Positions 1-64,000 of a stretch of DNA of 64,000 bases are shown here, in pieces. The position numbers were made by a program, and so were the translations under genes. The stretch comes from Halorussus amylolyticus (GTDB lineage: Archaea; Halobacteriota; Halobacteria; Halobacteriales; Haladaptataceae). Location of the stretch: the NCBI RefSeq assembly GCF_004143485.2, contig NZ_ML974133.1, positions 1-64,000 of the forward strand, in the 5' to 3' direction. The first letter of the stretch is position 1, and each line of letters opens with the position of its first letter. The notes beneath the pieces are model-generated. The model saw only the letters and a list, made by a program, of their open reading frames with translations, had not been told where the DNA came from and ran no database searches.

Positions 1-173
1 CGCCACCGCGGAGGACGTGAACTGTCCTCTCGCGGTTGCGAGCAGATAGCTGGCGGGTCAGCCAGCAGTGTCACAACGCGGTTTCGCCGCCGGACGGCGG
101 CGAAACCGCCCTACCTCGTAACCGCCAGTCCGACTAACCTGAAACACGGCTGAGCCAACGACAAGCACCACGC
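1..173. other. Non-coding start of window with stem-loops
   Basis: I see no convincing reading frame here. The first 70 bases can form three consecutive short hairpins: GAGGAC...GTCCTC (positions 10-28), CGC-GGTT-GCG (33-42) and GCTGGC...GCCAGC (50-67). A perfect 14-bp hairpin follows (entered separately). This could be the 3' end of a structured RNA gene lying to the left of the window, or simply the space between convergent genes. I cannot assign it to a known RNA family. Confidence 0.35.
78..109. terminator. Perfect 14-bp hairpin, terminator-like
   Basis: Arms 78-91 and 96-109 are exact reverse complements around the 4-base loop GGAC. It lies just beyond the 3' end of the minus-strand DMT transporter gene. 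A role in 3' end formation is inference; no T-rich tract follows on either strand. Confidence 0.4.
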
Positions 174-1031
174 TTACTCGCCGGTCTGGACGAGCAAGAC
201 GCCGCCGAGGACGAGCGCGCCACCCGAGACCGTCGCGGCCGTAATCGGTTCGCCGAGCATCGCCGCGCCGAGCAACAGCGTCACCACCGGCTCGGCGGTG
301 CTGACGATGCTCGCGTTGCTCGCGCCGATTCGCCGCAGGCCCGCGAAGAACGCGAGGACGGGAATCGCGGTCGCGACGACTGCCAAGGCGACGACCACTC
401 CCCACTCGTAGGCTGTCGCCGGTACCGTGAGTCGCCCGGTCGCGCTCCCGAAGACGAGAAACGAGACGCCCGCTGCCGGGAGGACGTGGGCCGTGAGGAC
501 TTGCGGGTCAACGGTAGTGAGCGCGACCCGACTCGTCGTGATGTAACCCGCGTACACCAGCGCGGCTCCGAGGACGACCGCCACGCCGCGCACGTCCGCG
601 CCTGCCGGGTCCGCGCCCGTGACGAGCGCCACGCCCGCGAGCGCGGCACCGAGCGCGGCGACCGTCCGGCGCGTGACTCGCTCGTCGAGTCCCAACGCCG
701 CGATACCGACGACGAACACCGGGTACGTGTAGAGGAGGATGCCGACGAGGCCCGCGGTCATGAACGTCAGACCCCAGAAGTAGAGGCCGCTCTGGGCGGC
801 GTATCCGACCGCGCCGAGTCCGAGTCCGAGCGCGAGCGAGCGACCGCGAAGGAGCCGAAGGTCGCCGCGGACGCCCAGCAAGAGCCACACGACTACGGTC
901 GCGAGCAGAAACCGAAACACCAGCACGGTCGCTATCGAGAGGCCCGCGGTGTCCGCGAGTTTCCCGAAGATGCCCAGCGTACCGAATCCGGCGGCGGAGA
1001 CCAGCACCAGCGCGGTTCCGAGTCGGTCCAC
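174..1031 (-). CDS. DMT-superfamily (EamA-type) transporter
   Basis: Predicted inner-membrane metabolite exporter or importer of the drug/metabolite transporter superfamily. From the GTG at 1031 the protein is 285 residues, the usual length for two EamA repeats, and is almost entirely hydrophobic helices (about ten). The last EamA repeat carries the family-typical stretch ending in ...EPVVTLLLGAAMLGEP. A longer frame back to 1220 would add 63 basic, Arg/Ser-rich residues overlapping the neighbouring gene, so I reject it; no ATG lies near the first helix. It is divergent from a second EamA protein with only about 68 bases between the starts, so the two probably share a promoter region. Substrate cannot be told from sequence. 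Confidence 0.85.
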   Translation of the reverse strand: MDRLGTALVLVSAAGFGTLGIFGKLADTAGLSIATVLVFRFLLATVVVWLLLGVRGDLRLLRGRSLALGLGLGAVGYAAQSGLYFWGLTFMTAGLVGILLYTYPVFVVGIAALGLDERVTRRTVAALGAALAGVALVTGADPAGADVRGVAVVLGAALVYAGYITTSRVALTTVDPQVLTAHVLPAAGVSFLVFGSATGRLTVPATAYEWGVVVALAVVATAIPVLAFFAGLRRIGASNASIVSTAEPVVTLLLGAAMLGEPITAATVSGGALVLGGVLLVQTGE

Positions 1032-1098
1032 GCTCGGCGTTCGAAGACGGGATACAAAACCGATTCGACTAAACGATGTCCGTCCAATCTCGGGCACG

Positions 1099-2013
1099 AT
1101 GAACGCGCTGGCGAGTCTCGAAGAGCGCACTCCGCCGATGGCCGCCCTCGCGGTCGCCATCGTGGCGGTCAGCACCAGCGCCATTCTGGTCCGATTCAGT
1201 GACGCGCCGAGCATCGTCAAGGCGCTCTACCGCGTGGTGTTCACGACGCTCGCGCTCGCGCCGTTCGCCGCGACGTACTACCGCGACGACCTCCGGCGAC
1301 TCTCGGCCAGCGATTTCGCAATCGCGGTCGTCACGGGGGTCGCGCTCGCGGCCCACTTCGCGACGTGGTTCGAGAGTCTGGAGTGGACCACGGTCGCCGC
1401 CAGCGTCACGCTCGTCCAGTCCCAACCGCTGTTCGTCGCCATCGGCGCGGCGGCCCTGCTCGACGAGCGAATCACCCGCCAGATGGTCGGCGGCATCCTC
1501 GTCGCGGTCTGCGGCATCGTCTTCATGTCGCTCGGAGGCTTTCTGTCGGGGGCCGCGCTCGCGGGAGCGCGGCCCCTGTACGGAAACTCGCTCGCGCTGG
1601 TCGGTGCGGTCATGGCGGCGGGGTACGTCCTCGCCGGGCGGTCGCTCCGCCAGCGGGTCGCGCTCGTTCCTTACGTCACCGTGGTCTACACGGTCTGTGC
1701 GGTGACACTCCTCGCGGTCGCGCTCGCGCAGGGCGAGACCGTCGCGCTCACCGCTTACCCGCCGAGGGAGTGGCTTCTGTTCGTCGGGATGGCAATCGGC
1801 CCGGGTATCTTCGGCCATACGGTCATCAACTGGGCGTTGAAGTACGTCGAGTCGAGCGTGGTTAGCGTCTCCCTACTCGGCGAACCGGTGGGTTCGACGT
1901 TGCTCGCGCTTGCGCTTCTGGGCGAGGTTCCGGGGGTGTTTACAGTCGCGGGCGGTGCGGTCGTCCTCGCGGGTATCTACGTCACCGCGGCCGGGCGGCC
2001 CGGCGGGGAGTGA
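1099..2013 (+). CDS. DMT-superfamily (EamA-type) transporter
   Basis: Second EamA-type transporter, 304 residues from ATG 1099, with about ten hydrophobic segments and the repeat-typical motif LGEPVGSTLLALALLGE near the C-terminus. The longer frame from 949 adds 50 residues of polar sequence antisense to the neighbouring transporter and is rejected. Its N-terminal half contains DAPSIVKALYRVVFTTL, matching the first EamA repeat pattern in which an Arg follows a short helix. Divergent from the transporter ending at 174. The two are homologous only at superfamily level and probably have different substrates. Confidence 0.87.
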   Translation: MNALASLEERTPPMAALAVAIVAVSTSAILVRFSDAPSIVKALYRVVFTTLALAPFAATYYRDDLRRLSASDFAIAVVTGVALAAHFATWFESLEWTTVAASVTLVQSQPLFVAIGAAALLDERITRQMVGGILVAVCGIVFMSLGGFLSGAALAGARPLYGNSLALVGAVMAAGYVLAGRSLRQRVALVPYVTVVYTVCAVTLLAVALAQGETVALTAYPPREWLLFVGMAIGPGIFGHTVINWALKYVESSVVSVSLLGEPVGSTLLALALLGEVPGVFTVAGGAVVLAGIYVTAAGRPGGE

Positions 2014-2261
2014 GCCGCGAGGGGCGAGCGACCCGATTTTTCGGCGTTCGAAGTCGGGTAGGACGACGCTAGTGACGAGTAAGCCCGTCCGGCGGTCGGA
2101 GTCCGGGACGGACTATTCTCCGGCAGACGACGTATAACAAAGGTCGAATCGGCGAAATTCGGGGTAAACCGCCGTACAGTTCGGTGGACATCAGACGCGG
2201 CGCTGTCGGACGGCCGTCCGATTCGAGCGACGGGCCGTTCGTGCGCCGCAACCCCGCTACA

Positions 2262-5200
2262 ATGACCCGGATACGAACCTACCCCGTACTCGTCGTAGTC
2301 GTCACGCTCCTGCTGGTCGCGTCGGTCGTCTCGCTGTCGGGCGGGACAGCGACGGCGGCGGAGAACACCTTCGTCGTCGAGCAGGGCGACGACTGCTTCG
2401 AGGTGTCCCCCCTGCAGGGCGACGAAGACGTCGAATCGTTCTACGACTACCGGAATCCGCTCAACAGCGACGAATACACCTACAGCTCGTACATGCCCGA
2501 CCACCTCCCGCGCGAGGACGCGAGTCGGATGTTCCTCTACGACGGCCCGGACGGCGTGAGCCTCGTGATGGTCCACAACGAGCGCGGCGGGACCGGTGGC
2601 GGGAGCGCCGCGACGTTCCGGTTCAGCGGCTTGCCGGACGACGGCGAGTGGGCCATCGTGGACGACAACTACGACGGCCGAGACGACCGCATCTCCCGAA
2701 ATCGAATCGACTGGACGTGGTACGGCGACCGGACCGACGGCGGGGCGTTCAACGGTCTCGACGACGCGGGCACCGAGATAACGGTCACTCCCGAGTTCAA
2801 CGAAGACGCCGCGCTCTACGACGACCTCGACAGGACCGGCGAACTCACCGCGTGGGAGTTCCTCACGGGAAGCCTCGGCGGTCCGGACGTGGAGGGCCTC
2901 GACATGGACCGCCCGGTCACGATTCGGGCGGGCCACTGCACCGACGAGACGCCGCCGAACGCCGACCTCTCCGGGAGCGACGGAGTCGCCGGATTCCCGG
3001 TCTCACTCGACGCGAGCGCGTCGAGCGACAACCGCGGTATCGAGGAGTACCGGTGGGACTTCGACGGCGACGGCGAGGTGGACCGGACGACCGAGTCCGC
3101 CCAGGTCGAACACACGTACGACGAGACCGGCGAGTACCGCGTCGGCGTGACGGTCGTGGACGGCGGCGACAACACCGACGCGGCGGCGACGAACGTCACG
3201 GTCGAGACAGACGACCCGCCGGACGCCGAACTCGAAGTCGCCACCGAGTCGCCGACCGAAGGGTTCGAAACCGTCCTCGACGCGAGCAGTTCGACCGACG
3301 ACGTGGGAATCGCGGAGTACCGGTGGGACTTCGACGGCGACGGCGAGGTGGACCGAACGACCGAGTCCGCCGAAGTCAGTCGCGTCTACAACGAGACCGG
3401 CGATTTCGACGCAACCGTGACGGTCGTGGACCGCGGCGGATACAACGACACCGCCGAGGTCGGCGTCTCCGTTGGGGAGGACGAACCGCCGGACGCCGAA
3501 CTCGAAATCTCGTCGCCCGACGACCCGGTCGAGGGCGAGCAGGTCGTCTTCGACGCGAGCAATTCGACCGACGACACCGGCATCGCGGCGTACCGGTGGG
3601 ACTTCGGCGACAACGAGACCGCGACCGGCGAGACCGTGACCCACCGGTACGACGGCAACGGAACGTTCGAGGTCACGCTCGAAGTCGTGGACGAGGGCGG
3701 CCAGAACGCGACCGAGACCGAGGATGTGGAAGTCCTGCCGCCCGACACGACCCCGCCGGAGGCCGACGCGAGCGCGGACCGCGAGGAAGTCGAGGCTGAC
3801 GTGGACGTCACGTTCGACGCGGGCGACTCGACCGACGACCGCGAAATCGCGGGCTACGAGTGGGACTTCGGCGACGGCGAGACCGCCACCGGGCAGAACG
3901 CGACCCACGCCTACGGGTCGGCGGGGACGTACAACGCGACGGTGACGGTCATCGACGGGAACGACAACGCCGACACCGCGAACGTCACGGTCGAGGTGAC
4001 GCCCGCTCGCCCGCCGAACGTGACCGCCTCGGTGCCCGAATCGGTCGAGTTCAACGAGACGGTCGAGGTCGAGGGGTCGGCGAGCGACCCGAGCGGCATC
4101 GCGAGCTACGAGTGGGACTTCGGCGACGGAACGACCGCCGAGGGCGAGGATGCGAGTCACGTCTACGAGTCGCCCGGAAACTACACCGTGACGCTGACCG
4201 CGACCGACCGCGGGGGTCACGTCAATCGGACCGCGGCGCAGGTGACGGTCGAAGCCCCCGACACGACCCCGCCGACGGCGCGCCTGACGGTCGGCGAGAA
4301 CGAAACCGCGGTCGGCGATTCGGTGACGTTCGACGCGAACAATTCGACCGACGACGAGGGCATCGCCGAATATCGCTGGGACTTCGACGGCGACGGCGAA
4401 ATCGACGCGACCACCGAGGACGCGACCGAGAGCCACGAGTACGACGAAGTCGGGAACTACACCGCGACCGTGGTCGTCGTGGACGGGAACGAGAACGCCG
4501 CGAACGCGAGCGTTGGCATGACCGTGGAAGCGCGGGAAAGTCCGTATCCCGGTGACGGCGACGACGGGAACTCGGGTGACGGTGATGATGACTCGGGTGG
4601 CGGCGGTTCGGGTGGCAGTTCGAGCGGCGGTGGAGGCGGAACGGGAGCAGGACCACCGTCCATCATCACCACGCCCGAGGAGCGCGGGCCGAACGCGGCC
4701 GCGGTAGACGTGCGAAACGGCCGGGCCGACGAGGAGATTCGGGCCGCCCTGCCCGAGAGCGAGGTCGCCGACGAATCCGGCGTGCGGTTCGAATCGGTGA
4801 CGGTCACGCTGGGGAGCGACGACCCGCACTTCGTGGTCGAGACCGAGCGCGACGCCGAGAACGCGAGCGAACTCCGGACCGACGAACTCCTCGGGTCGCT
4901 CGGGGTCGGCGCGGCGTACCTCGATTCCGAGACCGTCGAGACCGCGAGCTACGAGGTGGTCGTCTCGCGCGACCGCCTCGACGACGCCGGACTCGCACCG
5001 GGCGACCTCGCCGCTTTCCAGCGAATCGACGGCGAGTGGCGGGAAGTGAACGCGACCGTCGAGCGGCGCGACGAGGGAATCGTTCTCCGGGCGGACACGG
5101 ACGCGCTCGCGCCCGTGGCGGTCGGCGGCGACCGCGCGGTGACGCTGACTGACGCCTCGCTCGACGCCGAGGAAATCGCGGCCAGCGACCCGGTGACGGT

Positions 5201-5807
5201 GACCGCGACTGTCGAAAACGAACGGGACGAGTCGGTCGAAACCGCGGCGAATCTCACGGTCGATGGCGAGGTCGTGGACTCGAAGACGGTCGAACTCTCC
5301 GGGGGCGAGACCGCGGACATCGCGTTCGAGCACCGACTCGACCCCGGCACCCACGAGGTCGGCATCGACGGCGAGCGCGTCGGAACCGTAGCGGTCGCCG
5401 ACCCGGTGGCCGACATCGCGGTCGCCGACGTGGCGCTCAACGCATCGACCATCGCGCCGGGCGAGCAGGTCGAAATCACCGCGAACGTCGAGAACGAGGG
5501 CGGGGCCGCGGGCGAACACGACGTCACGCTCACGATGTTCGGCGAGGACCTGGAGACGCGGACGGTCGAAGTCGCCGGGGGCGAGACTGAGGCGGTCACC
5601 TTCGTTCAGGAGGTCGGCGCGGAAGGTGAGTACACCGTCGAAGTCGGTGACCGGACCGCGGAGTTGGTCGCCGAGGACGAACAGGCGACCGACGACCCGC
5701 AGGACGGGGCGAGCGCGCCGATTCCCGGCTTCGGCGCGAGCGCGACGGTCGTCGCGCTCGCGGCGGCCGTGCTGGTCGCCCGGTGGCGGCGCTCCGGGTC
5801 GGCGTAG
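2262..5807 (+). CDS. Multi-PKD-domain cell-surface protein with PGF-CTERM anchor
   Basis: Exported adhesin or matrix-like surface protein of 1181 residues. ATG 2262 is chosen because it starts directly at a Sec signal peptide (MTRIRTYPVLVVVV...); the longer frame from 2184 lacks one. Order: signal peptide 1-33; a haloarchaeal N-terminal domain about 34-226 rich in Asp and aromatic residues; six PKD beta-sandwich repeats about 230-765, each with the hallmark WDFDGDGE or WDFGDG followed by HTY-like and VTVTD-like strands; a Gly/Ser/Asp linker; a region resembling the PGF-pre-PGF domain; two CARDB-like Ig modules; and a C-terminal PGFG motif, hydrophobic helix and Arg cluster. The last is the archaeosortase (ArtA) recognition signal, so the protein is probably processed and lipid-anchored to the outer cell surface. 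Confidence 0.9.
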   Translation: MTRIRTYPVLVVVVTLLLVASVVSLSGGTATAAENTFVVEQGDDCFEVSPLQGDEDVESFYDYRNPLNSDEYTYSSYMPDHLPREDASRMFLYDGPDGVSLVMVHNERGGTGGGSAATFRFSGLPDDGEWAIVDDNYDGRDDRISRNRIDWTWYGDRTDGGAFNGLDDAGTEITVTPEFNEDAALYDDLDRTGELTAWEFLTGSLGGPDVEGLDMDRPVTIRAGHCTDETPPNADLSGSDGVAGFPVSLDASASSDNRGIEEYRWDFDGDGEVDRTTESAQVEHTYDETGEYRVGVTVVDGGDNTDAAATNVTVETDDPPDAELEVATESPTEGFETVLDASSSTDDVGIAEYRWDFDGDGEVDRTTESAEVSRVYNETGDFDATVTVVDRGGYNDTAEVGVSVGEDEPPDAELEISSPDDPVEGEQVVFDASNSTDDTGIAAYRWDFGDNETATGETVTHRYDGNGTFEVTLEVVDEGGQNATETEDVEVLPPDTTPPEADASADREEVEADVDVTFDAGDSTDDREIAGYEWDFGDGETATGQNATHAYGSAGTYNATVTVIDGNDNADTANVTVEVTPARPPNVTASVPESVEFNETVEVEGSASDPSGIASYEWDFGDGTTAEGEDASHVYESPGNYTVTLTATDRGGHVNRTAAQVTVEAPDTTPPTARLTVGENETAVGDSVTFDANNSTDDEGIAEYRWDFDGDGEIDATTEDATESHEYDEVGNYTATVVVVDGNENAANASVGMTVEARESPYPGDGDDGNSGDGDDDSGGGGSGGSSSGGGGGTGAGPPSIITTPEERGPNAAAVDVRNGRADEEIRAALPESEVADESGVRFESVTVTLGSDDPHFVVETERDAENASELRTDELLGSLGVGAAYLDSETVETASYEVVVSRDRLDDAGLAPGDLAAFQRIDGEWREVNATVERRDEGIVLRADTDALAPVAVGGDRAVTLTDASLDAEEIAASDPVTVTATVENERDESVETAANLTVDGEVVDSKTVELSGGETADIAFEHRLDPGTHEVGIDGERVGTVAVADPVADIAVADVALNASTIAPGEQVEITANVENEGGAAGEHDVTLTMFGEDLETRTVEVAGGETEAVTFVQEVGAEGEYTVEVGDRTAELVAEDEQATDDPQDGASAPIPGFGASATVVALAAAVLVARWRRSGSA

Positions 5808-6052
5808 TTCGGTGACACGAACCGTCGGAATCGGCCGGTGACACGATTCGCCCCGAATCAGTCGGTGACGCCGACGGGGCGGAGGCTTTCGAGGTGGTCT
5901 TTCGCTTTCTGCGTTCGTTCGATTCTGTCGAAAAATAAATAATTAGCGTGCGTCCTGCTCGATAAAAAAAGCGGACGCAGCACGGTAGCTCCGTCTGTTT
6001 TGTGCCGAGGGTTCTGACCCAACCGCTCAGTAGACCCGCAGATGTATCGCGG

Positions 6053-6625
6053 TTACGGGAGAGAGACTCGGTCAAACAGTCCCGGATAATCAGTGACGAG
6101 TCCATCCGAATCAACCGGTAGTTCGGCGGTGAAGCCACTCGACACGTTTTCATACCGGTACCGCCCACCATTCTCGCCGATCGGTTCGAGGCAGGTGTAC
6201 CGCTGAGAGACTGCCTTGACCTGTAATTCGGGCACCGTAATATACGCGACCTGCACCTCGGCTGACTCGTTCTGGTCAAGTTCCAATCGTCGAATTGGTA
6301 GCGTATTGCTGAACGGCGTTACTGAAATGTCTACGTCGATACATCCGTTCAGCGTCGATACCTCCATTCCTCGGCCATCGGACCATTTGCCTCCCCCATC
6401 GGCCCGAAGTGTTCTCGATTCTGACTCTCGGCCGAGAGTGGCAACGTCCACTCGCTGAACGTGATATCGGCGGTCGCACTCGACCTCGTAGCGGATACGA
6501 AACGGCGCGCCATCGACCGACCCGATAACGAAACTCTCAGCAGCGGCACCTGCTGAGTCCTCGATGAGATGTAGAGATTCGATTCCAATCCCGTCAACCG
6601 GTGACCAAAATACGTCTTGATTCAT
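6053..6625 (-). CDS. Putative glycolipid-binding family protein (PF06475-like)
   Basis: 190-residue soluble protein matching the putative glycolipid-binding family (PF06475, formerly DUF1089). Seen in the sequence: an N-terminal W-x-x-x-D-G-x-G-x-E-S/H-x-x-L element, IRYEVECD, a GCIDVDIS strand, TPFSNTLPIRRL, ELQVKAVSQRYT and the C-terminal FTAELPVDSDGLVTDYPGLF, which appear in the same order in bacterial members. It has no signal peptide. The family is mostly bacterial, so lateral acquisition is plausible. The gene stands alone, convergent with the PKD protein; codon choice is slightly less G+C-biased than its neighbours. The natural ligand is not established. Confidence 0.8.
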   Translation of the reverse strand: MNQDVFWSPVDGIGIESLHLIEDSAGAAAESFVIGSVDGAPFRIRYEVECDRRYHVQRVDVATLGRESESRTLRADGGGKWSDGRGMEVSTLNGCIDVDISVTPFSNTLPIRRLELDQNESAEVQVAYITVPELQVKAVSQRYTCLEPIGENGGRYRYENVSSGFTAELPVDSDGLVTDYPGLFDRVSLP

Positions 6626-6856
6626 ACACGGAGTGGTGCTGGGCGCGCGAACACGATCCCGGTTTCCATACGTACTTTTCTGTCTCTACCGGTCTAATAT
6701 CTTTCCGGCCGAACCGCCTTCCGTGCGACACACATGCCCTGTACTGCGCAATTCGACCAGAGACCAACTCAACGAAGTCCATGCTGAATACAGAGACGTA
6801 TTCACCACGCACCGTGAAACCCATCACTCCCGGAGAGTTTCGACAAGGCCGACCAC
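6626..6856. other. Intergenic region upstream of the glycolipid-binding gene
   Basis: 231 bases between queC (3' end) and the start of the glycolipid-binding protein. No supported gene. A TATA-like AAAGATATTAGA (minus strand, around 6690-6705) could be the promoter of the minus-strand gene at 6625. Composition is lower in G+C than the flanks. Confidence 0.3.
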
Positions 6857-7585
6857 TCAGTGCGACTTCGATTCCGCGTATTCGGGGCGCTCTTCGTAGT
6901 CGATGGGGTCGCGAACGCCGACGTTTTGGAACGCCTGCAATCTGAAGGCGCAGGCGTCACAGGTCCCGCAGGCGGGGGATTCCGCGCGGTAACAACTCCA
7001 CGTGTGCTCGTAGGGGACCCCGAGTTCGACGCCGCGCTCGGCGATGTCGGTCTTCGAGCGGTCGGCGAAGGGAGCGCGAATTTCGATGTGGGTGTCGTCC
7101 TTGGTGCCGGTGTCCACGACGCCCTGAAACGCCTCGAAGAAGGCCGGGCGACAGTCGGGGTAGCCCGAGAAGTCCTCGGAGTGCGCGCCGATGAACACCG
7201 CCTCGCAGTCGTTGGCCTCGGCGTACGACACCGCCATCGCGAGCAGATTCGCGTTCCGGAACGGGACGTAGGAGGTCGGGATGTCCTCCGAATCGAGGTC
7301 GGCGTCGGCCACGTCCATCTCGTCGTCGGTCAGGCTCGACCCGCCGATGCGGGCGAGGTGGCTGGTCTCGACGCGGAGGAAGTCGGCGGCGTCTATCTCG
7401 TCGGCGAGTCGCTCGGCGCACTCGCGCTCCTTGTTCTCGGTCTCCTGTCCGTAGGAGGTGTGGAGGAGGTAGAGGTCGTAGCCCGCTTCGGCGGCGTGGT
7501 AGGCCGCGGTGGCGCTGTCCATCCCGCCCGAGGCGAGGACGACCGCGCGCTTTCCGGCGGTTCCGTCGGCGTCTGAATCGCTCAT
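6857..7585 (-). CDS. queC: 7-cyano-7-deazaguanine synthase QueC
   Basis: ATP-dependent conversion of 7-carboxy-7-deazaguanine to preQ0; in archaea preQ0 feeds archaeosine formation at tRNA position 15. The 242-residue protein has the PP-loop SGGMDSAT near residues 19-26, the FRNANLL and GAHSEDFSGYPDCR motifs, and the C-terminal zinc site built from C-Y-R...C-G-T-C-D-A-C. Length is normal for the family, and the ATG start gives a short acidic haloarchaeal N-terminal extension before the first strand. It stands alone here, divergent from cofD with 133 bases between starts. Confidence 0.96.
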   Translation of the reverse strand: MSDSDADGTAGKRAVVLASGGMDSATAAYHAAEAGYDLYLLHTSYGQETENKERECAERLADEIDAADFLRVETSHLARIGGSSLTDDEMDVADADLDSEDIPTSYVPFRNANLLAMAVSYAEANDCEAVFIGAHSEDFSGYPDCRPAFFEAFQGVVDTGTKDDTHIEIRAPFADRSKTDIAERGVELGVPYEHTWSCYRAESPACGTCDACAFRLQAFQNVGVRDPIDYEERPEYAESKSH

Positions 7586-7718
7586 GCGTGACCACTAGCG
7601 CGGCGGCGAGATGAATCGTGCGGTCCGCGCAAAAAAGCGGTCGGCGTGAACCGACGCGCGCCACGAGAGACGTGTGAACAGCACAAGCGTTTACCTCCCC
7701 GAACACGCACGTCGGCAC

Positions 7719-8726
7719 ATGACGACGTTCCTCTCGGGGGGCACCGGAACCCCCAAGCTCTTGGCGGGGGCCGAGTCGGTGTTCGACCCGGCCGATACCA
7801 CGGTCGTCGGGAACACGGGCGACGACGTGGAGTTGGGCGGCCTGCTGGTCTGTCCCGACATCGACACCGTGCTGTTCGAACAGGGCGGCGTGCTCGACCG
7901 CGACCGCTGGTGGGGCATCGCCGACGACACGACCGAGACACACGACGAACTCCGCGCGCTCGCCGACGCCGCCGGTCTCGACTCCGGCCCGCGATACCTC
8001 CCCGACGACGCCCAGACCGCGGGCCGCGACCTCGCCCGGTGGCGGCGCTTCTCGGGGGTCGCCGAGTTCATGGAACTCGGCGACCGCGACCGGGCGGTCC
8101 ACGTCACTCGGACGGGCCTCCTCGACGAAGGCAAGTCACTCACCGAAGTCACCCGAACCCTTGCCGACGCCTTCGACGTGCCGGTGGACGTGGTGCCGAT
8201 GAGCGACGACCCGGTGGCGAGCATCGTTCACGCACCCGAGACCTCCGACTACGCCGACGAGATGCACTTTCAGGAGTTCTGGGTCGCCCACCGCGCCGCG
8301 CCCGAAGTCGAATCGGTCGAGTTCCGGGGCGCGGGGGACGCGTCCCCCGCGCCCGCCGCGCTCGGGGCCATCGAGGAGGGGCCGGTCGTGGTCGGCCCGT
8401 CGAACCCCGTGACGAGCATCGGTCCCATCGCTGCCATCGACGGCCTGCGCGAGGCGCTCGAAGACGCTACGGTCGTCGCCGTCTCGCCGTTCGTAGAGGA
8501 CGAGGTGTTCTCGGGTCCCGCCGCGAAACTGATGGACGCGGTGGGCTACGACCCCTCGACGGCGGGAGTCGCGGCGGCGTACCCCTTCGCGGACGCCTTC
8601 GTGCTGGACGACGACGACGCCACCGACCTCGACCGGCCGGTGGTCCGAACCGACACGAGAATGGATGACGAATCCGACGCCGAGCGCGTGGCCGAGGCGG
8701 TCGCCGACGCGCTGGAGGTGGCCTGA
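7719..8726 (+). CDS. cofD: 2-phospho-L-lactate (LPPG) transferase CofD
   Basis: Transfers the phospholactyl (or related) moiety onto FO in coenzyme F420 synthesis. 335 residues from ATG 7719, which begins directly with [15 protein letters not shown], the family's nucleotide-binding Gly-rich N-terminus; the longer frame from 7674 adds a non-conserved tail. Further motifs: VGNTGDD, the Arg/Trp-rich [10 protein letters not shown] region, and [14 protein letters not shown]. First gene of a run in which each stop overlaps the next start, so probably an operon with the three following genes. Flavin-dependent partners nearby are consistent with deazaflavin metabolism. Confidence 0.96.
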
Positions 8727-9487
8727 TGTTCGAACCGCGCGTGGCGCTCGCCAGTCTCAGCGGCGAGTCGGACGCCGAGTGGGCAAAATCGGGAGCCGAG
8801 TTCGCGGGCGCGGCGTTCCTCGGCGGTATCGCGCTCGATGGCCCCACCCGAGAGGCCGCCCGGGAGTTGGTCGCCCGCGACCGCGAGGAGTTCCTGCCCG
8901 ACGACCCCGTCGAATTCGCCGAGCGCCAGTTAGCCGCCCTCTCGGACGCCAACATCCGGGCGGGCGTCAACGTCAGGACGACTTCGCTCGGGCCGCTCCG
9001 GGAGGTCGCCAAGGTCTGCGCCGACCGCAACGCCATTCTGGAACTCAACGCCCACTGCCGACAGGACGAGATGTGCCGAGTCGGAGCGGGTGAAACCCTC
9101 CTCTGCGATTCCGAGCGACTCCGCGAACAGGTCGCAGTTGCGGCAGACGCAGGGGCCGACGTGAGCGTGAAAGTCCGGGCGGAAGTGCCGGGCGCGGACC
9201 TCCCGGAAATCGCGCGGACGATAGCCGACGCCGGAGGCGACGCGATTCACGTGGACGCGATGGACTCGAAAGGAGTGATTGCCGAAGTCGCCGACGCCGC
9301 CGACCTGTTCGTCGTCGCCAACAACGGAGTGCGCGACGAAGCCACGGTCCGGGAGTACCTCGCCTACGGCGCGGACGCCGTGAGCGTCGGCAGGCCGAGC
9401 GATACTCCCGAAGTTCTCCGGAAAGTCCGAGACGCGACCACAGCGTGGTTCGCGGGCGAGAAGGAAGAAACGGAGGTGCGCGCATGA
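8726..9487 (+). CDS. Archaeal dihydrouridine-synthase-like TIM-barrel protein
   Basis: 253-residue TIM-barrel protein of the archaeal branch usually annotated as tRNA-dihydrouridine synthase. Supporting features are the ELNAHCRQDEM segment (the Cys/Arg-bearing active-site stretch of Dus enzymes), a VSVKVRAEVPGAD strand, a IHVDAMD element and the FMN phosphate-binding ADAVSVGRPS near the C-terminus. It is shorter than bacterial Dus (about 320) and lacks an obvious C-terminal tRNA-binding helical domain, so the substrate could differ. Starts inside the cofD stop (TGATG) and overlaps the next start by 4 bases, so it is co-translated with the cluster. Confidence 0.75.
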   Translation: MFEPRVALASLSGESDAEWAKSGAEFAGAAFLGGIALDGPTREAARELVARDREEFLPDDPVEFAERQLAALSDANIRAGVNVRTTSLGPLREVAKVCADRNAILELNAHCRQDEMCRVGAGETLLCDSERLREQVAVAADAGADVSVKVRAEVPGADLPEIARTIADAGGDAIHVDAMDSKGVIAEVADAADLFVVANNGVRDEATVREYLAYGADAVSVGRPSDTPEVLRKVRDATTAWFAGEKEETEVRA

Positions 9488-10329
9488 CGCCCGCCGAGAA
9501 CGCCCAGTTGGCGCTCCTACTGGAGGTCTCGGGCACGCCCAAGCCCGGCAACGTGGACCGCGAGCGCGACTTCCCGGACCTCCGATTCGAGCACTTCCTC
9601 GCTGGCGCGGTGGGCGCGGGACCGGGCCTGCGCGCGGCCGAGGGCGGCGCGCCCGTGGGCGAAGCGTTCGAACAGGCAGTCGCGGGAATGAGCCAGCAGG
9701 AAGGCGGCAACACCCAGTTCGGCGCGCTTCTCCTGCTCGTCCCCCTCGTGCGGGCCGCCGCCGACGGCGACCTCTCGCCGGAGGGCGCGACCCGCGTGGT
9801 CGAGAATACGACGGTCGCGGACGCCGCCGACTTCTACCGGGCGTTCGACCACGCCGACGTGTTCGTCTCCGACCCGCCGGAAGACGCCGAGGCGCTTGAC
9901 GTTCGCCGGGGAGCCGACGCGATTCCTGCAGTCGAGGAGCGCGACCTCACGCTGTACGACGTGCTGGCGCTCGGCGACGACGCTGACGACGTGGCCGCCG
10001 AGTGGACCGGCGGCTTCGAGCGCACGTTCTGGGCCGCCGACCGAGTCGCCGACCTCGCCGCGCTCGATACGCCGGTCACTGCGAAGGGCGCGCAGGTCTA
10101 TCTCGAACTCCTCGCGCGCGAACCCGACACGCTCGTCGCGAAGCGCCACGGCCGAAAGGTCGCCGAGAGCGTCAGAGTTCGCGCACAGGAGGCGCTCGAA
10201 GGCGGCCCCGAGGTAATCGAGGCGTTCGCCGATTCGCTGGTCGAAGACGGCGTGAATCCCGGCACGACCGCCGACATCGCCGCGGCGGGCCTGTTCGTCG
10301 CGCTGGCGCGCGGGGAGGTGTCGGTGTGA
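9484..10329 (+). CDS. Triphosphoribosyl-dephospho-CoA synthase-like (CitG/MdcB family)
   Basis: 281-residue protein of the CitG family. ATG 9484 overlaps the previous stop (ATGA) and begins at the conserved N-terminal helix; the motif SGTPKPGNVDR matches the family's S-x-P-x-PG-x-V-D signature. The family includes enzymes that make 2'-(5''-triphosphoribosyl)-3'-dephospho-CoA from ATP and dephospho-CoA for citrate and malonate lyases. No citrate or malonate decarboxylase genes are nearby, so in this archaeal context the real reaction is probably different. Followed by a DUF447 gene overlapping by 4 bases. Confidence 0.82.
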   Translation: MTPAENAQLALLLEVSGTPKPGNVDRERDFPDLRFEHFLAGAVGAGPGLRAAEGGAPVGEAFEQAVAGMSQQEGGNTQFGALLLLVPLVRAAADGDLSPEGATRVVENTTVADAADFYRAFDHADVFVSDPPEDAEALDVRRGADAIPAVEERDLTLYDVLALGDDADDVAAEWTGGFERTFWAADRVADLAALDTPVTAKGAQVYLELLAREPDTLVAKRHGRKVAESVRVRAQEALEGGPEVIEAFADSLVEDGVNPGTTADIAAAGLFVALARGEVSV

Positions 10330-10910
10330 GTTCGGACGCCGACTGGCCGGTCGAGTTTCGCGGCGTCACCGAATCTGTCGTGACCACGCTCGGCCCGAAC
10401 GGCCTGTGGAACGTCGCGGCGCTCGGCCTCCACCCGCCCGAAGAGGCCGGGAATCACGTGACCGCCAGAACCTGGGGGAACACCCGAACCCGTCGAAACT
10501 TCCACCGGCAGGGCGGTGGCTACGTCCAGTTCGTTCGCGACCCCGTGGTGTTCGTGGACGCTACCCACTCGATTTTCGAGGTCGAAGCGCCGGTCCTCGA
10601 CGCCGCCGACGCGTGGGTCGAAGTCGAAGCCGAACAGGTGGACTCGGGCGAATCGGGCGGCACGTCGTGGGAGGAATGGGAACTCCGACCGCGTGACGCG
10701 GGCGTCGAGCGCGAAGTCGTCCCGATGATACGTCGCGGATTCAACGCCGTGGTCGAAGCGACGGTCGCGGCCTCGCGATTCGGCGTGGACGCCTACGACC
10801 AGGCCGAACTCCGGCGGCGATTTGACTACTTCGTAGAAGTGGGCCGCAACTGCGGCGACGACCGCGTTCAGAAGGCGCTCGACCGACTCGCGGAGTCCGT
10901 CGATTCGTAG
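10326..10910 (+). CDS. DUF447 family protein, probable flavin-binding split barrel
   Basis: 194 residues from a GTG start at 10326 that overlaps the preceding stop (GTGA). The N-terminal half (GVTESVVTTLGPNGLWNVAALG...ARTWGNTRTRRNF) matches DUF447, a fold related to FMN-binding split barrels of pyridoxamine-oxidase type. The C-terminal helical part (residues about 130-190) is typical of the archaeal members. Enzymatic activity unknown. Its invariant neighbourhood with the CitG-like gene suggests a shared pathway. Confidence 0.82.
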   Translation: MSSDADWPVEFRGVTESVVTTLGPNGLWNVAALGLHPPEEAGNHVTARTWGNTRTRRNFHRQGGGYVQFVRDPVVFVDATHSIFEVEAPVLDAADAWVEVEAEQVDSGESGGTSWEEWELRPRDAGVEREVVPMIRRGFNAVVEATVAASRFGVDAYDQAELRRRFDYFVEVGRNCGDDRVQKALDRLAESVDS

Positions 10911-10952
10911 CGCGCGACCGGCCGGGAAACGCCCGCGGCACCTTGACGGGCC

Positions 10953-11120
10953 TCAGAAGGTGTCTTTGCGGTCGATTGTAACGGTCCAGTCCGGAATCTC
11001 CTCGGGCGCGTATCGCAAGTCCCAGACGCCTTCTACGTCCTTTCCCTCCCCGAACGACCGAAGGACTAGCTCTTCGAGTTCTTCTTGAAACGCAGCGTCG
11101 TCGATGTTTTTGTTATCCAT
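10953..11120 (-). CDS. Small acidic haloarchaeal protein, 55 aa
   Basis: A 55-residue frame starting at ATG 11120 (MDNKNIDDAAFQEELEEL...) and ending ...TVTIDRKDTF. The Asp/Glu-rich composition, the plausible helix followed by a strand, the clean ATG and the position in an otherwise empty gap on the opposite strand to S17e all support it being a real gene. No domain recognised. It shares the short upstream region with the divergent S17e gene. Function unknown. Confidence 0.65.
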   Translation of the reverse strand: MDNKNIDDAAFQEELEELVLRSFGEGKDVEGVWDLRYAPEEIPDWTVTIDRKDTF

Positions 11121-11216
11121 GACTATCGGGCGAGAGTTGGTCTTGGCGAAGCCTCAGAAGGCAAGTGTATTCAGGGTTACGCATTACCACGGTGACCGAC
11201 GACCGCGAACGAATGG

Positions 11217-11224
11217 GTTTAAGG
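11217..11224 (+). promoter_or_regulatory. TATA box of the S17e gene
   Basis: GTTTAAGG lies 24-31 bases before the S17e ATG, preceded by a purine-rich BRE-like stretch, as expected for a leaderless haloarchaeal transcript. Confidence 0.55.
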
Positions 11225-11247
11225 TTCGCAACGGAAAACTGTCGGGT

Positions 11248-11421
11248 ATGCCAATCAAGCCCGACTACGTCAAGAAGACTGGCACCATACTGCTCGACCG
11301 ATACCCCGAAGCCTTCACCAAGGACTTCGACCAGAACAAAGAGAGCGTCACGAAACTGACCAACATCGAGTCGAAGGGCGTCCGCAACCGCATCGCGGGC
11401 TACGTCACTCGGAAGAAGTAA
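11248..11421 (+). CDS. rps17e: 30S ribosomal protein S17e
   Basis: 57-residue small-subunit protein of the archaeal/eukaryotic S17e family. The sequence has the conserved order MPIKPDYVKKTG, LLDRYP, DFDQNKESV and SKGVRNRIAGYVTR. ATG 11248 is used because it is the family start and sits 24 bases after a TATA box; upstream residues in the same frame are not conserved. A structured repeat begins four bases after the stop. Confidence 0.95.
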   Translation: MPIKPDYVKKTGTILLDRYPEAFTKDFDQNKESVTKLTNIESKGVRNRIAGYVTRKK

Positions 11422-11424
11422 AAC

Positions 11425-11580
11425 AACCTTTTGCTGCGGGAGGCGCATAAACGCGCCTCCCTTGCAAAACGTTGATGAAAAACACGGCGTCACCTCCTCC
11501 TTCGCTTGGCGGTGCGCAGAGCGCACCGCCTGCGCTCAGTCGAAGGTTCCTTGGTCCGCTCCTCGCTACGCTCGTCGCGG
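11425..11580 (+). repeat. Structured dispersed repeat, copy A
   Basis: Copy A of a ~160-bp intergenic element. Shared blocks in order: ACCTTTTGCTGCG; hairpin 1 (GGGAGGCGC/GCGCCTCCC, 11438-11461); a TGCAAAACGTTGATGAAAA block; GCGTCACCTCCTCC (16S-tail-like, TCACCTCCT at 11490-11498); hairpin 2 (GGCGGTGCGC/GCGCACCGCC, 11508-11530); CAGTCGAAGGTTCCTTGG; and hairpin 3 ending CGCGG. Copies B and C keep the blocks but change the stem sequences while preserving pairing. Confidence 0.85.
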
Positions 11581-11677
11581 TACAATCACTTGTACTCTAC
11601 CGCAGGGGAAGGTCGAAGCTGTCGAAACAAATGTCGTTTCGCCCGGCGATACTTTCCACGGGTCACACCGTAATCCA
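11581..11677. other. Spacer between the two facing repeat copies
   Basis: 97 bases between facing copies A and B. I see no gene and no transposase remnant in it. The two copies and this spacer together fill the whole gap between S17e and asd. Confidence 0.4.
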
Positions 11678-11839
11678 CCGCGAGCGAACGCAGTGAGCGA
11701 GCGGACCAAGGAACCTTCGACTGAGCGAGAGCAAGGCGGCGGAGCCGCCTTGCTCGAAGCGAAGGAGGAGGTGACGCAGGATTTTCATCGACGTTTTGCC
11801 AGCGAGCGCCTCTTGGGGCGCGAGCGCAGCAAAAGGTCG
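11678..11839 (-). repeat. Structured dispersed repeat, copy B (inverted)
   Basis: Inverted partner of copy A. On the minus strand it reads ACCTTTTGCTGCG, hairpin 1 with a different stem, TGGCAAAACGTCGATGAAAA, GCGTCACCTCCTCCTTCG (plus-strand AGGAGGTGA at 11766-11774), hairpin 2 with an unrelated 12-bp stem (GAGCAAGGCGGC/GCCGCCTTGCTC, 11729-11755), CAGTCGAAGGTTCCTTGGTCC and hairpin 3. A partial extra ACCTTTTACTGC unit sits just beyond it at 11843-11858. Confidence 0.85.
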
Positions 11840-11914
11840 TGTGCAGTAAAAGGTCGTTGTGCAAGAACCAAGGGTATCCAAACCGTTTTCCTGCCGTAGC
11901 GCTCACCCACGACA

Positions 11915-12949
11915 ATGACCGTACGAGTCGGTATCCTCGGTGCGACGGGCGCGGTCGGCCAGCGAGCGATTCAGTTGCTGGACGGCCACCCCGAGTTCGA
12001 ACTGGCGGCGGTAACGGCGAGCGAATCGAGCGCGGGTCTCTCCTACGGCGAGGCCGCGAAGTGGCGCATCGACGCCCCGATTCCGGAATCGGTCGCGGAC
12101 CTCACGGTGCGCGAGACCGACCCCGACGCGGTGCCCGACGACGTGGACCTCCTCTTCTCGTCGCTCCCCTCCGGCGTGGCCGCCGAGGTCGAACCCGGAT
12201 TCGCGGAGGCGGGCTACGTCCTCTCGTCGAACTCCTCGAACGACCGGATGGCCGACGACGTGCCGCTCGTGATTCCCGAAATCAACCCCGGCCACCTCGA
12301 CCTGCTCGAAGTCCAGCGCGACGAGCGCGGGTGGGACGGCGCGCTCGTCAAGAACCCCAACTGCTCGACCATCACGATGGTCCCGACGCTCTCGGCGCTC
12401 GCCCAGTTCGGTCTGGAGCGCGTCCACGTCTCGACCCTCCAAGCGGTCTCGGGCGGCGGCTACTCCGGCGTGACCTCGATGGAAATCATCGACAACGTCC
12501 TCCCGCACATCGGCGGCGAGGAGTCGAAGATGGAGACCGAATCGAAGAAGCTCCTCGGCACCTTCGACGGCGCGGAACTCGACCACCACGCGGTCGAGGT
12601 GTCGGCGTCGTGCAACCGCGTGCCGACCATCGACGGCCACCTCGAAAACGTCTGGGCCGAGACGGCCGACGACGTGTCCGCAACTGACGTGGAGGACGCC
12701 TTCCGCGGCGTCGAGAGCCTCGACCTGCCGAGTTCGCCCGACCCGCTCATCGAGGTGTTCGACGACCCGAACCGACCGCAACCCCGACTCGACCGCATGG
12801 TCGGCGACGGAATGGCAATCGCGGCGGGCGGCGTCCAAGAGACCGCGAGCGGCGTCCAGTACAACACGCTGGCGCACAACACGATCCGCGGCGCGGCGGG
12901 CGCGGCGGTGCTGAACGGCGAACTGCTGGCGAGCGACGGCTGGATTTAA
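11915..12949 (+). CDS. asd: Aspartate-semialdehyde dehydrogenase
   Basis: Reduces L-aspartyl-4-phosphate to aspartate semialdehyde with NADPH in the Lys/Thr/Met/Ile branch. 344 residues: N-terminal Rossmann motif GILGATGAVGQ (6-16), SSLPSGVAAEVEP, SSNSSNDRM, the catalytic segment KNPNCST with nucleophile Cys150, and VSGGGYSGV. This is the archaeal/fungal-type subclass (NCST rather than the bacterial NCTT). Start ATG 11915 is unambiguous. Preceded by the repeat pair A/B and followed by an unrelated membrane protein gene, so probably transcribed on its own. Confidence 0.96.
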   Translation: MTVRVGILGATGAVGQRAIQLLDGHPEFELAAVTASESSAGLSYGEAAKWRIDAPIPESVADLTVRETDPDAVPDDVDLLFSSLPSGVAAEVEPGFAEAGYVLSSNSSNDRMADDVPLVIPEINPGHLDLLEVQRDERGWDGALVKNPNCSTITMVPTLSALAQFGLERVHVSTLQAVSGGGYSGVTSMEIIDNVLPHIGGEESKMETESKKLLGTFDGAELDHHAVEVSASCNRVPTIDGHLENVWAETADDVSATDVEDAFRGVESLDLPSSPDPLIEVFDDPNRPQPRLDRMVGDGMAIAAGGVQETASGVQYNTLAHNTIRGAAGAAVLNGELLASDGWI

Positions 12950-12999
12950 TCGGGGTCGGCGACCCGACACTTTTTCGTTTCGCGCTCGAAGGGAGTCGT

Positions 13000-13860
13000 A
13001 TGTCGGCCGACGCGACGCCCTCCGACGCGACCCTGTCGTGGAGTCACACCTCCGAGGAGTCGCGACTTCTCCGGGCGCTCGTCGGCGTTCCGAAGGGCGT
13101 CATCGACGGCGGCCTGCTCGCGTTCGTCATCGGAGTCGTCGGGGCCGCGCTTTTGCTGGTCGTCAACGGAAGCTACGCGCTCGGAATCGCGGTCGTAGTC
13201 GCGGCCGTCTTCGGCGTGGCTCGAATCGCGCCCCACCTCTTCGCGCGAATCGACGGAGAGTACGTCTTTTTCGACGAGTTTCGCGGCCCGGAACGGTGGT
13301 ACGCCGCCGTCGGCGTACTCGGAGGTCTCGGCGTCCTCGCAGTCGGCGTTCGATTCGGGTCTCGGGGATTTCTCCTCGCGGTTCTCGGCACCGTCCTCGC
13401 TCCGCTACTGGTCGCTGCAGGACTCTCCTCCGAGGGCGAACTCGACGCCCGCGCGCGGACGCTGACCTACGGCGGCACCGACATCGACCTCCGGACGCTC
13501 GACGGCGTTCGCCGCCTTCCGGTCGGCGGCTACGCCGTCTACCGACTCTCGTACGTCTCCGGGGCCGCGACGTTCTCCACCCCGCGCTACGTCGTGATTC
13601 CTCAGAACGTCGATTCCGAGGTTCGCGCCGCCTTCGACGCCGGAGTCGCGGAATCAGCCGCGACTCCGGCGTCCTCGACTCGGGCGGTTCGGGTCGCGGC
13701 GCTCGGGATGGGTATTTTCTTCTTCGCGTTCGCGGGCCTCCTGCTGACCGTCGAACCGACGGGTCCGAACCCGCGGGCCGGTGGTGTGCTCTGGTACGCC
13801 GCGTCGGTGGCCGGTCTGTTCGGCGCGCTGTTCGTCGGCATCGGGATACGAACCGAGTGA
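13000..13860 (+). CDS. Haloarchaeal membrane protein, unknown function
   Basis: 286 residues, not recognised as a named family. About six hydrophobic segments: two around 35-75, two around 100-140, and two near the C-terminus (about 228-248 and 262-282). Between the second and third pair lies a soluble beta-rich stretch (about 145-215) with DARARTLTYGGTDIDLRTLDGVRR and RYVVIPQ, resembling a PH-like or bacterial-PH membrane-associated module; that resemblance is an impression only. ATG 13000 follows asd by 50 bases. Possibly a structural or sensor membrane protein. Confidence 0.7.
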   Translation: MSADATPSDATLSWSHTSEESRLLRALVGVPKGVIDGGLLAFVIGVVGAALLLVVNGSYALGIAVVVAAVFGVARIAPHLFARIDGEYVFFDEFRGPERWYAAVGVLGGLGVLAVGVRFGSRGFLLAVLGTVLAPLLVAAGLSSEGELDARARTLTYGGTDIDLRTLDGVRRLPVGGYAVYRLSYVSGAATFSTPRYVVIPQNVDSEVRAAFDAGVAESAATPASSTRAVRVAALGMGIFFFAFAGLLLTVEPTGPNPRAGGVLWYAASVAGLFGALFVGIGIRTE

Positions 13861-13884
13861 GTCGAAGGCGCGGTGCACCGACAC

Positions 13885-14847
13885 TCAGGCCACCCGATTT
13901 TTCAGTTCCTCGCCGTCCGCCAATCGACCGACGTTCCCGGCCACGATGTCGGCCTGCCGGGCGTAGTACTCGGGCGTGTGGCCCGAGCAGTGGGGCGTGA
14001 TGAGGCAGTTCTCGAAGTTCCAGAGCGGGTGAGTCTCGGGCAGCGGTTCGGGGTCGGTCACGTCGAGCGCCGCGCCCCGGACGTGGTTGCTCCGGAGCGC
14101 GTTCACCATCGCGTCGGTCTCGACTACCGGCCCGCGCGCGACGTTGACGACGACCGAATCCGACGGGAGGGTCGTGAATTCGGCCTCGCCCACAAGTCCG
14201 CGAGTGGTCTCGGTCAGCGGACACGCCAACACGAGGTAGTCGGTCCGAGCGAGCGCGTCGTGGAAGTCCTCGGAGTCGAATCCGACCACTTCGTCGGTCG
14301 GGCCGCCCTTTTCGGGCGTGTAGCGAACCCCAATCGTCTCGACGCCGAACCCCTGCAGGCGGGAGACGACGGCCTGTCCGATGGCTCCGAGTCCGACGAC
14401 GGTGACGGTGCTTCCCTTGAGTTCGTGCGACTGGAAGTGTCGCCACTCGTGATTCTGCTGTCGTCGCCACCCCTCGTGGAGTCGGCGCGCGAACACGAGC
14501 AGGTTCCCGACGACGTGTTCGCCGATGTTCGGGCCGTGGACTCCGGAGGCGTTTGTGACCGCCACGCCCCGGTCTTCGAGCGCGTCCATCGGCAGGTGGC
14601 CGGTGCCCGCGTACGCGCAGGCGAACAGTTTCAGATTCTTCGCGTGCGCGAGGAGGTCCTCGTCGATTTCCATTCCGGTCGCCACGGGAGCGTCCTCGAT
14701 TCGCTCGCGCTCCTCGGCCGGGGTTCGAGCGACCCGCACGTCGGCGTCGGGCAGTCGCTCGCGGATTTCGTCGGCGTACTCGCAGACGGGCATGCCGTGG
14801 GTTCCCTTCCGAAGGACGAGAACGTCGGGCGTGTCGCGTTTTGGCAT
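13885..14847 (-). CDS. D-2-hydroxyacid dehydrogenase (NAD-dependent)
   Basis: 320 residues from ATG 14847. Rossmann motif GLGAIGQAVVSRL in the middle, substrate-domain segment ending ASGVHGPNIGEHVVGNLL, and the catalytic residues of the family: Arg in NVARGPVVET, Glu in DVTDPEPLPETHPLW, and His in LITPHCSGHTPEY. The longer frame from 14964 adds 39 unconserved residues and is rejected. Oxidoreductase acting on 2-oxo/2-hydroxy acids such as glyoxylate, hydroxypyruvate or related; specificity not determinable. Convergent with the membrane protein gene (24-base gap), divergent from the ABC exporter. Confidence 0.93.
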   Translation of the reverse strand: MPKRDTPDVLVLRKGTHGMPVCEYADEIRERLPDADVRVARTPAEERERIEDAPVATGMEIDEDLLAHAKNLKLFACAYAGTGHLPMDALEDRGVAVTNASGVHGPNIGEHVVGNLLVFARRLHEGWRRQQNHEWRHFQSHELKGSTVTVVGLGAIGQAVVSRLQGFGVETIGVRYTPEKGGPTDEVVGFDSEDFHDALARTDYLVLACPLTETTRGLVGEAEFTTLPSDSVVVNVARGPVVETDAMVNALRSNHVRGAALDVTDPEPLPETHPLWNFENCLITPHCSGHTPEYYARQADIVAGNVGRLADGEELKNRVA

Positions 14848-14960
14848 GGCGGGTGATTCGTTTGGGAGCACTAAATTCCCACCTACTGGGCCGAACTGTG
14901 GGTGTCCTCGGGTCACCCTCCGTACGGACACACGACCCACCCCATCGTTTCTCTCGAAAA

Positions 14961-14970
14961 ACATATATTG
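14961..14970 (+). promoter_or_regulatory. TATA box of ABC exporter operon
   Basis: ACATATATTG lies 23-32 bases ahead of the GTG at 14993 in an otherwise A+T-rich stretch, the spacing of a leaderless haloarchaeal transcript. Confidence 0.55.
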
Positions 14971-14992
14971 GCCGTCATAATACGTTCCGGTC

Positions 14993-15868
14993 GTGAAGCT
15001 ACGTATCGAGGAGTTGGGAAAAAAGTACGCGGAGGGCGCATGGGGAATCCGCGATGTCTCCCTCGAACTGGACGAAGGAATTCACGGCTTGCTGGGCCCG
15101 AACGGCGCGGGGAAATCGACACTGATGAGCATCCTCGCGACGGTGATGAAACCGACGACGGGTACCGCCTACTGGGACGGCACGGATATCGTCTCCTCGC
15201 CCGACGCCGTCCGGTCGGTGCTCGGGTACTTGCCCCAAGATTTCGGCGTCTATCCCGATTTGACCCTCGAAGAGTTTCTCGAATACGTGGCCGCACTGCG
15301 CGGCCTCGATAGCGAGACGGCGAGCGCACGAATCGACGAGATGATTTCGCTCACGAATCTGGCAGACGTTAGAAATCGAAAGCTCAAGACCTTCTCGGGC
15401 GGAATGCGTCAGCGAGTCGGTATCGCACAAGCGTTGCTCAACGACCCGGACCTCCTCGTCGTCGACGAACCGACGGTCGGACTGGACCCCGAAGAGCGAG
15501 TCCGCTTGCGAAGCGCCCTGTCGAACACCGCGTCCGGACGGGTCGTCGTTCTCTCGACACACATCGTTCCAGACGTGGAGGCGACCGCGAACAAAATCGC
15601 CATCCTCGACGGCGGTCGATTGCGAACCCACGAAACCGTCGAGGACCTCGTCGGCCGAGTCGCCGGAGACGTTTACGAATGTCTCGTCGCGCGCGAGCAA
15701 CTGTCCGATATCCGAGACCGGTATCAGGTGTGTAGCACCGTACAGCGTTCCGACGGCGTCGAGGTTCGACTCCTCGCGGAAGCGCCGCCAACGGACGACG
15801 CGACACACGTCTCTCCGACGCTGGAAGATGCGTACCTCAGAACTATCGAGCGAGGGGACGCTACCTGA
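14993..15868 (+). CDS. ABC transporter ATP-binding protein
   Basis: 291-residue nucleotide-binding subunit. Walker A GPNGAGKST (35-43), Q-loop in LGYLPQDFG, signature FSGGMRQRVG, Walker B LLVVDEPTVGLD and switch His in STHIV. The ~70-residue C-terminal extension is typical of ABC-2 exporter ATPases. GTG 14993 begins a short unique strand; the TATA box is ideally placed for it. Its stop overlaps the start of the permease gene (TGATG), so the two form one exporter. Confidence 0.93.
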   Translation: MKLRIEELGKKYAEGAWGIRDVSLELDEGIHGLLGPNGAGKSTLMSILATVMKPTTGTAYWDGTDIVSSPDAVRSVLGYLPQDFGVYPDLTLEEFLEYVAALRGLDSETASARIDEMISLTNLADVRNRKLKTFSGGMRQRVGIAQALLNDPDLLVVDEPTVGLDPEERVRLRSALSNTASGRVVVLSTHIVPDVEATANKIAILDGGRLRTHETVEDLVGRVAGDVYECLVAREQLSDIRDRYQVCSTVQRSDGVEVRLLAEAPPTDDATHVSPTLEDAYLRTIERGDAT

Positions 15869-17517
15869 TGCGCCGAATCTACCACGTCGCGCGGGCGGAT
15901 TTCCTGCAACGAGTGCGCTCGCGCCGCCTCCTCGCCGTCCTCGCCGTCGTCGCGTACGTCGGGTATCTCGTCAACGTCGGGCAAATCGAACTCGCGTATC
16001 AAGTCGCCGACGGCCACGCGACGACGAACTTCCACGGAGTGAACACCGCCGCATTCATCGGACTGAAGGCCGGACTGACCGGGTCGGCGGTCGTCCTCTT
16101 CGGAGGGTTCTATCTGATGAAGAATACGCTCGAACGCGACCGTCTCCACGAGGTCGATACGCTGGTCGCGAGCACGTCGGTTTCCGATACGGCGTACCTC
16201 GTCGGAAAGTGGCTGAGTAATATCGCTCTCGGGGTCGTCATCCTCCTCACGCTCGGATTCGCGACGATTACCAACCACGCGGTTCACGGCGTCGGACCAA
16301 CGAACCCGCTCCCGTTGTTGGCACCGCTCTTCGTGCTCGCGTTCCCGGTCTGCGCCCTCGTCGGCGCTGTTTCCCTGCTTTTCGAAACGAGCGACCGACT
16401 GAGCGGGACCCTCGGAAACATCTCGTATCTCATTCTCGCAACGTTCTCGCTCGCCGGACTGTCGGCGACCCAGAGTGCGCTTCCCGGAGCGATTCCGCTC
16501 TGGGCGAGGGCTGGCGACGTGATGGGGCACGTGGCCATATACGACCTGACGGCGGACGCGCTCCTCGCCAGCGTTCCCGACTACGGCGGCGGTGTTCCGT
16601 CCATCGGAACGCTCGACGGCGACGAGACGTTCCGCTACGACGGCGGCAGTTGGCCACCGTGGATATATCTTCAGCGAGCAGGACTGGTCGTTCCCGCCGT
16701 CGCGGTCGTACTCGGTGCGACGGCGCTGTTCGAGCGAACGCCGTCGTTCGAATCGTCTGACGGCTCCGGATTCGTCTCGCGGATAGCCGCGAAAATCCCG
16801 TCGGTCGCTTGGAGAGGCGATGCTGTCGAAGACGAAACCGAACCGCGCTCGGTCGATTCCATCTCGCTCACATCGGTCACGGACCGCGACGCCGGTGGAT
16901 TCGGCCGGGTCGTCCTCGCGGAGGTCCGTCTCGCACTCCGGGGGCAACGCTGGTGGTGGTACGTCGGCGCGCTCGCTCTCGCCGCCGGTCCGATTCTCGC
17001 CCTCGCTAACGGTGGGTCGTCGGAGGCCGCAGTCGCTCCCGTTCGGGCTATCGTCCTCCCGCTCGCGTTCGTCTGGCCGATATTCGTCTGGTCCGAAATG
17101 GGCGTTCGAACCGTCAGACACAGGATGACGGCCTTGGTCCTGTCGTCGAGGTATGCGCGAAAACAGCTCGTCGCAGAGTGGCTTGCGGGCGTCGTCGTGG
17201 CGATGGGTATCGGCGCTGGCGTGCTCGTGACGTTCGTCGCCACCGGCCAGACGGAACTGCTCCTCGGATACGCTGGTGGCGTCTTCTTCGCTCCGTCGCT
17301 GGCAATCGCGACCGGAATCTGGAGTCGGTCCTCGTGGCTGTTCGAAGTCGTCTACCTGATGGTGTGGTACGTCGGGCCGCTCAACGGTGCCGTCCCGCTC
17401 GACTTCGTCGGCTCGACGGCCGGGAGTATCGAGCGCGGCGTCCCGCTCGCGTTCGTCGGCGCGAGTCTCGTCCTGTTCGGGACTGCGCTCGTCCGCCGAC
17501 GGGCAGAAATTCAGTGA
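15868..17517 (+). CDS. ABC-2-type exporter membrane subunit
   Basis: 549 residues with about twelve hydrophobic segments in two blocks (1-290 and about 350-545) separated by a polar stretch around 295-340 (SDGSGFVSRIAAKIPS...). The first block begins RADFLQRVRSRR, as ABC-2 permeases do. Length is roughly twice that of single ABC-2 subunits, suggesting a fused dimer that pairs with the ATPase encoded just upstream. A large extracytoplasmic loop is likely around 195-250. Cargo unknown; candidates are lipids, peptides or antibiotics. Confidence 0.85.
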   Translation: MRRIYHVARADFLQRVRSRRLLAVLAVVAYVGYLVNVGQIELAYQVADGHATTNFHGVNTAAFIGLKAGLTGSAVVLFGGFYLMKNTLERDRLHEVDTLVASTSVSDTAYLVGKWLSNIALGVVILLTLGFATITNHAVHGVGPTNPLPLLAPLFVLAFPVCALVGAVSLLFETSDRLSGTLGNISYLILATFSLAGLSATQSALPGAIPLWARAGDVMGHVAIYDLTADALLASVPDYGGGVPSIGTLDGDETFRYDGGSWPPWIYLQRAGLVVPAVAVVLGATALFERTPSFESSDGSGFVSRIAAKIPSVAWRGDAVEDETEPRSVDSISLTSVTDRDAGGFGRVVLAEVRLALRGQRWWWYVGALALAAGPILALANGGSSEAAVAPVRAIVLPLAFVWPIFVWSEMGVRTVRHRMTALVLSSRYARKQLVAEWLAGVVVAMGIGAGVLVTFVATGQTELLLGYAGGVFFAPSLAIATGIWSRSSWLFEVVYLMVWYVGPLNGAVPLDFVGSTAGSIERGVPLAFVGASLVLFGTALVRRRAEIQ

Positions 17518-17587
17518 CGTGCGTCAGTATCGGTGTCTCGATACGTCGTTCTCGATACGCGAAGCTCGCAAAATAACGGCCTTAGAA

Positions 17588-17662
17588 TGCTCCGTCAGGG
17601 ATTTGAACCCTGGTCACAGGCTCGAAAGGCCCGAATGATTGGCCGGACTACACCAACGGAGC
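17588..17662 (-). tRNA. tRNA-Glu (anticodon UUC)
   Basis: 75-nt cloverleaf on the minus strand: acceptor stem GCTCCGT/ACGGAGC with discriminator A, D-arm with TGGTGTAGTCCGGCC, anticodon stem CGGGC/GCCTG with loop C-T-TTC-G-A, and T-arm with GGTTCAAATCC. The loop TTC reads Glu GAA codons. No CCA is encoded. No intron visible. A TATA box lies upstream. Confidence 0.95.
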
Positions 17663-17716
17663 GTTCACCTCTATCCGGGGCGTTTCCCGGACGCATTTTG
17701 ACGGATGACCCGCATG

Positions 17717-17725
17717 CTTATAAAC
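17717..17725 (-). promoter_or_regulatory. TATA box upstream of tRNA-Glu
   Basis: Minus-strand GTTTATAAG centred about 59 bases before the tRNA 5' end. This predicts a start near 17695 and a short 5' leader removed by RNase P. Confidence 0.5.
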
Positions 17726-17780
17726 TCCACTAAATCGGTCGCAGTGTGGTGGAAATCAACACACCGGATGTGGTATCGTC

Positions 17781-18463
17781 CTAACCACTTGCTTCAAAGA
17801 GCAGTTCTATCGGGGCGTCGAACTCAATGAGTCCGTGGTCGGCGCGACCGTGACATCGTTTGCACAGCAGAACGAGGTTCTCCTCATCATGTGCAGCATC
17901 AACTGAGAGGTCCTCGGCTTGTCGGAATACTCGAACCGGAACGAGATGGTGAACTTCGAGACGACGATCCAATCCGTCATGGTTACAGTATTGACAGACT
18001 TCGTCACGCTCTCTGACGTTGTCTCGTGCGACGGACCAGCCAGCACCGTAGTGGTGGCTGTATCCACCCCGCCAGTTGGGATTCGATTTTCCTGCAGTCG
18101 ATTCGCTCATCTTTTGTCGGGTCGCTTTCGACCGAGTCGTTCCTTCAAGTGAGTCGGCGATTTGGTCACGAACGCTCTCTGGTATCTCTTTTCCTTCGTG
18201 GGATTCGGACATTCGCCGACGCGTCTCCGCCGAAAACGACCGGCCTTCCAACGATTCAGAAATCTTCTGCTTCACCTCTTCAGAGCGTTCCCGACCGGAC
18301 ATCGGATGATTCTCGCCGCGCATCTCTCGCGTCGAGATACCGAACCGCTATATTCTCGTACAGTCGTCGCCGAGATGCCGCATTCCTCGGCAATCTCCTT
18401 CTGCGTAAGACCTTCGTCCCAGTACTTGCGTTCCAGCCAATGTCCGCTTCGATACCGCTTCAT
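17781..18463 (-). pseudogene. HTH-NUMOD3-HNH endonuclease gene, broken by a frameshift
   Basis: Two adjacent frames belong together. 18463 to about 18350 encodes MKRYRSGHWLERKYW..., then QKEIAEECGISATTVREY, a helix-turn-helix. About 18350 to 17781 continues in another frame with RFGISTREMRGENHPM, three NUMOD3-like DNA-binding repeats (each RSEEVKQKISESLEG-like), then an HNH nuclease with CQYCN, the catalytic LEVHHLVPVR and the zinc-binding LLCKRCH. The RFGISTRE stretch directly follows a TAG in its own frame, so translation needs the upstream HTH frame; a single missing base near 18346-18352 would reunite them. The intact nuclease half could still be made from ATG 18323 (180 aa). Located beside tRNA-Glu, with A+T content above its neighbours. 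Confidence 0.75.
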
Positions 18464-18558
18464 ATATAGTCACTATCGACTACACTTGTTATAAATTTCG
18501 GGATTCGAGACGAACAACGAAGGCGGACAAAAGCAATCAAAAACCGAGAGAACGACGC

Positions 18559-18606
18559 TTACTTCCCTTCGAACTCAGGCTCACTTCCGTCGGAGGCAAG
18601 CTCCGA
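18559..18606 (-). pseudogene. Remnant C-terminus of an enoyl-CoA hydratase-like gene
   Basis: Sixteen minus-strand codons read SELASDGSEPEFEGK then stop. They closely resemble the end of the adjacent HAD/ECH fusion (FMGDGEPNFQGK, stop). No upstream coding sequence remains, and the remnant is in a different frame from the fusion. It looks like the tail of a deleted or recombined paralogue. The palindrome GTCGGAG/CTCCGAC (about 18589-18607) overlaps it and may now act as a terminator. Confidence 0.5.
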
Positions 18607-18617
18607 CGACGGTCGCC

Positions 18618-20600
18618 TCACTTCCCTTGGAAGTTCGGCTCCCCGTCGCCCATGAACGCCGTGATGCCCTCCATCAGGTCGTCGGTGCTCATGAGGTGGC
18701 CGAACGCTTGGGACTCGACTTCGAGGCCCGCGTCGGTGTCGTCGCGGCCCGCGAGCATCGCACGCTTGGTGTATCGCTGGGCGACCGGCGGTCCGGCGGC
18801 GAGGTCGGCGGCGAACTCGAAGGCGCGGTCGTCGAAGTCATCGACTTCGACGACTTCGTTGACGAAGCCGTACGATTCCATCGTCTCGGCGTCGAAGCGG
18901 TCGGCGGTGAAGATGATTTCCTTCGCGCGCCCCTCGCCGACGATGTGCTTGAGTCGCTGCGTGCCGCCCCATCCGGGGAGCAGACCGAGGTCGTGTTCGG
19001 GTTGGCCGAGTTCCGAGCGGTCGGTGGCGATGCGGATGTCGGCGCAGGTCGCCATCTCCATCCCGCCGCCGAGACAGTAGCCGTCGATGGCCGCGAGGAC
19101 GGGCATCGGACACGTTTCGAGTTTGCCGAAGGTGTCCTGGCCCTTCTTCGAGAGTTCGACCGCTTGCAGGGGGTCGCCGCCGCCCGCGGCCATGCTCTGT
19201 ACGTCCGCGCCCGCCGAGAACGCCTTGTCGCCTTCGCCCACGAGCAGGAGCCCGCGCACGTCGTCGTCCTCCGAGAGCGCCTCAACGGCGTCGCCGAGTT
19301 CGTCGAGGAGTTCCTCGCTGATAGTGTTCATCCGGTGGGGTCGGTCGATGACGACCTTGCCGACCATCTCGCCCGGTTTCTCGACGCGGATGGTGTCGTA
19401 GTCGTACGCGCCCTCGTCGCTCTCCTCACCGTCAGCACCACCGTAGAAGCCGCCTTCCTCGGCGGCCTCGCGCAGGTAGTCGGTCGGCGCGTAGCGGTCG
19501 GCGTCGGTGTCCTCGAACAGCGCGTCGAGGGTTTCCACGAGCGCGTCGAGACCGGCGTCGTCGGCCATCTTCGCCGGGCCGTCGGGGAAGCCAGCACCGA
19601 GCATGACCGCCTCGTCGATTGCGTCGGGGTCGGCCACGTCGTTCTCGATGAGTTTCGCGACTTCGTTGGCCATCACGGCCTGCAGGCGACGGACGGCGTC
19701 CTCGCTCCCGGCGTCGGTCGGGATATCGACGCCGCCGTTCTCGTAGTCGTAGAAGCCCTCGCCGGTCTTCTTGCCGAGTTTCTCGTCTTCGACTTTCTCG
19801 ACGAGGAGGGGGCAGGGTTCGTAGGCGTCGCCCAGCACGTCGTGCATGTAATCGAGGACGTGGTAGCCCACGTCGATTCCGACCTGGTCGGCGAGTTCGA
19901 AGCTCCCCATCGGGAGGCCCATGTCGAACTTGGTGGCGCTATCGACCTCCGCGACGGTGTAGTCGCCGGATTCGACCATCCACGCCGCCTCGTTCATCAG
20001 GGGAACGAGGATGCGGTTCACGATGAATCCGGGGCTGTCCTTGCGGACGCGGACGGGCGTCTTGCCCATCTCCTCGGCGAGAGCCTCGGTCACGTCGAGC
20101 GTCTCGTCGTCGGTGTGGGCACCCGAGATGACCTCGACCAACTGCATCCGGACCGGCGGATTGAAAAAGTGCATCCCACAGAACCGCTCGGGTCGCTCGG
20201 TGACTTCCGAGAGTTCCGTGACCGAGAGGCTGGACGTGTTGGTGGCGAAGATGGCTCGGTCGGGCGCGTACTCCTCCAGTTCGGCGTACACGTCCTTCTT
20301 GATGTCCATCTTCTCGGGGACGGCTTCGATGACGAAGTCGGCGTCCGCGACGGCGTCCTCGAAGTCCACGATGGGAGTCACTCGTTCGAGGGCGTCGTCG
20401 GCCTCCTCGTCGCTTAGCTGGTCCTTCTCGGCCAGTTTCCCGAGGCTCCACTCGATTTGGTCGTAGCCGTTCTGGACGAACTCCTCTTTGATGTCCCGGA
20501 GGTTCACGTCGAACCCCGCGAGGGCCGCGACTTCCGCGATGCCGTGGCCCATGTTGCCCGCGCCGAGAACCGCGACGGTGTTGATATCTTCGACTTCCAT
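18618..20600 (-). CDS. 3-hydroxyacyl-CoA dehydrogenase / enoyl-CoA hydratase fusion
   Basis: 660-residue bifunctional fatty-acid beta-oxidation enzyme. Residues 1 to about 380 are the NAD-dependent 3-hydroxyacyl-CoA dehydrogenase, with the Rossmann motif VLGAGNMGHGIAEVAA, GMHFFNPPVRMQLVEV and a C-terminal HAD domain containing two homologous helical halves. Residues about 400-660 are an enoyl-CoA hydratase/isomerase with SAGADVQSM and GYCLGGGMEMATCADIRIA forming the oxyanion hole. ATG 20600 is used because it starts at the first strand of the Rossmann fold; upstream residues are unrelated. Order HAD-ECH is the archaeal/Bacillus-type arrangement. Divergent from an acyl-CoA dehydrogenase gene, so the pair covers three successive beta-oxidation steps. 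Confidence 0.94.
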   Translation of the reverse strand: MEVEDINTVAVLGAGNMGHGIAEVAALAGFDVNLRDIKEEFVQNGYDQIEWSLGKLAEKDQLSDEEADDALERVTPIVDFEDAVADADFVIEAVPEKMDIKKDVYAELEEYAPDRAIFATNTSSLSVTELSEVTERPERFCGMHFFNPPVRMQLVEVISGAHTDDETLDVTEALAEEMGKTPVRVRKDSPGFIVNRILVPLMNEAAWMVESGDYTVAEVDSATKFDMGLPMGSFELADQVGIDVGYHVLDYMHDVLGDAYEPCPLLVEKVEDEKLGKKTGEGFYDYENGGVDIPTDAGSEDAVRRLQAVMANEVAKLIENDVADPDAIDEAVMLGAGFPDGPAKMADDAGLDALVETLDALFEDTDADRYAPTDYLREAAEEGGFYGGADGEESDEGAYDYDTIRVEKPGEMVGKVVIDRPHRMNTISEELLDELGDAVEALSEDDDVRGLLLVGEGDKAFSAGADVQSMAAGGGDPLQAVELSKKGQDTFGKLETCPMPVLAAIDGYCLGGGMEMATCADIRIATDRSELGQPEHDLGLLPGWGGTQRLKHIVGEGRAKEIIFTADRFDAETMESYGFVNEVVEVDDFDDRAFEFAADLAAGPPVAQRYTKRAMLAGRDDTDAGLEVESQAFGHLMSTDDLMEGITAFMGDGEPNFQGK

Positions 20601-20715
20601 GTTCGTACGCTCACCTGCCGGCCGTTTCAACGTTTCCCTCTCGAAGATTAGAAACTCTCGATGAGTTTATTTTCGGTTACAAAAGGATTTAGGGCCGGGT
20701 GTGCAATCTGACACC

Positions 20716-21867
20716 ATGGACTTCGGACTATCCGAGGAGCAGATTGCGATTCGCGACGAGGTGCGAAAGTTCGCCGAGAACGAGGTCGCGCCCGTCGCCG
20801 GGGAGTACGACCGCAACGAGGAGTACCCGTGGGACGTGATGGACGAGGCCGCGAAGATGGGACTGGTCGGCGCGCACATCCCGATGGAGTACGGCGGCGC
20901 GGGCTACAGCAACCTCGAATCGGCCATCATTACCGAGGAACTGTTCGCGGTGGACCCCGGTATCGGTCTCTGCATCACCTCGGCGGCATTCGGCGCGGAC
21001 GCCATCATGGGCTTTGGCTCCGACGACCAGAAGGAGCGCTTCCTCACGCCCGTCGCCGAGGGCGAGCAAATCATGGGCGCGGCAATCTCCGAACCCGACA
21101 CCGGGTCGGACGTGTCGAGCGTCTCGACTCGCGCCGAGAAGGACGGCGACGAATGGGTGATTAACGGAAATAAGATGTGGATTACGAACGGGTCGGTCGG
21201 CGACTTCTTCGTCGTCCTCTGTCAGACCGACCCCGACGCCGACGGTCGGTACAACGGCTTCAGCCAAATCGTGGTCGAGTCCGACCGCGACGGCTTCGAG
21301 GCCGAGAAGATTACGGGCAAACTCGGCATCCGCGCGTCGGACACCGCCGAACTCATCCTCGACGACGTGCGCGTGCCCGAGGAGAATCTGGTGGGGACTC
21401 GCGGCATGGGCTTCCTCCAGCAGATGCAGTTCTTCGACGAGACCCGGACCGCGGTCGCCGCGCAGGGCGTCGGCATCGCCAAGGGTGCGAGCGAGGCCGC
21501 CCTCGACTACGCCCAAGAGCGCGAGCAGTTCGGACGCGCCATCTCGGAGTTCCAGGCCATCCAGCACAAACTCGCGGACATCTACACCCGGACCGAGGCC
21601 GCGCGGAATCTCACCTACAAGGCGGCGTGGAGCGTCGACCAAGGCGAGGACATCACGATGCTCGCCAGCATGGCCAAAGAGTTCGCTTCGCGCGTGGCGG
21701 TCGATGCCGCCGACGAGGCGGTTCAGATTCACGGCGGCGCGGGCTACGTGGACGACTTCCCGGTCGAGCGGTTCTACCGTGACGCGAAGATTACCCAGAT
21801 TTACGAGGGGACGACCGAGATTCAGAAGAACATCGTCGCGCGCGAGCTTCTGGGCAAGGGATTCTAA
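20716..21867 (+). CDS. Acyl-CoA dehydrogenase
   Basis: 383 residues, flavoprotein performing alpha,beta-dehydrogenation of acyl-CoA. Seen: N-terminal helical domain starting [23 protein letters not shown], the flavin-binding [10 protein letters not shown] and WITNG segments, [15 protein letters not shown], and the C-terminal IYEGTTEIQ whose Glu is the family's usual catalytic base. ATG 20716 sits at the usual N-terminus; the GTG at 20701 would add five residues. Divergent from the HAD/ECH fusion. Transcription probably starts from an A+T-rich stretch around 20660-20690. Confidence 0.95.
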
Positions 21868-21895
21868 TTCGAGCGAGTCTGAGTACTGACCGGGA

Positions 21896-21936
21896 TAATC
21901 CGAACCGCGGTAATCCGACCGCGGTAATCCGACCGC
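21896..21936. repeat. Three tandem copies of a 14-bp GGTAATCCGACCGC-like unit
   Basis: Units GATAATCCGAACCGC, GGTAATCCGACCGC and GGTAATCCGACCGC run directly into the large hairpin at 21931. Located just after the acyl-CoA dehydrogenase stop. Confidence 0.6.
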
Positions 21937-21969
21937 GAGGGGGTCGCCGACGGCGACCCCCTCGCGGTC
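21931..21969. terminator. Perfect 18-bp hairpin after acyl-CoA dehydrogenase
   Basis: Arms 21931-21948 and 21952-21969 are exact reverse complements around the 3-base loop GAC, 64 bases after the stop codon. A role in 3' end formation is likely from position; no T tract follows immediately. Confidence 0.55.
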
Positions 21970-22055
21970 GAGCGCTCTCGACCGATTCGTGACAACGATT
22001 CACGCTTTCTTTTAAGCTCGCTCGAAAGTAGTAGAAAATACTGCCGCTTAACTGA

Positions 22056-22063
22056 AATTAATA
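22056..22063 (+). promoter_or_regulatory. TATA box of subtilisin gene
   Basis: AATTAATA lies 27-34 bases before ATG 22090 within a markedly A+T-rich 80-base stretch, giving a leaderless or nearly leaderless transcript. Confidence 0.5.
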
Positions 22064-22089
22064 GGCTCCTGTAGAGTTAGTATTTTTTG

Positions 22090-23436
22090 ATGGAACAAAA
22101 AACTAATCGACGCACCTTCCTGAAAGGAGCGGGCGCTGCACTCGGCGGACTCGCATTTACGACCACGGCTGTTTCGGCGGAGTCCGCGGAGAACCGATAC
22201 CTCGTGGACCTCCAATCCACCTCGAAGGACGCACTCGACGGCGTCGAGGTCGTCCACGACCTCGACCAAATCGACCTCGCGGTCGTGGAAGGCGACGAAG
22301 CCGAAATCGACGGCGCGACCTACTCAAAGGACGTGGAGATGGAGTTCGACTTCGCCGAAATCGAGGACAACGGCGACGGCGACGAACCCGGCCCGCACAA
22401 ACTCTCTCAACTCCAGTGGGACAAGCAGGCGCAGGGCGCCTCCGGCGTTCACGGCACGACTCGCGGCGAGGGGACCCGCGTGGCGGTCCTCGACTCGGGC
22501 GCGATACCCGACCACCCCGACCTCGAAGGCACGCTCAACACCGACCTCTCGCGAAACTTCACGGGCGACGGCGGCGACTTCACGCCCTACTACAACGACC
22601 ACGGCACCCACGTCGCGGGCATCATCGGCGCGGACGACACCACCGAGGAGGGCATCGTCGGCACCGCGCCCGGCACCGAACTCGTGGCGCTCCGGGTGTT
22701 CGTCGGGCCGTTCGCGTTCTTCGGCGACATCATCGCGGCGATGACCTACGCGGGCGACATCGAGGCCGACGCGGCCAACATGAGCCTCGGGTCGTACCCG
22801 CTTCCGAACAACGAGGAGAATCAACTCCTCCGCGAGTCCATCGAGCGAGCCACCGACCACGCCGCCTCGCAGGGAACCCTGATGGTCGCGTCGGCGGGCA
22901 ACGACGGCGTCAACCTCGACGACGACGGCGACGTTCTCAGCCTGCCGAACGAGGCCGACAACGTGATGAGCGTCAGTTCGACCGGTCCCATCGGCTACCG
23001 GTGGGACGACAAGGGGAACGGACGGCGCATCCGGAACTACCGCGCGGCGTTCAACAAACTCGACGAGGAGACGACCACCCCCGCGCCGTACACCAACTAC
23101 GGGAGCGAGGCAATCGACATCAGCGCGCAGGGCGGTAACACCGACAGCGAGGCCGAGGGCACCGACGCCAACTGGCAGTACGACATGGTGCTGAGTACGA
23201 TATTCGAGTGGGACGACGACGACAACATGGTGCCGTCCTACGGCTGGAAGGCCGGGACGAGCATGGCGGCACCCCAAGTCGCCGCGGCGGCCGCGCTCGT
23301 CAAGAGCGTCAACCCCGACGCGACCCCCGGCGAGATTCGCGACCACCTCGAATCGACCGCCCGCGACGTCGGCGATTCGAAGTACCACGGTTCGGGCCAC
23401 CTCGACATCGAGGCGGCGGTCGAACAGTCCATTTAA
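22090..23436 (+). CDS. Tat-exported subtilisin-family (S8) serine protease
   Basis: 448 residues. N-terminal Tat signal NRRTFLKGAGAALGGLAF (6-23), a short pro-region, then an S8 catalytic domain with Asp135 (VLDSGAIPDHPD), His171 (DHGTHVAGI) and Ser391 (GTSMAAPQ), plus the oxyanion Asn in SAGND (271). Related to halolysins but without the C-terminal domain many of them carry; the protein stops right after the catalytic domain. Expected to be secreted folded. The TTG three bases earlier is a less likely start. Followed on the other strand by two more peptidase-type genes. Confidence 0.93.
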   Translation: MEQKTNRRTFLKGAGAALGGLAFTTTAVSAESAENRYLVDLQSTSKDALDGVEVVHDLDQIDLAVVEGDEAEIDGATYSKDVEMEFDFAEIEDNGDGDEPGPHKLSQLQWDKQAQGASGVHGTTRGEGTRVAVLDSGAIPDHPDLEGTLNTDLSRNFTGDGGDFTPYYNDHGTHVAGIIGADDTTEEGIVGTAPGTELVALRVFVGPFAFFGDIIAAMTYAGDIEADAANMSLGSYPLPNNEENQLLRESIERATDHAASQGTLMVASAGNDGVNLDDDGDVLSLPNEADNVMSVSSTGPIGYRWDDKGNGRRIRNYRAAFNKLDEETTTPAPYTNYGSEAIDISAQGGNTDSEAEGTDANWQYDMVLSTIFEWDDDDNMVPSYGWKAGTSMAAPQVAAAAALVKSVNPDATPGEIRDHLESTARDVGDSKYHGSGHLDIEAAVEQSI

Positions 23437-23455
23437 AACGGATTTCCGGTCGGAC

Positions 23456-24859
23456 TCAGCGATTGATGAGTTCGTAGGGGTCGGCGTCCTCGGGGAGCGC
23501 CACCTCGTACTCCCGGTCGGCGGTCCGGTCCTCGAACTCGGCTCGGGCCTGTGCGAGCAGTTCCTCGTCTTCGAGCAGGTCGTACATCGTCCCGGCGATG
23601 GTCTTCGCGGCGAACTCCATCCCCGCGGTGCCGAGGTCCTTGCCAGCGGCGACCGCCTGCCACGAGTGGAGCGGGGTGCCGACCGGCCACGTCGCCGCGG
23701 TGAATCGGCCGAGCGGGACGTTCCACGACACGTCGCCCGAGTCGGTCGAGTACGGTCCGGTCGTGCCCTCGTCGGTCGCCTCGATTGGTCGGGTGAACAC
23801 CGCCTCCTCGCGGGCCTCCGCGCGGGTGTCCTCGGGGAGTTGGGCGAGCGCGGTCTCGGCGTCGAACGTCTCGCGGAGGTCGGCCGCGAACGCTTCCTGG
23901 TCGTCCGACAGCGGGAAGTCGGCCTGCTCCATGTTGTCGAGGATGGCGTCGCCGAGCGCGTAGTTCGGCACGACGCCGTACATCCCGCTAATCTTGGTCG
24001 CGTCGAGGTCGGTCTGGGTCATCAGCGCCGCGCCCTCGGCGATGTCTTGGACCCACGCCGCAATCTGTTCGACCTGCTCGCGCTCGGGCGCGCGGACGAG
24101 GTACTCCACGTTGGCGTACGGCGGGACCACGTTCGGCGCATCCCCGCCCTCGTGGATGACGTAGTGGATGCGCGCCGCGTCGGGGACGTGTTCGCGCATG
24201 AACTCCACGCCGGTGTTGAGCAACTGGACCGCGTCGAGCGCCGACCGTCCGGACTCGGGCGACCCCGCGGCGTGCGACGACTCGCCCTCGAACGCGAACT
24301 CGAAGGCATCGACTGCGAGACACGACCCCTTTCCGGGCGCGTTGTACCACCCGGGGTGCCACGACACCACGGCGTCCACGTCGTCGAACGCGCCGTCTCT
24401 GACCATGTATATTTTTCCGCCGCCCGACTCCTCGGCGGGCGTGCCGAAGAAGACGACGCTCCCGGTCACGTCGCCGCGCTCGATGGCGCGCTTGAGCGCG
24501 ATTGCGCCGCCGAGGCTCCCGACGCCGAACAGATTGTGGCCGCATCCGTGGCCGGGTTCGCCCTCCGAAATCGGCTCGCGCTCGGCCGTCGCTTTCTGGC
24601 TCAGGCCGGGGAGCGCGTCGAACTCGCCCATCGTGCCCACGACGGGGTCGTCGTCGCCGTACCGCGCGACGAACGCGGTGTCGATGTCGCCGATTCCGGC
24701 TTCGACCTCGAAGCCCTCCTCGCGGAGCGCGGCCTGAAGTCGCTCGGCCGACTCGGTCTCCTGAAACGCGACTTCGGGGGTCTCCCAGATGGCTGTCGAG
24801 AGCGAGCGAAGTCGCTCGCGCTCGGCTTCGATGGCGTCGAACAGGTCCTGCTTGGACAT
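23456..24859 (-). CDS. M20 family amidohydrolase, AbgB-like
   Basis: 467-residue zinc hydrolase close to p-aminobenzoyl-glutamate hydrolase subunit B. Metal and catalytic signatures: GHGCGHNLFG, the downstream Glu in TPAEESGGGK, VSWHPGWYN, and a dimerisation (lid) domain insertion around 190-300 with SSHAAGSPESGRSALDAV. Specific AbgB-like elements are MGEFDALPGLSQ near residue 77 and the WNVPLG/PLHSW segments toward the C-terminus. Cytosolic; no signal peptide. Likely cleaves an amide from a folate catabolite or an N-acyl dipeptide; substrate uncertain. Confidence 0.9.
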   Translation of the reverse strand: MSKQDLFDAIEAERERLRSLSTAIWETPEVAFQETESAERLQAALREEGFEVEAGIGDIDTAFVARYGDDDPVVGTMGEFDALPGLSQKATAEREPISEGEPGHGCGHNLFGVGSLGGAIALKRAIERGDVTGSVVFFGTPAEESGGGKIYMVRDGAFDDVDAVVSWHPGWYNAPGKGSCLAVDAFEFAFEGESSHAAGSPESGRSALDAVQLLNTGVEFMREHVPDAARIHYVIHEGGDAPNVVPPYANVEYLVRAPEREQVEQIAAWVQDIAEGAALMTQTDLDATKISGMYGVVPNYALGDAILDNMEQADFPLSDDQEAFAADLRETFDAETALAQLPEDTRAEAREEAVFTRPIEATDEGTTGPYSTDSGDVSWNVPLGRFTAATWPVGTPLHSWQAVAAGKDLGTAGMEFAAKTIAGTMYDLLEDEELLAQARAEFEDRTADREYEVALPEDADPYELINR

Positions 24860-24930
24860 GTGGTACTGCTATCCGGGAGCAGACAAAAGGGTTCGCTACC
24901 CGGCAGGGAGGACGAGAGAAAATCCCGAAC

Positions 24931-25998
24931 CTACCCCCACGTCTCCTCGACCACGCGAACCCAGTTCTCGTGCGCTATCTTCGCCACCTCGTCCTCGTCG
25001 AATCCTCGGTCTCGAATCTCGGCGACCACGTCCGGAAGCCCGGTCACGTCGCCCACCGAGTCGGGAATCGTCGCGCCGTCGAAGTCCGACCCGAGCGCGA
25101 CGTGTTCGACGCCCGCCCTGTCGGCGACGTACTCGACGTGGTCCACGAGCGTCGAAATCGACGTGTCGGTGTCCTTCCGGCCGTCTTCGCGGAGCGAAGT
25201 CACCGCGAAGGTGATGCCGACGACGCCGCCCGAATCCGCCACGGCGTCTATCTGGTCGTCGGTGAGATTTCTCGTCGCGGGACAGAGTTCGTGGGCGGCG
25301 GTGTGACTCACCACGAGCGGGTCGGCCGAGATATCGGCCACGTCCCAGAATCCGGCCGCGTTGAGGTGTGCGAGGTCCACAAGAATTCCGCGGTCGTTGC
25401 ACGCCCGGACCAGTTCGCGCCCGGCGTCGGTCAGGCCGGGACCGATATCGGGCGTCGCGGGATATTTGAACGGAACGCCGTGGGCGAACTCGGTGGGTCG
25501 ACTCCAGACGAGACCGATGGAGCGCACCCCGGCGGCGTACAGGAAGTCGAGATTCGAGAGGTCGGGAGCCACCGCCTCGGCCCCTTCGAGATGTGCGATT
25601 GCGGCGACGGCGTCGTCATCGAAGCACTCGCGGAGGTCGTCCGGGGTTCTGACGACTCGGAACTCCCCTTCCGATTCGGCCTCGACGCGGTAGAGGTGCG
25701 CGAGCATATCATAGGTGTGTGCCTTCGCGCGCTCGTGGGAAATCGGGTCCGCATAGGGAATCTCGTGGCCCTCGTCGGTCTCGCGCGTCTCGTAGTCGGC
25801 GTCCGGGGTCGAGACGAACGCCGCGAAAAAGCCGCCCGCGAAGTTCCCCTCGCGCGCTCGGGGGAGGTCGAGGTGGTTCGCGTCGTGTCTCTCGAAGACC
25901 GAGTACTCGGGCGTGCCGGTGTCGTCGGTGTCGGACCGGTACAGATTGAGCAGGGCGTCGTTGTGCCCGTCGAAGATTGGAGTTGGCGAATTTGTCAT
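24931..25998 (-). CDS. M19 family dipeptidase (renal dipeptidase-like)
   Basis: 355-residue zinc dipeptidase. N-terminal FDGHNDALL holds the first two metal ligands (HxD), HLEGAEAV supplies the bridging Glu, VDLAHLN and VVSHTAAH supply His ligands, and VALGSDFDGA the C-terminal Asp. Members hydrolyse dipeptides including D-residue ones. It is immediately upstream, in transcription order, of the M20 gene (gap 71 bases) and both face away from the subtilisin, suggesting a peptide-utilisation neighbourhood. No signal peptide, so cytosolic. Confidence 0.93.
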   Translation of the reverse strand: MTNSPTPIFDGHNDALLNLYRSDTDDTGTPEYSVFERHDANHLDLPRAREGNFAGGFFAAFVSTPDADYETRETDEGHEIPYADPISHERAKAHTYDMLAHLYRVEAESEGEFRVVRTPDDLRECFDDDAVAAIAHLEGAEAVAPDLSNLDFLYAAGVRSIGLVWSRPTEFAHGVPFKYPATPDIGPGLTDAGRELVRACNDRGILVDLAHLNAAGFWDVADISADPLVVSHTAAHELCPATRNLTDDQIDAVADSGGVVGITFAVTSLREDGRKDTDTSISTLVDHVEYVADRAGVEHVALGSDFDGATIPDSVGDVTGLPDVVAEIRDRGFDEDEVAKIAHENWVRVVEETWG

Positions 25999-26371
25999 GA
26001 AGTACGTGACCGAGGGGCGCGGAGGTCAGTCAAACTATCGGAGACGATGCGATGCTCGAAACCTTTTGGCGTTCGCGGTCGTCGGTGTTCAGTCTTCGGG
26101 AGCGAGTAGGCGGAGTGAAAAAATATGCGAGTCTCGACGGAAGAACGCAGACGACTAGCGACTGCTTGAGCCAATCATACCGCAACCGCGACAGCACCGC
26201 AACAGCCACACACCTCCCCAGCCGATTCGCTCACTCGCGCCCTTCGGGCGCTCATTCGCTCATCCCTCGCGCGCTTTGGGCGCGACCCAACACAGCCGGG
26301 TCGCGCCAGCGCGCGCCGAGTAGAAAATCGACCCAAAACCGCCGGGTGGGAAACCGACCCGCAAAGTAGCC
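25999..26371. other. Intergenic region with left inverted-repeat element
   Basis: 373 bases without a gene. The right part (26180-26317) is the left copy of the 130-bp inverted repeat. The left part (25999-26170) should hold the promoter of the M19 dipeptidase; I see no clear TATA box there. Confidence 0.5.
26180..26317. repeat. Left arm of ~130-bp long-distance inverted repeat
   Basis: Matches the reverse complement of 31503-31630 nearly throughout: CACCTCCCCA(G/A)CCGATTCGCTCACTC, a variable hairpin (GCGCCC-TTC-GGGCGC here), then CTCATCCCTCGCGCGCTTTGGGCGCGACCCAA, then AGCCGGGTCGCGCCAGCGCGCGCC. Three genes lie between the copies. Confidence 0.85.
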
Positions 26372-27742
26372 CTAAACCGAGTACTCGTCTTCTCGGAACT
26401 GGACGTACTTGCCGTTCCGGTACTTACGCTTGGTGCGCTTGTACCGGGTCACGAGCTTCGCGCCCGTGATGCCCGACGAGAGCTTCCACTTCAGCAGGCC
26501 CTTCTCGCGCTTGCTGGCAAGAATGTCGCTGGCGGCCGAAATCGTCCGGTCCCACTGGTCGGGCGTGTACTCGCCCACGATATCTGCGAAGGTGACGTTC
26601 CGGAGGATTTCGTCGCCGATGGCGTCCTTCCACTCGGCGTTGTAGCTGTCCAGTCGGCCCTTCGCCGCGAGGTCGCCCGCGATTTTGCCCGTCCGGGCCG
26701 CGACGTGGTAGCCGCCCTCGTGGAACGCCGAGGTGGTGCCCATCGCGCCGCCGACGACCGCGATGTTCGCCGCCGTGGGCGAGTCGATGGGTCGAGTCGA
26801 GGAGATGGGATACGTCTCGGTTCCCTTGCTCTTGCCGCGGTTCTCGACGCGCGGGAAGTCCGAGAGGTCGTACTCGTCGCCGTACTCGCGTTCGAGCAGG
26901 CGCTCGACGTACTCGCCGCCGCGCGGAATCCGGTCGTCCTCGGGCCGGAGCAGGTCGTACTTCTCGCGGTCCGCAACCGCGTCGATGTCCATCCCGATGG
27001 GCATCGTCAGCCCGACTCGCGCGACCGTGCCGTCGTTCGGGAAAATCCACGGGTACGCGGTCTCGCCCGGCATGATTCCCCACCAGAACTTGAGCGCGTC
27101 TGCGTCGAACAGTTCCTCGGGGAACTCCCGGTACTCCTGATACGCGATGTGGTTCGCGCGGTTCGGACTCAGCACGTCGGAAATCCGGCGGTCCTCGGGC
27201 GAGAAACGGTCCAGCACGCGCATCGTGACCTGCCGCTGCGGCCCGTCGGCCAGTACGAGATACTCGGCTTCGATATCCTCGCCCGACGAGAGGGTGAGTG
27301 TGTGGGTCGGCGTGCCGGTCAGGTCGGTCTCCACGTCGGTCACGCTCACGCCGACGCGGTACTCCGCGCCCGCGGTTTCGGCGCGCTCGCGGAGCCAATC
27401 GTCCATCCGGGCGCGGTGGAAGGTGAACCCGAAGCCGTCGTAGGAGGCTTCGATTCCGGTCTCTTCCATCACGCACTTCTCGTTCGGTCCCCAGAACTCG
27501 GTCCGGTCGAGTTCTTGGAGGACGACGTGGTCGGGAATCTCCTCGAAGGGGATGTCGAGAATGTCCACCCAGTAGTCGAGCATTCCGGCGGCGTCGGTCG
27601 AATCCGGGCCGAGCTCCTCGCGGTCGGCGCGCGGGACGCCCTTCTCCACGACGAGCGCGTCGGCCCCCTGTTCGGCCGCCTGCTGTGCGGCGGTGGTCCC
27701 GGCGGGACCGCCGCCGACGATGGCGACGTCGACTCGCTTCAT
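26372..27742 (-). CDS. FAD-dependent oxidoreductase, geranylgeranyl reductase family
   Basis: 456 residues. N-terminal dinucleotide-binding motif VAIVGGGPAGTTAAQQAAEQG (5-25) and a second flavin element (EYLVLADG), with the PISSTRPIDSPTAANIAVVGGAMG segment that binds the FAD ribityl/pyrophosphate in this family. The family reduces isoprenoid double bonds, for example of digeranylgeranylglycerophospholipids in archaeal membranes, and some members act on menaquinone side chains. Which of these applies here is undecided. A basic C-terminal tail (RYKRTKRKYRNGKY) suggests contact with the membrane. Divergent from the serine hydrolase gene. Confidence 0.85.
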   Translation of the reverse strand: MKRVDVAIVGGGPAGTTAAQQAAEQGADALVVEKGVPRADREELGPDSTDAAGMLDYWVDILDIPFEEIPDHVVLQELDRTEFWGPNEKCVMEETGIEASYDGFGFTFHRARMDDWLRERAETAGAEYRVGVSVTDVETDLTGTPTHTLTLSSGEDIEAEYLVLADGPQRQVTMRVLDRFSPEDRRISDVLSPNRANHIAYQEYREFPEELFDADALKFWWGIMPGETAYPWIFPNDGTVARVGLTMPIGMDIDAVADREKYDLLRPEDDRIPRGGEYVERLLEREYGDEYDLSDFPRVENRGKSKGTETYPISSTRPIDSPTAANIAVVGGAMGTTSAFHEGGYHVAARTGKIAGDLAAKGRLDSYNAEWKDAIGDEILRNVTFADIVGEYTPDQWDRTISAASDILASKREKGLLKWKLSSGITGAKLVTRYKRTKRKYRNGKYVQFREDEYSV

Positions 27743-27897
27743 ACGACTACGGTTCCGCGCCGGGTATTAAATGCTTGACCTTCCGATTCCGTGATACGGT
27801 CCGGCTGGATTTTCGGCGGGACGACCGGATGCGAGGATGACGCGGGATTCCGAACCTCTCCAACGACTTCTAAGTAGCAGGCCGTCGTGGCTCCGCC

Positions 27898-29871
27898 ATG
27901 ACTCGGACGAAGCGACTCCTCGTCGTCTGTGCAATCTTCGCGCTCGTTCTCTCGCAGGCCGGAGTCGGGCTTGCTACACACTCGGTCGGAGCGACACAAG
28001 ACTCGCAGGGCGTCGAATCCCGCGAGGAAGTCGAGGCGTTCGTGGACGACGCGATGGCCGAGGACCTCCGCGAACACGACGTGTCGGGCGCGACGGTCTC
28101 GGTCGTGAAGGACGGCGAACTCCTCTTCGCGGAGGGGTACGGCTACGCCGACCGACAGAATCGAACCCCCGTCTCGGCGAACGACACCCTGTTCCGCGTC
28201 GGGTCGGTCTCGAAACTGTTCGCGTGGACCGCCGCGATGCAGCAGGTCGAAGCGGGCGCGCTCGACCGCGACGCCGACGTGAATCGGTATCTCGACCGGG
28301 TTCGAGTGCCCGCGACCTACGACGACCCGGTGACGCTCGACCACCTCGCGACCCACACCGCTGGCTTCGAGGAGCAGTACCGCGGCACGTTCGTCGAGTC
28401 GCCCGACGACGTGCGTCCGCTCGGCGAGAGCCTTCAGGACGTTCCGGCGCGCGTCCGCCCGCCCGGAGAGGTCACCTCCTACTCAAACTACGGCGCGGCG
28501 CTGGCCGGGCACGTCGCGGCCCGCCAGACCGGCGCGACGTTCGGCGCGTACGCCGACCGGCGCATCTTCAGCCCGCTGGAGATGGACGACAGCACGTTCG
28601 CACAGCCGGTGCCCGCCGACCTCCGGGCGAACCTCTCGCACGGCTATCGGTACAATGACGGGCAGTTCGAGCGCGGCGACTTCGAGACAGTCGGCATCCC
28701 GCCTGCGGGGTCGATGAGCGCCACCGCGACCGACATGGCGAACTTCATGACCGCCCACTTGGAGGGCGGACAATACGACGACTCGCGCATCCTCTCCGAA
28801 TCCGCGACCCGCGAGATGCACCGCCAGCAGTTCACCAACCACCCCGCGGTGAACGGGGTCGCGTTCGGCTTCTACGAGCAGAGCCGAAACGGCGAGCGAA
28901 TCATCGGTCACGGCGGCGACACCGAACTGTTCCACTCGGGCCTCTGGCTGTTGCCCGAGCGCGACCTCGGGGTGTTCGTCTCGTACAACAGCGCCGGCGG
29001 GGCCGCCGCCCGCGAGGAGTTCTTCGACTCGTTCGTGGACCGGTTCTACCCCGAGGACGAGACTGGGACTGCGAGCGGGACCGCTGGCTCCGAAAACGTC
29101 ATCGGCGCGCTTCCGGAGAACGAGACGGTCGCCGCCGACGGCGGCGACCGTCCGGCACTGTCTGTGTTCGAGGGGTCGTACCGACAGACGAGGATTCCGT
29201 ACTCCAGCTACGAGAAGGTGGGCGCAATCGGTGCCGACTTTCAGGTCAGCGCGAACGACGGCGACCTCGTGGTGAACCTTCCCGGACAGGACCCGACGCG
29301 GTGGGTCCGAAACGGGTCCACGGTGTTCGAGGAGCGAGGCGGCGACGGTCGGATGGCCTTCCGGGTCGAAGACGGCGAAGTGACCTACCTGTTCTTCGAC
29401 GGCGCGGCGCTCCAGAGCTTCGAGCGAATCGCGCCGTGGGAGACCACGCAGATGCAACTCGGTCTGTTCGGTGGCGCGCTCCTCGTCTTCGCTTCGGCGG
29501 TCATCGCGTGGCCGCTGCTGGCGTTCCGCCGGTCGTGGAAGGGTCGCCCGCCCGGGGACGACGCGCCGCGCGCGGCCCGGTGGCTGGCCGGGTTCGCGGG
29601 ACTCCTCGCCGGGGTTTTCGTCGCGGGATTCGCGTGGCTGGTCGTCACCGACCAGTCGGCCATTCTGTACGGTTCGACGCTGTTGGACGCCCTGCGCGCA
29701 GTTCCGCCCCTAATCGGACTCTCGACGCTCGGCGTCCTCGCGCTCGCCGTCTTGGCGTGGCGCGACCGCTTCTGGGGGCTGGTCGGCCGGGTCCACTACA
29801 CGATTCTGACGGTCATGCTCGCGGTGTTCTGCTGGCAGTTGTGGTACTGGAATCTGCTCGTGCCGTTCTGA
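27898..29871 (+). CDS. Secreted serine beta-lactamase-like hydrolase with membrane tail
   Basis: 657 residues. Signal peptide 1-26, then a class C beta-lactamase/esterase fold with the SxxK motif S103-V-S-K106, the YxN motif Y195-S-N197, and an HGGDTELF segment in the position of the KTG box (about 337-344). After the catalytic domain comes a beta-rich domain (about 420-505) and four C-terminal transmembrane helices (about 520-655). The catalytic domain is therefore extracytoplasmic and membrane-tethered. Family members are peptidases, esterases or cell-wall enzymes; archaea lack murein, so a peptidase or esterase role is more likely. Confidence 0.88.
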   Translation: MTRTKRLLVVCAIFALVLSQAGVGLATHSVGATQDSQGVESREEVEAFVDDAMAEDLREHDVSGATVSVVKDGELLFAEGYGYADRQNRTPVSANDTLFRVGSVSKLFAWTAAMQQVEAGALDRDADVNRYLDRVRVPATYDDPVTLDHLATHTAGFEEQYRGTFVESPDDVRPLGESLQDVPARVRPPGEVTSYSNYGAALAGHVAARQTGATFGAYADRRIFSPLEMDDSTFAQPVPADLRANLSHGYRYNDGQFERGDFETVGIPPAGSMSATATDMANFMTAHLEGGQYDDSRILSESATREMHRQQFTNHPAVNGVAFGFYEQSRNGERIIGHGGDTELFHSGLWLLPERDLGVFVSYNSAGGAAAREEFFDSFVDRFYPEDETGTASGTAGSENVIGALPENETVAADGGDRPALSVFEGSYRQTRIPYSSYEKVGAIGADFQVSANDGDLVVNLPGQDPTRWVRNGSTVFEERGGDGRMAFRVEDGEVTYLFFDGAALQSFERIAPWETTQMQLGLFGGALLVFASAVIAWPLLAFRRSWKGRPPGDDAPRAARWLAGFAGLLAGVFVAGFAWLVVTDQSAILYGSTLLDALRAVPPLIGLSTLGVLALAVLAWRDRFWGLVGRVHYTILTVMLAVFCWQLWYWNLLVPF

Positions 29872-29961
29872 AGTCGCGTCGTTGCACATCGGCCACACGC
29901 CGGCCGCACCGAACTACTTCGAACCGAAATACTGATACAGTCACCTTCACTGGTCCGTGGT

Positions 29962-31164
29962 GTGAAAGCAATTATCAATGGAACGGTTCACACGGTCACC
30001 GAGCAGGGAACCATCGAGGGCGGCACCGTGGTCCTTGACGACGGAGAAATCGCCGCGGTCGGCGACAGTGACGAGGTCGAAGTCCCCGAAGACGCCGAGG
30101 TCTTCGACGCCGAGGGGATGCACGTCACGCCCGGTCTCGTGGAGGCCCACAGCCACGCCGGGATGGGCGAGTGGGCACAACCCAACGACGGCGACGTGAA
30201 CGAGTTCACCGACCCGGTGACGCCCCACGTCAGCGCGCTCGACGGCTTCCACCCGCGAGACGAAGAACTCAAACACGCCTTCCAGGGCGGCGTCACCACC
30301 GTCTCGGCCCGGATGGGGAGCGCGAACGTCATCGGCGGCGTCATCTGCTCGATGAAGACCTACGGCACCGTCGCCGACCGGATGCTCATCGCCGAGGACG
30401 GCATGAAGGCCGCGATGGGAGAGAACCCCAAGCGCGTCCACGGCGAGAACTACGACCGCGAACCCCGAACGCGTTCGGGCGTGGCCGCCACACTCCGAGC
30501 GGCGCTGATGGAAGCCGAGGACTACGCCGAGAGGCGCGACCACGCCCGCGAGGAGGGCGACCCCTTCGAGCGCGATTTGGGAATGGAGAACCTCGCCCGA
30601 GTCGTGAAGGACGACTTCCCGCTCCGAGTCCACGCCCACCGCGCCGACGATATCATGACGGTGTTCCGAATCGCCGACGAGTTCGGCATCGACAATCTCT
30701 CCATCGAGCACGCGACCGAGGGCCACGCGGTCGCCGAGGAGTTCGTCGCCCGCGACGTGCCCGCGGTGGTCGGTCCCACCATCTCGTCGGCGAGCAAGTA
30801 CGAACTCCGCAACATCACCTTCGAGACCGCGGGCATCCTCCACGAGGAAGGCGTGAAGGTCGCCATCCAGACCGACGCGCCGGTCCTGCCCCAAGAGCAT
30901 CTCGACGTGTGCGTCGGACTCGCGGTGCGCGAGGGTCTACCCGAGGACGCCGCGCTCGAAACCGTGACGCGCAACGCCGCCGAGATTCTGGGCATCGAGG
31001 ACCGCGTGGGGACGCTCGACGAGGGCACTGACGCCGACGTGGTGGTCTGGGACGGCCCGATGTTCGAACTCTCCTCGGACGCCCAGCAGGTGTTCGTGGA
31101 CGGCGAGCGAGTGTACGACAGTGAGCGTGACGACGTGGACCCGCGTGAGGATTACGCGTGGTGA
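29962..31164 (+). CDS. Amidohydrolase (imidazolonepropionase-like)
   Basis: 400 residues from GTG 29962, which opens the composite beta-sandwich (VKAIINGTVHTVTEQG). Metal motif VEAHSHAGMG in place of the usual HxH, HAHRADD, SIEHATEGH, and the terminal IQTDAPVLPQEH containing the catalytic Asp, then TRNAAEILGIEDRVGTLDEG. This is the subgroup annotated as imidazolonepropionase-related amidohydrolase; no histidine-utilisation genes are nearby, so the substrate is open. Transcribed in the same direction as the serine hydrolase gene, 90 bases downstream. Confidence 0.88.
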   Translation: MKAIINGTVHTVTEQGTIEGGTVVLDDGEIAAVGDSDEVEVPEDAEVFDAEGMHVTPGLVEAHSHAGMGEWAQPNDGDVNEFTDPVTPHVSALDGFHPRDEELKHAFQGGVTTVSARMGSANVIGGVICSMKTYGTVADRMLIAEDGMKAAMGENPKRVHGENYDREPRTRSGVAATLRAALMEAEDYAERRDHAREEGDPFERDLGMENLARVVKDDFPLRVHAHRADDIMTVFRIADEFGIDNLSIEHATEGHAVAEEFVARDVPAVVGPTISSASKYELRNITFETAGILHEEGVKVAIQTDAPVLPQEHLDVCVGLAVREGLPEDAALETVTRNAAEILGIEDRVGTLDEGTDADVVVWDGPMFELSSDAQQVFVDGERVYDSERDDVDPREDYAW

Positions 31165-31216
31165 ATCGGGGGTAGAACGTTTGTGAAGGGTTTTCTTTGG
31201 GGATTTTTGGATGGTC

Positions 31217-31325
31217 GCTACGAATCAGCAGAGAAACTGCAGTGAGGTTTTAGAAAGCCCCCGGACGCTCGCCACGAACTGACGCAGAAACCACAGTGAC
31301 ATTGTAGAAAGCCCCCGGACGCTCG
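31217..31325. repeat. Two imperfect tandem copies of a ~54-bp unit
   Basis: Units 31217-31271 and 31272-31325 share CGAA(T/C), CAGAAAC, CAGTGA, TAGAAAGCCCCCGGACGCTCG; the last 21 bases are identical in both. Likely decayed intergenic repeats. Confidence 0.7.
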
Positions 31326-31502
31326 CGGTCGCTGACCGACATATCCGCGCCTCTCAGCAACGCCCGGCGCGGATAGAGGTCGGTCAGACGACCAAGACAA
31401 GCGCGAGCGCCCGGCCCCTTTCAGTCCCTCCCCGTGGTCTGGACCATCGAGGCGTTTCCGGCGGTTGTGTCACCGGCTGTTTCGATGTTTGACGTTCCAC
31501 CC

Positions 31503-31630
31503 GGCGCGCGCTGGCGCGACCCGGCTGTTTTGGGTCGCGCCCAAAGCGCGCGAGGGATGAGTGAACGACCGGAGGGAGTGAGCGAATCGGTTGGGGAGGG
31601 TGTGGCCTGCGGTCGCGGTGCTGTGCGGTT
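31503..31630. repeat. Right arm of ~130-bp long-distance inverted repeat
   Basis: Reads GGCGCGCGCTGGCGCGACCC, a GGCTGTTTTGGGTCGCGCCC stretch, AAGCGCGCGAGGGATGAG, a variable hairpin (here around GACCGGAGGGAGTG), GAGCGAATCGGTTGGGGAGG. It pairs with 26180-26317 in inverted orientation; the two differ mainly in the hairpin stem. Confidence 0.85.
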
Positions 31631-31748
31631 CTCATATGTATCGTGCGAGCTAGCTTCGCGCCGGGGTGCAATTTTCAGCAGTGCGGTCGTTCGTGCACAC
31701 CAAGGGAGTAACTGCCTTCGAACTTATCGAAATCCAAATAATCCACTC

Positions 31749-33737
31749 TCACGCCAGCCATTCGTCGGGCTTCGTGTCGTAGTCCACCTCGGTAGCCGCA
31801 ATCTCCTCCACCTCGCTCCACGCCAAGTCCTCCATCGTGAACTCATCACCATCGTACCGAAGCAACTTCCCGACCTCCTCCGGGTCCGGCTCCCTGTCCC
31901 GCCGCCGAGCAATCTCCGCGTCCCTATCATCGACCTCCTTCACGATGGTCTTGAGGTTCACCGGGCGTCCCCAGAGGTCGAAGACGCGTTCGAGGGTTCC
32001 CTTGGCCTGCTGGATGTCGAGCATCACGCCGTTGTAGTGGTGGCCGAGCAGGAGTTCGTTCCGATTGTTGTAGTTACCGTCGTACACCGCGACGGTCGGC
32101 TTGCCGAAGTTGGTGAACTGGAGCATCAGCTTCTTCTTCACGTCCTCGTAGTCCGTGCTCGCCACGCGGTAGTCGCCCGTCGTCTGGCTGAACTCGTAGG
32201 TGAAGTACCGATTGTCGGTGACGAACTCCGGGGTGAGGAAGCTGTCGAGGAACGTCACGTCGTTGTGGCTCTCGCGGATTTCGCGCATCCTGTCCCACCC
32301 CGCGGCGTAGTCCACGTCGGCAAGCGCCGCCTCGACCGAGTCGTACCGGGCGTCGTCCATCAGATACCGGGCGTACTGTTCGAGCTTGGTCTGGGAGATA
32401 GACCGGAGGAATCCCCGGTTCTGCGGCTTGCAGAGCGAGAAGTGGCGCTCGGCCAGCCCCTCGTAGGTCAGCACCTTCCACGGGTATCGGTCCACGTCGA
32501 TGTCTCCCTGTTTCGCCGCTTCCAGCGCCTCGGTGTCCACTTTTTTGGAGTCCACAGATTCGAGGTCGCCCACGGTCTCGGCAGTAATCGAATCCAGCGC
32601 GGGGTCGGCCGCGAGCAGGTCCTGTACTCGGTCGAAGTCCACGGTGTCGTGGAAGTTCCGCCACGTGATACCGTCCACACGGAGGAGCTTCCGGACGACT
32701 TCCCGGCGGTTCTCGGTGTTCTCGACGTACTCCCACAGCTCCTTGCCGAGTTTGTAGGGGTTGAGTCCGGGAGAATTGAGGACGCGAGCCTGATGGTCGG
32801 CGTACTGGACGAACTCGTCGTCGCCCGCGAAGGCTTCCTCGCCCATCATCATCGACTCCCAGTAGGCGGCCCACCCCTCGTTCATCACCTTCGTGACCTT
32901 CTGGGCCGCGAAGTAGTACGACTCGGCTCGGAGCATCTCCAGAATCTCCGTCTGCCACTCCTCCATCTCGACCGCCTTGCCGGTCTCGGCGTCGAACGCC
33001 TTGCCGTGTTCGCGGAGGAACGCCAGCACGTCCTTCTCGGGGTCGTCCAAGTCGGCAGGAGCCTCCTCTTGGGCGTCGAGCCACTCCTCGTCGAACACCT
33101 GCCGTTTCACCTCGTCGCTCAGGTCCATCTCGTCGAGTCTCTCGGCGAGATCAGCGTCGGCGTCATCGACGTCGTCGCCGATTGCGCGCTCGTACTGGCG
33201 CTTGAATGGCTCGTGTTGGTCGATGTTGTCTTCCAGACACAGCACGCTGTCTATCCACTGCTCGACCGCCTCGCGGTCGATGTCCGGGTCGGCCATATAG
33301 CCCCGGATGCGGTCTGCGTGACGCGCCAGCATCGCGGCGGCGTCGAGGTCGTCGGCGAACATGCCGTACCACTTATTCTTCGCGAAGAAGTCCGAGTGGG
33401 CCTCGACGTGGGTGATGACCGCCTTCTGGTCGGCCAGACTGTTCGACTCCTGGAGAAAGGCGTGGGAGGGGTCGTCGTTGATGACGATTTCGAACGCCTT
33501 CCCGCCGGTGTACTGGCCCTGCTTTTGCTGGCGGTCGTACTGCATTCCCCACCGCCAGTGGGGATACCGCTCCTGGAAGCCGTTGTACGCGATGAGTTCG
33601 TTCATCTCGTCGTAATCGACCACCCAGTAGTTCACGTCGTAGGGGTCGAGACCCAGCTTGTGGGCGAGATTTCGCGCCTCTGCGGCGGGTTCGTGAAGCG
33701 GTTCTGCGGCCTTCCGGGTGTGGGGTCGGTGACTCAT
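31749..33737 (-). CDS. SpoVR family protein
   Basis: 662 residues. Homologous to Bacillus SpoVR and E. coli YcgB. Visible family elements: LGLDPYDVNYWVVDYDEMNELIAYNGF near the N-terminus, YPHWRWGMQYDR with several aromatic residues, VTHVEAHSDFFAKNKWY, MNEGWAAYW (the zinc-like HExxE region is absent but E and H residues cluster), LNPYKLGKELWEYVE, and a C-terminal domain with FGKPTVAVYDGNYNNR. Biochemical role is unknown; in bacteria it works with PrkA and YhbH/YeaH. Its ATG follows the yhbH-like stop by one base, so it is the last gene of the four-gene operon. Confidence 0.93.
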   Translation of the reverse strand: MSHRPHTRKAAEPLHEPAAEARNLAHKLGLDPYDVNYWVVDYDEMNELIAYNGFQERYPHWRWGMQYDRQQKQGQYTGGKAFEIVINDDPSHAFLQESNSLADQKAVITHVEAHSDFFAKNKWYGMFADDLDAAAMLARHADRIRGYMADPDIDREAVEQWIDSVLCLEDNIDQHEPFKRQYERAIGDDVDDADADLAERLDEMDLSDEVKRQVFDEEWLDAQEEAPADLDDPEKDVLAFLREHGKAFDAETGKAVEMEEWQTEILEMLRAESYYFAAQKVTKVMNEGWAAYWESMMMGEEAFAGDDEFVQYADHQARVLNSPGLNPYKLGKELWEYVENTENRREVVRKLLRVDGITWRNFHDTVDFDRVQDLLAADPALDSITAETVGDLESVDSKKVDTEALEAAKQGDIDVDRYPWKVLTYEGLAERHFSLCKPQNRGFLRSISQTKLEQYARYLMDDARYDSVEAALADVDYAAGWDRMREIRESHNDVTFLDSFLTPEFVTDNRYFTYEFSQTTGDYRVASTDYEDVKKKLMLQFTNFGKPTVAVYDGNYNNRNELLLGHHYNGVMLDIQQAKGTLERVFDLWGRPVNLKTIVKEVDDRDAEIARRRDREPDPEEVGKLLRYDGDEFTMEDLAWSEVEEIAATEVDYDTKPDEWLA

Positions 33738-33738
33738 G

Positions 33739-35049
33739 CTATTCGGCCTCCGTGCTCAGAATCTCGTAGATGGCGTCGGTCACGTCGTCGGGACCGTTGA
33801 CGTAGCTGACCGCCACCGCCTCCGAGTCGCCGAAGTGCTCGTCCACCTCCTCGGCGTGTGTCGCGTTGATGGCCTTTCCGTCCGGTTGGGTCTCGACGTA
33901 GGCGTGGAGGTTCGCGGGAATCTCCTCCATCTTGGGGATGACGTTCTCGCTCGTGTCGTTCCGGGAGTTCTCGCTGTCGCCCGCCGCGAACACGTAGCGG
34001 TTCCACTCGGCCCACGGGTATCGCTCGTCCAGAATCGCGGCGGCGAGTTCGTACGCCGACGAGATTTTGGTGCCGCCGCCCGACCGAATGCCGAAGAATT
34101 CGTCGCGTTCGACCTCCCACGCCTCTGCGTCGTGGGCGATGTAGACGAACTCCGCGTTGTCGTACTTGCCGGTCAGATACCAGTCGAGCGGCGTGAAGGT
34201 GCGCTCGACCAGTTCGCGCTTCTGCTCGCGCATCGACCCCGACACGTCGCGGATATTGACGACTACGACGTTCTTCTCGCGCTCCTCCACGATTTCCGGG
34301 TAGCGGTAGCGCTCGTCCTCGCGCCGGAACGGGACGTGGCGGATGCCCTCCTCCTTTATCTTCTGGGCGGCGCTCCGGTGGCGGGTGTTCTCCTGCATCT
34401 CGTCGATGCTCGCCCACGTGGTGCGCTCGTCGGCCGGAATCGCGTCGTACTGCTCGTCGAGCCAGTGCTTCGAGACGTTGATGTTCTCCTCGCGCGCCCA
34501 CTCGAACGCGCGGTCGGGACCCCACCCCTCGATTTTGAGCGCCTCTTTGACGTACTCGGGGTCGAAGTCCATCGCGAGCTTTCGTTTCAGCCCCTCCTTG
34601 AACATCCGCTCGAAGTCGAGCGTGCTGTCGGGACCGCTCCGGGTCATGTCGGTGAAGTCGCCCTCCTTCTCCTCGATGACCTCCTTGCCCTTCGGCTCTA
34701 AATCGAGGCCGAGTTCGTCGTCCAACTCTTGGGCGAACTCCTCGGGGTCCATCTCGTAGTAGTCGTGGTCGCCGCCCTCCTCGCCGGGTTCGTCGCCGTC
34801 GTCGCCGTCGTCTCCCGGTTGCGGTTGAGGCTGGCCCACCGGGTCGCCCACGTCGGGGTCGCCCTGACCGATACCGCCCTTGTCGAGGCGGTCGTAGGCG
34901 AACTCCGGAAGGTCCACGATTTTGATGGGAATCCGTATCTCGTCCGGGAGGCTTTGTCCCAAATCGCCGTACTGGATGAAGTCCGCGAGGTCTTCGCGCT
35001 TCTCCTCGCCGACTTCGCGGTAGCGTTCGAGGTCCTCTCTCAGTCCCAT
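33739..35049 (-). CDS. YhbH/YeaH family (DUF444) von Willebrand A-like protein
   Basis: 436 residues from ATG 35049, chosen because it is the usual N-terminal start ([21 protein letters not shown]) and it overlaps the upstream prkA2 stop by 10 bases. Signatures: an Asp/Gly/Pro-rich loop around 85-115, [28 protein letters not shown], and the vWA-like [14 protein letters not shown] carrying a MIDAS-type DxSxS. The family is always encoded next to PrkA kinases and SpoVR. It may be a phosphorylation target or scaffold; the mechanism is unknown. Confidence 0.93.
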
Positions 35050-37418
35050 TTGTAGCTCACCTGACTCATGACGTGTTGGCTCGTCAGTTCGGCCGACGCC
35101 TCGGAGTACCCGAACATCTCGACCAGATTCTCGATGGTTTCGGCCTTCACCGTGGCCGTCTCGGTGTCGCTCGGCGGGTCCGACCACTGCGAGGGGTCGA
35201 AGTCCTCGTACACGCGGCGCACGTCGTCCCAGTCGTAGTTCGCCAGCACCGTCTTGATGATGGGAATCTCCTTCGGGTCGATGTCGCTCACCTGGAAGTC
35301 GTCGTTCCGGTTCTCCCACGCGTGGCGATTCAGCGCGGTGATGACCTTGTTACGCCGGAACTCCTCGACCGCGGGCGCGGGGTCGTGTTCGCTCCCGTAG
35401 CTCTCGGGCGAGAATCGCCCGAGGTGCTCGGTCTCGAACACCTTCATCTTGAGCGCGTCGGGTTCGATTTCGTCGCCCCGGTCGTTCACGACCGTCTCGT
35501 CGGTCGCCCACGCGTAGACGTGTTCGATGTACTCCTCGACCGTCTCCTCGTCCACGCGCTTGTCGGCCATGATGGCGTCGAGAACGTCCTCCTCTTGACA
35601 CTGGAAGATGTAGTTTTTCACCGGGACGAGCCGATTCTCGTACTCGGTTCGCTCGGCCGTCGAGAAGACGGGTGCGCCGGACAGGCCTTCGGCCATCGCG
35701 TTGAGGAGGTCGCGGGGCATCACGACCTCCTCGACCGCGTACTCGGCGTGGGCGCGGTCGCTCTCCTCGTTGAGGAGGTCGGCGAGGGTGTCGCGGGTGT
35801 AGGTCACCGGGATGCCCTGGTCGCCGTCGTCGCCGCCGTCGCCGAAGTCGAAGTCGTCCTTGTCGAGGCGGTCGTCGCCGTCGAGCAGGTAGCCCCGGTC
35901 GAACAGCATCGCCTTGTCCACGAGGTCGAGACCCGCGGGCACGTCGTCGCCGTCGAGTCGGGTCACGACGCTGTATAGCGCGGCGGCCTCGACGGCGTGG
36001 GGCGCGATTTCCCGGCGGGAGACGCCGTCGGTGTCGTCGTTTCGGACCTGCACCGACAGGGGTTCGCGGATGCGATTTTCGAGTTCGTCGTAACTCTCGG
36101 CGCGCCACACGTCGGTCTCGTTGGTGAGTTCCCGCCGGATGAGTTCGGCTTCGAGGCTCACGTTCGTGAGGTAGGTGAAACTCCGGCGGTCGAGGCGGCG
36201 CTTCAGGGCTTTGAGCGGGTCCTTGCCGCCGGCCTCGGCGTGCTGATTAAGTTGGGATTCCAAGTCGGGGTTCGAGATGATGACCAACTGGGTGTCGATG
36301 TCCATCTGGATGCCCTTGTCGAGTTTCACGGTCTGCTCGTCGGGCACGTTCAGGAGTTTCTGGAGCAGGTCGGCGTGCTGGGCGGCGTCCTCCACCACCG
36401 TCAGCAGGCCGTTGCCCTGCGAGAGAACCCCGTCGTAGCTGAACGCCTGGGGGTTCTTGCGCCCGCGCGAATCGAGCTCCTGTAGCATCCCACGCATCCA
36501 CGACCCCACGAGTCGCTCCTTGGGCGGTCCGGCGTCCTCCGAGTGGAGGACGCCGATTCCCTGTCCGATATCCACGACGTAGTTCTTGACCCGGAGATGG
36601 TTCGGGTCCGTGATGGCCGAGAACAGGTCGTCCTCGCCCATCCGACGGTACTGCTCTTCGAGGTAGTCGTACGCCTCGCGGCTGAACGGGTCGAGTTCGC
36701 TATCGACTCGCACGTCGATGTGGTCGTCGAGGCGGTCGTTCATCTCGGTCAGAATCCGGTCGCGGACCTCGGGGGGAAACACCGTGAGCGGGTTCGACTG
36801 GACCGGACTCGCGAACCAGTTCTCCTCGTCGGCGACCGCGCGGTCGTCGCCGTACGAGAGGCTCCGACCGCCGCTCGCGCTCGCGATGTTCCACTCCATC
36901 GTGTACCGGCGGCCGTCCTCGGTCTTCGAGTACTCGCGGAGTCCGTTCACGAGACACCGCTTCAGTTCGGACTTGCCGGTCGCCGTCGGGCCGTCGAACC
37001 AGATTATCTTCTCGCCCTTGCCGCGCTCGGCCGCGATAGAGCGCAAGTCGTCAACGAAGGCGTTGAGAACTTCGGTGTTCCCGAGGACGGCGTGTTCGCC
37101 GTCGTTGGCCGGGTCGTCGAAGAAGCGATAGCGCTCTTTCTCCTCGCCCTCCTCGACCACGGTTCGGGTGCCCATCGACTCGATGGCGTCGAGGAGGTAC
37201 TTGCTCGCGTGGGCGGCGACGGTCGGGTTCTCGAACGCTCCCTCGACGTACTCCGCGAGGCTCATCGGCTCTTCGTAAGTCTCGCGGAGTTCGCGGTCGG
37301 CGTCCTCGATGAACGCCTCGCCGGACGGGGCGTCCTCGCGACCCGGAGCGTTCTCGCGGGAGCGGGCGTCCTCGCCCGACGACGAACGCCGCGAGCGGTC
37401 GTCGTGGCCGGTCGCCAC
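35040..37418 (-). CDS. PrkA-family ATPase/kinase, second paralogue
   Basis: 792 residues from GTG 37418. An acidic, low-complexity N-terminus (about 1-35) precedes the PrkA AAA domain. The P-loop reads [14 protein letters not shown] (about 142-155) instead of the GPVGSGKS type in the upstream paralogue, and a Walker-B-like VVIISNPD is seen mid-protein. The C-terminal third has the PrkA kinase-like helical region with [11 protein letters not shown] and [10 protein letters not shown]. It follows prkA by two bases. The two paralogues share family architecture but little identity outside the AAA core, so they probably form a hetero-complex or have split roles. Confidence 0.88.
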
Positions 37419-37420
37419 GA

Positions 37421-39484
37421 TTAGTCCTCCATTTCCGCGCGGGCGACCTCGGCCCCGGCGAATTCGAGCACCTCCTTGGCGCCCTCACGCGAGTAACCCT
37501 GGTCGATGAGCGCGTCTATCCACGCGTTCTGTTCGTCGTCGTCCATCTCGTTGGCCGACACCAACGCGCTGAAGTTGATGTTGTGCTTCTTGTCCTCCCA
37601 GAGTTTGCGCTCCAGCGCGCGTCGGAGCCGGTCGTTGTCCTGCGGGTCGAACGGCGAGCCTTCGCGGGCGCGACGGGAGACCCAATTGCTCACTTCCTGA
37701 CGGAAGTCGTTCTTCCGGTCGCGCGGGATGTCGAGTTTCTCCTCGACCGCCCGGAGGAAGCTCTCGTCGGGTTCCTGTTCGCGGCCCGTGAGCGAGTCCT
37801 CGACGGTGTCGTCGTCGATGTACGCCATGACGTGGTCCATGTACTTCTCGCCTTGGCGCTGTATCTCCTCGATGTCGTAGGCGAGCGCGTGGCGCACGTC
37901 CTCGATGGCGCGGTCCTTGTACTCCTCGCGCACCATTTCGAGGTAGCGGTAGTACGTCTCGAAGTTCTCCTCCGGAATCGAGCCGTGGTTTTCGAGGTTC
38001 TCCTCGAAGTGATTGAACACCGAGAGGGGGCTGAGGAAGCCCCTGTCGCGGTGGGTGGAGTTCATGATGGCCTCCGCGATTTCGTCGCCGATGAACCGTG
38101 CCGAAACGCCCTCCATGCCCTCGCCGATATCGGCGTTCTCCTCGCCCTCCTCGCGGAGCTTCTTCACGTCGATGTCGTCGGCCTCCTCGCTCTCGCCGTT
38201 GTACGCTTTCGCCTTCTGCATCAGGCCGACCATCTCGGAATCCGGTTCCTCGATTCGGGTGAGGACGCCGAACAGTCCGGCCATTTCGAGCGCGTGGGGT
38301 TCGATGTGAACGTCGGGAACGTCGGCGTTGCCCAGCATCTTCCGGTAGATTTGGGCCTCCTCGTCGTATTCGAGGACGTACGGGAAGTCGATGCGCTTGG
38401 TCCGGTCGTTGAACGCCTCCATCTTCTCGTCGCCCTTCTTGTCGCGGTACTCGGGCATGTTCGTCCGGCCCACGATGACCTGGTCGATGTCGATTCGGGG
38501 ATTGTTCTTCGGCTTGATGGTCTGTTCCTGCGTGGCGTGGAGGAAGTCGTACAGGAACTCCCGCTGGAGTTTGAGCAGTTCCTCGCCCGAGAAGATGCCC
38601 CGGTTCGCGTTACAGAACGCGCCCGAGTAGTCGAACGCCCGCGGGTCGGACTCGCCGTAGATGGCGATTTTCGAGTAGTTCACGTCGCCGGTCAGTTCGG
38701 TCTCGTCCTGATTCTTCTTGTCCTTGGGTTCGAACGTCTCGACGGCTTGGCGCTTGTTCTCGTCGGCGGTCAGCCGGATGATTTCGACGTGATTTTCGAG
38801 GACCTGCTGGATATCGTCGTCGTAGTGCGCGAGGAGTTCGTCCATGTAGAACGCCGACGCGGGGTCGAGGCTCTGCTCGTTCTTGATGGTGTACGGCGCG
38901 TCGAGGCGCTCGTTCAGGTCGTCGATGACCCGCTGGCGCTGTTCGACCGGGAGCAACACGAGGGGGTCTTGATTCATCGGCGACCGAACCACGTCGTCGG
39001 CAGGGTCTTGGTCGTGAATCACGTCGCAGAGGTTCGTCCACCGGTAGGTGTACATCCGGCCCTCGTCGCGGAGGGTGTAGTCCTCGAAGTACTTGCGGAC
39101 CTGCCGGTCGAAGTCGGATTTCCCGGACCCCACGGGACCGAGCAGGAGTTTGATGCGCTTTTCGGGGCCGAGACCCCGCGCGCCCGACTTGACCTTGTTG
39201 ACGAACTCGTGCATCGCGCGGTGTATCTCGTGGCCGTAGAAGGTGTTCTCGCCGTCGTGGAGCGGGTCTTCGGAGGCGAGCAGGTACTCGACGACTCCGG
39301 CGTCCTCGTCGTACTCGGTGCCGTAGTAGTCGAACATGTCGGCGACTCGCTGGTGGGCGTTGCGGGCCACCTTCGGGTCGGCGTACACCTCGTCGAGATA
39401 CCAGTCGAACGACTTGATTTCCCGGAGGTCTTCGGGCATCGATTCTTGGTAGCGCTGGCTGAGTTCTTCGAGTGTTTCCGTCAT
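37421..39484 (-). CDS. prkA: PrkA family serine protein kinase
   Basis: 687 residues from ATG 39484; the frame from 39526 adds an unlikely 14-residue lead. N-terminal LSQRYQESMPEDLREIKSFDWYLDEVYADP and the AAA P-loop LLLGPVGSGKSDFDRQVRKYF match PrkA (E. coli YeaG, B. subtilis PrkA). Further motifs: YTYRWTNLCDVIHDQ, SPMNQDPLVLLP, GAFCNANRGIFSGEELLK, VIVGRTNMPEY and a C-terminal PrkA kinase domain (about 430-640). In bacteria it is a stress/starvation kinase or AAA protease. First gene of the operon prkA-prkA2-yhbH-spoVR. Confidence 0.95.
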   Translation of the reverse strand: MTETLEELSQRYQESMPEDLREIKSFDWYLDEVYADPKVARNAHQRVADMFDYYGTEYDEDAGVVEYLLASEDPLHDGENTFYGHEIHRAMHEFVNKVKSGARGLGPEKRIKLLLGPVGSGKSDFDRQVRKYFEDYTLRDEGRMYTYRWTNLCDVIHDQDPADDVVRSPMNQDPLVLLPVEQRQRVIDDLNERLDAPYTIKNEQSLDPASAFYMDELLAHYDDDIQQVLENHVEIIRLTADENKRQAVETFEPKDKKNQDETELTGDVNYSKIAIYGESDPRAFDYSGAFCNANRGIFSGEELLKLQREFLYDFLHATQEQTIKPKNNPRIDIDQVIVGRTNMPEYRDKKGDEKMEAFNDRTKRIDFPYVLEYDEEAQIYRKMLGNADVPDVHIEPHALEMAGLFGVLTRIEEPDSEMVGLMQKAKAYNGESEEADDIDVKKLREEGEENADIGEGMEGVSARFIGDEIAEAIMNSTHRDRGFLSPLSVFNHFEENLENHGSIPEENFETYYRYLEMVREEYKDRAIEDVRHALAYDIEEIQRQGEKYMDHVMAYIDDDTVEDSLTGREQEPDESFLRAVEEKLDIPRDRKNDFRQEVSNWVSRRAREGSPFDPQDNDRLRRALERKLWEDKKHNINFSALVSANEMDDDEQNAWIDALIDQGYSREGAKEVLEFAGAEVARAEMED

Positions 39485-40101
39485 TGTATCACGTTTGTTC
39501 GGTGGGAGAGCGGAGACAGAACGCAAGATAGCGACCGAATTCGCGGTCGGAATATGTGGTGGTTCCGCACGTACTAATGGTTGACGGCCCGACGAAACAC
39601 GGAGTTCGCCCCGGACCCGTGGCTATGTGTGCCATGATTTTCATCCCGGACTTTCGCGCGACCCTGCCACCCAGCAGGGCACCCTGTAGCTGGCCGTTCA
39701 TGTGCGTGCCATCCCCACTCCATTCACTGCGGCCAGACGGCAGAGGGCGACTAAATCGGTCGGACGTGAATGGGTTTTGGTAGGTGTTACCGTGTACCGT
39801 GTGGGTTACTACCACCGATACTATTTAATAGAAGACTTGAGAGAACATATATCTGTTGCTACAGTTCACACGCTATTTACGTTATGCCAACTCTATTGAA
39901 CCCGGTCGATTAACACGAGAGGCGGGCGTCGGTCGCGCGCGCCGAACCGGGCGTCTTCCGACCGAATCGCCTATTTAAATACACCATCGCGAAGAGCGAC
40001 CGACGCGCTCGCGTTCGGGGTTCTCGACCGCCGGAATCGAATCGCATCACGAGGTCGCACAGACCGCCAAGACCTTACCCCGCACCGTTCAACGCTCAGG
40101 T
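39485..40101. other. Long leader/intergenic region upstream of the prkA operon
   Basis: 617 bases without a supported gene. Minus-strand frames here are short and unlike known proteins. A TATA-like CTATTTAATAG (39831-39841) sits about 350 bases upstream of prkA and could give a long 5' leader; two stem-loops occur in it (CCCTGC/GCAGGG at 39662-39679 and TGGC/GCCA at 39620-39634). A second TATA-like TATTTAAATA near 39972 faces the DUF5820-like gene at 40102. Confidence 0.45.
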
Positions 40102-40524
40102 ATGACCGACGACGCCGTATCCGAGGACGGCCGCCCGGCCGACGGCCTTCCCGAGGGGTGGACCGTCTGGAACGACGAACCCGGCGGACGGCGAATCCTC
40201 GCGTACCGACCCGACGTGTTCGACACCGAACGGTTTCCCGCAGCGTGTCTCCCCACGCTGTTCATCGCTGCGGGCGCGCCGAACCGACCGCCGGGCGAGG
40301 CGGAAGTCACCACTCCGGACGTGTGGCGAGTCCAGTTCTTCCTCGAACCCGAGGTAGAGGTGACGAGCGCCCGGACGTACGACTCGCGCGAGGCCGCGCT
40401 CGACGCCGCGAGCGAACTCGCGGCGAAGTTCGCTCGCGGCGAACTGGACTACCGGGGCGCGTATCAAGTGCCTCGCGAGGCGTACCTCGACCGACTCGAC
40501 GAACTGACGGGACGAGGGGCTTAA
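40102..40524 (+). CDS. Small haloarchaeal protein, DUF5820-like
   Basis: 140-residue soluble acidic protein. The pattern LPEGWTVWNDE, GGRRILAYRPDVFDTERFPAACLPTL, and RGELDYRGAYQVPREAYLDRLDELTG recurs in haloarchaeal proteins I recall as DUF5820; the label is from memory. No metal or nucleotide-binding motif visible. Start ATG 40102. Followed by a UPF0179 gene 25 bases downstream on the same strand, so likely co-transcribed. Function unknown. Confidence 0.75.
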   Translation: MTDDAVSEDGRPADGLPEGWTVWNDEPGGRRILAYRPDVFDTERFPAACLPTLFIAAGAPNRPPGEAEVTTPDVWRVQFFLEPEVEVTSARTYDSREAALDAASELAAKFARGELDYRGAYQVPREAYLDRLDELTGRGA

Positions 40525-40549
40525 CCGCCCGGCCCGCGTACGACCGTCC

Positions 40550-40999
40550 ATGTCATCCATCACGCTCGTCGGGACCCGCCTCGCCGAACCCGGACAGGAG
40601 TTCGTCTACCGTGGCGAAGCCCCGGCCTGCGAGGGCTGTCCGTATCGAACGCAGTGTCTGAATCTCTCCGAGGGGGTGCGCTACCGCGTCACCGACGTTC
40701 GGGAGGGTGCCCAGACCTTAGACTGCGGCGTCCACGATACCGGCGTCTCGGCGGTCGAAGTCGAGACGGTCGGCACGAAGGCCAACATCCCCTCGAAGAA
40801 CGCCTACGCCGGAAGCAAGGCGAGTCTCGCGGGACCGTGTCCGCACACCGAGTGCCCGAGCCACGAGTACTGCGAACCGACCGGCGTCGAGTTCGACGAG
40901 GAGTATCGAATCGCCGAGAAACTGGGCGAACCACCCCACGACTACTGCATGCTCGACCGGGACCTGACGCTCGTGGAGTTCGCGGCCAGCGAGGAGTGA
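40550..40999 (+). CDS. UPF0179 family protein
   Basis: 149-residue archaeal protein of the UPF0179 family. Eleven or so cysteines are arranged in pairs, as in AC-EGC-PYRTQC, DCGVHD, GPCPHTECPSHEYCEP and YCMLD, suggesting zinc or iron-sulfur binding. No function is established. It begins MSSITLVGTRLAEPGQEFVYRG, the usual start of the family. Same strand and close to the DUF5820-like gene. Confidence 0.92.
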   Translation: MSSITLVGTRLAEPGQEFVYRGEAPACEGCPYRTQCLNLSEGVRYRVTDVREGAQTLDCGVHDTGVSAVEVETVGTKANIPSKNAYAGSKASLAGPCPHTECPSHEYCEPTGVEFDEEYRIAEKLGEPPHDYCMLDRDLTLVEFAASEE

Positions 41000-41114
41000 G
41001 CGGCTTTTTTAACGGCTCTCCGCACGTCTCGCTCGAATCGACCGCCAGACCGAAATCGAACACCCGACGGCGCGCAGGAAAAAGTTGTTTAGTCGGGGGG
41101 AACTACCGTAGGGT

Positions 41115-41840
41115 ATGATACCACTCGATGAGGCAGTGACCGCGCGCCTCGAATCCCACGGCGAGCGGTTCGAAGTGCTGGTAGACCCCGACGCCGCGCT
41201 CGCAATCAAGCGCGGCGAGTTCGACGGCGACTTGGAGGATGTCATCGCGGCCGAGGACGTGTTCGAGAACGCGAGCAGGGGCGACCGTCCGGCCGAAACC
41301 GCGCTGGAGGAGGTGTTCGGCACGACCGACCCGCTCGAAATCATCCCGGAGGTCATCGAGCGCGGGGAGATACAGATTACCGCCGAACAGCGCCGCGAGA
41401 TGCAGGAGCAGAAGCACAAGAATCTCATCAACCGCATCACGCGCAACGCGGTCAATCCCCAGATGGACAACGCCCCCCACCCGCCCGAGCGCATCGAGAG
41501 CGCGCTGGAGGAGACCGACTTCCGGGTGGACCCGATGGAACCGGTCGAAACGCAGGTGGACGACGCGCTCGAAGCCCTCCGGCCGGTCATCCCCATCCGA
41601 TTCGACGAGGTCACCATCGCGGTGCAGGTGCCCGCCGACTACGCCGGGAGCGCCCAGTCGAAGATTCGACAGTTCGGCGACCTCGAACGCGAGGAGTGGC
41701 AGAACGACGGGTCGTGGGTCGGCGTCCTGACGTTCCCCGCGGGGATGCAAAACGAGTTCTACGACCACGTAAACGAGATTACGAGCGGCGCGGCCGAGAC
41801 TCGCATCATCAAGGACGAGGACGACCTCAAGACGCGGTGA
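41115..41840 (+). CDS. Ribosome assembly factor SBDS (Sdo1 family)
   Basis: 241 residues with the three SBDS domains: N-terminal domain (about 1-85) with FEVLVDPDAALAIKRGE, a central helical domain (about 90-160) containing AEQRREMQEQKHKNLINRITRNAVNP, and a C-terminal ferredoxin-like domain (about 165-240) starting IPIRFDEVTIAVQVPADYAGSA. Acts in late large-subunit maturation with EF-2-like GTPase to release aIF6. Preceded by A+T-rich AAAAAGTTGTTTAG, likely promoter. The adjacent UPF0179 gene is on the same strand, 115 bases upstream. Confidence 0.96.
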   Translation: MIPLDEAVTARLESHGERFEVLVDPDAALAIKRGEFDGDLEDVIAAEDVFENASRGDRPAETALEEVFGTTDPLEIIPEVIERGEIQITAEQRREMQEQKHKNLINRITRNAVNPQMDNAPHPPERIESALEETDFRVDPMEPVETQVDDALEALRPVIPIRFDEVTIAVQVPADYAGSAQSKIRQFGDLEREEWQNDGSWVGVLTFPAGMQNEFYDHVNEITSGAAETRIIKDEDDLKTR

Positions 41841-41872
41841 CACCGTCCATACGTCGGCGAAACCGACCTCCT

Positions 41873-42958
41873 TCAGAGAGCTTCGTCGTCGAGGTCCTCG
41901 TCGCTCCGTTGAGTAAGGATGAACGGCCCAGAAGTAAGCGTTCGTTTGGCCACCGTCGCTGCTCGGAGGATATAGGCGGTCAAGACGACGAACGGTGCAA
42001 GAGCGATAGTGTACGCAACGCTGACGTACACGAGTAACGGTGAAATTGCGAACACGGTAACGTCGGGAATTAAATTCGCGTCCAACGCGAGCAGGACGTA
42101 GGAGGTGTACAGGATAGCTGGGAGCGAGACGTACAACAGAGTGCCCGAGAGGTTCGAGAGTTCCCGTTTGAAGTACAGTGATTTGAAGAACTCTCGGCCC
42201 GTGGCGAAAAATTCCAGGATGTCCACCAGTTCGTCGAACGGTTCGCGTCCCTCGTCGGATAGCGCGTCACCGTACTCCGACTGGAGTCGACGGGCGGCAT
42301 ATATCTGCCACGAGTAGTTGTAGTTCAACCCTACCTTGAGTACGTTGAAAGTTCCGAACGTCGCGTCTTCTAGAGTATCGGTTGCCTGTTCCGTGTCCGC
42401 CATGATGCGCTCGACGTACTCGTTGACCGCCTCTTTGAACTGCTCCTCCTCGCTTTGGTCAGCAATTTCGGATAGCTGGGTTGCCTTCGACTGAATTGTA
42501 TCGATGATAATCTGGAGGAACGCCGCGGGTTTCGCCGGGCTGACGCCTGAGCCAGTCAAATCTTCGAGGTCTCTGCGAAACGTGAGAGACTCGTCCACGC
42601 GTTCGCGCTTGTTACCGATAGAGCCGAGTTCCTCCGAAAGAACTATAGAATTAATCGACACGACTATTGACACGAGCAGTATAATCCCCGATAGAAGCGT
42701 GCTGAAGAGCGTCTGTACGGTGTTCGTCTCGGTGAGAAGTTGTCTCACTTCGAACGGCCAAATCGTCCCGAGAGTTGTAAGCGCCACTGCGACCAGGAGA
42801 AGAATCGTGAAACTGACCTTCCACCTCTCACCGTCTAGCAGGACCCAACGTTTTACCGGATGTTCGCCGGGGTCAATGAGCCTCGATTCGAGTTCCTCAG
42901 TGCCGCTCTGGAGTGCCTCGCTTCCTTTTTCGGCAATCTCGGAGTCTGAGAGGTCCAT
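41873..42958 (-). CDS. Haloarchaeal membrane protein, unknown function
   Basis: 361 residues. Two N-terminal transmembrane helices (about 48-70 and 85-112), a long soluble helical region (about 120-240) with KATQLSEIADQSEEEQFKEAVNEYVE, and two C-terminal helices (about 268-290 and 300-340). It has no motif I can name. Codon use is less G+C-biased than its neighbours (more A/T in third positions), which hints at a more recent arrival or relaxed selection. Alone on the minus strand between SBDS and FUN14. Confidence 0.75.
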   Translation of the reverse strand: MDLSDSEIAEKGSEALQSGTEELESRLIDPGEHPVKRWVLLDGERWKVSFTILLLVAVALTTLGTIWPFEVRQLLTETNTVQTLFSTLLSGIILLVSIVVSINSIVLSEELGSIGNKRERVDESLTFRRDLEDLTGSGVSPAKPAAFLQIIIDTIQSKATQLSEIADQSEEEQFKEAVNEYVERIMADTEQATDTLEDATFGTFNVLKVGLNYNYSWQIYAARRLQSEYGDALSDEGREPFDELVDILEFFATGREFFKSLYFKRELSNLSGTLLYVSLPAILYTSYVLLALDANLIPDVTVFAISPLLVYVSVAYTIALAPFVVLTAYILRAATVAKRTLTSGPFILTQRSDEDLDDEAL

Positions 42959-43063
42959 CGTCCAGCAACTCTCGACACCTTGCCGTTTTGCTATTGCGGC
43001 CAGTTAGTCGGGTGTTTCGTCGCGATTCGTTCGCCCTTTAGAAGCGATGGACGGAGTGATTCG

Positions 43064-43384
43064 TTACCCCTTCCGGAAGCCGACGAGGAAGCCGCCCGTG
43101 AACCCGGCACCTATGGAGAGCGTCGAGAGGATGCTCGTCACCCACGACGGCGGTTGGCCGCCCTGGGCGGCCTCGCCGGTCTTGAGTATCCCGGCGCTGA
43201 GGCGGTCCCAATCGACCGTGAGGATGCCGCGCGATTCGAGGAACTTGAACAGCGCGAGTTCGATGCCGACGATGACCGCGAGAAGCTTCGCGATTTTCTT
43301 CGCGGCGAAGCCGATGACGGCACCGATGACGGCACCCGAACCGAATTCGAGGCCGAGTTGCTGCGGGTCCAGACCTACGTCCAT
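43064..43384 (-). CDS. FUN14 family membrane protein
   Basis: 106 residues with the FUN14-type arrangement: a Gly-rich first helix GSGAVIGAVIGFAAKKIAKLLAVIVG, a central amphipathic stretch, and a second glycine-rich helix pair SILSTLSIGAGFTGGFLVGFRKG. In eukaryotes FUNDC1 is a mitochondrial mitophagy receptor; the archaeal proteins have no known role and lack the LIR-bearing N-terminus. Confidence 0.9.
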   Translation of the reverse strand: MDVGLDPQQLGLEFGSGAVIGAVIGFAAKKIAKLLAVIVGIELALFKFLESRGILTVDWDRLSAGILKTGEAAQGGQPPSWVTSILSTLSIGAGFTGGFLVGFRKG

Positions 43385-43788
43385 AATTCCATTCCCTCAA
43401 TGATAGCTTAAGGCTTTTGTGGACCAACCTTTTGCTGCGCTTGCCGCGCCACGGGCGCGGCGGCGCTGGCAAAAGGTTGATCAAAAGCGCTGCGTCACCT
43501 CCTCAGTCGGAGATGCGGCGGCAAGCCGCCGCACTCCTCCTTCGAAGGTTCCTTGGCCCGCTCACTCGTCGCTTCGCTCCTCGTTCGCGGCGGATTGCGG
43601 TGTACTCCCGTGGAACAGTCGGCCAGCGCGGTTTCGGTGGAAAAACGGGCGACCTACGTCTGTTCGAATACACTTCATCGAGGTTATGTTTCTCGTCGGA
43701 TTCAAAAGGGATGGGGGCGTACCCGTGGATATGGACGGGGTGCGTGCGCCAACCGGGGTGAAGGGCCGGCGAGGCTGAGGTCGTCGGT
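43385..43788. other. Intergenic region with repeat copy C
   Basis: 404 bases. The left part is copy C of the structured repeat. From 43591 to 43788 I see no gene, but an open frame runs into the DUF2209 gene from 43762 without a usable earlier start. Confidence 0.5.
43424..43590 (+). repeat. Structured dispersed repeat, copy C
   Basis: Same block order as copies A and B: ACCTTTTGCTGCG, hairpin 1 with an unrelated G+C-rich stem, TGGCAAAAGGTTGATCAAAA, GCGTCACCTCCTC (TCACCTCCT at 43495-43503), hairpin 2 with a third unrelated stem (TGCGGCGGC/GCCGCCGCA, 43514-43533), CTTCGAAGGTTCCTTGGCCC and hairpin 3. Follows FUN14, 39 bases beyond its start. Confidence 0.85.
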
Positions 43789-44145
43789 GTGGACGTGAGC
43801 GGCCGCCACGAGGAAGCAGGCGAGTACCTCATGGTCGCCGCCGCGGTCCACGCCACGGTGAGAACGACCTATCTCCAACGCGTCGAGGGGATGGGGTTCG
43901 CCACCAGCCGCGGCCAACCCACCTTCGAGAACGTCGCGGAGGTCGTCGCCGACGCGGTGGACGACCTCCCGCTCCCGCCCGAGGGTCCCGTCGTCGCCGA
44001 GCGCGGCGAGTTCTACGAGGAACCCGAGTGGGAGGTCGCGCAGTTTTTCGACACGGAGTTCAAGTACGTCGAAAGCATAGCTCAGCGTGAGACAGTGGAG
44101 GCCGCACATCACGCCGCGTACGCCGCCCGCAAGCTACTGTTATGA
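43789..44145 (+). CDS. DUF2209 family protein
   Basis: 118 residues from GTG 43789 (VDVSGRHEEAGEYLMVAAAVHATV...). The N-terminal Asp-rich V-D-V-S-G-R-H strand and IVAERGEFYEEPEW region match DUF2209, an archaeal family with an RNase-H-like feel (first strand Asp), though no activity is known. The only in-frame start before the conserved strand is this GTG; the frame upstream stops at 43759. Its stop overlaps the hflX start (TTATGA), so they are co-translated. Confidence 0.82.
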   Translation: MDVSGRHEEAGEYLMVAAAVHATVRTTYLQRVEGMGFATSRGQPTFENVAEVVADAVDDLPLPPEGPVVAERGEFYEEPEWEVAQFFDTEFKYVESIAQRETVEAAHHAAYAARKLLL

Positions 44146-45437
44146 CAGCGATAATCGTAAAACGAGTCGATTCAGGCACGCCGGACACCGACGAGATACG
44201 CGACCTGACCCGCGCCGCGGGCTACGAGGTCGTCGCCGAGTTCACGCAAGTTCGCAAGGAAGACGCCGCGCTACAGGTCGGCGAGGGGAAAGCCGACGAA
44301 CTCGCCGCCGCGGTCGCAGAGACCGGTGCACAAATCGTCGTCTTCGACAACGAGCTCGGCCCGTACCAGACGTACAACCTCGGTCAGAAGCTCCCCGAGG
44401 GGACCAGAGTCATCGACAGATTCCGGCTCATCCTCGAAATCTTCGGCCAGCGCGCTCAGACGCGCAAAGCCCAGTTACAGGTCGAGTTGGCCGAACTCCG
44501 GTACGAACTCCCGCGCGCTGAGGCCAAGACCAGCCTCGCCAAGCGCGACGAGCGCCCCGGATTCATGGGACTCGGCGAGTACGACGAGAGCCGCGAGCAG
44601 GACATCAAAGACCAGATTAGCAACATCAAGGCCGAACTCGACTCCATCGCTCGGACCGAGGCCGACCGCCGGGACCGCCGCCGGGAATCGGGGTTCGACC
44701 TCGTGGCGATGGCGGGCTACACCAACGCCGGGAAGTCCACCCTGATGCAGAGCCTCGCGGCCGACCTCGAACTCGGCGAGAACGACGAGCTCCACCCCGA
44801 TTTGGATACGACCGCCGAAGCCCAAGACCGCCTGTTTACCACGCTCGGCACCACGACTCGGAAGATGGACATGGACCGCCGGGACGTACTGCTGACCGAC
44901 ACGGTCGGATTCATCAGCGACCTGCCCCACTGGCTCGTCGAATCGTTCAAATCTACCCTCGACGCGGTGTACTACGCCGACCTCGTCCTGCTCGTGGTGG
45001 ACGTGAGCGAACCCATCGACGAGATTCGGGACAAACTCATCACCTCCCACGACACCCTCTACGAGCGCAACGAGGCCCCAATCGTGACCGTCCTCAACAA
45101 AATCGACGCCGTGAGCGACGAGGAACTCGAAGAGAAGCGCGAGGCGCTCTCGGCGCTCGCGCCCGACCCCATCGCGGTGTCGGGAAAATCTCAGCTCAAC
45201 CTCGATGACCTCCGGTCGCGCATCGACGTCGAACTCCCCGACTGGAAGCGCGAGAAGCTCGTCCTCCCGATGACCGACGACACCATGAGCGTGGTGTCGT
45301 GGCTCCACGACCACGCCCGCGTCGAGGACGTGACCTACGCGAACGACGAGGTCGTCGTGGACTTCGAAGCCCGGCCCTCCATCGTGGAGCGCTCGCGGGC
45401 GAAGGCCGGGGAGTTGGCGTCCGCGATGTCGGCCTGA
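44142..45437 (+). CDS. hflX: Ribosome-associated GTPase HflX
   Basis: 431 residues. N-terminal GTP-binding-associated domain (about 1-130) with GKADELAAAV and DNELGPYQTYNL, a coiled-coil linker (about 105-185) with QAELAELRYELPRA-like heptads, then the TRAFAC G domain with G1 GYTNAGKST (192-200), G2/G3 DTVGFISDLP and G4 NKID. HflX rescues stalled or heat-damaged ribosomes by splitting 50S/30S. Overlaps DUF2209 by 4 bases. Confidence 0.96.
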   Translation: MTAIIVKRVDSGTPDTDEIRDLTRAAGYEVVAEFTQVRKEDAALQVGEGKADELAAAVAETGAQIVVFDNELGPYQTYNLGQKLPEGTRVIDRFRLILEIFGQRAQTRKAQLQVELAELRYELPRAEAKTSLAKRDERPGFMGLGEYDESREQDIKDQISNIKAELDSIARTEADRRDRRRESGFDLVAMAGYTNAGKSTLMQSLAADLELGENDELHPDLDTTAEAQDRLFTTLGTTTRKMDMDRRDVLLTDTVGFISDLPHWLVESFKSTLDAVYYADLVLLVVDVSEPIDEIRDKLITSHDTLYERNEAPIVTVLNKIDAVSDEELEEKREALSALAPDPIAVSGKSQLNLDDLRSRIDVELPDWKREKLVLPMTDDTMSVVSWLHDHARVEDVTYANDEVVVDFEARPSIVERSRAKAGELASAMSA

Positions 45438-45534
45438 TAGAGCCGCCTCGATTTTTTGCCGCGCGCTCCCCCCTCGAACCGACAAATAGCTATAATTACG
45501 GATTCGATGTATCCGGCGGCATGGGGGCAATCAC

Positions 45535-46470
45535 ATGGGAGTCATCGAAACCGAGGGGCTGACCAAGCGATTCGGCGACGTGCGCGCGGTCGAGGAGCTC
45601 GACCTCACGGTCGAAGCGGGCGAGGTGTTCGGCTTCCTCGGGCCGAACGGCGCGGGCAAGTCCACGACCATCGACATGCTGCTCGACTTCGTGCGCCCGA
45701 CCGCTGGCACGGCAAGAGTTCTCGGCTACGATGCACAGGAGTCGCCGACCGAAATTCACCAGCGCGTGGGCATCCTCCCCGAGGGGTACGGCCTGTACGA
45801 CCGCCTCTCGGGTCGGAAGCACGTCGAGTTCATGGTGGATTCGAAGGACGCGAGCGACGACCCCGGAAGAATCCTCGAACTGGTCGGACTCGACGGCGAG
45901 GACGCCGAGCGCCCGGTCGGGGGCTACTCGAAGGGGATGGCACAGCGACTCGTCCTCGGGATGGCCCTCGTGGGCGACCCCGACCTCCTGATTCTCGACG
46001 AACCCTCGACGGGTCTCGACCCGAACGGGGCGCGCGAGGTCCGAGAAATCGTCCGCGAACTCGCCGACGACGGGACGACGGTGTTCTTCTCGAGCCACGT
46101 CCTCGGGCAGGTCGAGGCGGTCTGCGACCGCGTCGGAATCATGCAGAACGGCCGACTAATCGCGGTCGATACCATCGACGGCCTGCGCGACTCCACCGGA
46201 ACCGGGTCGAGCATCGAACTGGCCGTGGACTCGGTTCCCGAGGGCATCGAGACGCTGGTTATCGAGGGCGTGAGCAGTCTGACCGCGCGAGACGGCACGA
46301 TTCGGGCGACCTGCCTCGAACCGGAGGCGAAACTGGCGGTCATCGACCGCGTCCGGGCCGAAGGCGCGACCGTGCGAGACATCGCCACCAGCGAGTCCTC
46401 GCTGGAGGACCTGTTCACCGCGTACACGACCGAACGGGGCGCGGAAAGCGAAGAGGAGGTCCGAGCGTGA
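45535..46470 (+). CDS. ABC-2 exporter ATP-binding protein
   Basis: 311 residues. Walker A GPNGAGKST (36-44), Q-loop in ILPEGYGLY, a non-canonical signature YSKGMAQRL, Walker B LLILDEPSTGLDP and switch His in SSHVLGQVE. The signature with SKGM instead of SGGQ recurs in ABC-2 export ATPases. ATG 45535 opens the first strand. TATA-like CTATAATTAC lies 35-45 bases upstream. Overlaps the downstream permease start by 4 bases. Confidence 0.93.
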   Translation: MGVIETEGLTKRFGDVRAVEELDLTVEAGEVFGFLGPNGAGKSTTIDMLLDFVRPTAGTARVLGYDAQESPTEIHQRVGILPEGYGLYDRLSGRKHVEFMVDSKDASDDPGRILELVGLDGEDAERPVGGYSKGMAQRLVLGMALVGDPDLLILDEPSTGLDPNGAREVREIVRELADDGTTVFFSSHVLGQVEAVCDRVGIMQNGRLIAVDTIDGLRDSTGTGSSIELAVDSVPEGIETLVIEGVSSLTARDGTIRATCLEPEAKLAVIDRVRAEGATVRDIATSESSLEDLFTAYTTERGAESEEEVRA

Positions 46471-47342
46471 GCTGGAGCGTCGTGGCCCGGAAGGACTTCG
46501 AGGACGCCCTCCGGTCGCGGATGCTGTGGGGAATCATCGGCCTGTTCGCGGTGCTGATGGCGGTGTCCGCACTCGTTCCGGACCTGCTCGATGTCGCGGA
46601 CCCGGTGGCTGGCTACGGCATCGCCGCGGACCTCGCCGAGACGCTGGTGCCGGTGACCGCGCTCGTCGCGGCGTACCTCGCAATCGCGGGAGAGCGCGAG
46701 TCCGGGAGCATCAAAATCCTGCTCGGCGCGCCCCACTCGCGGTTGGACGTGACGATAGGCAAGCTGGTGGGTCGCGCCGGAGTCGTCGTGGTCGGAATCG
46801 TCGCGGGGTTTCTCGTCGCTGGCGTCGTCACTCTGGTCGTCTACGGCGAACTCGCGCCCTCGGAGTTCGTCTCGGTGACGCTGCTGACCGCGGCGCTCGG
46901 CGTGGCGTTCGTAGGTATCGCGGTCGGCATCTCGGCCGCGACCGCCACGCGTTCGCGGGCGATGGCGCTCGCTATCGGCCTGTTCTTCGTGTTCGCGCTC
47001 CTGTGGGACCTCGTCCCGCTCGGAATTACGTACCTCCGGACGGGGAGTCTGCCGACGCCCGGCGCGACCGTTCCGGCGTGGCAGATGCTGATTCAGCATC
47101 TCAATCCCTCGGTGGCGTTCGGACAGTTGGTTGATGCGGCGCTCGGCGGCGGACCTCCGGGTGGCGCAGGCGGACCGGGCGGCGGAACTGGCGGAGGCGG
47201 CGGTGCAGCCGCGTTGACCGGTCAGGTCTCCGGCCCGGTCCCGTTCTACCTCGAAGATTGGTTCATGTTCGTCATCCTCGGCGCGTGGACCGTGGTCCCA
47301 GTTGCGCTCGGGTACCTGCGATTCCGCGACGCCGACCTGTAG
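46467..47342 (+). CDS. ABC-2 family permease
   Basis: 291 residues from GTG 46467 (overlapping the ATPase stop, GTGA). About six transmembrane helices with the ABC-2 signature start WSVVARKDFEDALRSRM and the helix-3 KILLGAPHSRLDVTIGK loop. An unusual Gly/Pro-rich insert (about 229-252, GGPPGGAGGPGGG...) sits in the loop before the last helix. Together with the preceding ATPase it forms a probable exporter; cargo unknown. Confidence 0.9.
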   Translation: MSWSVVARKDFEDALRSRMLWGIIGLFAVLMAVSALVPDLLDVADPVAGYGIAADLAETLVPVTALVAAYLAIAGERESGSIKILLGAPHSRLDVTIGKLVGRAGVVVVGIVAGFLVAGVVTLVVYGELAPSEFVSVTLLTAALGVAFVGIAVGISAATATRSRAMALAIGLFFVFALLWDLVPLGITYLRTGSLPTPGATVPAWQMLIQHLNPSVAFGQLVDAALGGGPPGGAGGPGGGTGGGGGAAALTGQVSGPVPFYLEDWFMFVILGAWTVVPVALGYLRFRDADL

Positions 47343-47363
47343 TTCGCGCGCTTTTCGATTCCG

Positions 47364-47858
47364 CTACTCCAGCACCTTCTTTTCTTTCTGCACGACCCGA
47401 ACGCGGTCGATTGCGGTGTCGGGATACTGGCCATCGTCGTCCTTCTCGGCCGCCTTCACCATGTCCCAAACCACGTTCAGCCCGGTCGTCACGCCCTCTA
47501 AGGCCTCCATCTCACAGCCCGTCTTCCCGGTCGTCTCGACCGCGACTTCCAGCATCACCCGGTCGTCGTGAAGGTCGAACGCCGTCTCGACGTTCGTGAT
47601 GGGAATCTGGTGGCACATCGGAATCGTCTCCCACGTGTGCTTGACCGCTTGGACCGCGCCGACGCGGGCGGTGGCGAGCACGTCGCCCTTCTCGACGGCG
47701 TTGTCCCGGATTGCTTCGATGGTGGTTGCTTGGAGGCGGATTTCGCCCGCGGCGACCGCCCGGCGGGACGTGTCGGGCTTGTCGCCCACGTCCACCATCT
47801 GGACCTCGCCCTCCTCGTCGGTGTGAGTCAGTTCCGCGTCGTCGTTGTTATCACTCAT
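47364..47858 (-). CDS. moaC: Cyclic pyranopterin monophosphate synthase MoaC
   Basis: 164 residues from ATG 47858; the longer frame from 48275 is antisense noise to nnr. Converts 3',8-cH2GTP to cPMP in molybdenum cofactor synthesis. Motifs MCHQIPI, DDRVMLEVAVETTGKTGCEMEALEGV and the catalytic Lys/Asp area with VWDMVKAAEKDD; its start overlaps the nnr stop by 8 bases. Confidence 0.95.
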   Translation of the reverse strand: MSDNNDDAELTHTDEEGEVQMVDVGDKPDTSRRAVAAGEIRLQATTIEAIRDNAVEKGDVLATARVGAVQAVKHTWETIPMCHQIPITNVETAFDLHDDRVMLEVAVETTGKTGCEMEALEGVTTGLNVVWDMVKAAEKDDDGQYPDTAIDRVRVVQKEKKVLE

Positions 47859-49353
47859 CGGTCGCACCTCCATCAGACGCGCCCCACACGGCCCGCGGAA
47901 GCACGTCCAGCAAATCCGACGCCAGCAGGCCCCCGTGGCGGTCGGCGAGCAGTTCGCCAGCGCGCCCGTTCGCGTAGGCCGCCATGCACGCCGATTCGAA
48001 GGGGTCGTGGCCGCCGAGCAGGCCCGCGAGACCGCCCGCGAGCGTGTCGCCGGTGCCGCCGACCGCCATGCCGGGCGTGCCGACACGCGAGATTCGAGTT
48101 TCCTCGCCGTCCGAAACCACGTCGTCTTTCGCCTTCGCGACGACGACGTGGCCGAGGTCGGCCGCGAACGCCTCGATTTCGTCGGCGCTGTCGGCGAGCG
48201 CGTCCGCCCGTTCGATTTCGGGACCGCCCATCTTCGCCAACTCCTTGCGATTCGGCGTGCAGACGAGTGTGGCATCGGTCTCGACCTCGGGGACCGCGGG
48301 GAGCGCGTCGGCGTCTACGACCGCCTTTCCGGAGAACGATTCGAGGAACTGCGCGGCGGCATCGAGGGTTTCGTCGGCGTTACCGAGGCCTGGTCCGAGA
48401 ACGACTACGTCGTCGTAGCGCTCGGCGGTGTCCACGAGGTCCGGCACCTCCTCGGGCGTGAGCCGATTCCCGTCGTAGGGTTGGACGATGAGATCCTCCG
48501 CGTAGCCCTGAATCTCGCCCGCGACGGTCTCCGGCGCGGCGACAAACGAGAGGTTCGCCCCGACTCGAAGCGCGGCTTGGGCCGCGAGCGCGGGTGCCCC
48601 CGTGTACGGCCCGCCGCCGATGACGAACACTCGCGGGTCCGCGTCGGCGGCGGGCGGTCCGCGTCGGACCGGGCGCATGTCGCCCGGTCCGACGTATCGC
48701 TCGGCGGCGGCCGGGATGCCGATGTCGGCGACCGTCACGTCGGTGTCGAGCGCGCCGAGACCGGGTTTCTCGTCGTGGAACGTGACCACGCGGTCGGCCT
48801 CGACCACGGGACCCGCGGCGTCTCCGGTGTCGGCGTCGATTCCGGAGGGCACGTCCACCGCGATTACCGTGCCATCAGCGTCGTTCATCTGTTCCGCGGC
48901 GGTCGCTTCCGGTTCGCGGAGCGCGCCGGTGACGCCGGTCCCGAGCATCGCGTCCACGAACACGTCGGCGTCGGGGAGGTCGAGGCTCTTGGAGTCGGTG
49001 ACTTCCTCGCAGTCGAAGTCGGCTTGCTTGAGCGCGTCCCAGTTCTGCCGGGCGATGTCGGTCGAAATGGTTTCCGCGCGACCCAACAGGCGGACCGATA
49101 CGTCGTGCTCGGCGAGGAACCGGGCGGCGACGAGGCCGTCGCCGCCGTTGTTTCCGCGCCCCGCGACGACCGCCACGCGCGCGTGGCGGTCGTCGGTGGG
49201 AGAGTCGCGGTCCGCGTCGGGAGAGTCACGCTTCGCGGTCGCGCGCACCTCGCGCGCGACCGCGTTGCCGCTCGACTCCATCAACTGCTTTCGGGGGACG
49301 CCGAGTGCGGCCGCGTTCTCGTCCACCTGTGCCATCCGCTCGGACGAAATCAT
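47851..49353 (-). CDS. nnr: Bifunctional NAD(P)H-hydrate repair enzyme Nnr
   Basis: 500 residues joining epimerase (YjeF-N, about 1-215, with VAGRGNNGGDGLVAAR and AVDVPSGIDADTGDA) and ADP/ATP-dependent NAD(P)HX dehydratase (about 230-495, with PNRKELAKMGG, GTPGMAVGGTGDTLAG). The fused arrangement is normal in archaea and many bacteria. Repairs damaged NAD(P)H hydrates. Overlapping moaC suggests co-expression with molybdopterin genes, though no shared chemistry is obvious. Confidence 0.95.
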   Translation of the reverse strand: MISSERMAQVDENAAALGVPRKQLMESSGNAVAREVRATAKRDSPDADRDSPTDDRHARVAVVAGRGNNGGDGLVAARFLAEHDVSVRLLGRAETISTDIARQNWDALKQADFDCEEVTDSKSLDLPDADVFVDAMLGTGVTGALREPEATAAEQMNDADGTVIAVDVPSGIDADTGDAAGPVVEADRVVTFHDEKPGLGALDTDVTVADIGIPAAAERYVGPGDMRPVRRGPPAADADPRVFVIGGGPYTGAPALAAQAALRVGANLSFVAAPETVAGEIQGYAEDLIVQPYDGNRLTPEEVPDLVDTAERYDDVVVLGPGLGNADETLDAAAQFLESFSGKAVVDADALPAVPEVETDATLVCTPNRKELAKMGGPEIERADALADSADEIEAFAADLGHVVVAKAKDDVVSDGEETRISRVGTPGMAVGGTGDTLAGGLAGLLGGHDPFESACMAAYANGRAGELLADRHGGLLASDLLDVLPRAVWGASDGGATDE

Positions 49354-49467
49354 GTCCGGGCGTTCGGTCGGGACGGCGTTAAATCCTCCCGTCGTGCGGC
49401 CCGTTGGGGACCTCTCGTCGGACTCGAAGGTCCCGAAAAGCCGAAATCAGCGTTAATCCGCTGTTGA

Positions 49468-49479
49468 GTAAATATTTTA
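49468..49479 (+). promoter_or_regulatory. TATA box of the aldehyde dehydrogenase gene
   Basis: GTAAATATTTTA lies 25-36 bases ahead of ATG 49504, consistent with near-leaderless transcription. Confidence 0.5.
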
Positions 49480-49503
49480 CGCGCGGGGGCCCAAGAGGCA
49501 CGT

Positions 49504-50934
49504 ATGTCACAGCAACCACTTCAACGCCGGGAGCGTCTCTACATCGACGGCGAGTGGCGCGACGCCGACGACGCGCTCGACGTGACCGACCTCGCGGACG
49601 GCGGCACGTTCGCGCAAGTCGCGGCCGCGAGTCCGGAACACGCCGACGACGCGCTCGCGGCGGCCCAGCGCGCTCAATCTGCGATGCGCGAGACGACCAT
49701 CCCAGAGCGTGCAGACTGGATGGACGAGATTGCGGACGGACTGCTCGAACGCAAGGAGGAACTCGCCGAGGTCATCGTCCGCGAGGCGGGCAAGCCCATC
49801 TCGTCAGCGCGCGGCGAGGTCGAATCGGCGGCCGAGCGGTTCCGGCGCGCGAAGGAGGAAGCCCGGTCGCTGAAAGGCGAGTTCCGCGAAGGCACGACCG
49901 CGGGCCACGAGGGATGGAACGCCATCGTCAAGCCCGAGCCAATCGGCACCGTGCTGGCGATTACGCCGTACAACTACCCCCTCTCGACCACCGCGCTCTC
50001 GGTCGCGCCCGCGCTGGCGGCCGGTAATTCCGTTATTCTGAAGCCCGCGAGCGACACCCCGGTCAGCGCGGCGATTCTGGCCGACGTGGTTTCGGAGTTG
50101 GACCTGCCCGACGGCGCGTTCAACTTCGTCGCGGGACGCGGGAGCGTCATCGGCGACGTGCTCTCGGGCGACGACCGCATCAACATGATTTCGATGACCG
50201 GGTCGAGCGCGGCGGGCCGCCACGTCGCCAAGGAGAGCGGCATGGTGAACCTCCACATGGAACTGGGCGGAAACGCGCCCGCCGTGGTCTTTCCCGACGC
50301 CGACCTCTCGAAGGTCGCGGGCGAGTGCGCCAAGGGGTCGTTCAAGTACGCGGGCCAGCGATGCTCGGCCGTGAGCCGAGTCGTGGCCCACGAGTCGGTC
50401 CACGACGAGGTCGTGGACCTGCTGGAAGCCGAGATGGATAGCTGGTATCCCGGCGACCTGTTCGACGAGGACACCACGATGGGGCCGCTCATCGACGAGG
50501 GACAGGCCGAGTGGGTCGAAGAACTGGTCAAGGACGCGGTCGAGAAGGGCGCTGAGTTGGTCCGGGGCGGCGACCGAGATGGGCAGATGTTCGAACCGAC
50601 CCTGCTGGCGAACGTGCCCCACGACGCCCGTATCGTCCACGAGGAGCAGTTCGGTCCCGTCGCGGCGGTCACGACCTTCGAGACCGAGGCGGAGGCCATC
50701 GAAATCTCGAACCGCGGGGACCTCGCGCTCGACGCCTCGGTCTTTACCGCGGACTACGACCGCGCGATGGAACTGGCCGACAAACTCGATGCGGGCGCTG
50801 TCCGAATCAACGGCGCGCCGAGCCACGGTCTCGGCGACGTGCCGTTCGGCGGGAACAAAGCCTCCGGTATCGGCCGACAGGGGCTTCACACGACCATCGA
50901 GGAGATGGTCCGGAAGAAGTCCATCGTGTTGTAG
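49504..50934 (+). CDS. NAD(P)-dependent aldehyde dehydrogenase, GAPN-like
   Basis: 476 residues. Rossmann/catalytic features: TPYNYPLST, GRGSVIGDVL, the general-base Glu253 in HMELGGNAP, and nucleophile Cys287 in KYAGQRCSAVSR. The AGQRC motif and length fit the non-phosphorylating glyceraldehyde-3-phosphate dehydrogenase/lactaldehyde branch of the family. The specific substrate is not certain. Start ATG 49504 follows a TATA box. Its 3' end lies 51 bases before the candidate origin. Confidence 0.9.
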   Translation: MSQQPLQRRERLYIDGEWRDADDALDVTDLADGGTFAQVAAASPEHADDALAAAQRAQSAMRETTIPERADWMDEIADGLLERKEELAEVIVREAGKPISSARGEVESAAERFRRAKEEARSLKGEFREGTTAGHEGWNAIVKPEPIGTVLAITPYNYPLSTTALSVAPALAAGNSVILKPASDTPVSAAILADVVSELDLPDGAFNFVAGRGSVIGDVLSGDDRINMISMTGSSAAGRHVAKESGMVNLHMELGGNAPAVVFPDADLSKVAGECAKGSFKYAGQRCSAVSRVVAHESVHDEVVDLLEAEMDSWYPGDLFDEDTTMGPLIDEGQAEWVEELVKDAVEKGAELVRGGDRDGQMFEPTLLANVPHDARIVHEEQFGPVAAVTTFETEAEAIEISNRGDLALDASVFTADYDRAMELADKLDAGAVRINGAPSHGLGDVPFGGNKASGIGRQGLHTTIEEMVRKKSIVL

Positions 50935-50984
50935 GGGTTCGGTGGGAGTCCCGGTCTCGTGTCGTAGCAGGCCGGTCTCGTATC

Positions 50985-51330
50985 ACAATGGAACCACCGT
51001 TTCCGCTGTTTCATCTGTCGTGAGTAGTTTATAAGTACACCCACCCCTCCGTTCCGCTGAATTTCGTTCGAGAGGTGTGGGTGGTTGTCGCTACGTTCGC
51101 ATCGGAGAGTTGTATTCATCAAAAAGTAGTCGAAAAAGACTATTCCGACTAGTTTGCGGATATGGTTTCTGTAACGACCACAAGAAGATTCCTATTTCTA
51201 GAGAGACTTCTCCACCCTACCCCCCACCCCACCCCTTCTCACGCGAAAGACAGCGGAACGAAGGGGTGGGGGTCTCTTTTAAATAAACCACACACATGAA
51301 TCAGCGGAATCAGAGGAACGGGTGGTTTCG
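50985..51330. other. Candidate replication origin next to orc1
   Basis: 432 bases lie between the aldehyde dehydrogenase and orc1. Four origin-recognition-box-like repeats share a (C/G)TTCCGCTG core with a C-rich (or G-rich) side: ACCACCGTTTCCGCTG (about 50993-51008), CACCCCTCCGTTCCGCTG (about 51042-51059), and on the opposite strand CAGCGGAACGAAGGGGTGG (51251-51269) and CAGCGGAATCAGAGGAACGG (51302-51321). The middle two face each other as near-perfect inverted copies. Between them is an A+T-rich stretch (about 51100-51210) and a pyrimidine run of C4-C6 clusters (51211-51240). The layout, together with the adjacent initiator gene, is that of a haloarchaeal oriC. Confidence 0.75.
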
Positions 51331-51366
51331 ACACCTTCAAGGCCGACCCGCGAATCCCCGCGAGTA

Positions 51367-52581
51367 ATGGGTTCGTTCGATTTCGTCCGCGAATACTCTC
51401 CTTACACTAACCGCGAGGCGCTCTTAGACGACTACACGCCGGACACGCTCGTCGGTCGCGACGACGAACTCGACGAGTACCACGGCGCGCTCCAGCCCGC
51501 CATTTACGGCGAACAGCCCGACAACATCTTCCTCTACGGCAAGGCGGGCGTCGGCAAGACCGCGGCCACGCGCTTTCTGCTCGCCAAGCTCCGGGCCAAC
51601 GCCGACGACTACGAGGACCTCGACGTACACACCGAAATCATCAACTGCGACGGCCTGAACTCCTCGTACCGGGTCGCGAGCCACCTCGTCAACGCGATGC
51701 GTTCGCCGTCGAATCACATCAGCGAGACGGGCTACTCCCGGTCGCAGGTGTACGACCTCATGTGGGAGGAACTCGACTCCTACGGCGGCATCGTTCTCGT
51801 GGTGCTCGACGAAATAGACCACCTCAAGGACGACTCCATCCTCTATCAACTCTCGCGCGCCCGCGAGAACGAGAACCTCACCGAGGCCCGCATCGGTCTC
51901 ATCGGCATCTCGAACGACCTCACCTTCCGGGACTCGCTCTCGCCGAAAGTCCGCTCTTCCTTGTGCGAGCGCGCCATCTCGTTTTCGACCTACGACGCCA
52001 ACGAACTCCGGGCGGTCCTCGACCAGCGCCGGAAGGTCGCGTTCAAGGAGGGCGTCCTGACCGACGACGTGGTGCCGCTCTGTGCGGCGTTCGGTGCCCA
52101 AGAATCGGGTGACGCCCGAAAAGCCCTCGACCTCCTGCTCAAGGCCGGGGACCTCGCCCGCGAGGAGAACGAGAAGCGAGTCGCCGAACAGCACGTCCGA
52201 CGGGGCCGCGCGCTCCTCGAACGCGAACAGGTCGCCCGCGGCATCGCCGACCTCAACGACCACGAGCGCATCGTGGTCTACGCGCTCGCCACCCTCGAAG
52301 CCGAGCGCGACACTCCGTCCCGGTCGCGCGAGATTTACACCCGGTACAAGTCGCTCTGTGATGCCGCCCGGCGCGACCCCCTCACGGCCCGGTGGCTTCG
52401 GGAACACCTGGACGACCTCGCGATGCTCGGCATCCTGAGCGTGACCGAAATCAACGAGGGGTCGGCGGGCGGGAAGTATCGAGAGTACGACCTCCAGCAG
52501 GACCTCGCGGTAGTGTTGGACGCGCTGGAGGAGACCTTCGAGTCGATGGGCGTTCACGCGAGCGTGAAGGGCTACATTTAG
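51367..52581 (+). CDS. orc1: Orc1/Cdc6 replication initiator
   Basis: 404 residues from ATG 51367; a longer frame from 51322 reads through the origin region and is rejected. AAA+ ATPase with Walker A GKAGVGKT (58-65), Walker B VLVVLDEIDHL, sensor-1 GLIGISND, arginine finger region LCERAI, and a C-terminal winged-helix domain (about 320-404). Archaeal Orc1/Cdc6 proteins bind ORB repeats and load MCM. The adjacent inverted repeats make this the probable cognate initiator. Confidence 0.95.
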   Translation: MGSFDFVREYSPYTNREALLDDYTPDTLVGRDDELDEYHGALQPAIYGEQPDNIFLYGKAGVGKTAATRFLLAKLRANADDYEDLDVHTEIINCDGLNSSYRVASHLVNAMRSPSNHISETGYSRSQVYDLMWEELDSYGGIVLVVLDEIDHLKDDSILYQLSRARENENLTEARIGLIGISNDLTFRDSLSPKVRSSLCERAISFSTYDANELRAVLDQRRKVAFKEGVLTDDVVPLCAAFGAQESGDARKALDLLLKAGDLAREENEKRVAEQHVRRGRALLEREQVARGIADLNDHERIVVYALATLEAERDTPSRSREIYTRYKSLCDAARRDPLTARWLREHLDDLAMLGILSVTEINEGSAGGKYREYDLQQDLAVVLDALEETFESMGVHASVKGYI

Positions 52582-52828
52582 GACTCATTTCTCTCGACCG
52601 GGGCTTTCGTCCTCGGCGTTGATGGGGAACAATCCGAGATTACCGCCGCCGCCGTCGCTATTCCGAGCGATATCCCCGATTATCCGGATACTGCGACCCA
52701 ATAACAAAATCGTAGTTCGTCAAACTGCGACACATGTCGCGAGTCGATAAACCGACACACCGACCTCGGAAGCTTCAAATCGCACCGACGACCGACCGGG
52801 CGGGCGCCCAGTGCAATCGACGAGACCG
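52582..52828. promoter_or_regulatory. Intergenic region with a 14-bp palindrome
   Basis: 247 bases. GCGACA-CA-TGTCGC at 52727-52740 is a perfect interrupted palindrome, the kind of shape seen for dimeric repressors. It lies about 90 bases upstream of the secreted-protein gene at 52829. No TATA box is obvious. Confidence 0.35.
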
Positions 52829-53410
52829 ATGAAACGAACTGTTGTTGGGGCTGCGGTCGGCCTCGGCGGCGCGGGAGCTGTACTACGTGCAGACGAAGCC
52901 GAGCGGAATGGGAGCGACGCGGCCCAAACTGACGCGGGCCAGACCGTCGAATCGGTACGCCACCCCGAACTGGTCTTGGTGTTCGCGAACGACTACTACT
53001 CGAACGCTCTGTTTCGGCCCATCGACAGAGTTCCACAGCGGGCGGTGAATGCGGTTCTCGGGCATCAGACGAGCGGGGGCAATCCAGTGGTCTCCGACCC
53101 CACGGACTACAACGGGTACATCGTTCTCGTCAAACAGACCCCGAACGTACCAGGCGAGTACACGTTCGCTCTCGTAAACGAGGGAACGCTTCAGGAGGAC
53201 CGGTGGTATCGGTTCACAGACGACGTCGTGTTCTTCGACGCGCGGGTCGGCCTGCTCTCGGTGGCGGTAACCACTGACGGCGGGGTCCAAGAGACGACTA
53301 CAGAAGCGACGACTACAGAAGCGACGAATGCGGAGACAACCGTGAGGACTAGCGAAAGGACGACTCACGACGTCACCGTGGAGACCGCCGAGACCAACGA
53401 CGGCGAGTAG
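52829..53410 (+). CDS. Small exported protein of an unnamed family (paralogue 1)
   Basis: 193 residues from ATG 52829 (MKRTVVGAAVGLGGAGAVL). The N-terminus is a short Arg/Lys start plus Gly/Ala-rich hydrophobic run, i.e. export signal-like. The core (about 52-150, HPELVLVFANDYYSNALF ... RFTDDVVFFDARVGLLSVAV) aligns with the cores of the two minus-strand proteins at 53.5-54.6 kb: LVF-x-x-x-Y/D-x-x-x-N, PTDYNGYIV vs PDEWTGFIG, and DVxFF ... LL..SI. A Thr/Glu/Asn-rich tail follows. Function unknown. Confidence 0.7.
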   Translation: MKRTVVGAAVGLGGAGAVLRADEAERNGSDAAQTDAGQTVESVRHPELVLVFANDYYSNALFRPIDRVPQRAVNAVLGHQTSGGNPVVSDPTDYNGYIVLVKQTPNVPGEYTFALVNEGTLQEDRWYRFTDDVVFFDARVGLLSVAVTTDGGVQETTTEATTTEATNAETTVRTSERTTHDVTVETAETNDGE

Positions 53411-53569
53411 CGACCCCACTGTTCGTTTTCCGTTTAAAGAAATACGGTCGGCCGCCACCTCGATTTCCGTATCGAGGCGGTCGTCCCCAAACTGTCCTCC
53501 GGTTATGGGTTCGCCGGAATTCACCCTTCGACGGGTCCGCGCTGGCGTTGAACGGAATGACAGAGGTGG

Positions 53570-54163
53570 CTATCCGCCGTTCGTCTCGGTGGTAGTCGTT
53601 TCCACGACGACCTCTTCGGTCGTTTCCTCGTCTTCTTCCGGTGTGGTCGTTTCCTCATCTTCTTCCGGTGTGGTCTCCTCGTCCATCTCGGTCGTCTCCT
53701 CGTCTTCTTCCGGTGTGGTCTCCTCGTCCATCTCGGTCGTCTCCTCGTCTTCTTCCGGTGTGGTCGTCTCCTCCTCTCCTTGGATACTCGCTGTGAGAAG
53801 GTTGGCTTCGGTCGCGAAGAACGTGACGTCGGCGCTGAACGTTCCCGTACCGAGAGACCCATCTCGGGTAAAGGTGATGAAGAACTCCCCGGGGTCCTCG
53901 TCGGTCTCCTGATAGCGACCGATGAACCCGGTCCATTCGTCCGGTTGGCTGACTACATCTTGAAGGATTCCGTTCGTCGTCCCCTGCTGGAGTTGGGCCG
54001 TCTCTACGAACCGTCGGTTAGGGACGAAATCGTACGTGAACACCAGCGCAGAATCCGCCTGCTGCGCAGTGGCCGTCCCACCTCCGACACCGAGCGCTAT
54101 CGCCCCCGACGCGAGCGCGCCCGTTGCGATGGCTTTTCTTCGGTCGTCGTTTTCATCCATCAT
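53570..54163 (-). CDS. Exported protein with Glu/Thr repeat tail (paralogue 2)
   Basis: 197 residues. N-terminal Tat-like signal with RRK and TGALASGAIALGVGGGTA. Core about 33-130 (ADSALVFTYDFVPNRRF, NGILQDVVSQPDEWTGFIGRYQE, GEFFITFTRDG, SADVTFFATEANLLTASIQ). After it come several units of TTPEEDEETTEMDEE (15 residues, 45 bases) ending TTTTETNGG. The repeat tail is highly acidic and resembles cell-wall-spanning spacers. An alternative start three bases later is equally plausible. Same core as the next gene. Confidence 0.75.
   Translation of the reverse strand: MMDENDDRRKAIATGALASGAIALGVGGGTATAQQADSALVFTYDFVPNRRFVETAQLQQGTTNGILQDVVSQPDEWTGFIGRYQETDEDPGEFFITFTRDGSLGTGTFSADVTFFATEANLLTASIQGEEETTTPEEDEETTEMDEETTPEEDEETTEMDEETTPEEDEETTTPEEDEETTEEVVVETTTTETNGG
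53630..53775. repeat. 45-bp tandem repeats within a CDS
   Basis: On the plus strand the unit (C/T)TCGTCTTCTTCCGGTGTGG and CCTCGTCCATCTCGGTCGTC recurs, encoding TTPEEDEETTEMDEE units on the minus strand. Expected to vary in number between strains by slippage. Confidence 0.7.
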
Positions 54164-54166
54164 ATT

Positions 54167-54607
54167 TTATCCCCCGTTTGACCCTTCATATTCTTGGATA
54201 CTCGCCATGAGAAGGTTGGCATCAGTCGCGAAGAACGTGACGTCGGCGCCGAACACCCCCGTACCGAGTGGCCCGCCTCGAGTGAAGGTGATGAAGAACT
54301 CTCCGGGGTCCTCTTCGTCCTCCCTGTAGCGACCGATGAACCCGGTCCATTCGTCCGGTTGGCTGACTACATCTTGAAGGATTCCGTTCGTCGTCCCCTG
54401 CTGGAGTTGAGCCGTCTGCTCGAACCGCCGGTTGGTGGCGAAATCGTACGTGAACACCAGCGCAGATGACGCCTGCTGCGCAGTGGCCGTCCCACTCGCG
54501 CCGAGTCCGAGTGCGAGCGCCCCCGATGCGAGTACGCCCTTCTTCATGAACGAACGCCGAGACTCGCCGGTGTCGCTCTCGAGTTTCGCTTGGTTTCCTG
54601 GTTCCAT
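54167..54607 (-). CDS. Tat-exported protein of the same family (paralogue 3)
   Basis: 146 residues. Tat signal SRRSFMKKGVLASGALALG (16-34), then the shared core (ALVFTYDFATNRRFEQTAQ, GILQDVVSQPDEWTGFIGRYRE, GEFFITFTRGG, GADVTFFATDANLLMASIQ). No repeat tail. Identity to paralogue 2 in the core is high (many stretches exact, including at nucleotide level), pointing to a recent tandem duplication. Separated from it by 3 bases on the same strand. Function unknown. Confidence 0.8.
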   Translation of the reverse strand: MEPGNQAKLESDTGESRRSFMKKGVLASGALALGLGASGTATAQQASSALVFTYDFATNRRFEQTAQLQQGTTNGILQDVVSQPDEWTGFIGRYREDEEDPGEFFITFTRGGPLGTGVFGADVTFFATDANLLMASIQEYEGSNGG

Positions 54608-55220
54608 GGTTATCCCACACCCCTCGTAGGGCTTCCATATGTGCGACTAAGTATTCCATAAAAGACCATGATAGTTTAGGCTGTGGAAAGTTGTTGTTTT
54701 TCCGTTGCCCACTGGTATAGTAAGTTACCTATTAGCTTCCTTTGGTAAGTAGATGGCATTGGTCTGTTTCGCGTAGAAATGGTCCTTTTCGTGTACGTAT
54801 TTTAGTAATGGGAGTTACCATGGATTTGCCCAACTCTAACGGAGGTCCACCACTGATATGAGATGGAGCCACACTGCTATTTAAAGATATTTACACTATC
54901 TTGTGCGAGATGCTGTTCTTGCCCGCATGCTACTGTGTTGACTTTCCGACAGTACTGACTGTGGCGCGTTTACTCATCGCTTAGCTCGATTGCCGAAATT
55001 ACTCGGTTCTTACACATCTACTGCGCTCGGCAACCGAACTACCTCAACTGAAGAATATACACACTCTCTACCTGATGCGTACTCGTCATTTCGATGCGGG
55101 TCGCGGAATTTGTTTCTCAGGAGGTATTACGAATTACAGGAAGTTAGTAAGGCAGTGCCTATCTAAACGGTCTTATAGCTATATTAATGGCAAATGCGTC
55201 ATGGAAGTTGTGCGAGCACC
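54608..55220. other. A+T-rich intergenic region
   Basis: 613 bases, clearly richer in A+T than the chromosome around it. I find no gene, transposase fragment or repeat. Several TATA-like runs occur (for example TATTTAAAGATATTTAC near 54879 and GCTATATTAATGG near 55181, the latter 30-40 bases before the next gene). An AGGAGGT occurs near 55119 but precedes no good frame. Confidence 0.4.
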
Positions 55221-56147
55221 ATGCGAAAGCAAAGGCAGCGGAGACGGCTTTTTCGAGCAAGTGAGATTGTGATTCGAACAACCCGAAGACGCCGAGGAGC
55301 GATTCTGATGATTGTTTGCGTCTCTTCTCTCCTCGTGGTCGGTGTCGGAGCAGTTGCCACTGATTCGACGAGTCTCTCGACTGCTGGTCAAGAGGAAGCC
55401 AACGTCTCGGTTCAAAATATGTCCGCTCCTTCAGAAGTTCGATTAGGAACGAACTACACTGTCACGGCGGAGGTTGTCAATGACGCTGACAGAATGGGGA
55501 TGCGGAGAGTATCCTACCGCATCGCCGGAAACGTCGTCGAAGTCAAGTCCGTTTTGATTCCCACGGACGGCACAGAAACGGTGCAGTTCAACGTCACAGA
55601 GAACGATACAGCCGGATTGCCGGCCGGAACACACACTCACGGAGTGTTCGCTGGTAACGCCCGAGCGACCGCAAACTTGACGCTCACTACGGGCGCTGAC
55701 ACGACGACTCCGGAAGAGACGACCTTAGAGGAAACACCGACATCCGAAGAAGCAGAGGAGCAAAATGCCTCCGTGGCGAGCGTCACGTTCGAGAATCAGG
55801 TCTCAAACGGTACCACGGTCACCGTGGAGTCAGTGACGGTACCCGAAGGCGGTTTCGTCCTCGTCCACAACGAGACTATCACCGATGGGGTGGTGCTCGA
55901 CAGCATGCTCGGGGAGTCTGATTTCTTGGACTCCGGCACGCATCAAAACGTGACCGTTCGCCTCGACGAACCCGTAAACGAGTCACAGCGTCTCGTCGCT
56001 GTGGTGTACCGCGATTCGAACGACAACGCGGCGTACGACTTCGCATCGTCGAATCGGACGGTCGATGGGCCGTATACGAACCCCGATTCGAGCGAAGCGG
56101 TCAACGATATCGCCCGAATCACGGTGGAGAGCGACGAAGAACAGTAA
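55221..56147 (+). CDS. Exported protein with DUF7282-like domain
   Basis: 308 residues from ATG 55221; ATG 55308 would also start just before the signal peptide hydrophobic core (MIVCVSSLLVVGVGAVA). Order: signal/anchor, an Ig-like domain (about 45-150, YTVTAEVVNDADRMGMRRVSYRIAGN...), a Thr/Glu-rich linker (TTPEETTLEETPTSEEAEE), then a DUF7282-like domain (about 185-300, SVTFENQVSNGTTVTVESVTV ... GGFVLVHN ... GTHQNVTVRLDEPV). Such domains decorate haloarchaeal surface proteins. N-glycosylation sites (N-x-T/S) are frequent. No C-terminal anchor. Confidence 0.72.
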   Translation: MRKQRQRRRLFRASEIVIRTTRRRRGAILMIVCVSSLLVVGVGAVATDSTSLSTAGQEEANVSVQNMSAPSEVRLGTNYTVTAEVVNDADRMGMRRVSYRIAGNVVEVKSVLIPTDGTETVQFNVTENDTAGLPAGTHTHGVFAGNARATANLTLTTGADTTTPEETTLEETPTSEEAEEQNASVASVTFENQVSNGTTVTVESVTVPEGGFVLVHNETITDGVVLDSMLGESDFLDSGTHQNVTVRLDEPVNESQRLVAVVYRDSNDNAAYDFASSNRTVDGPYTNPDSSEAVNDIARITVESDEEQ

Positions 56148-56269
56148 CACAAGCGGCGCCGGTCGTCGTCTGTCGTCTCGTTCTGGCTGCTTCCTCTCTG
56201 TTGGTGCGTTCGAGACCGACGCGGCCTTGACTTGCCCCGCGCCTAACCACTGAAGCTTTCCCGTTTGTC

Positions 56270-58837
56270 GTGGTACCCCATCCGACCGGGGGTGGAACTC
56301 TGCAACTCGACTACCAGCGCGTCATCGACCGACTCGACGACGGAATCGTAAACCGGCCGGGCAGAATCGTCGTCGCCGGACTCCTCCTCACCGCGATTTT
56401 CGCCGCGGGAGCCACGCAAGTCTCGACCGAATCCGGCACCGAGCAGTTCGCCGAGGACGTGCCCGAGCAGGACGCGCTCGACGCCGTCAACCGCGAGTTC
56501 GAACCCGCGTTCGAGCCGGGAACAACCTCGACACAGCTCATCCACACGGGCGAGAACGTCGTCTCGAAGTCCGCTCTGATTCGGATGCTCACCCTGCAGG
56601 AGCGCCTCGAACGCAGGCCGGACCTCCGAATCGAGAGCGCGACCGGTCCCGCGAACATCGTCGCCACGACGCTCGACCCCGAGGCGACTGCTCCGGAAGA
56701 GCAGATTCAGGCAGTCGAGCGCGCGAGTTCGACCCAAATCGAGGCCGCAATCCGCGAAGCCGCCAGCGACAACCCCTCGTTCGCCAGCCTGCTGAGCGAG
56801 GATTTCAACTCCCAATCGGCGTCCGCCTCCGCGAGCATCACCGTCGTCGAACACCAGATTCCCGAACTCGCCGAGGAAGAACAGGCGGCGGGAATCAACC
56901 CCCTCACGGCCATCCAGCGCGAGATGCAGTCGGTTACGGCATCGGTCGGCGGTGACATCCGGGTGTTCGGCGCGGGCGTCATCGAAGCCGAGTTCGAGAA
57001 CGTCATCGGCGACACGCTGCTCATCGTGGTGCCCGCCGCCGCGATTCTCATCGTCGCGTTCCTCGTCATCGCCTATCGGGACCTCGCGGACCTCCTGCTC
57101 GGAATCGTCGCGCTCGTGATGGCAATCGTCTGGACGTTCGGTTTCATGGGCTTCGCGGGCATCGCGTTCAATCAGATTCTCATCGCCGTTCCGCCGCTCC
57201 TGCTCGCGGTCGGCATCGACTTCGGCATCCACGCGGTGAATCGCTACCGGGAGGACCGCCGGGATTTGATTGCAGGCAGGACGACCCCCGCGGAGTCGAG
57301 CGACGACCTACCCGGCGCGGCGATGCGCCGAGCGACAGACCAACTGCTGGTCGCGTTCTTCATCGTGACCACCACGTCGGTCATCGGGTTCGCGTCGAAC
57401 CTCACGAGCCAGCTCGTTCCGATTCGGGATTTCGGCGTGGTCGCCAGCGTCGGCATCGTGTTCACGTCGCTCATCTTCGGCGTGTTTCTCCCGTCCGCGA
57501 AGGTCCTGCTCGACCGCGCCCGCGAACGGTACTCGATTCCGACCTTCAGCCAGTCGCCGCTCGGCTCGGAGGGGTCGTCGCTCGGCAGGGTCCTGAACGG
57601 CGGCGTCGGAATCGCCCGGCGCGCGCCGGTCGCCTTTCTGCTCGTGACCGCGCTCCTGACCGCTGGCGCGACGGGCTACGCCACCGGACTCGACACCTCG
57701 TTTTCGGACGAGGAGTTCCTCCCGCCCGAGGAGACGCCCGCGTACCTCGCCGGTCTGCCCGAACCGTTCGCGCCGAGCGAGTACACCGTCACGCGCGACA
57801 TCAATTTCCTCGAAGACAACTTCGAGACGAGCGAGGACGAGCAGGTGGTGGTGTACGTCGAGGCACCGATGGAGCGCGACACCGCGCTCGAATCCCTCTA
57901 CCGCGCTGGCGACGACCCGCCCGAGACGTTCGTCCGGGATGGCCGCCACGCTCGCGAGCAGAGCGTCGTCACCGTCATCCAATCGCTCGCCGCGACCGAC
58001 CCCGAGTTCGCCCGCCTCGTCGCGCGCAACGACCGCGACGGCAACGGGATTCCCGACGACAACTTAGACCAAATCTACGACGCGCTCTTCGCCTCGGAGT
58101 ACTCGGCGCTCGCCAGCGAGTACCTCACCGAGGACCGCCGGAGCGCGCGGGTCGTCTACGCGGTGCAGGGCGACGCCGACCAGCGCGAAGTCACCGCCGA
58201 CGCCCGGACGGTCGCCGACCGATTCCGGTACGAGGCGACCGCGACGGGGAACATCGTCGTCTTTCAGGCCATCTCGGACCTCATCTTCGAGTCGGCCATC
58301 GTGAGCCTCGCGGTCGCGCTCGCGGGGACCGCCGTCTTCCTCGTCATCGTCTACGGCGTCCTCCTCGGGCGGCCGTCGCTCGGGGTCGCCAATCTCGTGC
58401 CCATCGTGGTCACGGTCGCCGCGCTCGCGGCGACCATGCGCGCGGTCGGCATCTCGCTCAACGCCTTCACGGCGACGGTCCTCGCCATCACCATCGGTCT
58501 CGGCATCGACTACTCGGTTCACGTCGTCCATCGGTTCGTAGACGAGTACCAACGAGAACGCAGTCCGCTCCCGGCGCTCGACCGGACGCTCACGGGCACA
58601 GGCGGCGCGCTTACGGGAAGCATGTTTACGACCGTCTTCGGCATCGGCGTTCTCGTCCTCGCGGTGTTCCCGGCTATCGGCCAATTCGGCCTTCTAACCG
58701 CCCTGAGCGTGGTCTACGCCTACCTCGCGTCCGTCGTGATTCTGCCCTCCGTGCTGGTCGTGTGGGCGCGGGTCGTCGCCGAGCGACGACCCGCGCCCGC
58801 CGACGTATCGGGAGACGAATCACCAACCGACGATTGA
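56270..58837 (+). CDS. RND/MMPL-family exporter
   Basis: 855 residues from GTG 56270, the only start before the first transmembrane helix (about 32-50). Twelve helices in two blocks each preceded by a large extracytoplasmic domain (about 50-240 and 455-660). Each block has the SSD/MMPL-type GIDFGIHAVNRYRE and GLGIDYSVHVVHRF elements, which hold the proton-relay Asp. Family members export lipids, hopanoids or drugs using proton (or sodium) motive force. Its position beside surface-protein genes suggests a role in cell-envelope lipid or glycolipid traffic, but that is inference. Confidence 0.9.
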   Translation: MVPHPTGGGTLQLDYQRVIDRLDDGIVNRPGRIVVAGLLLTAIFAAGATQVSTESGTEQFAEDVPEQDALDAVNREFEPAFEPGTTSTQLIHTGENVVSKSALIRMLTLQERLERRPDLRIESATGPANIVATTLDPEATAPEEQIQAVERASSTQIEAAIREAASDNPSFASLLSEDFNSQSASASASITVVEHQIPELAEEEQAAGINPLTAIQREMQSVTASVGGDIRVFGAGVIEAEFENVIGDTLLIVVPAAAILIVAFLVIAYRDLADLLLGIVALVMAIVWTFGFMGFAGIAFNQILIAVPPLLLAVGIDFGIHAVNRYREDRRDLIAGRTTPAESSDDLPGAAMRRATDQLLVAFFIVTTTSVIGFASNLTSQLVPIRDFGVVASVGIVFTSLIFGVFLPSAKVLLDRARERYSIPTFSQSPLGSEGSSLGRVLNGGVGIARRAPVAFLLVTALLTAGATGYATGLDTSFSDEEFLPPEETPAYLAGLPEPFAPSEYTVTRDINFLEDNFETSEDEQVVVYVEAPMERDTALESLYRAGDDPPETFVRDGRHAREQSVVTVIQSLAATDPEFARLVARNDRDGNGIPDDNLDQIYDALFASEYSALASEYLTEDRRSARVVYAVQGDADQREVTADARTVADRFRYEATATGNIVVFQAISDLIFESAIVSLAVALAGTAVFLVIVYGVLLGRPSLGVANLVPIVVTVAALAATMRAVGISLNAFTATVLAITIGLGIDYSVHVVHRFVDEYQRERSPLPALDRTLTGTGGALTGSMFTTVFGIGVLVLAVFPAIGQFGLLTALSVVYAYLASVVILPSVLVVWARVVAERRPAPADVSGDESPTDD

Positions 58838-58843
58838 GAGGCA

Positions 58844-58922
58844 CCCGACCCACGACTGAAAGGCCGTTGACCGACGACGGAGAAAGTCCCGACCCACGAC
58901 TGAAAGACCGCCGACCGACGAC
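58844..58922. repeat. Two direct copies of a 35-bp unit
   Basis: 58844-58878 and 58888-58922 both read CCCGACCCACGACTGAAAG, then ACCG (GGCCGTT vs ACCGCCG), then GACCGACGAC. They lie just after the RND stop and run into the hairpin below. Confidence 0.75.
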
Positions 58923-58923
58923 T

Positions 58924-58965
58924 CGCCGACTGCGGAGTCGCCAGTCGGCGACTTCGCAGTCGGCG
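58924..58965. terminator. 19-bp hairpin between convergent genes
   Basis: Arms 58924-58942 and 58947-58965 pair over 19 bp with one mismatch around the loop AGTC. It sits between the RND gene (ends 58837) and the surface glycoprotein gene (3' end 59020), the place of a bidirectional terminator. Confidence 0.55.
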
Positions 58966-59019
58966 GTAGCACTCCTCACGACGCGATACACTCGGAAAAA
59001 TGAAGCCGAACGGTCGGCG

Positions 59020-61968
59020 TTACGCTGCTGCTTCGAGCGCCGACGGTGCGACGAACGACTCGTTTCCGGCGGTCTCGTTCGCGAACTCCTCGGGCGAAAG
59101 TTCCTCGCCGTCGAGGACGAGCGTCGCGTTGCCGTCAACCGAGTAGTCAGTCAGTTCGCCCGAGAACTGGAACGCGTCCAGTTCGCCCGGCGAGAGCTGG
59201 CCCTCGACCGTGGTGTCGGTCACGGTGTCGTTCTCCTCGGCGGTGTTCTCGACCAGCGTCACGTCCTCGCTGAACGTGAAGCTGTAGTTCACCTCGTCGT
59301 CGTCGCTCCGGATTTCGACCTCGTTTTCGAGGTCGGCCTGTGCGTCGGTCTCGTTGTCGTCCGCGGCGGTTTCGTTCTCCACCGCGGTGGTCTCATTTCC
59401 CACTTCGGTCTCGTTGGTGTCCGTCTCGTTACCGTCGGTGACTTCGGTGGTCTCCTCGACGTCCTCGCCCGCCTCCACGACTTCGAACTGGACGATGTCG
59501 GTGTTGTCACCGTCGTCCACTTCGAGCGTGTAGGTTCCGGGCTGGACGTTCTCCGTGCTGAGGTTCACCGACCACTGGCCAGTCCGACTCCACTCGTCGG
59601 TCGCGGCCGAGTCGAACTCCTCGGCGCTCGGGCCGTCGATGACCTCGACCGTGATGGTGTTGTCGTCGGGCTTGCGGTTCGTCACGCCCTGCACGACCAT
59701 CGAGTCATCCGCTTCGATGGGGCTTATCTGCTGTTGGAACGCGTCGCCAGCCTGCTGGTCGACCTCGCCCTCGGGCACGATGGCTTCGACCGAGGTCGAA
59801 GCGTCGGCGTACCGGAACGCCTGGCGAAGCACGAGGTCGTCGCTTCCGGCCTCACCGGTCGTCTCGTCGATGATGCGCTCGGTCACTTGCTGCTGAGTGA
59901 GACCGAGTCCGAAGCTCTGGACCCAGTTTTCGAGGTCCGCGATTTCCGCACCGTCCTGACCGGGCACGACGCCGTCACCGACGACGGTGTCCCGACCGAG
60001 TCCGATGACCATCGCCTCTATCTCGCCCTCGTTGAGCTGTCGGCCCTCTTGGGTGATGAGTTCGATGTCGTCCTCTTCGAAGATGTCGTTGTCGTCCACG
60101 CTGACTGTCTCGGTGACGGTGCGACCGCGCGTGTCGACCATCACGACCAGCACTTCGTCGAGACCGGGCGCGACGCCCGACACTTCGACGGTGCCGTCTT
60201 CGACTGCGACCTGCTGATTGTAGGTTCTGAAGACCCACGTGGACTGTTGAGTCGTCTCGTTGTCCTGAGTGGTGTTCTGGTCCTGCATTGCCACGGGTTC
60301 GCCGACGCCGAACGAGGCGGCGAGCGAACTGTTCTCGCCCGCCTCACCGAGCGTGGGTTCGGAGACGATTATCGAGCTCTGCTCGCTCGTCGCGCTGCTG
60401 AACTCCGACGTCGTCAGCGTTTCGCGAACCGTCTCGTTTTCTGCTCGCACGTCCTCGGCCTCGACCACGCCGAAGCGGTAGCGGCCGGGGATGCTCATGA
60501 TGTCGTTCGCCTGCGAGAGCGTCACGTCGCGCTCCTCCCACTCGCCGTCGGAGTCCACGCTGATGAGGTCGCCCTCGTCGAACTCGCCGTCCTCGTTGAC
60601 GTCCACGAGCTCCCAGTCGCCCTGGTCGCGGACGTAGATGGCGACGTCGTCCACGCCGGGCGCGGCGGTTCCGGACACGTCCTCTTCCTGTCCGGCGATG
60701 TACGTGCCTGCGGGGTTCTCTATCGAGAGCGTTCCCTGGCGCACGTCGAGCGTCCGGTCGTCCTCGGTGTCGCCGACGTCGTCGGCGATTTCTTCGAGGG
60801 GTCTGTCCTCCTCGTAGACGTTGATGTCAACGTTCGTGTCGTCGAGGTACGTCGTGTCTATCTGGCCGACGCCGAGTCCGGTGTCCTCGTTGATTTCGAG
60901 TTCGGCGTACGCGAAGTCCGCGCTTCCGTCGTCGTTCGTATCGACGGTTCCGCGCTCAACAACGTCGTCGACATCGCGGAAGACGCGCTCGTCCACCTGA
61001 TTATTCCGGAAGTCGGTGTCTTCGATGGTGACGAAGTGGGTCGCGCCAGCGGTCGAACCGCGGACGGTGTACTGGACGTTCTGGCCGCGCGTCGCTTCGT
61101 CACTGTCGATGTCGAGCGAGATGTCCTGGTCGGTGGTCAGCGAGATGGCCGACGAGCGAGTGGCCGAGTCGAAGTCGAGGTTGTCCCAGCCGTCCACCGT
61201 GATGGTGTAGTCGCCCGCGTCTTGGTCGCTCAGGTCGATGGCCCAGTAGGCCGAATCGACGCTGGTGTCCTGTAGCTCGCTCTCGTTGAACTGCCCGACG
61301 CCCTGCAGGTACTCGACGCCGGTCCCGGTACCGCGCTGGCCGGGGTTCGCGATTCGCTCGGGGTTCTCGGCGTACGCGCCCGTGACTTCCTCGCGCTGGG
61401 CGTCCGTGAGCGATTCGACATCGGTCAGCACGTCGCCGGTGATGTCGTTCCCGTTCTCGTCGGTAATCTCCAGCGAGAGGTCCTCGGCGTTCTGGAAGTT
61501 CCACTCCGAGCGGATGAGGAGCGTCTCGTCTTCCTGAACCGACGAGCCTTCCACGTCGATGCCGCGCTCGTTGAAGATTTCGAGGTCGGTCACGCGGGGT
61601 CGCTGGACCGTCACGCCGATGTTCTGGGCCCGGCCGTCGATGGCGTACTGGCCCAGCTCTTGGTCCTGCGGGATGGGCGTTTCGAGCGGCACGCCTTCCG
61701 CGTTACCCGAGACGCCGATTAGGTTCGAGGCGTCCACTGGCTCGCCGTCGTCGGTTACGAGTTCGAGGTCGTCTTCACCTTGATAGACGACCGGCTTCTG
61801 CTCCGAGACGACGACCTGATTCGGTCCGCCGACGCCGGGATTGAACGTTGGGTCTTCGCCGCCGCGCTGTACGTCAGCGCCAAGTGCGACTCCGGCCGCC
61901 GCGGCCGAGAGCACCATCAGTGCGGAGAAGACGAGTGCGATTGTTTTCTCTCTTGAAATTTGTGTCAT
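59020..61968 (-). CDS. Large S-layer-type cell-surface glycoprotein
   Basis: 982 residues from ATG 61968, the start of a typical haloarchaeal surface-glycoprotein signal peptide (MTQISREKTIALVFSALMVLSAAAAG). The mature N-terminus (residues about 35-120, GGVGGPNQVVVSEQKPVVYQGEDDLEL ... LIGVSGNAEG) matches the N-terminal domain of haloarchaeal S-layer glycoproteins. Several Ig-like modules follow (about 130-760), many N-x-T/S sites, then a Thr/Glu/Asn-rich mucin-like stretch (about 850-900: VTDGNETDTNETEVGNETT...). Unusually it ends with a beta-rich domain and ...APSALEAAA with no PGF-CTERM and no transmembrane helix. Likely the major or an accessory S-layer subunit. Confidence 0.85.
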   Translation of the reverse strand: MTQISREKTIALVFSALMVLSAAAAGVALGADVQRGGEDPTFNPGVGGPNQVVVSEQKPVVYQGEDDLELVTDDGEPVDASNLIGVSGNAEGVPLETPIPQDQELGQYAIDGRAQNIGVTVQRPRVTDLEIFNERGIDVEGSSVQEDETLLIRSEWNFQNAEDLSLEITDENGNDITGDVLTDVESLTDAQREEVTGAYAENPERIANPGQRGTGTGVEYLQGVGQFNESELQDTSVDSAYWAIDLSDQDAGDYTITVDGWDNLDFDSATRSSAISLTTDQDISLDIDSDEATRGQNVQYTVRGSTAGATHFVTIEDTDFRNNQVDERVFRDVDDVVERGTVDTNDDGSADFAYAELEINEDTGLGVGQIDTTYLDDTNVDINVYEEDRPLEEIADDVGDTEDDRTLDVRQGTLSIENPAGTYIAGQEEDVSGTAAPGVDDVAIYVRDQGDWELVDVNEDGEFDEGDLISVDSDGEWEERDVTLSQANDIMSIPGRYRFGVVEAEDVRAENETVRETLTTSEFSSATSEQSSIIVSEPTLGEAGENSSLAASFGVGEPVAMQDQNTTQDNETTQQSTWVFRTYNQQVAVEDGTVEVSGVAPGLDEVLVVMVDTRGRTVTETVSVDDNDIFEEDDIELITQEGRQLNEGEIEAMVIGLGRDTVVGDGVVPGQDGAEIADLENWVQSFGLGLTQQQVTERIIDETTGEAGSDDLVLRQAFRYADASTSVEAIVPEGEVDQQAGDAFQQQISPIEADDSMVVQGVTNRKPDDNTITVEVIDGPSAEEFDSAATDEWSRTGQWSVNLSTENVQPGTYTLEVDDGDNTDIVQFEVVEAGEDVEETTEVTDGNETDTNETEVGNETTAVENETAADDNETDAQADLENEVEIRSDDDEVNYSFTFSEDVTLVENTAEENDTVTDTTVEGQLSPGELDAFQFSGELTDYSVDGNATLVLDGEELSPEEFANETAGNESFVAPSALEAAA

Positions 61969-62637
61969 TCTGTGTGTCGTGTGTTCGTGGATACGGAGCG
62001 TTCGACACCCCCTATCGCTGTTCGACTGCCTGTACCCCCCAACGCGGCGTCGCACGCCGTCACCTCGTCGTCACCGTACCCTGCTGCTTTCCGAGTTTCA
62101 CCTCGAAACAGTCGAACACCGATTCACGTATAAAGAGCGACGACTGTTTTTGCCCCCCGAACTTAGGTATGACCTAATACCCGGCGGCTATCAGGGGCTG
62201 AACATCCAGCAATGGAGAATACCAACACTAATCGGGAATGTCTGACCGCCTATCCGGAGATAGGCCGAGGGTAGTATCGAACGACAATCACGTCGGCGTT
62301 TCGCCCCGCTCGCGACCCGATGACGATGCTGACGGCGGGAAATCGGGTAGAAGGCCGTGTTACGCCGTGTTTCGCCGCCGATACGCACGAGGAACGTGTC
62401 GGCGAAAAAACTGTACGTCGTCGGAGATGTTAGGGTAAACTAACCGAACTGTCTGCTCGGTGAACGCTCCGCGGTCGGTCCGGGTTCGGCCCGGTTCTCG
62501 CGCACTTATATGCCGTTATCCGAAAATTGTCGCCGATTCTCGACCTGACGCGGGGTTCCGTCCGTCGTTACCGCGAGTAATCCGAGGTGTCGCCGGAGCG
62601 AGCGACAGTAGGCAGTTGCAGTCACGCGACCGGCGCC
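61969..62637. other. Upstream region of the S-layer gene and gap
   Basis: 669 bases with no supported gene. The proximal part holds a long pyrimidine/G-rich stretch and the likely promoter (minus-strand CTCTTTATACG at about 62128-62138, about 160 bases before the ATG), giving a long leader. A second TATA-like CACTTATATGCCG lies near 62503. The lower-G+C part around 62160-62440 contains nothing recognised. Confidence 0.45.
62128..62138 (-). promoter_or_regulatory. Candidate TATA box of the S-layer gene
   Basis: Minus-strand CTCTTTATACG about 160-170 bases before ATG 61968. It predicts a start near 62105 and a leader of roughly 135 bases, longer than usual for this organism but in keeping with highly expressed S-layer genes. 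Confidence 0.4.
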
Positions 62638-64000
62638 TCAAGACAGGAGGCGGGCGAGACTGTCGCGCTTCCACCACGCGAGAGCCAACACGACAACTGC
62701 GCCGCCGAGAGCGACGAGTCCGGCCGCGGGGACGTCGGAGGGAAGTCCGAACCCCCCGCGCTCGGCCTCGGTCACGGTCACTGGGACGCGATACGTGTCC
62801 GACAGCACCGAGTCGCCGCGCTCGTTCTCGTAATTGAAGTCCATCGAGACGGGGTACACTTTCGGAATCGCGCCGCCCGCCGCGCTCATCCCGAACACGA
62901 GGGTGGCCGACTCGCCGGGTTCGAGTCGGGGGACGAACGCCTCGTCGTTGTCGCTCGAAAGCGGGTCGCTCGCGAACAGTTTGGCCTCCACGTCTTCGAG
63001 CGTCTCGTTTCCGGCGTTCGTGACCCGGAACTCCACGACCGCCGACGACCCGGCGCTCAGGGTGGCGTTGACCGGTTCGACCTCGAACTCGTCTACGTCC
63101 GGGGCCACCTCGACGCGGGCGTCTATCGTCTCGCTGACCCGGAGGTCGCCGTCTTGGTTCCGGTACCGCACTCGGAACGACACCTGCCGGGGGCCGGGTT
63201 CGGCCTGCGTGTTCACGTCCACCGCGAACTCGAAGGGGACCGACTCGCCGGGCGCGAGGTCGCCGACCGCGTACTCGGTCTCGCGCGGTTGGAGGTTCGG
63301 ATTCTCGGTCTCGACGACGACCACCGCGTTCGAGGCGGGGCGGTCGCCCGTGTTGACGACCGACCCGAGCAGGTCGCCGGTCTCGCCGACCCGGAGGCTT
63401 CCGCCCACCTCCCGAACGTCGAACGTCTGCTCGTCGCCGACCGCGACCTGCGCGTCGAGTTCGTCGCCGAATCGGGTCTCGCCGTCCTGATTCCGGTAGC
63501 GAACTCGGAACGACACCTGCCGTAAGCCGGGGTCGGAGGCGTTCGGCACGTCCACGGTGTACTCGAAGTCGGCCGACTCGCCGGGACCGAGGTCGCCGAG
63601 TGCGACCTCGCTCTCGCGCGGTTGGAGGTTCGGATTTTCGGTCCTGAACACGACCACCGCGTCGGTGGCGTTGACTTCGCCGGTGTTGACGACCGTGCCC
63701 GAAACCGTGCCGCTGTCGCCGACGCGGAGGTCGCTCGTGGCGTTTCGGAGCGCGAACGTCTGCTCGCGCGCCACCGCGATGCGGGCGTCGAGCGGGTCGC
63801 TCGTCCGGGTGTCGCCCTCCCGATTTCGGTACTGCACGCTGAAATCGAGTTGTCGCGGGCCGGGGTCGGTCGTGTTCGCGGTGTCCACCCTGAAACTGAA
63901 GTTCGCCGACTCGCCCGGCCCGAGGTCGCCGACCGCGTACTCGGTCTCGCGCGGTCGAAGCGTGTCGTTCCCCCCGCCGAGGACGACCACCGCGTCGGTC
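62638..64000 (-). CDS. COG1361-type CARDB-repeat surface protein (5' end outside window)
   Basis: At least 454 residues, running off the right edge. Three or more near-identical modules of about 90 residues are seen, each carrying TENPNLQPRE(S/T)E, (V/A)GDL(G/A)PGES, and (P)RQVSFRVRYRN(Q)(D)G, characteristic of COG1361 S-layer-like or CARDB Ig repeats. The C-terminus has ...SDVPAAGLVALGGAVVVLALAWWKRDSLARLL, a single transmembrane helix followed by a basic tail, so it is anchored through its C-terminus with the repeats outside the cell. No PGF motif precedes the helix. Confidence 0.85.
   Translation of the reverse strand, partial: TDAVVVLGGGNDTLRPRETEYAVGDLGPGESANFSFRVDTANTTDPGPRQLDFSVQYRNREGDTRTSDPLDARIAVAREQTFALRNATSDLRVGDSGTVSGTVVNTGEVNATDAVVVFRTENPNLQPRESEVALGDLGPGESADFEYTVDVPNASDPGLRQVSFRVRYRNQDGETRFGDELDAQVAVGDEQTFDVREVGGSLRVGETGDLLGSVVNTGDRPASNAVVVVETENPNLQPRETEYAVGDLAPGESVPFEFAVDVNTQAEPGPRQVSFRVRYRNQDGDLRVSETIDARVEVAPDVDEFEVEPVNATLSAGSSAVVEFRVTNAGNETLEDVEAKLFASDPLSSDNDEAFVPRLEPGESATLVFGMSAAGGAIPKVYPVSMDFNYENERGDSVLSDTYRVPVTVTEAERGGFGLPSDVPAAGLVALGGAVVVLALAWWKRDSLARLLS

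Follow-up and report, generated by a model that had tools for sequence, protein, structure and literature searches.

The window, as used here, is the whole stretch of 64,000 nucleotides that was analysed from Halorussus amylolyticus (contig NZ_ML974133.1, positions 1 to 64,000). Two facing copies of a structured element, A and B, lie between its S17e gene and asd, and a single copy, C, lies at 43.4 kb. The original prediction treated these three as copies of one element and described hairpin stems that differ between copies and stay complementary. This observation of covarying structured copies was confirmed: all three quoted stems were located and are perfectly complementary, and the covariance model R1 (167 positions, 36 pairs), whose seed of 35 copies included A and C but not B, detected B (Table 1). 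A third hairpin of A, which had been missed, is added here.

Copy A begins 2 nt downstream of the S17e stop codon. Copy B has its 5′ end at the promoter edge of asd, 74 nt before the start codon, and copy C has its 5′ end 39 nt away from where a divergent gene starts. Beside B, the 5′ arm of an older copy remains. The blocks common to the facing copies (I1–I4) are 16–29 nt long with 88–100% complementarity. When folded as single strands and compared with dinucleotide shuffles, the copies gave z-scores of −5.1 (A), −3.1 (B), and −3.6 (C). The TC/TC loops in hairpin 3 of copy A correspond to tandem GA/GA on the opposite strand.

Table 1. Coordinates of the three copies and adjoining features in the window.
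Feature	Position	Strand	Remarks
S17e gene	11248–11421		stop codon TAA at 11419–11421
Copy A, whole conserved element	11423–11584	+	R1 match, 144.5 bits; BLAST seed for the family
Copy A, hairpin 1	11424–11474	+	includes T4 run at 11429–11432; basal arms CAAC/GTTG and TTTTGC/GCAAAA
Copy A, hairpin 1 apical stem	11438–11446/11453–11461	+	
Copy A, hairpin 2	11492–11547	+	closing pairs ACCT/AGGT
Copy A, hairpin 2 apical stem	11508–11517/11521–11530	+	
Copy A, hairpin 3	11556–11580	+	CCGC-TC-C-TC-GC-TAC-GC-TC-G-TC-GCGG; from sequence and family pattern
Copy B, facing A	11675–11840	−	R1 match, 148 bits; outside the model seed
Copy B, stem	11729–11740/11744–11755		perfectly complementary
Remnant of older copy, 5′ arm, beside B	11843–11861	−	CACAACGACCTTTTACTGC; from block I5 complementarity and sequence
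asd start codon	11915		
Divergent gene	43064–43384	−	
Copy C, single	43424–43587	+	R1 match, 147.6 bits
Copy C, stem	43514–43522/43525–43533		perfectly complementary

Distribution and anatomy of the family

Approximately 25 copies were found in the genome of H. amylolyticus using BLAST and R1. Matches to R1 were present in all 28 genomes of the host's family, at 3–44 copies per genome. In a class-wide sample of 145 haloarchaeal genomes, 106 had a match at E ≤ 1e-6, a threshold to be read with the roughness of R1 E-values in mind; among those without a match were several genomes of genus g7. A strict pattern search placed the element in Halorussus, Halobaculum, Natrinema, Haloterrigena, Natronorubrum, Halegenticoccus, Haloprofundus, Halobellus, and others. 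Plasmid and phage collections searched for similar DNA gave no match. At the gathering score, the sole Rfam match in the window was a tRNA, and a relaxed search returned matches far below gathering only, none of them credible. The open-access literature was also searched for a name given to such a repeat or motif in haloarchaea; none was found, in line with the original statement that no named family was known.

The full element is ~165 nt long and consists of three hairpins with conserved linkers between them; short copies consist of hairpin 1 alone. On the top strand, as in copy A, the order is stop codon, NCGACCTTTTGCTGC, hairpin 1, GCAAAACGTTGATGAAAAACACGGCGTCACC, hairpin 2, GGTTCCTTGGTCCGCTC, hairpin 3, and CGCGG. 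Every aligned copy has NCGACCTTTTGC or a variant of it as its 5′ end, and the linkers are conserved among haloarchaeal copies across the class. The size of hairpin 2 varies, from a few base pairs in L043 and L124 up to 28 bp in L079, and some relatives (L281, L236) lack it altogether. Additional hairpin modules lie between the linkers in L016, L021, and L063. In these three and in L064 (the host genome, G006, and G003), a two-hairpin module with variable, complementary stems is inserted between AAAAACAC and GGCGTCACC.

Covariation, stem exchange, and the folding strand

The stems do not evolve as unpaired sequence. Across the 35 aligned copies, 87.6% of structure cells pair, compared with 71.1 ± 0.8% in shuffles and 40–50% when partners are slid by 1–3 columns, both of these being controls that leave shared ancestry in. 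Both-sided changes numbered 192 cells against 67 ± 6 in shuffles, as expected from the original proposal that the stems are kept as pairs and do not simply drift; pair counts from R1-derived alignments are biased towards the model. In copy A, the hairpin-2 pair T11495–A11544 belongs to a column that occurs with all four Watson–Crick pairs. In 102 copies that were parsed separately, the base following CACC and its partner ahead of GGTT were C-G in 69, T-A in 17, G-C in 7, and A-T in 3, giving 96 paired against 54 expected; none of 20,000 shuffles reached 96, and neighbouring columns showed nothing comparable. The two basal pairs of hairpin 1 were each paired in 69 of 71 copies (26 and 43 expected). 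In these comparisons, too, shared ancestry is left in. Single compensatory changes were found as well, as in GATGCGGCGGC, GATACGGCGGC, and GATGTGGCGGC, where the arms match. Pairing between linkers (GACCAA/TTGGTC) was ruled out, as the GATGAA subfamily does not keep it.

Two close species (G004 and G014) share eight occupied sites, at which the hairpin-1 stem is kept in five cases and unrelated in three. The three exchange sites are a cdc48 paralogue (L105/L311), a PAC2 gene (L279/L281), and L296/L280 (different subfamily), and their flanks are about 90–97% identical. At the S17e site, where the comparison was accompanied by an asd tree, elements with unrelated stems occur in four genomes (G000, G006, G003, and G012) and a remnant in G009; the element is absent there from the remaining Halorussus genomes with the S17e–asd pair. 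Wholesale hairpin exchange is common. Because hairpin 1 is exchanged whole at three of eight sites, much of the apparent covariation reflects hairpin swapping or turnover of mobile copies rather than stepwise compensation. Joint replacement of both arms had been taken as the product of selection on a folded form; the maintained pairing upholds this claim in part, and the whole-hairpin swaps count against it.

The two-by-two internal loops are strongly one-sided: 269 of ~300 are TC/TC on the top strand (121 in hairpin 3, 99 in hairpin 2, and 49 in hairpin 1). Across 538 arms on the opposite strand, the resulting GA/GA loops are flanked as pyrimidine-GA-purine 392 times, in a mixed way 144 times, and as purine-GA-pyrimidine just twice. 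The pyrimidine-GA-purine context favours sheared tandem G.A pairs. Hairpin 3 loops on this strand are mostly GNA. RNA parameters predicted greater stability for the opposite strand in 118 of 123 copies, by 10 kcal/mol on average, and DNA parameters did so in 121 of 123, by 4.6 kcal/mol; in random 180-mers from the window, the strand difference under DNA parameters was 0.02 ± 4.0. The better-folding strand is predicted to be the reverse complement of copy A as printed, which is the template strand for copies behind genes. A symmetric cruciform, one of the originally suggested forms, is unlikely, since the conserved TC/TC loops stabilise one strand alone (as G.A). Counts of G.T against A.C were also tried as a test of the folding strand and proved uninformative, with the A.C excess in hairpin 2 falling nearly all in one conserved column and these mismatches rare and balanced elsewhere, so the strand call rests on the TC/TC loops and the energies.

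The apical stems contained 744 and 777 Watson–Crick pairs against 7 and 3 G.T or A.C (mismatch pairs <1%), in a count that begins at the longest perfect stem and leans towards perfection. Apical loops were dominantly 3 nt. Structured RNAs usually contain far more G.U pairs. From the near-absence of G.T and A.C together with the 3-nt loops, we infer DNA hairpin or palindrome copying rather than a classic RNA. Three further candidates were ruled out: an opposite-strand peptide (a Shine-Dalgarno-like GGAGGTGA followed by GTG), as the GTG is not kept in all copies; an anti-Shine-Dalgarno role for CACCTCCT, whose middle base takes all four letters with its partner changing along; and a box C or kink-turn, as the G.A pairs have no adjacent bulge and TGATGA is not conserved.

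Gene ends, insertion sites, and mobility

Using gene positions from a simple gene finder, the stop codon of a sense gene was located −3 to +4 nt from the 5′ end of the element in 40 of 71 copies, against a chance value of 1.7% (intergenic positions of the window). In the host genome, 12 of 27 matches are flush with a sense stop codon, or 13 when a phoU copy with a separately scored hairpin 1 is included. Copies also adjoin tRNA 3′ ends (L118, L263, L096, L124, L131, and L137) or a second copy of a tRNA 3′ end (L260 and L261), and L252 lies about 11 nt downstream of an SRP RNA. Further copies, B and C among them, lie ~40–75 nt from the start of a divergent gene, at the promoter edge. The 3′ side is not flush. 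Neighbouring genes run in the same direction around 26 copies and converge around 28. Facing pairs recur at many loci; single copies, which insert alone, are at least as common. In the A/B pair and the C4:218420/218690 pair, one member is at the upstream stop codon and the other at the downstream promoter.

Two side observations concern these settings. In L260 (1336–1500), L261, and L138, a short insert lies between the intact tRNA and the element; it opens with the tRNA 3′ part in inverted form, closes with the same part in direct orientation, and resembles a separate tRNA-associated mini-element. A second subfamily, in which CTCCTCCC...GGTCGTCGG replaces GTCACC...GGTTCCTTGG, forms mostly the second member of a facing pair (L079+1020, L162+10415, L176-5556, L179-4681, L049-1840, L045-1875, and L136-1685).

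Naming the genes in front from sequence, we take them to include two cdc48 paralogues, eIF1A, pstB, phoU, TFS, PAC2, DNA polymerase DP2, thermosome, RadA, and aRF1, a list that for other genomes comprises the best-scoring copies and is biased accordingly. Of 29 genomes, about 5 have the element behind cdc48, and of 30, about 10 have it behind phoU; these come from several families, and the other genomes lack it there. With the element, cdc48 ends in CAA TGA or CAA TAG (four genomes), and without it mostly in CAG plus a stop codon, as if the element had supplied the stop codon. Many upstream genes (both cdc48 paralogues, PAC2, and a 324-aa protein) end hydrophobic-aromatic-X (FQ, MYQ, GYM), similar to proteasome-binding HbYX tails, which may be due to chance, sampling bias, or target preference.

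Insertion is seen most directly at a site that is empty in G014 (L307, GGATT-AGGCGAACAACTGCCGCGCGCTGTC-GATGG) and occupied in G004 (L293), where the same 25-mer is doubled around a 69-nt hairpin-1 unit. This cleanest presence/absence polymorphism involves a hairpin-1-only relative, not a three-hairpin copy. The junction in L293 falls in the stop codon of the flanking gene, which then reads a new stop. Flanking duplications elsewhere measure 31 nt (L285), 41 nt (L291), 72 nt (L289), 110 nt (L295), 70 nt (L109), and 105 nt (L145); L145, which is full-length, spans the front part of a tRNA-Leu gene and has a whole tRNA on its far side. The hairpin-1-only units L285, L289, L291, L293, and L295 lie between 25–110-bp direct repeats copied from the 3′ end of the neighbouring gene. 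In three of them (L285, L289, and L293), the end of the repeat coincides with the neighbour's stop codon or comes within 2 nt of it. At L283 (G004, compared with L313), the gene end by the insertion differs both from its own duplicate and from G014, as if a foreign gene end had arrived together with the element.

One genome carries four near-identical copies at unrelated sites. Around most old copies, including A and B, flanking duplications are absent. The Y1 transposase (PF01797) was not found in the host genome (99.9% complete), with a positive Haloferax volcanii control, and is absent from 13 of 28 genomes of the family, although the element occurs in all 28. No transposase or other mobility gene lies between facing copies, which enclose ordinary genes only, and an autonomous version was not found. 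The element is mobile, and no transposon could be tied to it; that it might be a MITE of an identified transposon had been named as the case against the original prediction, and no such parent came to light.

Interpretation and comparison with known repeats

With moderate confidence, we regard the family as small non-autonomous mobile DNA elements of haloarchaea, similar to REPs and REPINs and with a mobiliser that was not found. The stem pairs are near-perfect, can be replaced whole at a fixed site, and carry G.A on one strand, which supports a mobile hairpin. Some mobilising machinery would recognise the G.A-bearing strand in single-stranded form, and selection would preserve hairpin shape, G.A loops, and linkers rather than the sequence of the stems. 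Stems would be exchanged among copies through recombination, template switching, or re-insertion. More loosely, settled copies may be kept because a T4 run 6–12 nt past a stop codon or tRNA end, together with hairpins, is harmless or useful behind genes, perhaps as a gene-end terminator or insulator. Recurrence at phoU, cdc48, and PAC2 in several families exceeds what a random parasite would show and hints at host benefit or strong targeting.

That recurrence at orthologous genes could also come from a cis-acting element of the host, a structured terminator or insulator placed where transcription units end, which selection would keep and which would spread only occasionally; we consider this rather unlikely. 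Here the T4 run that follows the stop codon or tRNA would halt RNA polymerase, aided by the template-strand hairpins. Flush placement in sense orientation after protein-coding genes, tRNA genes, and the SRP RNA fits such a role, as does the spacing of the T4 run behind the gene, and termination in Haloferax volcanii by a T stretch, and less efficiently by a hairpin, offers a precedent (PMC7237163). However, the element is patchy, being missing behind cdc48 in about 24 of 29 genomes and behind phoU in about 20 of 30, and some copies sit beside promoters instead of behind genes. The T4 run is also short relative to the T5C motif tested in H. volcanii, and the bulk of the element lies beyond it and hence outside the RNA.

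The covariation could alternatively come from a structured RNA of the opposite strand, antisense to the upstream gene, working either as a small RNA or within a convergent gene's 3′ UTR. Tandem G.A would stabilise RNA too, consistent with the strand preference under RNA parameters, and such an RNA, matching no named family, could be new. We nevertheless find it improbable, given the scarcity of G.U-type pairs in apical stems, the mostly 3-nt loops, the whole-stem exchange and mobility, and the similar numbers of same-direction and convergent settings, hence no common transcript architecture. Still less credible to us is mutation alone, in which template switching copies arm onto arm inside hairpins and covariation needs no selection. 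Perfect stems, the scarcity of one-sided intermediates, and the frequent occurrence of the same stem with reverse-complement loops (e.g., GAA/TTC, GGA/TCC, AAA/TTT) are what it would produce, yet arm-to-arm copying would erase the TC/TC mismatches, which are the rule, and the linkers are conserved across the class. On the mobile-hairpin reading that we prefer, strong covariation comes at least in part from mobile DNA and hairpin exchange and not from an RNA gene, which calls for caution in covariation-based RNA discovery.

Several known systems resemble the element in part. BOX elements of pneumococcus are modular intergenic repeats with stable hairpins and optional modules; the modular hairpin design is shared, but the sequence is unrelated and BOX elements are bacterial and not flush with stop codons. 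Integron attC sites fold on one strand, have a variable stem, and lie right behind genes, and tyrosine-integrase integration sites carry, next to the insert, a duplicate of the gene or tRNA 3′ end. The element shares the folded strand, variable stem, gene-end position, and 3′-end duplication, but its copies lie behind scattered core genes, not cassettes, and the duplication is copied from the target itself.

REP elements and REPINs of bacteria are partnered with RAYT transposases, and compensatory changes have been reported in the REPIN spacer hairpin (PMC3116915, PMC3733652). Both they and the element are short, extragenic, palindromic mobile repeats, at tens to hundreds of copies per genome, with frequent facing pairs and hairpins predicted in single-stranded DNA or mRNA. 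The element differs in its three hairpins, ~165 nt per unit, one-strand tandem G.A, position flush with stop codons, and 25–110-bp target duplications in recent copies; its own genome has no Y1/RAYT gene, and the GTAG/CGTC tag at the hairpin foot is missing from all aligned copies. PATEs of Haloquadratum walsbyi are likewise haloarchaeal and transposase-free, with palindromes near their ends and copies without terminal inverted repeats, but they make no target duplication and share their ends with IS605-type transposons (PMC3119063). For this element, no IS605-type relative came up in the search of the host genome for Y1 transposases or among the genes between facing copies. SMR-A, SMR-B, and the MITEs of Haloquadratum carry inverted repeats at their termini; SMR insertion produces no target duplication, and PATEs are the preferred target of SMR-A (PMC3119063). 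These are also small, mobile, and without transposase, the SMRs having no known mobiliser either. In contrast to SMR-A, the element prefers gene ends, and in contrast to MITEs, single copies have no terminal inverted repeat, duplications are not of fixed length, and a parent transposon was not found.

Since the element departs from REP/REPIN and from PATE in defining features that were tested, it is not filed as a member of either, though it works like them. The one-strand tandem-G.A design and the long, variable duplications point to an insertion chemistry undescribed for REPs, PATEs, and MITEs. We put forward only tentatively that an element which inserts at the very gene end with such duplications, is recognised as a single-stranded tandem-G.A hairpin array, and exchanges whole modules could represent an undescribed class of archaeal mobile DNA. 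This haloarchaea-wide repeat has seemingly gone unnamed despite its position behind cdc48, phoU, thermosome, S17e, tRNA, and SRP RNA genes. A related yet distinct hairpin repeat (GAACCTCTTTTGCGGGGGTCC...CCCCCGCAAAACCCGTTCATG) with a doubled 5′ end was observed behind cdc48 and phoU in G073 (L199 and L228).
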